Part shown: positions 1-28,102 of the stretch, in pieces
Position numbering within the stretch: the first letter of the stretch is position 1
Layout of the letters: every line of letters begins with the position of its first letter
Source: a virus
IMG/VR virus record: IMGVR_UViG_3300028897_000551
Coordinates: 1 to 28,102 of that record
Strand: one strand, 5' to 3'
Length of the DNA stretch: 28,102 nt
The notes under the pieces: generated by a model
What the model was told of the DNA's origin: nothing
Databases searched by the model: none
Seen by the model: only the letters and a program-made list of their open reading frames with translations
Position numbers and translations under genes: made by a program

Positions 1-190
1 CAAATTCTCTCTTTAATTCATCCGAAAAAGGAAGCTTAGAAAAAACCCATATTTTATCGATATCATTAATCTTATCAAGGTCAAGAAATTCAATAAAATT
101 TCCTTCCCAGCTTGGGTAGTCCTTTAAGCCTTGTTGGAATGAGCTTATGCAAGGATTTAACTTTTCAATAACATCTTTATTTATTATCAT
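1..190 (-). CDS. Partial conserved phage protein of unknown function (N-terminus only)
   Basis: The first 63 codons are visible; the gene runs off the left edge. It starts MIINKDVIEKLNPCISSF and continues with an acidic, aromatic stretch rich in Asp, Ile and Leu. The start is fixed by a strong GAGGTGAAGG ribosome site directly upstream. The pattern of a Cys followed by a Gly-Leu and an aromatic cluster reminds me of small conserved phage proteins of unknown role, but I cannot name a family. It is the most distal gene seen in the leftward operon and overlaps the end of the 20-codon ORF at 177-239. Confidence 0.75.
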   Translation of the reverse strand, partial: MIINKDVIEKLNPCISSFQQGLKDYPSWEGNFIEFLDLDKINDIDKIWVFSKLPFSDELKREF

Positions 191-239
191 CCTTCACCTC
201 TGGAAATGCTTTCTTTATTTCGTCTAATAACCTTTCCAT
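177..239 (-). CDS. 20-residue ORF, short paralogue of the ORF at 1400-1459
   Basis: The ORF starts MERLLDEI and ends in KKAFPEVKDDNK. It overlaps the end of the gene at 224-478 and the start of the gene at 190. Its last codons double as the ribosome site of the downstream gene. A near-identical arrangement (KKAFQEVKDE) occurs at 1400-1459. It may be a real micropeptide or a translational coupler; the peptide similarity could simply follow from the duplicated DNA. Confidence 0.35.
   Translation of the reverse strand: MERLLDEIKKAFPEVKDDNK
187..215. repeat. 29-bp direct repeat copy A (28/29 identical to 1404-1432)
   Basis: Read on the minus strand, the repeat runs from AAGAAAGCATTTC through GAGGTGAAGG to ATGA. 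It therefore carries the end of a short ORF, the ribosome site and the start codon of the next gene. The second copy differs at one base. Both copies sit at the same relative place before a new gene. Confidence 0.85.
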
Positions 240-478
240 GCCTCTTTATTACATTTTATTGTTGCTATTATTGAAGACATTGGAAAAATCATTTCACATT
301 TTCCATCTAGCTTTGTTTCAGATAATGGACCATTATTGGCTAACTCTGGCAACCCATTTGAAGTACCCCATCGTCTAATAACTGATGCATTTTTAACATA
401 AAGTTTATTATTGTTTTCCTCACAAAATCCAACCATAACCCACCCTCTTGGCAGCACAATAATTTGTAAATCATTCAT
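224..478 (-). CDS. Conserved phage hypothetical protein (84 aa)
   Basis: The protein begins MNDLQIIVLPRGWVMVG and contains a core VIRRWGTSNGLPELANNGP (residues about 34-52), followed by an Ile-rich end. I recognise this RRWGT/GL/LA/GP layout from small conserved phage proteins with no assigned role. It has a strong AAAGGAGG ribosome site, which lies inside the region that would encode the C-terminus of the upstream DUF7666-like gene if that gene kept its original frame. No membrane segment or signal peptide is seen. Confidence 0.8.
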   Translation of the reverse strand: MNDLQIIVLPRGWVMVGFCEENNNKLYVKNASVIRRWGTSNGLPELANNGPLSETKLDGKCEMIFPMSSIIATIKCNKEAWKGY

Positions 479-510
479 TCAAACCTCCTTTAAAAAACTT
501 CTACTAAATA

Positions 511-996
511 TTAAAATATCGCAAGAACTATAGCCATTGCCATCACCATCGCCATAGCCATCGCCATAGCCATCGCCATTGCCATGCCATCGCCATTGCC
601 ATTGCCATAGCCATAGCCATTGCCATTGCCATCGCCATAGCCATCGCCATTGCCATTGCCATTGCCATAGCCATTGCCATTGCCATTGCCATAGCCATAG
701 CCATAGCCATAGCCAATTAATAATAATTTGGATATATTAGATAATTCTTTTATTATTTTTATATTAGAACAAACACTCTTATCATCTCCTGTTATTACAT
801 TTGTTGCCTCAACTTCACAAACTCTTGAGTTTTTATCATAATAAGTAAATATGTCTTTTTTCTTTTCGTGGAAATGAAAACCACTTTTGCATAATTCAAT
901 GTTGCCCTTATGTTCATAAGATTTTCCAACCTCAAACTGAAAGCCTTTACACTTCAATTCTTGATCGAAGCATTTCCAACCTTTAATTTTATTCAT
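511..996 (-). CDS. DUF7666-like protein with frame-switched hexamer-repeat tail
   Basis: The N-terminal about 90 residues (GWKCFDQELKCKGFQFEVGK, then ELCKSGFHFHEK and VCEVEATNVITGDDKSV) match the layout of the phage DUF7666 family, whose role is unknown. The tail is encoded by a GCCATN hexamer tract and first reads Gly-Tyr/Asn/Asp dipeptides. One unit at 583-587 has only five bases, so the frame changes and the tail becomes Met-Ala repeats ending AIVLAIF. Restoring one base would carry the frame to a TGA at 479-481, directly next to the ATG of the following gene. This suggests that the present C-terminus is a frameshifted form, or that the repeat was misread. The start overlaps the upstream gene by 8 bp. 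Confidence 0.75.
   Translation of the reverse strand: MNKIKGWKCFDQELKCKGFQFEVGKSYEHKGNIELCKSGFHFHEKKKDIFTYYDKNSRVCEVEATNVITGDDKSVCSNIKIIKELSNISKLLLIGYGYGYGYGNGNGNGYGNGNGNGDGYGDGNGNGYGYGNGNGDGMAMAMAMAMAMAMVMAMAIVLAIF
530..713. repeat. Hexanucleotide tandem repeat, about 31 units of CATNGC
   Basis: On the plus strand the units are CATTGC, CATAGC and CATCGC in irregular order, all in phase except one 5-base unit (CATGC) at 583-587. On the coding strand they read GGC followed by TAT, AAT or GAT. The variable base is always the first codon position of Tyr/Asn/Asp, so the protein pattern is kept while that residue varies. Confidence 0.95.
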
Positions 997-1264
997 AATT
1001 AAATTCTTTCATTATTTCGTCTATTGCACAAGCCTTTATATTGCCCTCATCTATTTTTATTGGATTTGTAATGGTAGCTGTAAATATCTGGTTGTTTTCC
1101 AATATCTCAATACACTTCTTAACCGTATCCTCACGAGCTTTCTTAGTATGATGCTCGCCCGATGCGTTCCATGCTTGTTTTAACTGAGCTGACCAGTTTA
1201 ATTCTTCCATAGTATTGGGTATAATCCCGTGTGTTTTTTGTAACCATTCCTTAAACGCACTCAT
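989..1264 (-). CDS. Hypothetical protein (91 aa)
   Basis: The protein starts MSAFKEWLQKTHGIIPNTME and continues with a helix-rich, soluble sequence containing Trp residues near the N-terminus. I do not recognise a named family; similar MxxFxxWL starts are common in small phage proteins. Its ATG overlaps the stop of the 48-residue gene upstream by ATGA, and its end overlaps the DUF7666-like start, so the three are probably translationally coupled. Confidence 0.75.
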   Translation of the reverse strand: MSAFKEWLQKTHGIIPNTMEELNWSAQLKQAWNASGEHHTKKAREDTVKKCIEILENNQIFTATITNPIKIDEGNIKACAIDEIMKEFNYE

Positions 1265-1407
1265 GACTCACCCATCCAAACATTATGAATATATTGAACC
1301 ATGTCAGTTAATATAAAACCCAACTCCTCATGATTTTTCTTTATATCTAAATAAACAATTGCAAGCTCACATACCTTTTTGATTTTTTCCTCAAACGCTT
1401 TACTCAT
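1261..1407 (-). CDS. Small hypothetical protein (48 aa)
   Basis: The protein starts MSKAFEEKIKKVCELAIVYL and ends HNVWMGES. It looks like one or two amphipathic helices and belongs to no family I know. Support comes from the GAGGTGAAGG ribosome site (within the 29-bp repeat), an ATGA overlap with the next gene, and a start overlapping the 19-residue ORF upstream. Confidence 0.65.
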   Translation of the reverse strand: MSKAFEEKIKKVCELAIVYLDIKKNHEELGFILTDMVQYIHNVWMGES

Positions 1408-1459
1408 CCTTCACCTCTTGAAATGCTTTCTTGATTTTCTCAAACGCCTGATCATTCAT
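1400..1459 (-). CDS. 19-residue ORF, short paralogue of 177-239
   Basis: It encodes MNDQAFEKIKKAFQEVKDE. It overlaps the stop of the 34-residue gene upstream (ATGA) and runs into the start of the 48-residue gene. Its 3' end provides the ribosome site of that gene. It may be a coupling element rather than a functional peptide. Confidence 0.4.
   Translation of the reverse strand: MNDQAFEKIKKAFQEVKDE
1404..1432. repeat. 29-bp direct repeat copy B (pairs with 187-215)
   Basis: This copy differs from copy A at a single base and spans the short-ORF end, ribosome site and ATG of the gene at 1407. Confidence 0.85.
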
Positions 1460-1560
1460 TTCCCTTGTCCTTTATTTCGTGTTGGTTTACAGCCTCCACG
1501 GCCACGATTAGCACGTCTTCCTTTTCCTGATCCATTCCTTTTTGATATTCCTTTTGTCAT
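1456..1560 (-). CDS. Small basic Gly/Arg-rich protein (34 aa)
   Basis: It starts MTKGISKRNGSGKGRRANRG and carries one Cys in RGRGGC. It is strongly basic and probably unstructured, which fits binding to nucleic acid, but no function can be assigned. An AAGGAG ribosome site precedes the ATG and its stop overlaps the next ORF by ATGA, so it is very likely translated. Confidence 0.65.
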   Translation of the reverse strand: MTKGISKRNGSGKGRRANRGRGGCKPTRNKGQGK

Positions 1561-1563
1561 TTT

Positions 1564-1680
1564 TTACTCCTTATTTAATAAATTAAGTCCATTATTATTT
1601 TCATCGTTTTGTTTTCCCTTTTTAAATGTAACAAGCAAAAAGGCTATGTTGTGTGATGTTTTATGTTTATAAAGACTCAT
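1564..1680 (-). CDS. Small hypothetical ORF (38 aa)
   Basis: The ORF starts MSLYKHKTSHNIAFLLVTF and ends in an Asn-rich NNNGLNLLNKE. Its last codons contain the AAGGAG ribosome site of the next gene. Its ATG lies inside the end of the metallopeptidase gene, and only a weak GAGAAAT precedes it. It fills a gap in an otherwise tightly packed operon, which is the main argument for it. Confidence 0.4.
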   Translation of the reverse strand: MSLYKHKTSHNIAFLLVTFKKGKQNDENNNGLNLLNKE

Positions 1681-2074
1681 TAAATTTCTCAACAAATTTT
1701 TGGATACTCAATGGGACACTTTCCCAATACCCCTTTTGATTTGTTTTGTTTGATCCATGTCCAAATCCTTTGAGATGTGCCAATTCATGAGCCAATATAC
1801 CAGAAAGGTAACACAATGTAAACCTAATTCTTTTATTTATAAATATTGTGTGCGGATCTGTTGTGCGCTGCGTATATGCTGGAATACCTCTCCACCAAAA
1901 TTTCCAAAAAGGAACTTTAAAATATTCCACATTAAAATCATATTTCCTTTTCATTTCAACCCATACCTCAGCAAATGATTTTTTTGTGAAAGTAAACCTA
2001 CTTTCAAAACAATGGTTTTTAAATTCAATGCTATGAAGTGCCATCCACATATATTCTGTCGCTTTTGTTATCAT
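1667..2074 (-). CDS. Zincin-like metallopeptidase with HExxHxxGxxH motif
   Basis: Residues 96-106 read HELAHLKGFGH, a full HExxHxxGxxH zinc-binding motif of the metzincin type, where the two first His and the last bind zinc and Glu is the general base. Upstream there is an aromatic stretch (FKVPFWKFWWRG). The protein is 135 residues, shorter than most metzincins, so it is a minimal catalytic domain. I chose ATG 2074, two bases past the amidase stop and preceded by GGGGT; a TTG lies 12 nt further upstream. There is no signal peptide. Its place directly after the endolysin suggests a role in lysis or in processing of a phage or host protein, but this is inference. Confidence 0.7.
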   Translation of the reverse strand: MITKATEYMWMALHSIEFKNHCFESRFTFTKKSFAEVWVEMKRKYDFNVEYFKVPFWKFWWRGIPAYTQRTTDPHTIFINKRIRFTLCYLSGILAHELAHLKGFGHGSNKTNQKGYWESVPLSIQKFVEKFNESL

Positions 2075-2075
2075 G

Positions 2076-2630
2076 TTAAACCCCAAAATATTTTTTTATT
2101 CCTTTAACTATAGCTATAGCCATTTCAATCTGATTGCTTGGATTTATAAGTATGCGAAAGTCTTTAGTGTTTGTCAGAAATCCACATTCAAATATTACAG
2201 CCGGGCACATTGCCTTTCTAACAATATATAAGGACCTGTTCTCTTTTGATCCCCTGTTTTTCATATCCTTAAATGCCTTGCAGTATGAATCTATTATTTT
2301 GTCAGCCAATAAAATGCTTTTTGTTTCCCCATTATGAAAAATCTCAACCCCATTAACATTACTTTGATAAAAAGCATTACAATGGATTGAAACCATACAA
2401 TCATGATATTCCGATTCTTTTACTCTTTCTACCAAGCTAAGATTATAATCATCATACCTTGTGAGCCTACAAAGGATATTCATATCATTTTCAAGCAGCG
2501 AATTTATGATAGACGAAATCGCAAAATTTATGTCCTTTTCAATAGCGATTAACCCACTATTGTTTTCTATTGCCCCATAGTTTTGTCCACCATGGCCTGG
2601 ATCTATAAGAACCTTAAAATATTTATTCAT
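2076..2630 (-). CDS. N-acetylmuramoyl-L-alanine amidase (Amidase_3), likely endolysin
   Basis: The enzyme cleaves the bond between N-acetylmuramic acid and L-alanine in peptidoglycan. The family signature is complete over 184 residues: DPGHGG (residues 10-15, His13), Glu31 in AIEKDIN, SIHCN with His83, and VIFECGFLTN with catalytic Glu148. It is a lone catalytic domain with no signal peptide and no wall-binding repeats, as is usual for phage endolysins released by a holin. It is overlapped at its start by a 12-codon ORF and followed at once by a zincin-like gene. Unusually, it sits in the leftward recombination operon rather than beside the tail genes. Confidence 0.92.
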   Translation of the reverse strand: MNKYFKVLIDPGHGGQNYGAIENNSGLIAIEKDINFAISSIINSLLENDMNILCRLTRYDDYNLSLVERVKESEYHDCMVSIHCNAFYQSNVNGVEIFHNGETKSILLADKIIDSYCKAFKDMKNRGSKENRSLYIVRKAMCPAVIFECGFLTNTKDFRILINPSNQIEMAIAIVKGIKKYFGV

Positions 2631-2665
2631 AAATAACCAATTAAATCATTAATCCATTTTCCCAT
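2627..2665 (-). CDS. 12-codon leader ORF overlapping the amidase start
   Basis: The ORF encodes MGKWINDLIGYL. It has a strong AAGGAG ribosome site 8 nt before its ATG, and its TGA overlaps the amidase ATG (ATGA). The amidase itself has no good ribosome site, so it probably depends on coupling to this mini-ORF. The peptide could fold as an amphipathic helix, but a function beyond coupling is not shown. Confidence 0.45.
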   Translation of the reverse strand: MGKWINDLIGYL

Positions 2666-2679
2666 ATTCCCACTCCTTA

Positions 2680-2916
2680 TTAAAGATCTTTATTTTTTTC
2701 TCTTCTCTTAAAATTGAAATATTTTTTTCTTAAACTGTGTATAGGACAAACTAAAACATCACAATAAAAAACTCTCTCTCTTACATTCTCAAACCCACAG
2801 CACTCAATGCATTTTGCCCTTATTATATTTTTCTTGCTTGTTTTTTCCCATGCAGCGAGGTATAGTCTTTTGTCTGTCTTAGAAATACCTTTTTGCTTTA
2901 CATGGTCCATAACCAT
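2680..2916 (-). CDS. Cysteine-cluster phage protein (78 aa), probable zinc binder
   Basis: The core KAKCIECCG-like stretch (RAKCIECCGFENVRERVFYC) followed by LVCPIHSLRKK matches a common phage protein layout in which CxxC(C)G, a basic spacer, C and CP come before a basic tail. These residues probably bind one zinc ion. The function is unknown; the basic C-terminus would fit nucleic-acid binding. The start may be residue 1 or 3, as two Met codons lie close and neither has a strong ribosome site. Confidence 0.75.
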   Translation of the reverse strand: MVMDHVKQKGISKTDKRLYLAAWEKTSKKNIIRAKCIECCGFENVRERVFYCDVLVCPIHSLRKKYFNFKRREKNKDL

Positions 2917-2926
2917 TGTTGGAATC

Positions 2927-3199
2927 TCAGGCGCCCATTCTTTCAGAGATATTCCTCCCTTCCTTCGACCTTGGTTCTATACCGAGCGCATCGCAGAACT
3001 CAATTTCACTCCACTTTATCAAACCCTTCGAATGTCCTATATGACACCAAAAACAACAATTTTGAATATTTCTATGGTCATGTATGTGTTCTGGGTAGAG
3101 ACTATGGTTCTTTTTTGTCTGAGGAAACTTGTGGTGTCCGTGCGTGGCTATCTTTTTCTTACAAATTTCACATAGTTTCAGATTATTATTGCCGCGCAT
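2927..3199 (-). CDS. HNH-like endonuclease or zinc-binding protein
   Basis: The 90-residue protein has CEIC at residues 10-13, HGHHKF at 20-25, then LYPEHIHDHRNIQNCCFWCH (about 34-53) and a further His at 56. This layout of a CxxC knuckle, HH dipeptide, LY, HD.RN and CxxCH is the HNH-type core seen in many small phage proteins. Such proteins nick or cut DNA, for example in recombination or packaging. A GGAG lies 7 nt before the ATG, and the start overlaps the membrane-protein gene. Catalytic activity is not certain because the family also contains non-catalytic members. Confidence 0.7.
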   Translation of the reverse strand: MRGNNNLKLCEICKKKIATHGHHKFPQTKKNHSLYPEHIHDHRNIQNCCFWCHIGHSKGLIKWSEIEFCDALGIEPRSKEGRNISERMGA

Positions 3200-3384
3200 A
3201 TTATTGCTCCAATCAAAATAACAATTGTTGCTACCGTTAACGAAATGAAAACGAATTTAAGAAAACGTAGGTCATTTTCACTATAGCTAATGAGGAGCCA
3301 ACCAGGATACATATTGTCAGCCATAATGTGGCCAAGGCCATAAACCCTGTCAGACTTATTCTTTTTTTCTCTTGCATTTTCCAT
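3178..3384 (-). CDS. Small membrane protein with one C-terminal span; holin candidate
   Basis: The 68-residue protein has a charged, soluble N-terminus (MENAREKKNKSDRVYGLGH) and ends in a strongly hydrophobic segment (residues about 43-68, FVFISLTVATIVILIGAIIC). I chose the internal ATG at 3384 because a perfect AAAAGGAGG precedes it; a longer in-frame reading has no such site. It lies three genes before the amidase in the same operon. That position makes it a candidate single-span holin or antiholin-like protein, but many phages carry unrelated small membrane proteins. Confidence 0.65.
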   Translation of the reverse strand: MENAREKKNKSDRVYGLGHIMADNMYPGWLLISYSENDLRFLKFVFISLTVATIVILIGAIICAAIII

Positions 3385-3559
3385 TATCCTCCTTTTTAAA
3401 AGGTTTATCCACATCAATTTTCTCTCCCTCATTTTGTTCTCCAAACTCCTCATCCCATGCAAGGTTGGTTGAACCACAATTTCTGCACACAGATTTTCCA
3501 AGTTTCTTACTATAGGCAATATTACAATAATGACAATCTATGCATGCCATACAGCTCAT
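3356..3559 (-). CDS. Small zinc-ribbon protein (67 aa)
   Basis: It carries several Cys pairs: MSCMACIDCHYC near the N-terminus and CRNCGSTNLAW at about 25-35, then an acidic middle and a basic Lys-rich end. This is a rubredoxin-type zinc-ribbon layout. The start overlaps the stop of the ribbon-helix-helix gene by ATGA, and the end overlaps the membrane-protein start by 29 bp. Function unknown. Confidence 0.7.
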   Translation of the reverse strand: MSCMACIDCHYCNIAYSKKLGKSVCRNCGSTNLAWDEEFGEQNEGEKIDVDKPFKKEDNGKCKRKKE

Positions 3560-3711
3560 TCTACATTCTCTGAATCAAACAAATCAAGAATTTCCAAAAC
3601 ATAATTCCTCAGCAGTTGACTGAGTGGCACTCTCTTTTTTTGGGCCATCTTGATGATCCTTTCCTTATCGTCTGCGGCAATCCTCACAATTAGATATGTA
3701 TCTTTTTTCAT
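3556..3711 (-). CDS. Ribbon-helix-helix (Arc/CopG-like) DNA-binding protein (51 aa)
   Basis: The sequence starts MKKDTYLIVRIAADDKERII, a short strand with alternating residues, then two helices (IIKMAQKKRVPLSQLLRNYV). This is the Arc/MetJ/CopG ribbon-helix-helix plan, in which a dimer puts the strand into the DNA major groove. A GGAGGGAAA ribosome site precedes the ATG and the stop overlaps the next gene by ATGA. It is a candidate repressor for the operator-like sites in the divergent region, which is inference only. Confidence 0.72.
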   Translation of the reverse strand: MKKDTYLIVRIAADDKERIIKMAQKKRVPLSQLLRNYVLEILDLFDSENVE

Positions 3712-3725
3712 TTTCCCTCCACCTT

Positions 3726-4043
3726 TTAGGATTTGTATTTTTCCCTTTTTTTATCATAAAACTTTTTACAGCATTCTCTTGGTGCATCAACTATAAAATC
3801 CGGCGCGAAGTTTTCATACCCGCAGCGCGGACATATTAGCCAATCAACCATATAACCATCAAACCTTGTCGCAAGACAATAATCCCTGTCTTGTAGATAA
3901 ACCTTATTGTGTTTTTTTTCAAGACACAACCTTACATCATTTTTTAATGAACTAAAATCCCTGTCTGTCTTATAGAGTTTCAGCAATTCTATTGCCTTCT
4001 CTATGGCAGTTAAATCAAAATCCTCAAGCTTTTTTGTATACAT
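3726..4043 (-). CDS. Hypothetical protein with C-terminal zinc ribbon (105 aa)
   Basis: The N-terminal half is helical and charged (MYTKKLEDFDLTAIEKAIEL). The C-terminal half holds DWLICPRCGYENFAPDF and a later ECCKKF, which together can form a four-Cys zinc site. I chose ATG 4043, which shares one base with the stop of the resolvase gene (TGATG); a TTG one codon earlier is the only alternative. It sits between resolvase and regulator genes, so a role in DNA metabolism is plausible but not shown. Confidence 0.7.
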   Translation of the reverse strand: MYTKKLEDFDLTAIEKAIELLKLYKTDRDFSSLKNDVRLCLEKKHNKVYLQDRDYCLATRFDGYMVDWLICPRCGYENFAPDFIVDAPRECCKKFYDKKREKYKS

Positions 4044-4405
4044 CAATACCCCACTACAATTATTATTGACGGATTATTCCGATCTATAAACCAATCATAA
4101 CTACCAGCATAATATCTATCATTTATCCCAGTGGCCCTCTCAACAGCGTCGTTTATTGGATTAACAAAATTTGATGCGTCAAAACGGTTGTTGGGTTTGA
4201 AAATTGTTACATCAACTATAAGTTTATTACCAGGTGGATTTAATGTTTTTCCTGAAATCTTTTTTTTAAGCATTATTGTTATTAAATCTTGTGCCTTTCT
4301 GTGCGAAGGATTTTTTACCTTTGAACTTTTAAATGCATATCTTTTATTTTTACTTAGTTCCGGGAGGAATGGTATTTTTATGGAAAATCTTTTTCTATAT
4401 CTCAT
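4043..4405 (-). CDS. rusA-like: RusA-family Holliday junction resolvase
   Basis: At 120 residues this is the usual RusA size. The key Asp-bearing motifs are present: NRFDASNFVNPINDAVE (residues about 72-88) and TGINDRYYAG (about 91-100), matching the family's D.xN..K/P..DAL and DD patterns whose Asp residues bind magnesium at the four-way junction. The enzyme resolves recombination or replication junctions. The ATG overlaps the stop of the ERF gene by ATGA. Pairing an annealing protein with a resolvase is a standard phage recombination module. Confidence 0.8.
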   Translation of the reverse strand: MRYRKRFSIKIPFLPELSKNKRYAFKSSKVKNPSHRKAQDLITIMLKKKISGKTLNPPGNKLIVDVTIFKPNNRFDASNFVNPINDAVERATGINDRYYAGSYDWFIDRNNPSIIIVVGY

Positions 4406-5112
4406 TTGGGCTTTCCAAGCTGAACAACTTTGCAGACTGTGTCGTATTCTGCCATTGTCATTTCATCAAGTGATTCTTTTCCATATTGCTCAAAAACCAT
4501 TTCCCTAATTTCACCCATATTATATCCGCTGCCATCCATTATTTTATAAAGCCTTTTTATCTGTGGATCTGTTACCTTTTTGGATTTGCCGGAGGAAGGG
4601 TGGTAACTTGAGCCTCCCCCCGGCCTGATTTCATGCGCTTCCCTATCAGGATCGTCGCCGTTCCCAGTTGGAATAGCAAAAACCTGTATGAGCGCATATT
4701 TATGAGCAATAGCAGCACATTTGTTTGATCCCTTATCCCCATAGTCTATTCCCTCACCATCCGCAAAGCAATCAAAATATGATCCGTCTTTCCCAAAGAA
4801 TCGAAACCTATATTGATTTAATATATGATATCCCTTATTCCCAGCTTGACTCGTTACCTCATGCCTTTGTCTATTTATTATTTTTGTTGTTGTAAATACA
4901 CCATGCTTCGCCATCAATTTCTGAAGGGCATTATAAACATCGTCGATCCCTCTAAACATAAAGCCCTGCTGAACATTCTTTTGAGTTTTTTTGACTGCAT
5001 CCATTTCGGCCATTATCTTTGTAATTGCCTCAAAAATGTCACCTTTTTCAAACTCGGATTGATAAATTCTAGGCGAAGAATAAATATCTACATCTCTTTT
5101 TTCAGATTCCAT
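4402..5112 (-). CDS. erf: ERF-family single-strand DNA annealing protein
   Basis: The protein (236 residues) has the ERF pattern: an N-terminal helix, then NVQQGFMFRGIDDVYNALQK (about 46-65), HGVFTTTK, YRFRFFGKDGS, and DYGDKGSNKCAAIAHKYAL (about 124-142), ending the core with VFAIPTG. ERF proteins anneal complementary single strands, often to circularise or recombine phage DNA. A low-complexity linker (RPGGGSSYHPSSGKSKK) leads to a small C-terminal helical domain that may bind a partner. The start overlaps the AT-hook gene; the ribosome site is weak, so coupling is likely. Confidence 0.88.
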   Translation of the reverse strand: MESEKRDVDIYSSPRIYQSEFEKGDIFEAITKIMAEMDAVKKTQKNVQQGFMFRGIDDVYNALQKLMAKHGVFTTTKIINRQRHEVTSQAGNKGYHILNQYRFRFFGKDGSYFDCFADGEGIDYGDKGSNKCAAIAHKYALIQVFAIPTGNGDDPDREAHEIRPGGGSSYHPSSGKSKKVTDPQIKRLYKIMDGSGYNMGEIREMVFEQYGKESLDEMTMAEYDTVCKVVQLGKPK

Positions 5113-5278
5113 TTGTTATCTCTTTTATCAATGATAATTTTTCGGTTTCTGTCAACTCACTTTTTAAAACTATATTTATCCATAAGATCATATTTTCCTC
5201 AAAAAATTTCATCTTATTTACATTACTTAAACTCTCATTTTTAGGCATTTTTTTTCTTGGCCTTCCACGTTTTTTCAT
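5102..5278 (-). CDS. AT-hook protein, first gene of the leftward operon (58 aa)
   Basis: The protein begins MKKRGRPRKKMPKN. RGRP with flanking basic residues is the AT-hook core that binds the minor groove of AT-rich DNA. The rest is a helical region (SELTETEKLSLIKEITNGI) that could be a dimerisation helix. I chose ATG 5278 because GGAGG lies five bases upstream; the ATG 12 nt earlier overlaps that site. It is the first gene behind the leftward promoter, so it may act as an early regulator or nucleoid-like protein. Confidence 0.7.
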   Translation of the reverse strand: MKKRGRPRKKMPKNESLSNVNKMKFFEENMILWINIVLKSELTETEKLSLIKEITNGI

Positions 5279-5343
5279 TTTTTCCTCCATTTCTGATAGA
5301 AAAATATTTTATTTGAAAGCATCCATCCTTCCCACTGATAGAC

Positions 5344-5372
5344 ATATTAATTTTAAATTGTTACATTGTAAA
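5344..5372 (-). promoter_or_regulatory. Candidate leftward sigma70-type promoter
   Basis: On the minus strand, TTTACA (5372-5367) is followed after 17 bp by TAATAT (5349-5344). It sits about 65 bp before the first leftward gene, where such a promoter is expected. The -10 matches only four of six consensus bases. Confidence 0.4.
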
Positions 5373-5413
5373 GCCATTTTTTAAAGTATTATTGCCACAT
5401 TTTTAAGCAATAT

Positions 5414-5442
5414 TTGACATTCATATTAAAAGACATTATTAT
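5414..5442 (+). promoter_or_regulatory. Strong rightward sigma70-type promoter
   Basis: A perfect TTGACA (5414-5419) is followed by a 17-bp spacer and TATTAT (5437-5442). Transcription would start near 5449, giving a leader of about 286 nt before the first rightward gene. Confidence 0.65.
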
Positions 5443-5475
5443 GGTCTTATCTTGCCAATTTTCAATCGCATCCAT

Positions 5476-5503
5476 GGGGCCGTTTTAGCGGCCCCGTCCT
5501 TTT
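5476..5503 (+). terminator. Hairpin with short T tract just after the rightward promoter
   Basis: GGGGCCG (5476-5482) and CGGCCCC (5489-5495) form a perfect 7-bp GC stem with a TTTTAG loop, followed by GTCCTTTT. It begins about 27 nt after the predicted start. The U tract is offset by four bases, so termination may be partial: either an attenuator or the end of a roughly 55-nt RNA. Confidence 0.55.
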
Positions 5504-5521
5504 ATGTGCAAATTAACCACA

Positions 5522-5553
5522 AAACATGGGGACCTATGGTGGTCTCTATGTTT
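5522..5553. other. 13-bp stem-loop in the divergent region
   Basis: AAACATGGGGACC (5522-5534) pairs over its full length with GGTCTCTATGTTT (5541-5553) around the loop TATGGT; two of the 13 pairs are G-U when read as RNA. The wobbles favour an RNA structure over a protein-binding dyad. Confidence 0.6.
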
Positions 5554-5569
5554 CAATGTGCCTAATTTT

Positions 5570-5609
5570 TATACATTTTTGTTGCTTAACATTTTGGATA
5601 AAATGTATA
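5570..5609. promoter_or_regulatory. Operator-like cluster of ACATTTT half-sites, overlapping a possible second promoter
   Basis: TATACATTTT (5570-5579) is the exact reverse complement of AAAATGTATA (5600-5609). A third half-site ACATTTT at 5589-5595 forms a tighter dyad with AAAATGT at 5600-5606 around GGAT. The tight dyad lies between TTGCTT (5582-5587) and TATATT (5606-5611), which could be a second rightward promoter with an 18-bp spacer. A bound dimer would block that promoter. Confidence 0.5.
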
Positions 5610-5648
5610 TTATAATTATATGCTTGTTTATCACAGCATTTTAGATTG

Positions 5649-5717
5649 GCATTAATCTCACTTCCGTGAGTGATGCATATCCGGGTCCAGGTTCTTAACA
5701 AGCATGCTGGGCCCGGA
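5649..5717. other. Two stem-loops just upstream of the first rightward gene
   Basis: The first has CTCAC (5657-5661) pairing with GTGAG (5666-5670) around TTCC, with an outer GCAT/ATGC (5649-5652 and 5673-5676). The second has TCCGGGTCCAG (5680-5690) pairing with CTGGGCCCGGA (5707-5717), 11 bp with one G-U pair, around a 16-nt loop. The second ends 18 nt before the start codon and so could influence translation of the first gene. Confidence 0.6.
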
Positions 5718-5734
5718 ACTTTATGGGGGAATTT

Positions 5735-5914
5735 ATGCATTATAAGATGATCCAAATCTCCGCTTACGAGCCCCTAACATCATTTATAAAAGATGAATTA
5801 ATTAAGATTTTGAGTTCAAAAAACCGAATTGAATTTCATGTTGATGATGTCTTTGAAAACAACCCTTTTATAATCGTTGTTGAGTCGGATGGTGCAGATG
5901 AAGATATGGTTTAA
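5735..5914 (+). CDS. Hypothetical protein, first rightward gene (59 aa)
   Basis: The protein starts MHYKMIQISAYEPLTSFIKD and ends acidic (VVESDGADEDMV). I know no family for it. I chose ATG 5735, preceded by GGGGGA at a good distance; a Met codon further upstream overlaps that site. Its end overlaps the initiator gene by 17 bp, so the two are likely coupled. As first gene after a long structured leader it could be regulatory. Confidence 0.6.
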   Translation: MHYKMIQISAYEPLTSFIKDELIKILSSKNRIEFHVDDVFENNPFIIVVESDGADEDMV

Positions 5915-6638
5915 GCATTATAATAATGCACACACCAAAAGAGCATTAATTGAGCTAGAAGAAAAGTTTGGTTTTCACAAAGGTTATTCCATGTATTTTA
6001 GGCTTATAGAATATTGCCATGCAACATGGGATGGCGCGGAGGATTATATTTTCACTGTTTCTAAGAACATTCTCGCTACATTCTTAGGATGTAAGTCGAA
6101 CGTTCTTCGAACGTTCTTAGAACGTTTGCAGAACCTAGAACAAATAAAACTAATTCAATTTGGGAACATCATCAGGATCAGCTTCCCTAAGCTGTTGGAA
6201 ATACAGGATAGAGACTCAAAATATACGCGTAATAAACGCGTTAAGGGCGCGCAAAAAACGACCCTAGATAAAGAAGAAGATAAAGAAGAAGATAAAGAAG
6301 AAGATAAAAATAAACAAAAAGAAAAAGTGTCTGTTAAGGAGTTTGAAAAATTATGGACGATATACCCTAAAAAAGACGGTAAGAAGGCTGCATTGCGGCA
6401 TTTTAAATCCAGTGTAAAGAACAAAGAAGATATTGGTAAAATTAAAATAGCATTGGATAATTATCTTTCTTGCAGCCAAGTAAAGAAAGGCTATATAAAA
6501 AACGGTTCCACGTGGTTTAATAATTGGGAGGATTGGATCGACTACAAGGAGGTTTCCCATGAAAGAAATAAAAGAAACAATGGAAAGATTAAAGAAAAAG
6601 ACTATTCAGCAGGAACCCCAACAGGATTTTTCGATTAA
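5898..6638 (+). CDS. DnaD-like phage replication initiator / replisome organiser
   Basis: The first about 100 residues (MKIWFKHYNNAHTKRALIEL, then KGYSMYFRLIEYCH) are the winged-helix domain seen in phage replisome organisers, with DNA-binding helices around residues 55-80. A charged linker with three DKEE units (about 124-137) leads to a C-terminal module with FEKLWTIYPKKDGKKAALRH (about 149-168) and NGSTWFNNWEDW, common in primosomal proteins that contact the helicase loader. I chose ATG 5898 because it begins the conserved domain. The gene for a DnaC-like loader follows with an overlap. An 11-bp iteron array lies inside the winged-helix coding region, as expected for an origin within an initiator gene. 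Confidence 0.8.
   Translation: MKIWFKHYNNAHTKRALIELEEKFGFHKGYSMYFRLIEYCHATWDGAEDYIFTVSKNILATFLGCKSNVLRTFLERLQNLEQIKLIQFGNIIRISFPKLLEIQDRDSKYTRNKRVKGAQKTTLDKEEDKEEDKEEDKNKQKEKVSVKEFEKLWTIYPKKDGKKAALRHFKSSVKNKEDIGKIKIALDNYLSCSQVKKGYIKNGSTWFNNWEDWIDYKEVSHERNKRNNGKIKEKDYSAGTPTGFFD
6065..6141. repeat. Array of seven 11-bp iterons inside the initiator gene; candidate replication origin
   Basis: Units start every 11 bp at 6065, 6076, 6087, 6098, 6109, 6120 and 6131. The best are GAACGTTCTTC and GAACGTTCTTA; GAACATTCTCG, CTACATTCTTA and GAACGTTTGCA are close, and the third and last are degenerate. The core GAACGTTC is itself a palindrome. Eleven is not a multiple of three, so the repeat is not explained by a peptide repeat, and each unit is one helical turn. 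Confidence 0.7.
6227..6244. repeat. 18-bp exact repeat, copy 1 (copy 2 at 14762-14779)
   Basis: GCGTAATAAACGCGTTAA occurs here and in the gene at 14604. Here the surrounding DNA reads ACGCGT, AATAA, ACGCGT, so two palindromic hexamers flank an AT spacer. In both genes the frame reads RNKRV. Confidence 0.8.
6267..6302. repeat. Three tandem 12-bp repeats
   Basis: GATAAAGAAGAA occurs three times in a row plus a partial copy, coding DKEE units in the linker of the initiator protein. The unit is in frame, so copy number changes would only alter linker length. Confidence 0.9.
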
Positions 6639-7272
6639 TATTGATTTATTAAAAATTCAGGAATATTCAAAAATTGGAATCGGAAAGAAATTTTATTCCA
6701 AAGATTTTGACTCTTTTATTGTCAAAACTGAAATTCAAAAACAAGCAAGGGAAAAAAGCATAAAATTTGTTGAAGACTACATGCATAATTCAGCAAGTGG
6801 ATTAATTTACATTGGGAAACCTGGAACCGGGAAGACTCATTTATGTTATTCTGTTTGCAAGGAAATTATTGAGCATGAAATTTCTAAAGCCGAATATCCA
6901 CAAGACTACAGTTCCAGAATTAGAATTTATAATATAACAAATTTGATAAACGACATAAAATCAACATATACTGGCAAGAGCACAAAAAGTGAATATGATA
7001 TTATGAATTTTTGTAAATCACTTAATTTGTTAATTTTGGATGATTTGGGAAAAGAATATTCAAAAATAGACGCTTTTGGGAATTCTTGGTTTAATGAAAA
7101 GTTGTATAAAATCATCAATGATCGATATGAAAATGAAAAGCCAATAATCATAACAACAAATTTTACAATTTTAGAATTAGAAAACAAAATTGATCCGGCA
7201 ATAATCAGCCGTTTAATAGAAATGTGCGATGGCATAAAATGCGATTGGGAGGATTACAGGAGGCTAAAATGA
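6559..7272 (+). CDS. dnaC-like: DnaC/IstB-type AAA+ helicase loader
   Basis: The 237-residue protein has Walker A GKPGTGKTH (86-94), Walker B LLILDDLG (157-164), sensor-1 TTN (199-201) and the SR arginine-finger pair (217-218). DnaC-type loaders open the replicative helicase ring and place it on the origin, driven by ATP. The N-terminus (MKEIKETMERLKKKT) is a charged helix of the kind that contacts the helicase. An AAGGAGG site precedes the ATG, and the gene overlaps the initiator gene. No phage helicase gene is in the window, so host DnaB is the likely partner. Confidence 0.88.
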   Translation: MKEIKETMERLKKKTIQQEPQQDFSINIDLLKIQEYSKIGIGKKFYSKDFDSFIVKTEIQKQAREKSIKFVEDYMHNSASGLIYIGKPGTGKTHLCYSVCKEIIEHEISKAEYPQDYSSRIRIYNITNLINDIKSTYTGKSTKSEYDIMNFCKSLNLLILDDLGKEYSKIDAFGNSWFNEKLYKIINDRYENEKPIIITTNFTILELENKIDPAIISRLIEMCDGIKCDWEDYRRLK

Positions 7273-7436
7273 ATGAATTATTGGTATTAAATGGAAACGA
7301 GAAGTTTAAAGTAAATGCAAGACTGTTGCATGAAAAGCTGGAAGTTAAAACTGAAAATCATGAAGGAGGCTGGTGTTGTTTCAAAAGATTGTCAAGAGGA
7401 AATTTTAAAAAACTATTTGGCATTTCTTGGCTCTAA
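7269..7436 (+). CDS. AntA/AntB-like N-terminal fragment (55 aa), possibly frameshifted
   Basis: The first half (MNELLVLNGNEKFKVNARLL, then HEKLEVKTENHE) resembles the start of AntA/AntB antirepressor domains, which read VNARELHxFLxVKT. The second half (GGWCCFKRLSRGN) no longer resembles the family and looks like an out-of-frame reading, whereas the overlapping frame from 7360 looks like ordinary protein. The gene may therefore be a truncated antirepressor, or a single gene split by an indel near 7360. The start overlaps the loader stop by ATGA. Confidence 0.45.
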   Translation: MNELLVLNGNEKFKVNARLLHEKLEVKTENHEGGWCCFKRLSRGNFKKLFGISWL

Positions 7437-7506
7437 AAATTATATTCCTAATGGGGAAATAAAAAAGTGTAGGGCTAAGGCACTAGAAATATATAACAAC
7501 ATATAA
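7360..7506 (+). CDS. Small hypothetical protein (48 aa) overlapping the AntA-like fragment
   Basis: It starts MKEAGVVSKDCQEEILKNYL and continues LGSKNYIPNGEIKKC, with sensible helix-turn composition. No ribosome site is clear before the ATG. It may be a separate overlapping gene or the original C-terminal part of the gene at 7269 in another frame. Confidence 0.5.
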   Translation: MKEAGVVSKDCQEEILKNYLAFLGSKNYIPNGEIKKCRAKALEIYNNI

Positions 7507-7527
7507 GGTGAGACTAAAGGAGGGGGA

Positions 7528-8016
7528 ATGAAAATTCACTGTAAGTATGATGAGCTGGTTTCTATTATTGATCTAAAAAAACTGTTTAATCCTGAGAATC
7601 CTAATGATCATCCAGATGATCAGATTGATGTGTTAGCAGAGATTATTGAATACCAGGGTGTACGGCGCGAAGCAATTATTTCTAACAGGTCAAATATTCT
7701 AATACAGGGACATGGGCGGATATTGGCTGTCGAGAAGTTAGGATATGAACACTTCCCCGTGACCTTTCAGGACTATGAAGATGCTGACCAAGAATATGCC
7801 GATATGGTCGCTGATAATGCTATTAATCAAAGATCTATTTTAGATTTTAGTAAGATTAATATGAAGGTTCCAGATTTAGGGCCAGATTTTAATATGCAAT
7901 TATTGGGAATAAAAGATTTTGTTGTTGAAGCATTTGACCGTATATCTGAAAAAGAATTTGATGAGAACCTTGATACTGAACACGAATGTCCAAAATGTGG
8001 TTACAAATGGTCATAA
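7528..8016 (+). CDS. ParB/Srx-fold protein with C-terminal zinc ribbon
   Basis: Residues about 14-110 follow the ParB-like nuclease domain used by phage DNA-modification proteins: NPNDHPDDQIDVLAEIIEYQ, then NILIQGHGRILAVEKLGY with the GHGRILA signature (61-67), and EYADMVADNAIN. The C-terminus adds CPKCGYKW, a zinc knuckle (with another Cys pair partly missing). Stand-alone phage ParB proteins often sit beside methyltransferases, as here. A strong AAAGGAGGGGG site precedes the ATG. It is not a partition gene, since no ParA lies nearby. Confidence 0.82.
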   Translation: MKIHCKYDELVSIIDLKKLFNPENPNDHPDDQIDVLAEIIEYQGVRREAIISNRSNILIQGHGRILAVEKLGYEHFPVTFQDYEDADQEYADMVADNAINQRSILDFSKINMKVPDLGPDFNMQLLGIKDFVVEAFDRISEKEFDENLDTEHECPKCGYKWS

Positions 8017-8019
8017 TGA

Positions 8020-8124
8020 ATGATTGATTTCTTTAAATTATCAAAAGAAGAACAAAAATTAATTTTTCTTGTTATTGATGGATTAAAATTCAGAAAAATG
8101 TTTGGGAGAAATGATGGGATTTAA
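8020..8124 (+). CDS. Small ORF between ParB-like and methyltransferase genes (34 aa)
   Basis: It encodes MIDFFKLSKEEQKLIFLVID followed by a basic end. It fills the gap between two real genes and overlaps the methyltransferase start. No clear ribosome site is present, so coupling to the ParB-like gene is the best case for translation. Confidence 0.4.
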   Translation: MIDFFKLSKEEQKLIFLVIDGLKFRKMFGRNDGI

Positions 8125-8578
8125 AAATGGTAACAAAGACGGTAATCATTATTGGCTCACTCCACAAAACATATATCAAAAATTAAATGATGAGTTTGAA
8201 TTTGATTTTGATCCGTGTCCATATCCTTTGCCAAATGGTTTTGATGGTTTGACGTGTGAATGGGGGTCATCTAATTATGTCAACCCTCCATTTGGATCCA
8301 TCATTCATGAGGGCAAGAAAAAAGGCCCTACGGCATGGGCAAGAAAAGCAATCAAAGAATATGAGAAAGGCAAAAAGGTTGTGCTTGTATATCCTATTGC
8401 AAAATGGATACATATGCTGCTAGACAAGAGTGTTGATGTAAGGAACCTTGGCGATATTAGGTGGTGTTCAATTGAAAATGGAGAACAAGGGCCTGGAATA
8501 GGACAACACGTTGCTTGTTTTATTCTTGATCCAAACATCAGAGGTGAAGGAATGAGTGATTGTGTAACACTTGTATAA
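8114..8578 (+). CDS. dam-like: Phage DNA N6-adenine methyltransferase (Dam, phage type)
   Basis: The 154-residue protein has the phage Dam layout: WLTPQNIYQKLNDEFEFDFD followed by PCPYPLPNGFDGL, then EWGSSNYVNPPFG with the catalytic NPPF at 57-60, and VLVYPIAKW. The order and size fit the small phage-type DNA N6-adenine methyltransferases. It would methylate adenine in phage DNA, for instance to escape host restriction. The start is ATG 8114 (GGGAG five bases before it); an ATG at 8111 and a TTG further up are alternatives. Confidence 0.85.
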   Translation: MGFKNGNKDGNHYWLTPQNIYQKLNDEFEFDFDPCPYPLPNGFDGLTCEWGSSNYVNPPFGSIIHEGKKKGPTAWARKAIKEYEKGKKVVLVYPIAKWIHMLLDKSVDVRNLGDIRWCSIENGEQGPGIGQHVACFILDPNIRGEGMSDCVTLV

Positions 8579-8626
8579 CTGAAAGATATGAGTATAATTA
8601 TATTCAAGTTTAAAAAGGGGGGAAAT

Positions 8627-9379
8627 ATGTTGAAATGGCTTTTTTTATTATTTCTTGTTGCATGTGTCACTAAAGAAATAGAAACACAGCAACCACATGA
8701 ATATGCCGAGGCACCTGATCCTGAAATTTTTCAAAATGGGGAAGCCATAGGTTTAAGATGGAAAAAGCCCAAAGGAACAGATATTGCAGGATATTATATT
8801 TATGCATGGAAATATCTTAAACAAGAAAAGGGCTATTATTTCAAAAAAGAGAAGATATATGATGTTGGTCATAGGCTTCAGTATTATATTTATTATGAAA
8901 GTCCATATATTTATAAGATCTTTTTAAGATCGTATGACACAAGAGGCAACAAATCGTTTGCCAGCAAAGTTAAATTTTATCCCAGAAAACCAGATGATTG
9001 GGACGGCGGCATTATTATGATGAATCTTGATTTAATGGATCCGTGGACAGGAAGTCTTTACAAAACAGGAGAGGACATAACAATCGCATGGGATGGAAGT
9101 GCTGAATCAACCAAATATGAAGTAAAGATGCATTTCATTAATGATGATGCGCATATATCAACAACCAATTATGGTGAAACAGCAGAATGTACAATGACGA
9201 TGGAGCGTCCACATGGGATCGTAGGACTGTGCGAGTTTTTTGTAAGAGCTTATGCTAATGGCGAATGGAGTGAATGGGTATCTTCAGATAGTGAAATGGG
9301 CCAAGTAACAATTGACGGAGAACAACAATCTGGGAACTGGATTGTATATTGGATGCTTCCAGCACCAGTTTGGGAATGA
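8627..9379 (+). CDS. Secreted lipoprotein with two fibronectin type III-like domains
   Basis: The N-terminus MLKWLFLLFLVAC is a lipoprotein signal peptide with lipobox LVAC, so Cys13 would be lipid-modified. Residues about 28-125 (IGLRWKKPKGTDIAGYYIYA, then FLRSYDTRGNKSF) are an FN3-like sandwich, and a second one spans about 135-235 (ITIAWDGSAESTKYEVKM, FFVRAYANGEWSEW). I chose ATG 8627 because AAGGGGGG precedes it and the signal peptide starts there. A phage gene for a host-surface lipoprotein suggests superinfection exclusion, lysogenic conversion or an outer-membrane lysis role; none is proven. Confidence 0.75.
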   Translation: MLKWLFLLFLVACVTKEIETQQPHEYAEAPDPEIFQNGEAIGLRWKKPKGTDIAGYYIYAWKYLKQEKGYYFKKEKIYDVGHRLQYYIYYESPYIYKIFLRSYDTRGNKSFASKVKFYPRKPDDWDGGIIMMNLDLMDPWTGSLYKTGEDITIAWDGSAESTKYEVKMHFINDDAHISTTNYGETAECTMTMERPHGIVGLCEFFVRAYANGEWSEWVSSDSEMGQVTIDGEQQSGNWIVYWMLPAPVWE

Positions 9380-9392
9380 AAAGGAGGATTAA

Positions 9393-9746
9393 ATGAAGTT
9401 TTTGATTTTATTGATGTTTATTTGTAATTTATTGTTTGCCGAATACATTCAACCTAAAAAATTAACATGGGTGAATTCTACTTCAACAGACGTTGTAAAG
9501 CACAGATTATATCTTGTGCCAGAAGCTCAGGCAATTGATTATTTCAGCTCTCCACATGTGGATCTTGATGTCCCGATCAATGAATACACATTGCCGGGTG
9601 TTTTTACAATTGGAGAAGGTAATTATCGCGCTGGTATAGCTTCAATGGATGCCGCTGGAAACATATCTAACATAACGGAGAAAGTGTTCCCTTTGGATCA
9701 GACCCCACCGAACCCACCGACGAATCTTCAATTAGTCGATGGCTGA
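9393..9746 (+). CDS. Secreted FN3-like protein (117 aa), possible -1 frameshift donor
   Basis: MKFLILLMFICNLLFA is a Sec signal peptide. The rest is one FN3-like domain (LTWVNSTSTDVVKHRLYLVP, then YRAGIASMDAAGNISN) ending PPNPPTNLQLVDG, which looks like the first strand of a second domain cut short. A -1 reading frame from 9671 encodes a membrane anchor, and a CCCTTTG heptamer in phase at 9689-9695 could join the two. A strong AAAAGGAGG site precedes the ATG. It forms a pair with the lipoprotein upstream. Confidence 0.75.
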   Translation: MKFLILLMFICNLLFAEYIQPKKLTWVNSTSTDVVKHRLYLVPEAQAIDYFSSPHVDLDVPINEYTLPGVFTIGEGNYRAGIASMDAAGNISNITEKVFPLDQTPPNPPTNLQLVDG

Positions 9747-9826
9747 GAAAATATGTTAAATGGATTTTCGGTGGGCTTGCTGCTATAATATCAATATTGA
9801 TAGTCTTTTTTAGAAAGAAAAAATAA
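9671..9826 (+). other. Open -1 frame encoding a C-terminal membrane anchor (no start codon)
   Basis: This frame has no usable ATG but reads SDPTEPTDESSISRWLRKY, then a hydrophobic stretch (IFGGLAAIISILIVFF) and RKKK. That is a classic stop-transfer anchor. It is entered from the FN3 gene if ribosomes slip -1 at C-CCT-TTG (9689-9695); a GGAG lies eight bases upstream of the heptamer. The joined product would be 144 residues. Its TAA overlaps the next ATG (TAATG), which supports real translation. Confidence 0.5.
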
Positions 9827-9915
9827 TGGAGTGTCCATATTGCGGATCACATGCTGTTTTTCTTGACGACGAGAAAGAAGCCTTTTACTGCATGTATTGT
9901 TATAGTTGGTTTTAA
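9826..9915 (+). CDS. 29-residue zinc-ribbon peptide
   Basis: The ORF reads MECPYCGSHAVFLDD and ends FYCMYCYSWF, a full CxxC-x16-CxxC zinc ribbon in 29 residues. The ATG overlaps the stop of the membrane-anchor frame (TAATG). The complete four-Cys pattern makes chance unlikely. Function unknown. Confidence 0.65.
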   Translation: MECPYCGSHAVFLDDEKEAFYCMYCYSWF

Positions 9916-9917
9916 GC

Positions 9918-10121
9918 ATGAAAGATAAAAAACTGAAATTTGAATCAGTTTTATACAAAGGCGTTTTTTATAAAAACGAGAATAAATGGGAGGCTGGAAT
10001 AGGATATAATAGAAAATATATTATGTTAGGGCATTATAAAACAGAAATTGATGCAGCAAAGGCTTATGATAAAGCTGCTAGGAAAGAATATGGAGAGTTT
10101 GCTTACTTAAACTTTCCATAG
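9918..10121 (+). CDS. Stand-alone AP2 domain protein (67 aa)
   Basis: After a short lead (MKDKKLKFESVLYKGV), residues about 17-67 (NKWEAGIGYNRKYIMLGHY, then EIDAAKAYDKAARKEYGEFA, ending YLNFP) match the AP2 DNA-binding domain. In phages AP2 usually forms the DNA-recognition end of HNH homing endonucleases. No nuclease part is present, so this is either a remnant of such a gene or a free DNA-binding protein. Its end overlaps the minus-strand gene at 10078-10254 by 44 bp. Confidence 0.78.
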   Translation: MKDKKLKFESVLYKGVFYKNENKWEAGIGYNRKYIMLGHYKTEIDAAKAYDKAARKEYGEFAYLNFP

Positions 10122-10254
10122 TACCAATATCCTCAGTTAGCTCTAAGTTAAAGCTAGCACAGCACAATTCACAAACCAATTTATCGGTATCTTCGTTATA
10201 GTATAAATAGTATTTTAAACATAATGGACACTTGATAGATATAAAGTTGTACAC
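10078..10254 (-). CDS. Lone minus-strand zinc-ribbon protein (58 aa), probably leaderless GTG start
   Basis: The frame reads (V)YNFISIKCPLCLKYYLYY, then KLVCELCCASF and a helical tail. The CPLC and CELC pairs form a zinc ribbon. It is the only gene on this strand within a 22-kb plus-strand block. A near-consensus promoter ends at 10260, so the RNA should begin at about 10253, on the GTG itself, and no ribosome site fits. It could be a regulator expressed when the rest of the strand is silent, but that is inference. Confidence 0.55.
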   Translation of the reverse strand: MYNFISIKCPLCLKYYLYYNEDTDKLVCELCCASFNLELTEDIGTMESLSKQTLHILS

Positions 10255-10259
10255 CTCTA

Positions 10260-10289
10260 ATTGTACTTTTTAATCCATACCCATGTCAA
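10260..10289 (-). promoter_or_regulatory. Near-consensus minus-strand promoter
   Basis: On the minus strand, TTGACA (10289-10284) and TACAAT (10265-10260) are separated by 18 bp. Eleven of twelve consensus bases match. It faces the zinc-ribbon gene at 10254. Confidence 0.65.
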
Positions 10290-10314
10290 GCCGCACTGCG
10301 TTTTTAAATTTAAA

Positions 10315-10343
10315 TTGAAAATTTAAATAAGCTATATTATAAT
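10315..10343 (+). promoter_or_regulatory. Strong plus-strand promoter before the packaging genes
   Basis: TTGAAA (10315-10320), a 17-bp spacer and a perfect TATAAT (10338-10343). Transcription would start near 10350, giving a 49-nt leader ending in the box shared with 16354-16381. It is back to back with the minus-strand promoter at 10260-10289. Confidence 0.7.
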
Positions 10344-10370
10344 TAAAACACCTGAGTGGGGGGATCTTAT

Positions 10371-10398
10371 GAAATTCAATTTAAAATAGGAGTTTAAT
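10371..10398 (+). repeat. Leader box copy A (pairs with 16354-16381)
   Basis: GAAATTCAATTTAAAATAGG and the following AGT lead to the ATG. Of 28 aligned bases 23 match the leader of the capsid gene, and 21 of the first 23. It includes the dyad AAATT-C-AATTT and the ribosome site; GTGGGG lies just upstream in both. Confidence 0.6.
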
Positions 10399-10881
10399 AT
10401 GGGCGGAGAGAGCGTACAAGAGCAAGGTAAAAATGATTATAAAAATATAAAAAAATCGGGAATATCGGAGGAAAAAGAAACTGTGGAAATCCTGGCAGAG
10501 CCAAAGCGCATATATGCCAACCAAATGGAAATAGACAGTGATCTTTTTAAGCTCGAAGCCGCAGATATGCTTAAAAATTCATCATGGAACGATAAGGATC
10601 CAGTCATTGAAAAAGTTGTACATTGTCATTTTTTCAGGACATATGACTCAAACGGGAAAAAAATGAGTGAATGCAATAAGGTTGGTGGACATGGGCATGA
10701 AATAAAAATTTCTGTCGATGAGAACGGAAATTTTGTTGGAGAATGTAGCCCGGCCAAAGGGACAAAATTTGGTGACAACCATATTCACTATGTTAAATAT
10801 CTAAGATCCGACAGAGTAATGAGGCGCACAATAAGTGAAGACGCATCTAGGTATATAGCCAAAATGGAGAGTTACAAATAA
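10399..10881 (+). CDS. His/Cys-rich phage protein of unknown function (160 aa)
   Basis: After a charged N-terminus, the core has VVHCHFFRTYDSNGKKMSEC (about 74-93), GGHGHEIKIS and GECSPA, then DNHIHYVKYLRSDRV. The His and Cys are spaced like metal ligands. I have seen this HCH, GGHxH and HxHxV layout in phage proteins near terminase genes, with no assigned role. An AAATAGGAG site precedes the ATG. It opens the packaging transcript behind a strong promoter. Confidence 0.7.
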   Translation: MGGESVQEQGKNDYKNIKKSGISEEKETVEILAEPKRIYANQMEIDSDLFKLEAADMLKNSSWNDKDPVIEKVVHCHFFRTYDSNGKKMSECNKVGGHGHEIKISVDENGNFVGECSPAKGTKFGDNHIHYVKYLRSDRVMRRTISEDASRYIAKMESYK

Positions 10882-10933
10882 TGAATCCATATGAAGTAAA
10901 TCAGGTCACCGAACGATAAAAAAGAGGAATAAC

Positions 10934-11212
10934 ATGGATATAGATCAAAGCATTTCATACTGTTTTGATGAATACATAAAAAATAAATTTCCAAATGAGG
11001 AAATAAAAAATTTTCTTCTAAAACATGAGCGCAGACATTTAATAGAAAATAACCTGAAGAGAGAGCTTAAAAAATCACATAAATTTATAAAAAATGGATT
11101 GGAGCTTAGAATATTGATTAATGATTTTATCAGAATGTTTTGTAAAATTGCATTAAATGTAAAGGAGATGGAAATAAATGCCAGGGGGACGACCAACCGA
11201 TTACAAACCTGA
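10934..11212 (+). CDS. Hypothetical helical protein (92 aa)
   Basis: The protein starts MDIDQSISYCFDEYIKNKF and is Lys/Ile/Asn rich with several predicted helices (KHERRHLIENNLKRELKKS). No family is recognised. It has an AAGAGG site before the ATG and overlaps the small-terminase start by 35 bp. Confidence 0.65.
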   Translation: MDIDQSISYCFDEYIKNKFPNEEIKNFLLKHERRHLIENNLKRELKKSHKFIKNGLELRILINDFIRMFCKIALNVKEMEINARGTTNRLQT

Positions 11213-11528
11213 ATATTGTCAAATGATTATTGAGCATATGAAACAGGGGCGAAGTATCAAATCATTTGGATCTGTTGTTAACGCTTGTGAGAATACAATA
11301 CATAGTTGGAAGGAAAAAAATCCAGAATTTCTGCGGTCCATAAAGGTCGGAGAGCAGCACAGCTTCGCCTTTTGGGAGAGGTTGGGCATCGCCGGCGCAG
11401 CTGGAAAAGTGAAAAATTTTAATGCCGCTTCCTGGATTTTCAACATGCGAAATCGATTTGGCTGGAGAGACAATGTTGAGATTAATACAACCCAGCCGAT
11501 AGAAATCAAATTCATTAAAGATGTATGA
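11178..11528 (+). CDS. terS: Terminase small subunit
   Basis: The 116-residue protein opens MPGGRPTDYKPEYCQMIIEH and has a helix-turn-helix at about 20-50 (KSFGSVVNACENTIHSWKEK), followed by an oligomerisation helix and WIFNMRNRFGWRD. GRPTxYxPEY followed by a DNA-binding helix pair is the usual start of small terminases that recognise the packaging site. An AAAGGAG precedes the ATG and the end overlaps the large subunit by 8 bp. Confidence 0.85.
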   Translation: MPGGRPTDYKPEYCQMIIEHMKQGRSIKSFGSVVNACENTIHSWKEKNPEFLRSIKVGEQHSFAFWERLGIAGAAGKVKNFNAASWIFNMRNRFGWRDNVEINTTQPIEIKFIKDV

Positions 11529-12741
11529 AGTAAAACTTCTCAAACATCAATGGGACGCAATAAACTCTAAATATAAATATACTTTAATGTTGGGTGGCAT
11601 CGGAAGTGGAAAGAGTACACTTGGTGCCTATTGGTGTATAATGAAAAAGCAAACGAGTCCCAAAAGTTTGGGATTTATAGGAGCAACTACCTACAGCCAA
11701 CTGAGAAATGCTACAATGGCCACGGTATTTAGAGAACTTCAGAATCTTGAAATACCATTTTCATATAATCAAAGTACAGGGCAACTTAACATGGGAGGAA
11801 AGCTTTTTCTTTGTAAAAGCCTAGAAAATTATGACCCATTAAGGGGCATAGAAATAGGTGAAATGTGGATTGACGAGGGTGCATACATTAAAAAGGAGGC
11901 ATTTGACATGATGATTGGAAGGCTTAGGGACAAAAAGGGTGATCTTACATCCCTTATTACCACTTCCCCGAATGGTTTTAACTGGGTATATGATTACTTT
12001 CATTCTTCAGGGCAATTTTACAACGATAAATATTTTTATTATGTCAAAGCCAAAACCAGGGACAATAAATATCTTCCTGACGGATACATTGAGTCATTAT
12101 TAGATCAGTATGACTCTAAGATGATTAAACAGGAGCTTGAGGGTGAGTTTGTAAATGTAACCCAAGGGCGAGTGTACTATGCATTTGATAGGGACATACA
12201 TTGTAAGGAGGTTAAGGATAATGGTAAGGATCCCATTTATGCAGGTATGGACTTTAACGTTAACCCCATGACAGCCTCCATATTCCAGTTTTATGATAAT
12301 AAGTTTTATGTGATTGATGAGTTCTACTTAAAAGACTCAAACACCCCGGAGATGTGTAGGAAAATAAAGGACAAATATGGTGAGGGAGTTAAGATAATAC
12401 CTGATTCGACATCAGCAAAAAGAAGCACTGCGGGAGTTTCGGACTTTGAAATTATCAAAAGAAATGGATTTGAAATTATGTCAACCAGAAATCCATATGT
12501 CATTGACAGGGTCAATAATGCTAATAGACTTTTTGAGCATAATAGGGTTATAATAAACCCATGCTGTAAGAAGACTATCAATGATCTAGAGAAAGTGTCT
12601 TGGAGAGAGGGAAAAAACGAAATTGACCAGGTTACAGATAAAATGTTGACGCATATATCAGATGCTTTAACATACGGGCTTTGGAAGCTTGCGCCGCTAA
12701 AACGGGTAACGGGTGGTTTAACTATTGGGAGTACTATTTGA
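11521..12741 (+). CDS. terL: Terminase large subunit
   Basis: The packaging motor ATPase and nuclease, 406 residues and complete. Walker A is GGIGSGKST (25-33) and Walker B is MWIDEG with Asp118 and Glu119. The RNase H-like nuclease has Asp244 (YAGMDFNVNP), Asp295 (KIIPDSTSAK) and Asp381 (HISDALTYG), the three metal-binding acids. It pumps DNA into the capsid through the portal encoded two genes later and cuts the concatemer. The pairing with TerS and the short length are typical. Confidence 0.93.
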   Translation: MYEVKLLKHQWDAINSKYKYTLMLGGIGSGKSTLGAYWCIMKKQTSPKSLGFIGATTYSQLRNATMATVFRELQNLEIPFSYNQSTGQLNMGGKLFLCKSLENYDPLRGIEIGEMWIDEGAYIKKEAFDMMIGRLRDKKGDLTSLITTSPNGFNWVYDYFHSSGQFYNDKYFYYVKAKTRDNKYLPDGYIESLLDQYDSKMIKQELEGEFVNVTQGRVYYAFDRDIHCKEVKDNGKDPIYAGMDFNVNPMTASIFQFYDNKFYVIDEFYLKDSNTPEMCRKIKDKYGEGVKIIPDSTSAKRSTAGVSDFEIIKRNGFEIMSTRNPYVIDRVNNANRLFEHNRVIINPCCKKTINDLEKVSWREGKNEIDQVTDKMLTHISDALTYGLWKLAPLKRVTGGLTIGSTI

Positions 12742-12754
12742 TTTTAACTAGAAC

Positions 12755-12859
12755 ATGGGAGATGCCATCAAAATCATAGAAATATCGCTGGTGCCTCATG
12801 ACCTAGCACATTATGATATCATTGTGATAGTTGATCAAAAAATTGGGAGTAAGATATGA
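12755..12859 (+). CDS. 34-residue ORF between terminase and portal
   Basis: It encodes MGDAIKIIEISLVPHDLAHY followed by DIIVIVDQKIGSKI. Its stop overlaps the portal ATG (ATGA), and its last codons hold the portal ribosome site. It fills the only gap between the two genes. No family known. Confidence 0.45.
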   Translation: MGDAIKIIEISLVPHDLAHYDIIVIVDQKIGSKI

Positions 12860-14445
12860 AGATGTTTAATGAAGAACAATTAATGGATATAGATTTTAGG
12901 ACAAAAATAATTGAGGAAATCGAGAGTCCAGAAAATTATCAGCGCAAGGCTGAAATGAAAAGAAGGTACGAGGTTTTTAAGGATAACACTAAAAAATATG
13001 TACTTGAAAGAATGGAAAAAGAATCGTCCGACGCGAATGTGGTTGATGAGATAATTCACAGGACGTCAAATAAATCATTTTGTAGAAGAATTATAGATAA
13101 GAAGGCAATGGTCTACAGGGATGGTGTTACAAGGACGGTTCCAAACGAAGAGCACCAAAGGCAGATTGAACTGCAGGTCGATCTGACAAATATGAACAGC
13201 AAAATGGTTAAAATTAACAAATATGTTGAACTATTTAAAAATACATCCATACAGGTCGTTCCGTTTAAGCATCCAATAGAGAGAGACAAATATGGATATA
13301 AGCTTAGAACTCTTCAGCCATATCTTTATGATGTAATCGAGGACGAGGAAAACCCAGAGGAGGCGAGGGTTTATATAACAAGCTATTACAATCCAGAATA
13401 TAGAAGTCCGCACCATGCGGCAGAAGGTATGAGTGGAAATCGTGAGGCTGATGTTATCCTTCCACAGGCTGTGTTTAGATCAGGCGATGAAAGGGATCAG
13501 AAAATCGCCGATGCCCCGGATGATAAAGGTGTCGAGGATAAGGAATATATCTGGTGGTCAAACAAATACCATTTCACGACTGATGGCAAAGGAAATATAA
13601 AGGCTGGGAAGCAAGAAGACGACCTCCTTAATCCAATTGGTAGGCTTCCATTCTACAATTTTGCAGACGATCAGGACGGGCAATTCTGGGCACTTGGCGG
13701 TGAGGATATTGTGGATGAATGTATTCTTGCCAATGTTAATCTCACAGATACATATTATATCGCCAAATACCAAGGACAAGGTATCGGATATATGTGGGGA
13801 AAGGGCGTTCCCAAAAATCTCAAGGTTGGGGCCTCATCATTCATTACAATGGATGTTGAGGCTGACGATCCAAGGCCAGAGATAGGTTTTGCCACATCAA
13901 ATCCTCCTCTCCCGGCGCACCTTGAGATGGTGAATCAGGGTCTTGACGCGGTTCTTGAAACAAACGGCCTACGTGCGAAGGTATCAGCCAATGGTGCCTC
14001 AGCATCAGGCATTCACGAGATATTGATCCAATCAGAAAATCTTATAGATATAGAAACCCAAAGGGAAATGTACAGGGATGCTGAGCCTGTTATTTTTTAT
14101 ATTATGGCACAGCTTCACAACCTTCTTTTTGATAAGCAAGCCCTCGCCTCCGAATTCGCAGAAATTGGAAAGATAACGGCTGAAGACAGAGTTAAGGTTA
14201 AATTTCCAGACCCGCAACCGTTTGTTAGTGAAAAGGAAAAGCTTGACATTATAGAGAAGAGGCTCAGCATAGGACTCGATTCCATGGCAGACGCAATTAT
14301 AAAGGACAATCCAGATCTGACAAAGGAGGAGGCAGAGGAAAAGCTTAAAAGGGTAATCGATGCAAAGATGAAAGATAGGACAAACAGGCTTACAACCCTT
14401 GCGCCACAGTTTTTAAAGGGGGAAAAAGAAAGTGAGGAGGAATAA
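12856..14445 (+). CDS. Portal protein
   Basis: At 529 residues this is the size expected of a portal, the dodecameric ring at the capsid vertex through which DNA enters. The order after the terminase and before connectors and scaffold agrees. Typical features are the N-terminal DFRTKIIEEIESPENYQRKA region, a mixed core with YDVIEDEENPEEARVYITSY, a stem-like helix with LPAHLEMVNQGLDAVLETNG (about 360-380), and an acidic coiled C-terminus (LTKEEAEEKLKRVIDAKMK). A GGGAG site precedes the ATG. The assignment rests on size and position more than on a single motif. Confidence 0.85.
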   Translation: MKMFNEEQLMDIDFRTKIIEEIESPENYQRKAEMKRRYEVFKDNTKKYVLERMEKESSDANVVDEIIHRTSNKSFCRRIIDKKAMVYRDGVTRTVPNEEHQRQIELQVDLTNMNSKMVKINKYVELFKNTSIQVVPFKHPIERDKYGYKLRTLQPYLYDVIEDEENPEEARVYITSYYNPEYRSPHHAAEGMSGNREADVILPQAVFRSGDERDQKIADAPDDKGVEDKEYIWWSNKYHFTTDGKGNIKAGKQEDDLLNPIGRLPFYNFADDQDGQFWALGGEDIVDECILANVNLTDTYYIAKYQGQGIGYMWGKGVPKNLKVGASSFITMDVEADDPRPEIGFATSNPPLPAHLEMVNQGLDAVLETNGLRAKVSANGASASGIHEILIQSENLIDIETQREMYRDAEPVIFYIMAQLHNLLFDKQALASEFAEIGKITAEDRVKVKFPDPQPFVSEKEKLDIIEKRLSIGLDSMADAIIKDNPDLTKEEAEEKLKRVIDAKMKDRTNRLTTLAPQFLKGEKESEEE

Positions 14446-14600
14446 TGGCTCCCAAAGTTGAGAAAAGAGGAAACAAGTGGTGTACAGTCCACTGCACTGG
14501 TCCAGACAAGGGAAAGATTATAAAATGCTTTTCAACTAAGGCAAAGGCAATGGCACAACACCGGGCGATCCAAGCCAGAAAAAGAAGAAAGAAGAAATAA
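14445..14600 (+). CDS. Small basic protein after the portal gene (51 aa)
   Basis: The protein has MAPKVEKRGNKWCTVHC, then GKIIKCFSTKAKAMAQHRAI and a very basic end. The pattern of VHxxG, GKIIxCF, TKAKAxAxHRAI resembles a short module found beside or within phage head-morphogenesis genes. It starts on TAATG with the portal stop and has GAGGAGG upstream, so translation is well supported. Confidence 0.65.
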   Translation: MAPKVEKRGNKWCTVHCTGPDKGKIIKCFSTKAKAMAQHRAIQARKRRKKK

Positions 14601-14603
14601 AAA

Positions 14604-15101
14604 TTGGCTGACAAAATAACGTGGAAGCTTAAATTAAAAAGCATAATGGGCACATCAAGGGCTACAAAAGAAAAAAAAGACATGATTAAAGAGGAAGTCG
14701 GTGAATATATTATTGACAAGATTCTTGAGGATGTGTCGAAATTAAAAAGCCCAGTGGATATGCGTAATAAACGCGTTAACAGAAAGTTTGATAAACTTAA
14801 AAAAAAATATGCAAGATTTAAGAAAGAAAGTGGATTGAATGATGTGCCAAATCTTGAATTTTCAGGGCTGATGCTAGACTCGATAGAGGCGCGTCCATAC
14901 AGGGATGGGGTAGAGATTGGGATATTTGAGGGAGATGCGGTCCCAAGAGCAGACAATCACAATAAATTCTCGGCAAAATCAAAGAAGACAGCTGTTCCAA
15001 AAAGACAATTCATTCCAAAGGCCAGGGAAAAATTCAGGCCATCAATAATGAAAGGAATAAAAAGAATAGCAAAGGAAATTTTAAGGGAAAAGCATGGCTA
15101 A
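14604..15101 (+). CDS. Head-completion / virion-morphogenesis-like protein
   Basis: I read a TTG start giving MADKITWKLKLKSIMG; the next ATG is 14 codons later. The sequence has LEFSGLMLDSIEARPYRDGV (about 91-110), then EIGIFEGDA and PKRQFIPKAREKF (about 133-145). The order of 'L..SG.MLDSI', 'VEIG' and 'PKRQF' is that of phage virion-morphogenesis proteins of the Mu gpG type, which act in tail or head-tail completion. It overlaps the following similar gene by 8 bp. Confidence 0.65.
   Translation: MADKITWKLKLKSIMGTSRATKEKKDMIKEEVGEYIIDKILEDVSKLKSPVDMRNKRVNRKFDKLKKKYARFKKESGLNDVPNLEFSGLMLDSIEARPYRDGVEIGIFEGDAVPRADNHNKFSAKSKKTAVPKRQFIPKAREKFRPSIMKGIKRIAKEILREKHG
14762..14779. repeat. 18-bp exact repeat, copy 2 (copy 1 at 6227-6244)
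   Basis: GCGTAATAAACGCGTTAA, coding RNKRV as in the initiator gene. Here the left flank is ATGCGT rather than ACGCGT, so only one full palindromic hexamer remains. Confidence 0.8.
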
Positions 15102-15660
15102 GATATTTGGATTAAAGATCAACACTGACAAAGTTGACAAACTTTTTGGGGAAATAAAAAAAATTGGGTGGAACGATGTCCGAAGAATCGGAGCCGACAA
15201 AGCAAAAGAGCAGCTCAAAGAAGACATTGTTAATACAATAAAAAGAGGGAACTCCCCTGTAAAGGGGGAAAGGCGTTTTGTGGATTACTCAGATTCCTAC
15301 AAGGCTGCTATCAGGGGTGAGGTTAGATTTTTTACTGATAAACAGGGAAAGGTAAGACCGATTTTGGGTGGAGCTGTAGGGCTAGGGTACGGTAAAAAGC
15401 TGCGCCCGATTAATCTCACACTTTCAGGAAAAATGTTAAATAGTGTTAAGGGAAGAGTAACTGACAGGGGGATAAGTCTGTGGTTTACAAGTCCAATTGC
15501 AAAATATCATAATATTGAGGGAGCCGGAAAGTCGAAAACTATTCGACGTATGCTTCCAAAGTCAAATGAGGATTTGAAGGAATCTGTCAAGGAGAGGGCT
15601 GCGAGAACAATAGGCAATGCATATGAGAAGGTTTTGAATTCAAAGAAAAGGAGTGTGTAA
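15094..15660 (+). CDS. HK97 gp10-like head-tail completion protein
   Basis: The protein has 188 residues. The features LKEDIVNTIKRGNSPVKGER, then DYSDSYKAAI and KKLRPINLTLSGKMLNSVKG (about 106-126) and ISLWFTSPIAKYHN recall the 'I..G.SP..G', 'Y...Y' and 'LSG.ML.S' layout of gp10-type and related head-tail joining proteins. It is adjacent to a distant relative at 14604. The precise place in the particle is uncertain. Confidence 0.65.
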   Translation: MAKIFGLKINTDKVDKLFGEIKKIGWNDVRRIGADKAKEQLKEDIVNTIKRGNSPVKGERRFVDYSDSYKAAIRGEVRFFTDKQGKVRPILGGAVGLGYGKKLRPINLTLSGKMLNSVKGRVTDRGISLWFTSPIAKYHNIEGAGKSKTIRRMLPKSNEDLKESVKERAARTIGNAYEKVLNSKKRSV

Positions 15661-15661
15661 A

Positions 15662-16303
15662 ATGGTTAGTGACAATAACGAACCAAAAGGTCAAGACAAA
15701 GAGATCGAAAAGAATGATGGCGAACAGAAAAAGCAAGATGATAACGAGAATATTCCACCAAAAGAGAGACTTGCCGGCTCGAATTTCTATAAGCAAAAGC
15801 TTGCTGAAGCTGAGGCTAGGGAGGCCAAGGTAAGAGAAGAACTTGAAAATGAGAGGACAGAAAAGCTCGTGCAGAAGGAAAATTACAAAGGTCTTTATGA
15901 GCTTGAGAAGAAAAAGCGCGAAGAGGCTGAGGAAAGAGAAAAGAAATCGACGAATGCCTATTATGAGGACATAAAAATTCAGGCTGTCGAAAGGGAGGCA
16001 ATAAAGGCCGGAATCCTAGACATCGCACTTGAGGACGTGAGAAGCTTAGATCTTGATATGATAGAGGTTGAAACAACGAGCAGGGGACATAAAAATGTGA
16101 TAGGGGCTAAGGAATATGTCGACAACCTTAAGGAAGTAAGGCCCCATTGGTTTAATAAGATGGGCGCGCCAAGGATGAACACTGGGCAGCCTAGTGAAGC
16201 GCCTCAACCAAAAGAATTAACACCTGATGAATTAATAAAGCTCCAGAAAAAGGATCCCGAAAAATATAAACAAGAGATGAAAAAAAGATTGAATATTGCA
16301 TAA
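15662..16303 (+). CDS. Capsid scaffolding protein
   Basis: The protein (213 residues) is highly charged, with a disordered acidic N-terminus and a long coiled coil at about 45-100 (EAREAKVREELENERTEKLV, ELEKKKREEAEEREKKSTN). A C-terminal basic helix (KKDPEKYKQEMKKRLNIA) could bind the coat. That composition, together with a place immediately before the major capsid gene, is typical of GP20-type scaffolds. Start is ATG 15662, with GGAGTGTG upstream. Confidence 0.82.
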   Translation: MVSDNNEPKGQDKEIEKNDGEQKKQDDNENIPPKERLAGSNFYKQKLAEAEAREAKVREELENERTEKLVQKENYKGLYELEKKKREEAEEREKKSTNAYYEDIKIQAVEREAIKAGILDIALEDVRSLDLDMIEVETTSRGHKNVIGAKEYVDNLKEVRPHWFNKMGAPRMNTGQPSEAPQPKELTPDELIKLQKKDPEKYKQEMKKRLNIA

Positions 16304-16324
16304 AAAAAAATTATAGTGTAGAAT
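16296..16324 (+). promoter_or_regulatory. Candidate promoter before the capsid gene
   Basis: TTGCAT (16296-16301), 17 bp with nine A in a row, then TAGAAT (16319-16324). A second possible -10 (TATATT) follows. It lies upstream of the leader box at 16354. Confidence 0.45.
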
Positions 16325-16353
16325 TATATTATATGGTGGGGTGATTGGCTCCG

Positions 16354-16381
16354 GAAATTAAATTTAAAGTAGGAGTCAATT
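16354..16381 (+). repeat. Leader box copy B (pairs with 10371-10398)
   Basis: GAAATTAAATTTAAAGTAGG and AGT before the capsid ATG. It shares the AAATT-N-AATTT dyad and the ribosome site with copy A, and also has GTGGGG upstream. Confidence 0.6.
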
Positions 16382-17221
16382 ATGGCAAACCAGTTACAGA
16401 ACACTACAAGAAACGATGTGATCATACCAGAGGTATGGTCAAGCAGGTTCTACGACGTCCTTTTGGACAAGCTTCCTTTCATTGATTCTGTTGACAAGTC
16501 CTATGAGGGTGAGATCCAGTCACTTGGGGACATTGTTAACATTTCATCCCTCCCAGAATTTTCGCAAGCTGAGCTTCTTGCTGAAGGTGCGGCTGGAGAT
16601 TCAGAGGCCGTCACACTGACAGGGCAGCAGCTTGTTATCAACAAAAGAGCCTATAAAGACGTTATCGTGACAAAAAAGGCACAACTCCAATCACTCGATT
16701 TCATGGATGAATTGAGAGACAAGATGATTTTTGCAATCCAAAAGAAAATGCAGGCTGACATAATCTCAACCATATCCCCAAGCACTTCAACTCCAGACCA
16801 TGTCATATCTTATGATGCTGGTTCAACCCTCGCGCTTGCGGACATTCTTGAGGCCAAGGAACTTCTTGACACAGCAAACAATGACGAGTCGAATAGGGTT
16901 GGTACTGTTGGTGCAGCACAAATGAATGACCTTTTCAATATCACTGGGTTTATGTCAAGAGATTTCATCCCGGCTGGGAGCCCACTGACAAGTGGTGCTA
17001 TCACAACTCCGATCGCCGGATTTTCAATGAAAATGACTAATATTGTTGGAAACACTTCATATTGGTTTCATCCGTCATTCCTGACATTGGCAATCCAGCA
17101 GGCACTCAATATTGAGACATTCAATCTTGGAGCAGACGGAGTCAGGGGAACCCGTGTTAACGCGGACATTCTTTATGGGGTGAAACAGCTTGGGAATACA
17201 AGAGTTGTTTCTATTGCTTAA
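16382..17221 (+). CDS. Major capsid protein
   Basis: The 279-residue protein begins MANQLQNTTRNDVIIPEVWS and has an E-loop-like LGDIVNISSLPEFSQAEL region (about 47-64), a helix-rich P-domain (FMDELRDKMIFAIQKKMQAD), and a strand-rich A-domain ending GVRGTRVNADILYGVKQLGN. The IPEVWSxxFYDVLLDKLPF opening is shared with HK97-fold coat proteins of the long-tailed phage type. It follows the scaffold gene and has its own promoter-like leader with AGTAGGAGT, as fits a strongly expressed product. Confidence 0.88.
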   Translation: MANQLQNTTRNDVIIPEVWSSRFYDVLLDKLPFIDSVDKSYEGEIQSLGDIVNISSLPEFSQAELLAEGAAGDSEAVTLTGQQLVINKRAYKDVIVTKKAQLQSLDFMDELRDKMIFAIQKKMQADIISTISPSTSTPDHVISYDAGSTLALADILEAKELLDTANNDESNRVGTVGAAQMNDLFNITGFMSRDFIPAGSPLTSGAITTPIAGFSMKMTNIVGNTSYWFHPSFLTLAIQQALNIETFNLGADGVRGTRVNADILYGVKQLGNTRVVSIA

Positions 17222-17243
17222 ATTTTGGACATAGGAGAGTTAA

Positions 17244-17687
17244 ATGAGTATCAAAAATATGAAGCATGTTCAGGAATATGTTTACGACTTCGACGTTGAT
17301 GGCGGAGTCAAGGACGCCAACATCGTCTTATCAGACAAAGACAACAAGGATCCCATCCCAGTAGGGGCTGTAATAACTGGTGTAATGGCTAAGGTTGTTA
17401 CTGCTGTTGAGTCTCTGGGGAGCGCTACAGTTTCCTGGGGTAATGATGATGATGAGGATGGTTATTCTGGAACTACAATTGCCAAGACAAGCCTCGTAGA
17501 CAATGCAGTTTTTAATGGCTGGGACAATGGTGCGGCGCTTCTCTGGGATGATACAAATGATCACCAGATTTATGTGCCAGTACTTGACGCAGACGATGGG
17601 GATTTTATTGTTTTGATTTCGACCGCAGATCTTACAGCCGGGAAAATTGTTTTTATGGTTGAATATCTAATGCCAACAGAAAGCTAA
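17244..17687 (+). CDS. Probable capsid decoration protein
   Basis: The 147-residue protein is acidic and strand-rich: YDFDVDGGVKDANIVLSDK, IPVGAVITGVMAKVVTAVES, GSATVSWGNDD, and a final LTAGKIVFMVEYLMP. This 'DGG..G.I.L', 'IP.GAVI', 'GSAT..G' and 'LTAG...EY' pattern recurs in proteins encoded directly after major capsid genes. A role on the capsid surface is inferred from position. A terminator follows immediately. Confidence 0.6.
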   Translation: MSIKNMKHVQEYVYDFDVDGGVKDANIVLSDKDNKDPIPVGAVITGVMAKVVTAVESLGSATVSWGNDDDEDGYSGTTIAKTSLVDNAVFNGWDNGAALLWDDTNDHQIYVPVLDADDGDFIVLISTADLTAGKIVFMVEYLMPTES

Positions 17688-17696
17688 TCGGAGGTA

Positions 17697-17725
17697 GGGT
17701 GGGCTTAATGCCCACCCCTTTTTTT
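17697..17725 (+). terminator. Intrinsic terminator after the capsid genes
   Basis: GGGTGGGC (17697-17704) and GCCCACCC (17710-17717) form a perfect 8-bp stem around TTAAT, followed after one C by seven T. This is a textbook Rho-independent terminator. It overlaps the possible starts of the next gene. Confidence 0.92.
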
Positions 17726-17923
17726 ATGGCGATATCAAGGACAAGGCTTAGGTTTATAAAAAGCAAGGATCCAGACAGACTTGTTGAATATTTGTCTGTC
17801 ATATTGCCATATAAGATTGAGATCAAGGGAAACCCCGTTTTTTCAAAGGGGAAATGGTATCTTTGGTTTGTGCTCCCTGAAAACGATAAATTGGAAGAAG
17901 CGGCTTTTGGGGATATTGATTAG
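17699..17923 (+). CDS. Small conserved phage protein (66-74 aa), start inside terminator
   Basis: The body reads MAISRTRLRFIKSKDPDRL, VEYLSVILPYKIEIKGNPVF and KGKWYLWFVLPEND. No function is known. Three starts are possible: GTG 17699 with GGAGG four bases upstream, ATG 17708, and ATG 17726, which has no ribosome site. The first two lie inside the terminator hairpin, so translation and termination should interfere. The first gives 74 residues, the last 65. Confidence 0.65.
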   Translation: MGLMPTPFFMAISRTRLRFIKSKDPDRLVEYLSVILPYKIEIKGNPVFSKGKWYLWFVLPENDKLEEAAFGDID

Positions 17924-17932
17924 GAGATTATA

Positions 17933-18445
17933 ATGAGCAAATTCAAACCCAGTCAAAATGTAGGAGATTTAAAGTTCAATCCCGGAGCTAGGGAATCAAA
18001 CACATTGACTTTTCCCGCGACAGGGGATGCCACACAGGGAGATTATATCATGCTTTACAATGCCGCCGGGACATCCTATGCGGTTTGGCTTGATATCGAT
18101 GCCGATGGCACCGCACCCACGGGGACACTTTATACGGGATCTGATAACCAAATTGAGGTTGACATTGCTACTGGAGACACTGCGGCTCAGGTTGGTACAA
18201 AAGCATATAATGCGCTTAATGGAAACGTAACTGACATATCCTTCACAGACAATGCGGATGGGACACTTGCCATGGCTGTCTCAGACGTTGGCAATGCGTC
18301 CGATGCAGTTCCCAAAAACGCTGATGACAGCGGTGCGGGCAGCATATCTTCAAGTGCATCAGACGGATCCTCGGCTAGTTTTCCATATGAATCACCAAAT
18401 GATTCACCAACTGCTAGAAAAATGGTGCCTGATATTTATAGTTAA
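17933..18445 (+). CDS. Probable virion surface or fibre-like protein (170 aa)
   Basis: The sequence is rich in Gly, Ala, Asp, Ser and Thr, with repeated short strands: TFPATGDATQGDYIMLYNAA, SYAVWLDIDADGTAPTG, then GDTAAQVGTKAYNAL and FTDNADGTLAMAV. This 'D.I......G..YAV.LD.D....P' and 'T.A.......A.N' layout recurs in phage structural proteins. A Ser-rich tail (SGAGSISSSASDGSSASF) ends it. It has a TTAGGAG site. The exact role is unknown. Confidence 0.6.
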   Translation: MSKFKPSQNVGDLKFNPGARESNTLTFPATGDATQGDYIMLYNAAGTSYAVWLDIDADGTAPTGTLYTGSDNQIEVDIATGDTAAQVGTKAYNALNGNVTDISFTDNADGTLAMAVSDVGNASDAVPKNADDSGAGSISSSASDGSSASFPYESPNDSPTARKMVPDIYS

Positions 18446-18481
18446 CGGGGGGACCCATCTAATAATATTGAAGGGGTTGTA

Positions 18482-18871
18482 ATGGCGGTAAATGATCATG
18501 GCCTTGAAGCAATAAGAAAAAGTGCTGAAGAAATAACACCAGGGGATAAATCTGAATATCGCATTAGAACGACTGCGTCAGGTGAATTCAGAATTACTGG
18601 TTTAACTGAGTCAGGACTTGATACTGAAGTAATCCTTAATGACAGCGGATGGGTTGCCATCCCGTCAACTCCGAAGGAGGGAAGAAACTCCATGAGGATT
18701 CAGAATCAAAGTGACGTGGAGATTAAGACAAATTTTTCAAACTCTGTCGGCTATGTTGGCGTGATTATTCCAGCAGGGGCAAGCGATTTTTTAGACATAA
18801 CCGATGACATAATAATTTATGGCAGATCGTCAAGTGGAAATGCGACTGTTTTAGTGAGGGAGATAAAATAG
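18482..18871 (+). CDS. Hypothetical structural protein (129 aa)
   Basis: Strand-rich and soluble, with YRIRTTASGEFRITGLTESG and IPSTPKEGRNSMRIQNQSDV, then GYVGVIIPAGASDFLDITDD. The 'R.QN.S...I' and 'G..I..G....D.....I' motifs are typical of phage proteins that may bind a fibre or capsid. It is one of six small genes of similar style in a row, and an AAGGGG site precedes it. Confidence 0.6.
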   Translation: MAVNDHGLEAIRKSAEEITPGDKSEYRIRTTASGEFRITGLTESGLDTEVILNDSGWVAIPSTPKEGRNSMRIQNQSDVEIKTNFSNSVGYVGVIIPAGASDFLDITDDIIIYGRSSSGNATVLVREIK

Positions 18872-19177
18872 ATGGCCCAGCAAGATGCCGCAATGCCGCC
18901 GGCTGATTATAGGATTGTAAAGACACAGGCGATAAGAAACACGATCACTCCAAAAAAAGAGGGGTTACTTGTCTATGTTCAGGATGACGACAAATTTTAT
19001 AAAATGCTTGCTGACCTATCGTCATGGGAGGAATTTCCAAACATTACAGCAATGACACAACACTCTGACTATATAACAAGCCCTTTAACAATCGAATTGA
19101 ATAAACAATATTTGATTTGGAATAAATTGACAAATGATAGTATAATAACTGTTAACGGAATGTTGGTTTTATTATGA
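18872..19177 (+). CDS. Hypothetical small structural protein (101 aa)
   Basis: The N-terminal half (ADYRIVKTQAIRNTITPKKE, GLLVYVQDDDKFYKMLADLS) has the 'GLLVYVQDDDKFY' pattern found in phage fibre-tip or baseplate-like pieces, followed by SWEEF. The C-terminal half is strand-rich and ends in VNGMLVLL. It abuts the previous stop and has GAGGGAG upstream. Confidence 0.6.
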   Translation: MAQQDAAMPPADYRIVKTQAIRNTITPKKEGLLVYVQDDDKFYKMLADLSSWEEFPNITAMTQHSDYITSPLTIELNKQYLIWNKLTNDSIITVNGMLVLL

Positions 19178-19184
19178 GGTATTT

Positions 19185-19376
19185 ATGGCGGAGCTTGTAA
19201 CAAAAAATACTGATACGCACGACACACCGGCTAGCGGATATGTTAAGCTTTATTCCAAGACAGATAAAAAACTTTACTATAAAGACGAAAACGGAAATGA
19301 AAAAGAAATCGCTGTCAGTGACGGCACATTAAGCCAGGACGAGGTGGCGGCGATTTGTATGAGCCTGTGTGCATAG
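19185..19376 (+). CDS. Small fibre-like protein (63 aa)
   Basis: It contains HDTPASGYVKLYSKTDKKLY and YKDENGNEKEI, the 'P.SGYVKLY..TD.KLYYKD.NGNE' motif common in phage tail fibre or whisker segments. Here it stands alone, ending in SQDEVAAICMSLCA with two Cys. GAGG precedes the ATG. Confidence 0.65.
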   Translation: MAELVTKNTDTHDTPASGYVKLYSKTDKKLYYKDENGNEKEIAVSDGTLSQDEVAAICMSLCA

Positions 19377-19385
19377 GGGGATAGT

Positions 19386-19706
19386 ATGGCATTAAGCAGA
19401 AGAAATTTAGCCTTTGGACAATTGGCAAATGCAAAGGGAGACATATACAGCCCATCAAGCGCTGACGGATTAGTGCATCTTATATTACTTCACAACACCA
19501 ACACATCCGCTGAGGACGTAAAACTATATTATCATGACGGATCTAACGAATATTTAATTTTTAACATTAACCTTGATGTTAATGAAACTGTTATTTTCGA
19601 TTTTCGCGGTGAAGGATTTTATGTGGAGGATGCAGGGAAAATAACCGGGAATGCAGATACAGCAAGCAAGGTTACTTACAAAATAGATGGGACAGAGGAA
19701 AGTTAA
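19386..19706 (+). CDS. Hypothetical structural protein (106 aa)
   Basis: The sequence has MALSRRNLAFGQLANAKGDI, then LVHLILLHNTNTSAEDVKLY and FDFRGEGFYVEDAGKITGNA. The 'I.LHNT...A..V.LY.......' pattern with an early 'L..G.L......IY' is found in small phage virion proteins. It ends with one base shared with the next ATG. Confidence 0.6.
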   Translation: MALSRRNLAFGQLANAKGDIYSPSSADGLVHLILLHNTNTSAEDVKLYYHDGSNEYLIFNINLDVNETVIFDFRGEGFYVEDAGKITGNADTASKVTYKIDGTEES

Positions 19707-20509
19707 TGCCGATTAAGACAACTTCTCATATCACTAATTGCTATTTAGATCTATATAGATTCACCACTGAGGCCGGCCTCACAGCAGAACCGGAGTTTTA
19801 TGATTATTACTCATGCCAATTTGATGGTGTCGATGAGGACATTAATTATGGAGACATTGCGGCATTCGAATATACGCAAAGCTTTTCTGGATTTGTATGG
19901 ATAAAGGTCCCAAACAACAATGCATACGGTGTGATTGGGAGATATAAAGTCTCGGCCCCCTATAATGGATGGTGGTTTTATGTACATAATGGGAGGGCGT
20001 ATTTTAAAATTGATGGTGGAGGAAACTATTACACAGTATGGGGAACTCACACACATGCACTATTGGGAGACGATAGTTGGCATTTTATAGGCTTTACATA
20101 TGACGCGACTGAGCCTGTAGTAGCAGATAGGGTTAAGACATTTTTTGATGGGTATGAATATACATCAGTCGGATACAATGGCTTTGATGACAGGACAATA
20201 GTACCAACAGGAAAATATTTATATTTGGGATCAAAGGATCATACCGGAAATTTTATAAATGGTAAACTTGATGATCCATGTATTTGTAATGTTGCATTAT
20301 CAGCTTATCAAATTAACACAGAGGCATACAATAGTGGAACCCCGGCTGATTTAAATGGTGTGTCTTTTTCCTCAAACCTTTATTTATGGTCTCAATTTTC
20401 TCAAGCAGACATTGATAATTTTCCCACGATAAAAGATTATTCAGGCAACAGTCGGGATGGGACTGCGTCTAACATGGAGGTTGGAGACATACAAAGCGAT
20501 GTCCCATAG
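19706..20509 (+). CDS. LamG / concanavalin A-like lectin-fold virion protein
   Basis: Residues about 33-210 follow the laminin-G fold: CQFDGVDEDINYGDIAAFEY, SFSGFVWIKVP, YFKIDGGGNYYTV, then DDSWHFIGFTYDAT and FFDGYEYTSVGYN, ending NFINGKLDDPCICNVALSAY. The motifs 'F.FDG....V..G', 'W....VTYD', 'DG' and 'G.IDD..I.N.ALS' are diagnostic. Phage proteins of this type may bind sugars on the host surface or on other virion parts. The C-terminal about 50 residues (FPTIKDYSGNSRDGTASNME) add the usual 'D.SGN..DGT' strand. Confidence 0.82.
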   Translation: MPIKTTSHITNCYLDLYRFTTEAGLTAEPEFYDYYSCQFDGVDEDINYGDIAAFEYTQSFSGFVWIKVPNNNAYGVIGRYKVSAPYNGWWFYVHNGRAYFKIDGGGNYYTVWGTHTHALLGDDSWHFIGFTYDATEPVVADRVKTFFDGYEYTSVGYNGFDDRTIVPTGKYLYLGSKDHTGNFINGKLDDPCICNVALSAYQINTEAYNSGTPADLNGVSFSSNLYLWSQFSQADIDNFPTIKDYSGNSRDGTASNMEVGDIQSDVP

Positions 20510-20517
20510 GAGACGAT

Positions 20518-20745
20518 ATGGCGATAATTAACACTTTTGTGATAATCCCAACAGTTGAAATAACAGACGACATGGTGAACGAAAGCCTTAACTCAACTAC
20601 ATCAATGCGAAAAAATGTAGATGAATCTAAAAGTATATTGAAGTTTTCTGGAATATGTTTTCCCAACTCTTGCGTCGGATATAACAAATATAATTATGAA
20701 GAAATACAGGAAATATTATTAGAAGAAGAATGGCAAACTGAATGA
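20518..20745 (+). CDS. Hypothetical protein (75 aa)
   Basis: The protein has MAIINTFVIIPTVEITDDMV, NESLNSTTSMRKNVDESKS and ICFPNSCVGYNKYNYEEIQE. The 'IPT..I......N.S' and 'R.N.......L' patterns are seen in small phage proteins of unknown role. GGAGACG precedes the ATG and the end overlaps the next gene by ATGA. Confidence 0.6.
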   Translation: MAIINTFVIIPTVEITDDMVNESLNSTTSMRKNVDESKSILKFSGICFPNSCVGYNKYNYEEIQEILLEEEWQTE

Positions 20746-21011
20746 GATATATTGTAGTCTATAAATTATTTAAATATGCTGTTTATGATAAGGAGCTTTA
20801 TAAAATATGCTATGTGACTCTAAATGAAACAAAGGCCAATCAAGTAGCAACATATTTAAATAACAATCCAGAAGAGATAAACCCGAATAGAGAATGGGTT
20901 GTAGCTACTGCAAGCAGATATATCAGTGAAGATTTATTATTAAATAATGGATTTGAGCCTTTCAGTGTGGGAATAAATAAGATATACTTTAGAAAAAATA
21001 TCAAGGGATGA
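20742..21011 (+). CDS. Hypothetical protein (89 aa)
   Basis: It starts MRYIVVYKLFKYAVYDKELY and contains NETKANQVATYLNNNPEE and EWVVATASRYIS. It is more AT-rich than the structural genes around it and no family is recognised. Its start is coupled to the preceding gene. Confidence 0.6.
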   Translation: MRYIVVYKLFKYAVYDKELYKICYVTLNETKANQVATYLNNNPEEINPNREWVVATASRYISEDLLLNNGFEPFSVGINKIYFRKNIKG

Positions 21012-21032
21012 TTTTAACAAAGGGAGGGGATA

Positions 21033-21218
21033 ATGGCAAAAAGAAAATTGAGGAAAGCAAAAACCATGAAGCAGGCCATTGCAATTGGATACAGCAAGGG
21101 GAGGAAAACTAAAGCCAAGCCAGTATATAAAGGTGTAGCTGGCGAGATCAAGCTGTTTAAGTCTGGTAAGTCATCGCCAAAAGGTCTCAAAATAACTAAG
21201 AGAAAAAGGAAAAGATAA
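21033..21218 (+). CDS. Small highly basic protein (61 aa)
   Basis: The protein is MAKRKLRKAKTMKQAIAIGY and then a Lys/Gly-rich stretch ending TKRKRKR. More than a third of the residues are Lys or Arg, which fits binding to DNA or RNA, perhaps inside the head. An AAGGGAGGGG ribosome site supports it. It could also be a minor virion protein. Confidence 0.65.
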   Translation: MAKRKLRKAKTMKQAIAIGYSKGRKTKAKPVYKGVAGEIKLFKSGKSSPKGLKITKRKRKR

Positions 21219-22048
21219 TGCAGCGCATATTTTATAGTGACAACACGACTATAGGCGATTACACACTAGAGGCACGGAATGCCGACACGATACCAGCCGA
21301 AATGGTTGCCGCCGAGGACTATATTTATATTGCCAGTTGGGATCCCATGAACAGTTTTTTTATTCAAATAGAAACGGCAAACACTAATGCAAGCATTATG
21401 TCAATTCAATATTGGGGAAATAGCGAGTGGGCTGATGCAGTTGACATAATTGACGGGACAAAATCATCAGGAAAAACATTGGCACAGACTGGAGTCGTGA
21501 AATTCATCCCTGATAAAGACAAAATGTTTCAAAGAGTGACTGACACGACGTCAGATTCCGCACCAAGTGAGCTTTCAAGCATCGAAATATATGACAGATT
21601 TTGGCTCAGGATTAAGGTTTCAGCCGATCTTTCTGCAGGTACAGAAATAAAAAGAATCTTCTATAGGTTTGCAGACGACGCCAAGCTGAATTATCTGGAT
21701 CCTGTTTTGAGCAATTATCTTACATCATGGGAGGCCGGAAAGTCAAACTGGGACGAGCAGCTCATGACAGCGTCCGAGGAGGTAGTTCTTGACCTGAGAA
21801 GACGTGGAATCATTCAGGGATCGGAGCAGCTTATAAATATAGATGAGCTTGAATTAATGACAGCATATAGAGCTTTGCAAATAATTTATTCCGGCCTTGG
21901 TGGAGAGAATGAATTAAAGAAAGCCGAAGCGGCCGGAAAGAAATACCATGACATTTCGGGAAACATGAGATTCACAATTGACGTCTATGGGGATGCTAGA
22001 ATAAATGTTGATGAAAGAGAAATCATGCAGGGGAGGTTAGTTAGATAA
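21218..22048 (+). CDS. Head-tail connector (gp6-like) with N-terminal beta domain
   Basis: The N-terminal about 160 residues are strand-rich (DYIYIASWDPMNSFFIQIET, SIQYWGNSEWAD, then FWLRIKVSADLSAGTEIKRI). The C-terminal part reads EEVVLDLRRRGIIQGSEQLI, DELELMTAYRALQIIYSGLG, and DISGNMRFTIDVYGDARIN, a helical 'DL..RG.I......L...EL....A...I' plan found in head-tail adaptors. The adaptor would dock on the portal. It starts with TAATG on the basic gene. Confidence 0.68.
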   Translation: MQRIFYSDNTTIGDYTLEARNADTIPAEMVAAEDYIYIASWDPMNSFFIQIETANTNASIMSIQYWGNSEWADAVDIIDGTKSSGKTLAQTGVVKFIPDKDKMFQRVTDTTSDSAPSELSSIEIYDRFWLRIKVSADLSAGTEIKRIFYRFADDAKLNYLDPVLSNYLTSWEAGKSNWDEQLMTASEEVVLDLRRRGIIQGSEQLINIDELELMTAYRALQIIYSGLGGENELKKAEAAGKKYHDISGNMRFTIDVYGDARINVDEREIMQGRLVR

Positions 22049-22494
22049 TGTCCAAGATCAGCACTGTTTATGATGAGCTTATAGCGCTTGTGCCAACGAT
22101 ACTCACGGCACATACACAGCTTAACAATCCCTATCTTTTAGAAGATGAGGCAGACATCCAAATGGAAAGAGGTTGGACCCTCGGATTTGGCGATGGCGAG
22201 AATACAATGCGTGTTGTTGGAAGTAAGATAAGCTATCGAAGGACATTCATCCTGACCATAACGCGAAGGGTTTTTGGACATCTAAGGGATTATGAGGCAA
22301 GAATAGCAGTTGAGAAATTACTTCTTGACGATCAAAAAGCTTTAATAAATGGAATAGATAAATATACTAGCAATAATTTTGCAAAAATAGAATTTGTTGG
22401 TGATAACGGTCTCGAATTCCTCAGTGGGGATCGTTTTGGGATTCTGCTAATACAAAACAATGTGGCGGTGGAATATTTTGAGGATATAACTTAA
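22048..22494 (+). CDS. Tail terminator-like protein (148 aa)
   Basis: The sequence begins MSKISTVYDELIALVPTILT and contains LEDEADIQMERGWTLGFGDG and YRRTFILTITRRVFGHLRD, then FLSGDRFGILLIQNNVAVEY. The 'Y..L.....T....Y.L.D..D.......GW.L..G' and 'R.F.I..T...F' features and position between adaptor and tube agree with a tail terminator, which caps the tube and contacts the head. It starts on TAATG. Confidence 0.65.
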   Translation: MSKISTVYDELIALVPTILTAHTQLNNPYLLEDEADIQMERGWTLGFGDGENTMRVVGSKISYRRTFILTITRRVFGHLRDYEARIAVEKLLLDDQKALINGIDKYTSNNFAKIEFVGDNGLEFLSGDRFGILLIQNNVAVEYFEDIT

Positions 22495-22506
22495 AAGGAG
22501 TAAAAA

Positions 22507-24039
22507 ATGGCTGAAGTTTTTAGAAAAACAAAGTTGGCTCTGGTGGAACAGGATGCACAGGGCACACTAAAGGCTCCTTCAGGAAATTCAGATTTTGTGT
22601 CTGCCCAGGACGATCTGGCTTTTGAGGGGGCTTTTGAGGGATTGGAAAATGCTGAATTGACTGGCAGTACGATGGCAGCGGCGCCAGTTCAGGGATTTGA
22701 AGGAGTCACAGGCTCTTTATCACATTATCTGAGGCATAGTGGGACTGAAGGCGTGGCACCTCAAGCATTGAATGTTGCCATTAAAGCTGCATTTGGAAAA
22801 GAGGAAGTTGCTGGTGCGGAGCTTACACTAGCAGCCGGGTCAACAACAACCGTATTAAAGTATGCCGACACGTCGAGTCTCTCGGAAGGCGAAGCTCTTT
22901 TAATCAAAGACAACACTAATGGGTGGAATATAAGAAACATCGCATCAGTGGACAGTGGAACCGATGTTACACTTAATTTCGCACTTCCATATGCTCCGGC
23001 ATCAGGAGTGGCGACAGGCAAGGCTGTTCGCTATGAGCAGGCTGATAGTGATAGTGACTATGCTAACATTTCAGTGTGGCAGTATGCTGGCGATGGTGGG
23101 GCAATTGCAGCTTTTGCAGACTGCAAATGCAACGCTATGACAGCAAATTTCCCAGCGGGTGGATTCATCAATTCGAACTATTCTTTCGAGGGTCTAAAGA
23201 ATTATTGGAATCCACTGATTATAGATTCAACAAACAAATATCTCGACATAACCGACGATGGCGGAACATTTGTTGTCACTCTTTCAGAAAATCAATATAC
23301 ATCCCCGCATGCGCTTGCGTCTGAGATTCAGACAAAGGGTGCAGCAGCTGCACTCGCATCCGGCGGTGACGATTTTTTATGTAGCTATAGTGATAGCACA
23401 GGGAAATTTACTATTTCCACAACAACTGGAACGCTTCTTTCAATTTTATGGAAAACAGGGACACATGGTGCAGACAATGCTGATGACCATGTTGGTACTC
23501 TCACCGGATTTAGTGATGCTGCTGATGACACAGGGGCTATTAGTTATATTGGCGATTCAGCACTAAGCTTCTCAACATCTTATGCCGCTTCTGGAGTCGA
23601 CCCACTTATAGCGAAAAATAATGAGATATTCCTTGGTGCAGGATCACAATCATCTTGCACCGACAGTGTGTCAAATGTTGATTTTTCATTGACAAATACT
23701 CTCGGAAATATCAATGCTCTTTGTGCTAGCACAGGGAGAGAGGGAAAATTCGTTGACATAGTGGAATCATCGGTGACACTTGACATTCTTGTTTCAAGAT
23801 ATGATGCGGATCTTTTTCAAAGATGGGCTAACGACACCACGACATCATTTGCCTATAATTTTGGGTCGAAGGACGATTCTGGCAACTGGGAGGATGGGAA
23901 AAGCGGCTCCCTTTACATAAAAAATGCAAAGCTGACCACTCATACGCTTGGAAACAGGGACGGGCTTGTCAATTTACTCGTGACAGTCCGCGCATTCAGC
24001 CTGTCAGGTGCGAAGTCGGTTTATTTAAATTTTGTCTAA
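22507..24039 (+). CDS. Major tail tube protein with inserted domains (510 aa)
   Basis: The start MAEVFRKTKLALVEQDAQGT, the 'T..MAAAPVQGFEGVTGSLSH' region, and the closing FVDIVESSVTLDILVSRYDA, LFQRWANDTTT and KNAKLTTHTLGNRDGLVNLL frame a tube protein. It is much longer than the usual 150-350 residues. One insert (about 100-180, AGSTTTVLKYADTSSLSEGE) resembles a strand-rich add-on; a second (about 238-345, LIIDSTNKYLDITDDGGTFV, then STGKFTIS and GTLTGFSDAAD) resembles a domain in the distal tail protein. AAAGGAG precedes the ATG. Confidence 0.8.
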   Translation: MAEVFRKTKLALVEQDAQGTLKAPSGNSDFVSAQDDLAFEGAFEGLENAELTGSTMAAAPVQGFEGVTGSLSHYLRHSGTEGVAPQALNVAIKAAFGKEEVAGAELTLAAGSTTTVLKYADTSSLSEGEALLIKDNTNGWNIRNIASVDSGTDVTLNFALPYAPASGVATGKAVRYEQADSDSDYANISVWQYAGDGGAIAAFADCKCNAMTANFPAGGFINSNYSFEGLKNYWNPLIIDSTNKYLDITDDGGTFVVTLSENQYTSPHALASEIQTKGAAAALASGGDDFLCSYSDSTGKFTISTTTGTLLSILWKTGTHGADNADDHVGTLTGFSDAADDTGAISYIGDSALSFSTSYAASGVDPLIAKNNEIFLGAGSQSSCTDSVSNVDFSLTNTLGNINALCASTGREGKFVDIVESSVTLDILVSRYDADLFQRWANDTTTSFAYNFGSKDDSGNWEDGKSGSLYIKNAKLTTHTLGNRDGLVNLLVTVRAFSLSGAKSVYLNFV

Positions 24040-24048
24040 GGAGGACAT

Positions 24049-24360
24049 ATGCGGGTTTATGACTATAAACCTAAAGGATTCAAAGGCTCTGTTAAGATTC
24101 AGATACCGAACTATAAACAGAGATTAAATTATGTAAAAGAGTCGGGTTTTGAGATTGGTGAAACTGTCTCTTTAAAAAACAACATTGATGCTCTGCTTGT
24201 GCTTATTGATGTCGCAGAAAAGCACATTAAGGAGATCAATCTTGAAAAAGGGAGGGAATCAATAAAATCATGGGAGGAACTTCTGGATTCTGACCATAAC
24301 GATATTATCCAGCAGATAGCTCTCATGATGGTCCTTGGAGGGGGCCTGGGGGAAGCCTAA
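24049..24360 (+). CDS. Tail assembly chaperone, short form (gpG-like)
   Basis: The 103-residue protein (MRVYDYKPKGFKGSVKIQIP, FEIGETVSLKNNIDALLVLI, then DHNDIIQQIALMMVLGGGLG) lies between tube and tape measure, as gpG does in lambda. These chaperones coat the tape measure protein before tube assembly. It ends in LGGGLGEA, coded by two runs of five G, where a -1 shift would give the long form. AAGGAGG precedes the ATG. Confidence 0.8.
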   Translation: MRVYDYKPKGFKGSVKIQIPNYKQRLNYVKESGFEIGETVSLKNNIDALLVLIDVAEKHIKEINLEKGRESIKSWEELLDSDHNDIIQQIALMMVLGGGLGEA

Positions 24361-24587
24361 AGGGAAAGCTTAGGTTACAGATTAATGCATTATGGAATAA
24401 AACAAATTACACGAATGAGACAGCAGCGATTTTAAACTCCTATCTTTCCCACAAGGCTTTGAGTGAAATAGGTTATATTTTTGATTTAAATGATTTAGAG
24501 TGGTGGGAGGCTGAAGCATATTGTTTTATATCATCAGAACTGACAAGATTGCAAGAAATGGAGATGAAGCGTGGCCGTAAAGGTTGA
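24049..24587 (+). CDS. Tail assembly chaperone, long -1 frameshift form (gpGT-like, 179 aa)
   Basis: The -1 frame beyond the first stop is open to a TGA at 24585-24587 and has no proper start codon. It reads GKLRLQINALWNKTNYTNET, then DLNDLEWWEAEAYCFISSEL and TRLQEMEMKRGRKG, a normal helical T-domain. The layout equals the G/GT frameshift of lambda-type phages. The slip point must lie in the G runs 24340-24344 or 24348-24352; neither offers an ideal XXXYYYZ. The T end overlaps the tape-measure start by 17 bp. Confidence 0.72.
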
Positions 24588-26970
24588 AGTTACATTTGAA
24601 ATGATTGACAAGCTCTCAAAAGAGCTTGAAAAAATGAGATCGAAAATAGACGGTGCAAACCAAAATTTTAAAAAATTGAATACAACCATAGAGTCACAAG
24701 GGCATGTTATGAGCTTTCTTAAGACAAAAATATTGCCACTTGTGACAGCATATGCAGGCTTCAATATTGTAAGAAATATAGTATCTTCTTTCGTTGACTT
24801 TAATGAGGCAATAATTGAAATAACCACAATAATGCCTGACGCTACTAAGGTAAACAATGCGTTCAGAAAAACACTAATAGACATATCCGCACAATTTGGC
24901 ACAACAAGCGCGGCACAAGCGAAGGCCTATTATCAGATTATATCAGCGGGAGTGACTGACGCTGCTAAGGCCCAAGAGCTTTTGATAGCAGCAAATAAGC
25001 TGGCTGTTGGAGGGTTGGCCGACATTCAGGGGACAATAAACATATTGACTGACGCACTCAATGTCTATGGACAACAAAATCTATCCGCTGCTGATGCTGC
25101 AGACTCACTTTTCACTGCGGTCCGGCTTGGGAAAACAAGGATCGAGGAGCTTGCTGGATCTTTTGGCAGACTCCTCCCAACAGCAAAACAGCTCGGGATA
25201 TCATTTGCAGAGGTAGCTGCTACTGTTGCAACACTAACCACAAGGGGACTAACCACAGCAGAAAGAGTCACGCAGCTTGACGCGGTATTCACAGCCCTCT
25301 TAAAAAAGCAAGGCGAGGCTGCAAGGATTGGTGGTAGAGTCGCCGAGGCGTTCACATTGCAGGCACTTAGGACTAAGGGCCTTGTCAAATTTTTAAAAGA
25401 TCTTTTTGATGCAACTGGCAGATCTGAAGAGGTTCTTACAAAGCTTCTTGGAAGGGTGGAGGGATCAAAGGCGATACTCACACTTGCAAGCGACAATTTC
25501 CAAAAGCTTGGCGACAATCTGAATCAATTCAAAGACAGAGCTGGTGCGGCTGACGAGGCTTTTAAGAAGGCTTCAAAGTCAATAAGAAAACAGCTTGAAA
25601 TTCTAGGGAGCAAGATAGTAGCTTTCTTTGAAAAACAACTTATAAAAATCGAGGGGCCTCTCAGCCAAATCATAGGTTTATTGAATGACGGATTTGATCC
25701 GGCCCTTGAGGAATCAAGCGAAGAAGTCAGGAAACTCAAGGAGGAGATAGACAAACTTGAGGATATCAGGGCTGTAGAAGAGTTTCTTGAAAAAATGTCT
25801 TTTGGCCTTGCTGTTACAGACATTGACAAAACTACAGAAAAGTTAGAAGATCTTAGAAAAAAATTAAAGGAAATACAGGCACTCGGTCCAGTTAAGCCAA
25901 TAACTCCTCCAAAAGAGGAAGCACCTCCTGAAGCAGTCCCGACAATAACTCCAGAAGAACTTAAAAAAGTTCAAGGAAAAATACAGCTGGCCGTAGGGAT
26001 CATAATATCTGGAGATGCCGCGAAAGGCATGATTGCACTTTTTAATAAGTCTGGCAACATATGGCTACAGGCGGTTGCTGGGGCTGTCCAAATACTTGGG
26101 CAAGAAGAAGACAAATTCAGAAAAATGATAGAATCAATATTCAAGACCGGAAGGGAACTTCCCAAAATAATGGCAAGGAATATTGGTGTGTTAATTGAAG
26201 AGGCATTTAGGAGCATCCCAGAATCTCTGATTGATGCACGCAATATGATTCCAAATATTATAAAAGGATTTATTGATGGGTTAAGAACCGCATTTACAGA
26301 TAAAACACTTATAAATGACATTATGCAAGCAATGGCAGATATATTGGTTGGACTTGAAACAAATCCAGAATTCATATCGGCTATGACAGAAGCTGGTGTT
26401 CAAATAGCAAATGGTCTTGCAGAAGCTTTAACGGCGCATTTCCTGGATCCAGAATTTGTAAATAATTTGGCTAAGGGACAGATAAATGCTTTTAAACATG
26501 CAATTACAGATTTTATAAAAAATGGGGCGCCAAGGATTGCAGACAGCATTGTTGACAGCATAAGAAAACAGTCTGTTGGCCTTTTTGATAAATATGTTAG
26601 TATAGTAAATGAGTTTGGCTCAGCAGTTGGATTTTTTTCTGACATTATAGGTGAACTAAAGAAATTTCTTAGCTCAATCGGCGGAGGCGTCAGCAAGGCA
26701 GGTGGTGGAATCGTTGATTTTATCAAAAGCATATCACCATTTCAAGAAGGTGGAGATATTCCGAGAAATATGCTGGCCTTCGTTCATAAAAACGAAAATG
26801 TAATTGATAAAACAACAAACACCAGGCTTGGAAATATGCTTGACGCGTTCGAGCGAGGGGATCTTGCTGGGCCACAAACGATAATAGTAAAATCGGTTAT
26901 AGGGGAGAGTGAATTCGCTGAGGCGATACATTCATTAAGCAGAAGGGGTTTTAGGTTAAATGCAGCATAG
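24571..26970 (+). CDS. Tape measure protein (TP901 family)
   Basis: The 799-residue protein sets tail length and guides DNA exit. Residues about 70-235 follow the TP901 tail-tape core (FNEAIIEITTIMPDATKVNN, YYQIISAGVTDAAKAQELLI, AADSLFTAVRLGKTRIEELA, FGRLLPTAKQLGISFAEVAA). The middle and end hold coiled coils (EVRKLKEEIDKLEDIRAVEE) and hydrophobic helices, and a Pro/Glu linker at about 440-460. At about 0.15 nm per residue the tail would be near 120 nm, by the usual rule. It starts at GTG 24571, with GGAGATG upstream. Confidence 0.92.
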   Translation: MAVKVEVTFEMIDKLSKELEKMRSKIDGANQNFKKLNTTIESQGHVMSFLKTKILPLVTAYAGFNIVRNIVSSFVDFNEAIIEITTIMPDATKVNNAFRKTLIDISAQFGTTSAAQAKAYYQIISAGVTDAAKAQELLIAANKLAVGGLADIQGTINILTDALNVYGQQNLSAADAADSLFTAVRLGKTRIEELAGSFGRLLPTAKQLGISFAEVAATVATLTTRGLTTAERVTQLDAVFTALLKKQGEAARIGGRVAEAFTLQALRTKGLVKFLKDLFDATGRSEEVLTKLLGRVEGSKAILTLASDNFQKLGDNLNQFKDRAGAADEAFKKASKSIRKQLEILGSKIVAFFEKQLIKIEGPLSQIIGLLNDGFDPALEESSEEVRKLKEEIDKLEDIRAVEEFLEKMSFGLAVTDIDKTTEKLEDLRKKLKEIQALGPVKPITPPKEEAPPEAVPTITPEELKKVQGKIQLAVGIIISGDAAKGMIALFNKSGNIWLQAVAGAVQILGQEEDKFRKMIESIFKTGRELPKIMARNIGVLIEEAFRSIPESLIDARNMIPNIIKGFIDGLRTAFTDKTLINDIMQAMADILVGLETNPEFISAMTEAGVQIANGLAEALTAHFLDPEFVNNLAKGQINAFKHAITDFIKNGAPRIADSIVDSIRKQSVGLFDKYVSIVNEFGSAVGFFSDIIGELKKFLSSIGGGVSKAGGGIVDFIKSISPFQEGGDIPRNMLAFVHKNENVIDKTTNTRLGNMLDAFERGDLAGPQTIIVKSVIGESEFAEAIHSLSRRGFRLNAA

Positions 26971-28102
26971 TTGTTTCAGAATTTATGACACAAACTTTAT
27001 TGATATAGATCTTTTAGCTAATCAGGATTATTCAAGCCAGCAAAGTGCATTTCCGGCGACTAATGTTTATAATATGCAGCGTAGGTCCAAAGTATGGAGA
27101 TCCAACGGCCATTATGTCGTAGATTCTACAAACAAAACCGTTATCTTTCGTGAAGGGGCTGGGATCGACCTAACTGCAACCATGGCTGAGGCAACATATA
27201 CATCAACAGCAACATTTATGGCGGCATTAAAGACAGCCCTAGATAATGCAGGCGTTTCCACATATACAGTCGAGCAAATAAATCTGAGATTCAAAATCAC
27301 ATCTAATGGCGTCGGAGGGGATGGGCGATTTGAATTAATGTTGACTGACGCATCATTTACAGCGGAGGACATACTTGGATTTAATAATTCGAGCAATAGG
27401 ATTGGCTCTCTCAATTACACTGCTGATTACGTTATCATTCATTATCCTAATGAGTATCTCTTATGGGATATGGGTGTTCCAACAAATCCGAGCGCCTTTA
27501 TTCTTATCGGACTCAGGAATGATTCACTTCCATATAGCCCTACTGCCATAATAAAGTTAGAGGGAAACGAGACAAACGATTTTTCAAGCCCAAGCTATAC
27601 TAAAATGCTTACATATGACTCTGAGGTTATTTCTGAAATAGAGGATGATGAACTTTCCACAGACCCATATAGGTACTGGCGTCTTTCATTTGATGACAAA
27701 ACAAATGGGCTTGGATACATACAGGTATCAAATGTTTTTCTAGGCGATTATTTTGATCCAGCTCGTGGAAGGGCGCAATTTCCACTTACTTGCAATTATG
27801 TTGATAGGACAGTTACATCGTATTCTGAAGGTGGACAGTCATTCGCGGACATAAAAGCACAAACAGCAAGGTTTAGTGTAAAATTCTTCGGTTTACAGAA
27901 GGTTGACATTGAGAGATTTGATGAAATATTCGAAATTTATGGCACTGGAAAACCAATATTTATATCGATGGATAGTGATGCTGTTTTTTCATCAAATAGA
28001 AATAGAAGAATAATATTCGCAAGGTTTGACTCAGCTCCGACATGGAATCTTCTCTCACCTGACAACTTTGACTTAATTTTGTCATTCATGGAGGATTTAT
28101 AA
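26960..28102 (+). CDS. Probable distal tail / tail tip protein (380 aa)
   Basis: The gene follows the tape measure, where distal tail proteins lie, and overlaps it by 11 bp. Residues about 52-150 (VDSTNKTVIFREGAGIDL, YTSTATFMAALKTALDNAGV, FKITSNGVGGDGRFELML, DILGFNNSSNRI) look like a strand-rich insert similar to one in the tube protein. The C-terminus (FSVKFFGLQKVDIERFDEIF, EIYGTGKPIFISMDSD) is of the kind seen in tail-tip hubs. The stop TAA is the last codon of the window, so the gene is complete. Confidence 0.7.
   Translation: MQHSCFRIYDTNFIDIDLLANQDYSSQQSAFPATNVYNMQRRSKVWRSNGHYVVDSTNKTVIFREGAGIDLTATMAEATYTSTATFMAALKTALDNAGVSTYTVEQINLRFKITSNGVGGDGRFELMLTDASFTAEDILGFNNSSNRIGSLNYTADYVIIHYPNEYLLWDMGVPTNPSAFILIGLRNDSLPYSPTAIIKLEGNETNDFSSPSYTKMLTYDSEVISEIEDDELSTDPYRYWRLSFDDKTNGLGYIQVSNVFLGDYFDPARGRAQFPLTCNYVDRTVTSYSEGGQSFADIKAQTARFSVKFFGLQKVDIERFDEIFEIYGTGKPIFISMDSDAVFSSNRNRRIIFARFDSAPTWNLLSPDNFDLILSFMEDL

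Follow-up and report, generated by a model that had tools for sequence, protein, structure and literature searches.

The initiator locus

The stretch of DNA analysed here (the window) is an IMG/VR virus record of 28,102 bp, in which gene orientation is mainly leftward up to ~5.3 kb and rightward beyond 5.7 kb. The cumulative GC skew reaches its minimum at ~6 kb, a position that coincides with this switch in gene direction, so that the minimum is no independent mark of an origin. Within the rightward-reading part lie a gene for a 246-aa replication initiator and, directly next to it and overlapping its 3' end, a gene for a DnaC-like helicase loader (Table 1). Residues 49–225 of the initiator matched phrog_270 (phage replication initiation protein) at E 1.3e-14 in a profile search, while the Pfam search returned no family at E 0.001 and the PDB profile search no match. 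A promoter-like site, of a kind that is as frequent in shuffled sequence, could conceivably direct transcription towards the candidate origin, and is followed by a terminator-like hairpin (5474–5497). Two genes past the loader, ORF 7528–8016 encodes a protein with a ParB-like domain that matches DNA-methyltransferase and ParB families (phrog_498, phrog_620). At the far left, the leftward ORF 511–996 contains a hexanucleotide tandem repeat (533–715; GCCATC/GCCATT, ~31 copies) that encodes a GYGNGNGDG run and may vary in length.

Table 1 Features of the replication initiator locus in the window
Feature	Coordinates	Strand	Basis or remark
Promoter-like site, TTGACA-17-TATTAT	5414..5442	+	Consensus scan only
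Replication initiator gene, 246 aa	5898..6638	+	phrog_270; AlphaFold2 model
Array 1, 11-bp phased iterons, GAACGTTC consensus	6063..6139	+	Lag-11 self-similarity; synonymous shuffles
Array 2, ACGCGT (6225), ACGCGT (6236), GCGCGC (6247), 11-bp spacing	6225..6252	+	Lag-11 scan
Purine-rich weak-duplex tract, 12-bp repeats (GATAAAGAAGAA)	6254..6338	+	Candidate unwinding element
DnaC-like helicase loader gene	6559..7272	+	phrog_50, E 2.5e-57; Pfam IstB_IS21, E 1.6e-11

The AlphaFold2 model of the initiator (mean pLDDT 81) has a predicted winged helix, comprising a helix-turn-helix (HTH) and a wing, at residues 15–95 (pLDDT ~90), followed by a helix (98–120), a disordered linker (~121–145) and a C-terminal domain (146–213). 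Together with the phrog_270 match and the DnaC-like loader, this bears out the sequence-only reading of the locus as a winged-helix initiator gene followed by a helicase-loader gene. Structural matches to the model included a solved 'initiator' and a Rep–DNA complex among many generic winged helices, as well as many repressors; entries 4pt7, 5kbj and 4pql matched at E 0.025–0.053 in the same company. Structures of pSK41-type Rep proteins are presumably among these weak matches. The initiator is also mosaic, in that relatives L002, L001, L003, L004 and L011, as against L006, L007 and L173, share one or the other half of the protein (N- or C-terminal). An LDKEEDKEED-like linker is kept between differing halves in several relatives; since DKEEDKEE was itself among the search peptides, this conservation is partly a matter of selection.

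Two phased arrays and a purine-rich tract within the initiator gene

The 8-bp cores of array 1 start at 6065, 6076, 6087, 6098, 6109, 6120 and 6131, spaced by exactly 11 bp. Only those at 6098 and 6109 are exact copies of GAACGTTC, and those at 6065 (GAACATTC) and 6120 (GAACGTTT) differ from it by one mismatch. Because the other three (CTACATTC, GGATGTAA and GAACCTAG) match the consensus poorly, what had been described as seven repeat units is better described as four good units within seven phased positions. The 11-bp spacing itself held on inspection of the sequence, as did the occupation of all three codon phases by the cores and the encoded peptide SNVLRTFLERL. Array 1 was the strongest stretch of lag-11 self-similarity in the 28-kb window at every scan width tried, with lag-11 matches at 39/66 positions across the array. 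Its lag-11 strength had a gene-wide p of 3e-4 against 20,000 synonymous-codon shuffles in which the protein was kept, in agreement with the earlier claim that the repetition exceeds what the protein requires. Counts of single GAACGTTC cores in the window were not above chance. The units had also been placed on one face of the DNA; this is approximately the case, since at 10.5 bp per turn a spacing of 11 bp sets each unit ~17 degrees further round. In the AlphaFold2 model, array 1 encodes the predicted HTH helices 56–63 and 67–79, including the recognition helix.

A second array and a purine/AT tract behind it had been overlooked in the sequence-only reading. Array 2, ~130 bp beyond array 1 in the same gene, ranked second in the window for lag-11 self-similarity at most scan widths tried (p 0.017 within codons 100–150). 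The sequences of the two arrays differ, and their shared 6-mers are not above chance (p 0.77). Purine content peaks directly after array 2, where the richest 70-mer of the window lies at 6270. There too, at 6265, is the 60-mer with the weakest duplex in the initiator gene, in the lowest 0.5% of the window, and a tandem repeat occupies 6266–6308 inside this purine-rich tract. According to the model, array 2 encodes the end of helix 98–120 and the purine tract encodes the disordered linker.

Phased 11-bp repeats at the same places in other initiator genes

In a separate line of evidence, an exact scan of IMG/VR for GAACGTTC-N3-GAACGTTC returned 22 contigs. Among the ORFs with 11-bp pairs that were tested, 14/19 belonged to replication-initiation, primosomal or DnaD-like loader families, and these 14 initiator-type ORFs were spread over several otherwise distinct PHROGs; pairs at other spacings fell in initiator-like ORFs in 9/84 cases, by a local phmmer criterion that differs from the one used for the 11-bp set. 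Among the IMG/VR matches listed, exact pairs were not clearly commoner at 11 bp than at other spacings (at least 5 versus a mean of ~3), so that what counts for the argument is the position of the pairs and not their number.

Relatives of the window's initiator in its N-terminal part were collected by protein similarity. Many of them contained 11-bp repeats of other sequence at the same places, with units such as AACTTTTGACC (L189), GAACAATGGCT (L179) and AACTTGCCAGT (L174), and in L187 CGCGC cores at 11-bp spacing stand where the window has ACGCGT. In the closest N-terminal relative, L173, the lag-11 signal was marginal (p 0.05). A second initiator family, whose proteins start MARIRTIKPEFW, was examined in IMG/VR and in named phages. 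Its enterobacterial members have TACSGTA-type units; CTCGCGAG-type units occur in the Mycobacterium smegmatis phages Phrann, Butters and Fishburne and in Propionibacterium phage PFR2, and the unit of Gordonia phage Attis is TGCGCCGACAG. A similar C-terminal domain led to prophage Lj928, whose 11-bp units are of the GGACGTCC type. The lag-11 repeat across the gene was not significant in BK5-T, PL-1, Mx8, PapayaSalad, L177 and L181. In actinobacterial and some enterobacterial phages, motifs were common to both sites (p down to 0.003), which favours a single binding protein for the two.

For a statistical comparison, synonymous-shuffle z-scores were computed for 62 non-redundant initiator genes in three groups and for 143 neighbouring genes as controls. 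Mean lag-11 z was 2.5 in the window family (n=20), 2.6 in the enterobacterial group (n=20) and 2.0 in the named phages (n=22), versus 0.00 in the controls, and the fraction of genes with p<=0.02 was 0.45, 0.55 and 0.41, respectively, versus 0/143. Lag 22 was raised in the initiator genes as well. The lag-11 signal sits in codons ~45–88 (site 1) and 100–150 (site 2), and is weak or absent in the rest of the gene; 16/62 initiator genes, the window's included, reached p<=0.05 at both sites, and 4/143 controls reached this level at each site. Lag 11 had been fixed in advance by the finding, and the two codon ranges were picked after looking. The window's gene is itself among the 62, the genes inside each group are related, so that these counts are not independent events, and the enlarged sets were gathered either with proteins in which repeats were already known or expected or with a hand-composed consensus. 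The same analysis of the lambda O gene recovered its known iterons, which start at codon 116, the place of site 2.

Straight after site 2, other initiator genes have a third, purine-rich array of short period that is out of step with the codons. It lies at ~codons 132–166 in L193, L194, L196, L294–L296, L299–L301 and L303, and at ~codons 117–126 in L192 and many of L214–L293, the unit being 8 bp long in actinobacterial phages (GGGGAACA, for example) and 7 bp long in others (GGGAACA or GGGATCA, for example). Its counterpart at the same place in the window is the 12-bp GATAAAGAAGAA repeat. This third array is possibly a strand-specific unwinding or loading element.

Conservation of the repeats among homologues had been proposed as a check on the origin. 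The repeat sequence is not kept, yet in many homologues the place still holds a repeat of 11 bp that the protein sequence alone would not require; a sequence proper to each lineage at a kept place is what one would expect if binding sites and their binding protein change in step. Other searches for relatives of the locus were negative: no relatives of the helicase loader were found in IMG/VR, no DNA similarity to named phages was detected, a synthetic repeat query gave no match, and of 18 loci with capsid relatives, the 14 whose records were searched held no initiator relative. One record, L012 (IMGVR_UViG_3300002053_000154), has a capsid-region protein with 99% identity to the one encoded at 16382–17221 in the window, and is without the replication region.

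Comparison with known intragenic origins

The origin of lambda lies in gene O, where, as in the lambdoid Stx phages, initiator-binding repeats likewise lie within the gene for the initiator, downstream of the part for its DNA-binding domain; the AT-rich tract that opens adjoins the repeats, and the loader gene comes next (PMC7466680, PMC5043065). The window has repeats that the protein does not account for, a weak tract after array 2 and an adjacent loader gene, as lambda does. Lambda has four iterons of 18–19 bp, spaced 20–24 bp, at one site, whereas the window has an 11-bp unit and two sites, of which the first falls where the winged helix is encoded. Given this difference in period, the window resembles lambda in plan without belonging to the lambda ori family.

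In the RepA_N plasmid pSK41, the Rep boxes are central in the rep gene and are bound by the N-terminal winged helix, and the origin encodes a dispensable linker (PMC5703833). There, however, four Rep boxes occupy one central place in a plasmid, whereas the window belongs to a phage, and the RepA_N domain (Pfam PF06970) was absent from the window's initiator at E 0.001. The DnaD-like initiators of Lactococcus and Lactobacillus phages (BK5-T, PL-1 and Lj928) have a C-terminal domain similar to that of the window's protein, and their genes, like the window's, carry repeat arrays downstream of the part for the N-terminal domain; in BK5-T and PL-1, unlike the window, the periods are 23 or ~45 bp without a lag-11 signal. 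The BK5-T record annotates a repeat_region with a 23-bp period in its initiator gene ORF49 (L199 1331–1412), a precedent with another period. The initiators of Mycobacterium, Gordonia and Propionibacterium phages (Phrann, Fishburne, Butters, PFR2 and Attis), annotated 'RepA-like' or 'replication initiation protein', have 11-bp arrays at one or both of the two sites, with CTCGCGAG or TGCGCCGACAG as the unit. They differ from the window in iteron sequence and in the 8-bp rather than 12-bp repeats that follow, and most of their records are without an origin annotation. The BstA aba element, another intragenic DNA element, was set aside, since its CCCGCC pair lies where an unrelated gene begins (PMC8585504).

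Iteron origins inside a gene are a known kind, of which the arrangement with an 11-bp period and two sites would be a variant. Among the papers covered, mostly those outside subscription, none described this variant, which is weak evidence of its absence; the intragenic origins described there were those of lambdoid phages and RepA_N plasmids.

Candidate origin and alternative readings

Judged from sequence, the region 6063–6338 is very probably the replication origin of this phage, lambda-like in plan and placed inside its own initiator gene. The earlier proposal of an origin within the gene gains support from the initiator and loader families, the predicted winged helix and the repeats of the homologues. 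The arrays might instead be sites of autoregulation or transcriptional control, such as an intragenic operator at which the initiator acts as a roadblock, and not the origin itself. Winged-helix proteins often autoregulate, and the fold search gave many repressors, but the arrays, 165–355 bp into the gene, occupy fixed positions that agree with the domain borders, with a weak-duplex tract and the helicase-loader gene behind them, and the lambda origin has the same position; we consider control sites alone improbable. A double role as operator plus origin is compatible with the evidence.

It is less probable still that the arrays form a partition site (centromere) or an accessory element bound by some protein other than the initiator, for instance one of the ParB-like kind. 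Short phased repeats make up partition sites too, and a ParB-like domain protein is encoded at 7528–8016, but in the phages examined the arrays stay in the initiator gene whatever its neighbours, and their sequence follows the initiator lineage. Chance or replication slippage, by which the three central units would be functionless duplicates, seems just as improbable: although the near-perfect units are those three only, unrelated 11-bp repeats occupy the same places in other phage groups and are seen in 0/143 control genes, and a non-triplet duplication within a conserved domain is unlikely to persist by chance. Least credible is a function in mRNA, as hairpins of paired adjacent palindromic units, because the better-than-shuffled folding of the window's array (z -3.0) is explained by the palindromy of a protein site, whereas the non-palindromic arrays of relatives do not fold better than shuffles (z 0.06, -1.49 and -0.97) and no Rfam match was found.

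By analogy with lambda and the RepA_N plasmids (PMC7466680, PMC5043065, PMC5703833), we infer how the origin would work. The winged helix of the initiator would bind the 11-bp repeats, probably as dimers on the palindromic cores, with one occupied core to each helical turn and all of them facing roughly the same side of the helix. Once several copies are bound, they could wrap or bend the DNA and strain open the adjacent purine/AT tract, after which the C-terminal domain and the loader would bring the replicative helicase to the exposed strand, as lambda O and P do. Array 1 occupies the very codons of the predicted recognition helix, and since the initiator and its putative binding sites lie in the same DNA, the two can drift together.

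On balance, the data favour a bipartite origin design common to phages from several host phyla. In it, a winged-helix initiator gene would have 11-bp iterons in two set positions, one array being spelled by the codons of the recognition helix that reads it, with a purine-rich unwinding tract of short repeats coming after them; the iteron sequence would turn over freely while period and position are kept. The origins of most phages, and of uncultured phages above all, are unknown, and a rule of position and period that needs no motif would permit their prediction from sequence. It would also offer defined targets in laboratory phages, for example those of M. smegmatis, and make testable the question of co-evolution in a protein that reads sites inside the codons of its own recognition helix.

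Follow-up and report, generated by a model that had tools for sequence, protein, structure and literature searches.

The window analysed here is a single IMG/VR virus record of 28,102 bases, in which terminase genes are present and more structural-looking ORFs lie 3' of them. On the 5' side of the terminase genes, a lipoprotein-like ORF, a gene for a 117-residue protein, an open -1 frame, a zinc ribbon and an AP2 domain follow one another in this order; the first four, and all the signals described below, are on the plus strand. The lipoprotein-like protein (8627-9379), with an LVAC lipobox read by eye, showed weak similarity to FN3 domains (Pfam fn3, E 0.008, below the cut-off), and a homologue with 40% identity was found at locus L085. 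The zinc ribbon (9826-9912), 29 residues long, matched Pfam Zn_Ribbon_TF with 1.2e-4, below the family cut-off. The AP2 domain (9918-10121; Pfam 3.3e-8) is free-standing, with no HNH domain listed, and resembles parts of phage HNH endonucleases (phrog_99, 2.5e-14). ORFs with long Gly-Asn/Asp-Gly-Tyr repeats occur at 511-996 of the window and at 7053-8020 of L085, i.e., in both phages with the Ig-like protein, and the repeat ORF of the window opens with a DUF7666 domain (E 4.6e-27). In a nearly identical contig (L314), the ORF at 15094-15660 is missing 64 bases (15360-15423), a length that is not a multiple of three.

The 117-residue protein (9393-9746), the product of frame 0, was delimited by its ORF and by a co-terminal homologue, and it has a signal-peptide-like N-terminus. 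A previous sequence-only reading of this DNA had called it an FN3 protein. Although Ig-like/FN3 similarity was indeed seen, it is weak for the 117-residue protein alone, which matched Pfam PF12245 (Ig-like) with an E value of 0.089, below the cut-off; the matches of the homologue to PKD (0.0036) and Big_3_2 (0.012) were all below the cut-offs as well. A profile search of the PDB gave 2yn3 (3.7e-4) as the best match, and profile A2, consisting of two sequences, matched parts of larger ORFs in five of the 50 phage records searched, besides the record of the homologue (best 3.2e-5). A single-sequence structure model of the protein (pLDDT 57.7, four strands) was too poor for a fold search, and a PHROG search returned no family for either the 117-residue protein or the anchor frame. 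We rejected its identity as a phage tail assembly chaperone of the G/GT type, because no chaperone family was matched and the gene is located upstream of the terminase, while the tape-measure-like ORF is found at 24571-26970. The position of the gene, beside a lipoprotein with FN3 similarity, allows at best a guess at a role at the host envelope, e.g., in altering attachment or entry.

The -1 frame extends from 9671, after a TAA at 9668-9670, to the TAA at 9824-9826 and thus opens just before the slippery heptamer, as had been claimed. With regard to the further claim that it has no start codon, ATG, GTG and TTG are absent before the predicted membrane span, but the frame contains one of them, TTG 9797, inside the span, and the near-cognate codons ATT 9731 and CTG 9743 are located further up. 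The predicted span, VKWIFGGLAAIISILIVFF (9755-9811), has a mean hydropathy of 2.32 and is followed by RKKK at the end of the frame, which closes in TAATG at the start of the zinc-ribbon ORF; these features were read directly in the sequence and agree with the earlier description. Because positive charges are present on both sides of the span, its topology is not clear. The zinc ribbon has no clear Shine-Dalgarno (SD) sequence of its own and starts on the stop codon of the -1 frame, an arrangement that fits translational coupling. Past the frame 0 stop, the codon score of the -1 frame was 0.160 per codon, compared with 0.280 (sd 0.196) for true frames and -0.283 (sd 0.204) for wrong frames in reference stretches of 26 codons, and its synonymous-codon score was +0.326 against 0.005 expected from the base composition. 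Between the heptamer and the frame 0 stop, the codon score was -0.032, which is not clearly coding. Among 100,000 Markov sequences generated with a matching make-up, 2.6% were open for 51 codons; three of the 100,000 were open and also carried an equally hydrophobic span within their last 25 residues, and none of them had, in addition, three Lys/Arg among the last five residues. We conclude that the anchor frame is very probably a coding sequence.

The candidate slippery heptamer C_CCT_TTG is located at 9689-9695, and the codons TTC CCT TTG confirmed that it is exactly in phase, as had been noticed before. It is on the list of shift-prone motifs of PMC4066793; in the part of that paper accessible to us, C_CC.U_UU.G and U_UU.U_UU.C are both among the 18 motifs that shift at more than 0.10% without stimulators, the pairing of C with U is favourable, UUG is one of the weaker UUN codons, and the most efficient class includes U_UU.U_UU.C and excludes C_CC.U_UU.G. 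In the window, in-phase X_XXY_YYZ motifs were found at 61 of 6270 codon pairs, in 21 of the 25 genes, and at 28 of 6245 positions, in 17 of the 25 genes, when only the 21 motifs selected in PMC4066793 were counted. The chance expectation of such a heptamer within the 25-codon overlap is about 0.24, and the heptamer by itself is hardly meaningful. Among the 61 heptamers, however, only C_CCT_TTG at 9689-9695 has a -1 frame running far (80 nt) past the gene end, whereas three others run 23 nt past it. Transcriptional slippage at the site was set aside because the sequence contains no long A or T run.

Upstream of the heptamer, the SD-like sequence GGAG (9677-9680), read in the sequence, lies at a gap of 8-9 bases, in agreement with the eight bases given earlier and within the rule of PMC4066793. 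Downstream, a hairpin is predicted at 9704-9775, with a perfect 9-bp outer stem formed by 9704-9712 and 9767-9775; it begins nine bases past the heptamer (an 8-base spacer) and encloses the frame 0 stop. The region 9696-9790 folded with -25.8 kcal/mol (z -2.74; 2 of 200 shuffled sequences were as stable) and the hairpin region ranked 21st among 1110 windows of 80 nt, while a shorter fold window (9696-9766), which cuts off the 3' arm, gave a z value of +0.26. With -23.5 kcal/mol, the hairpin passes the rule which the accessible part of PMC4066793 gives for this optional stimulator (17-140 nt in length, starting 4-10 nt past the motif, a G-C first pair and at least 7.6 kcal/mol). The published rule is permissive: under the 140-nt limit, a qualifying hairpin followed 674 of 1500 random in-phase positions, and one at least as stable as that at 9704-9775 was present at 236 of the 1500 positions and at 14 of the 61 heptamers, including C_CCT_TTG at 9689-9695. 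Under an 80-nt limit, which was chosen afterwards, its stability was matched at 31 of 6245 positions, and C_CCT_TTG at 9689-9695 was the only one of the 61 heptamers to join that stability with a stem of at least 9 bp. Thus, the heptamer, the SD-like site and the predicted hairpin (9677-9775) all satisfy the published E. coli rules (PMC4066793), and the dnaX-like order of stimulators, for which only the upstream SD-like site had been pointed out, is extended by a previously unnoticed stable hairpin at the right spacing.

The frequency of comparable signals was estimated in a joint screen of 307 loci including the window, a non-random sample with many near-identical loci, which contained 4114 mechanically called ORFs of at least 100 residues. 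Listed heptamers in the last 30 codons with a -1 frame closing inside the locus numbered 263, and a -1 extension of at least 15 codons with no ATG, GTG or TTG up to 15 bases past the gene stop was found in 20 cases. An SD-like site accompanied five of these 20, a qualifying hairpin ten and both four, and a membrane span was present in one, that of the window. All signals, combined with a -1 extension that has no usual start, were therefore found in four of the 4114 ORFs, and the membrane span in the window's alone. One of the four, at L180, pairs a tail assembly chaperone (phrog_344, 1e-7) with its tail-protein extension (phrog_337, 1.1e-5). This is the classic phage -1 frameshift, and the filter thus recovers at least one genuine kind; of the other two, that at L022 matched no PHROG family and that at L216 matched a PHROG of unknown function. 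Elsewhere in the window, a 103-residue ORF before the tape-measure-like gene is followed by an open -1 extension (24300-24587), as in the G/GT tail chaperones. This pair (24049-24587) gave no chaperone PHROG match, and its overlap contains a G-rich stretch, GGAGGGGGC, but no in-phase X_XXY_YYZ or listed heptamer, which suggests that real shifts in the same phage need not use one.

Only one full-length homologue of the 117-residue protein was found (in 1 of 12 records). It is encoded at 868-1176 of L312 (record IMGVR_UViG_3300005613_000095) and is 52% identical over residues 18-116 (E 5.8e-27); the same record holds the sole relative that a scan returned for the lipoprotein. In the homologue, the domain begins at once, with no signal peptide before it, which suggests that one branch of the family works within the cell or on the virion. 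In frame 0 the two proteins are co-terminal, and they share V and D immediately ahead of the stop. The predicted anchor is not conserved in the homologue, whose -1 frame has a hydropathy of 0.44 as opposed to 2.32 in the window; this frame contains an ATG at 1158, crosses the apparent SD of the next gene and ends just past the ATG of that gene. Its codon score past the stop, -0.061, was ambiguous, falling between those of true frames (0.223, sd 0.159) and of wrong frames (-0.218, sd 0.163). At the same codon pair as in the window (P-L in the window, F-F in the homologue), the homologue has its single in-phase heptamer, U_UUU_UUC, which is also a listed motif. In sampled genes of its record, such heptamers were found at 15 of 1536 codon pairs (about 1%) and listed motifs at 8 of 1523. 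An SD-like site, GGTGG, is in range of U_UUU_UUC, and a hairpin of -13.2 kcal/mol is within the formal limit, although the region folds no better than shuffled sequences (z -0.14). The SD-like site and the formally acceptable hairpin help the frameshift reading a little, and the -1 tail, which is not clearly coding, hurts it a little; the slippery codon pair shared by the two sequences is suggestive at most. With respect to the conservation of heptamer and frame, which had been proposed as a check, the homologue shows a different listed heptamer, accompanied by an SD-like site, at this codon pair, and a -1 tail that is not a membrane span and has an ambiguous codon score. The sequence-only reading had counted two findings in homologues against frameshifting, the lack of the anchor and its in-frame fusion as a sign of a local indel. 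The sole full-length homologue does lack the anchor, whereas its end at the same point in frame 0 argues against an indel.

Further relatives were sought by several approaches. A profile search detected the family of the 117-residue protein in none of 50 records, 48 of them terminase relatives, and in six of another 50, namely the record of the homologue and five with partial matches inside larger ORFs. Of the terminase-based relatives, 80 of 356 confirmed loci were kept; no such gene was found by a pattern search of 81 loci (besides L001-L004) or among selected ORFs upstream of the terminase in ten terminase-related loci. Pattern scans for the protein gave three matches of 21-23 residues that were judged spurious (in L002 and L003, out of frame in a longer ORF), and a second pattern-based scan found nothing. 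Because these scans require exact short peptides and missed the true homologue, their silence says little. Two matches in cellular genomes were discarded, as they share only a short Ig-like stretch (L188, best segment of 44 residues; L189, within a 937-residue ORF), and tblastn searches of phages and plasmids gave weak matches only, with no clear relative. Neither the linker pattern D.TPP..PTNL (100 stretches) nor a zinc ribbon starting in TAATG (at least 120 matches listed) led to a similar cassette among these matches. At 3451-3720 of L124, a protein ends in an FN3-type linker (DTTPPSIPTNLTATNVS, directly before the stop), and an ORF in the +1 frame, hydrophobic at its start, continues into FN3-like sequence.

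The local signals are unusually complete, but the anchor is absent from the only full-length homologue found. Frameshifting leads among the readings, as a candidate represented by one case (n = 1). Most ribosomes would read 9393-9746 and yield an exported 117-residue Ig/FN3-like protein. A minority, slowed by GGAG behind and the hairpin ahead, would slip back by one base at C_CCT_TTG and read to 9826, by which the last 16 residues would be replaced with a 43-residue stretch of linker, membrane span and RKKK tail. The arithmetic of the product sizes given earlier, 117 and 144 residues, is right (101 + 43 = 144). Since the shift point is just after the domain, both forms would keep it, one free in the periplasm and the other tethered to the inner membrane, and the shifted ribosomes, stopping at TAATG, could start the zinc ribbon. 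We give this lineage-specific programmed -1 frameshift, with free and anchored forms, about an even chance of being correct. If it is, the shift would determine which copies of an exported Ig-like protein stay free and which become tethered. More tentatively, and with doubts that outweigh our confidence, we propose that -1 frameshifting serves as a localisation switch, keeping the free periplasmic and the inner-membrane-tethered Ig-like protein at a fixed ratio, and that ribosomes shift at an ancient slippery codon pair. This pair, which has kept its slipperiness in the distant homologue (U_UUU_UUC, with an SD-like site), would allow different C-terminal modules to be attached while the domain stays undisturbed. 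If the frameshift is real, the locus would offer a compact example from nature of how C-terminal modules are exchanged at slippery sequences.

The same evidence can be read in other ways. The anchor may be the product of a small gene of its own, for a membrane protein. Such a gene would start at or close to the end of the Ig-like gene, from a non-standard codon (CTG 9743, overlapping the TGA as CTGA, or ATT 9731), by translational coupling, or from a usual start since lost by a base change. The co-terminal homologue, in which the Ig-like protein is complete without an anchor, favours a separate gene, as does codon evidence that is good past the stop and poor between the heptamer and the stop. 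However, such a gene would have no ATG, GTG or TTG, no SD precedes CTG 9743 or ATT 9731, CTG 9743 is paired inside the predicted hairpin, and CTGA is not evidence because any TGA gives an NTG codon in the -1 frame. We consider a separate gene unlikely, if a serious contender.

A one-base loss, natural or introduced in assembly, that broke an in-frame anchor gene or the start of a separate one is rather improbable. In its favour, the site is covered by only one record, and frame transitions found as singletons are, according to the accessible part of PMC3711429, more likely to be indels or errors. Against such a loss stand the homologue, which ends in frame 0 at the same point and retains V and D before the stop, and the three signal elements, which chance damage would leave unexplained. 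A near-identical second assembly also differed by 24 substitutions and a single gap of 64 bases in 16,152 aligned bases and by no one-base indel, within an alignment that starts inside the terminase and does not reach the site. Lastly, the -1 frame could be an untranslated relic or a chance open frame, and the hairpin could have another role or none. This would agree with the frequency of hairpins within the published limits (674 of 1500) and with the outcome of a scan for relatives of the anchor, in which none of 54 pattern matches was confirmed, exact 8-residue matches being required. An intact hydrophobic span with coding-like codon usage, and a zinc ribbon that begins on the stop of the -1 frame without a clear SD, make a relic the least probable of these explanations.

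The candidate frameshift resembles that of E. coli dnaX in that an SD-like site, a slippery heptamer and a downstream stem-loop come in the same order. According to the accessible parts of the reports, dnaX uses A_AAA_AAG, one of the most efficient motifs, and its shift makes the shorter product (PMC5009743), in both of which it is unlike the case described here; SD-like and hairpin stimulators are described for A_AAA_AAG (PMC3711429). As in the tail assembly chaperones G/GT, the -1 shift would occur close to the 3' end of a small phage gene and lead into an overlapping frame that has no start of its own, and the UUUUUUC predicted for a -1 shift in SPP1 17.5 (PMC6316719) is the heptamer of our homologue; the gene family and position are different, and the extension at L180 has no membrane span (hydropathy 0.56). 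In phages T3 and A2 and in SPP1 gp17.1/gp17.1*, Ig-like or FN3 extensions of virion proteins are made by programmed frameshift (PMC5009743, PMC6316719), and the window has in common with them that one phage gene involving an Ig-like/FN3 module would give rise to two proteins sharing their N-terminus. In those phages, however, frameshifting adds the Ig-like domain to a virion protein, whereas here the Ig-like protein is the base product to which an anchor would be added; moreover, the FN3 extension of SPP1 gp17.1* arises by a +1 shift (PMC6316719), unlike the candidate -1 shift. For out-of-frame C-terminal Ig-like modules, non-homologous recombination with later expression by frameshifting was suggested (PMC5009743), and a lineage-specific frameshift fits this view. 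We recognised no phage or bacterial example of such a localisation switch in the partially accessible literature on it and on frameshifts with Ig-like domains. As far as these sources describe them, phage Ig-like frameshifts add the domain to a virion protein.
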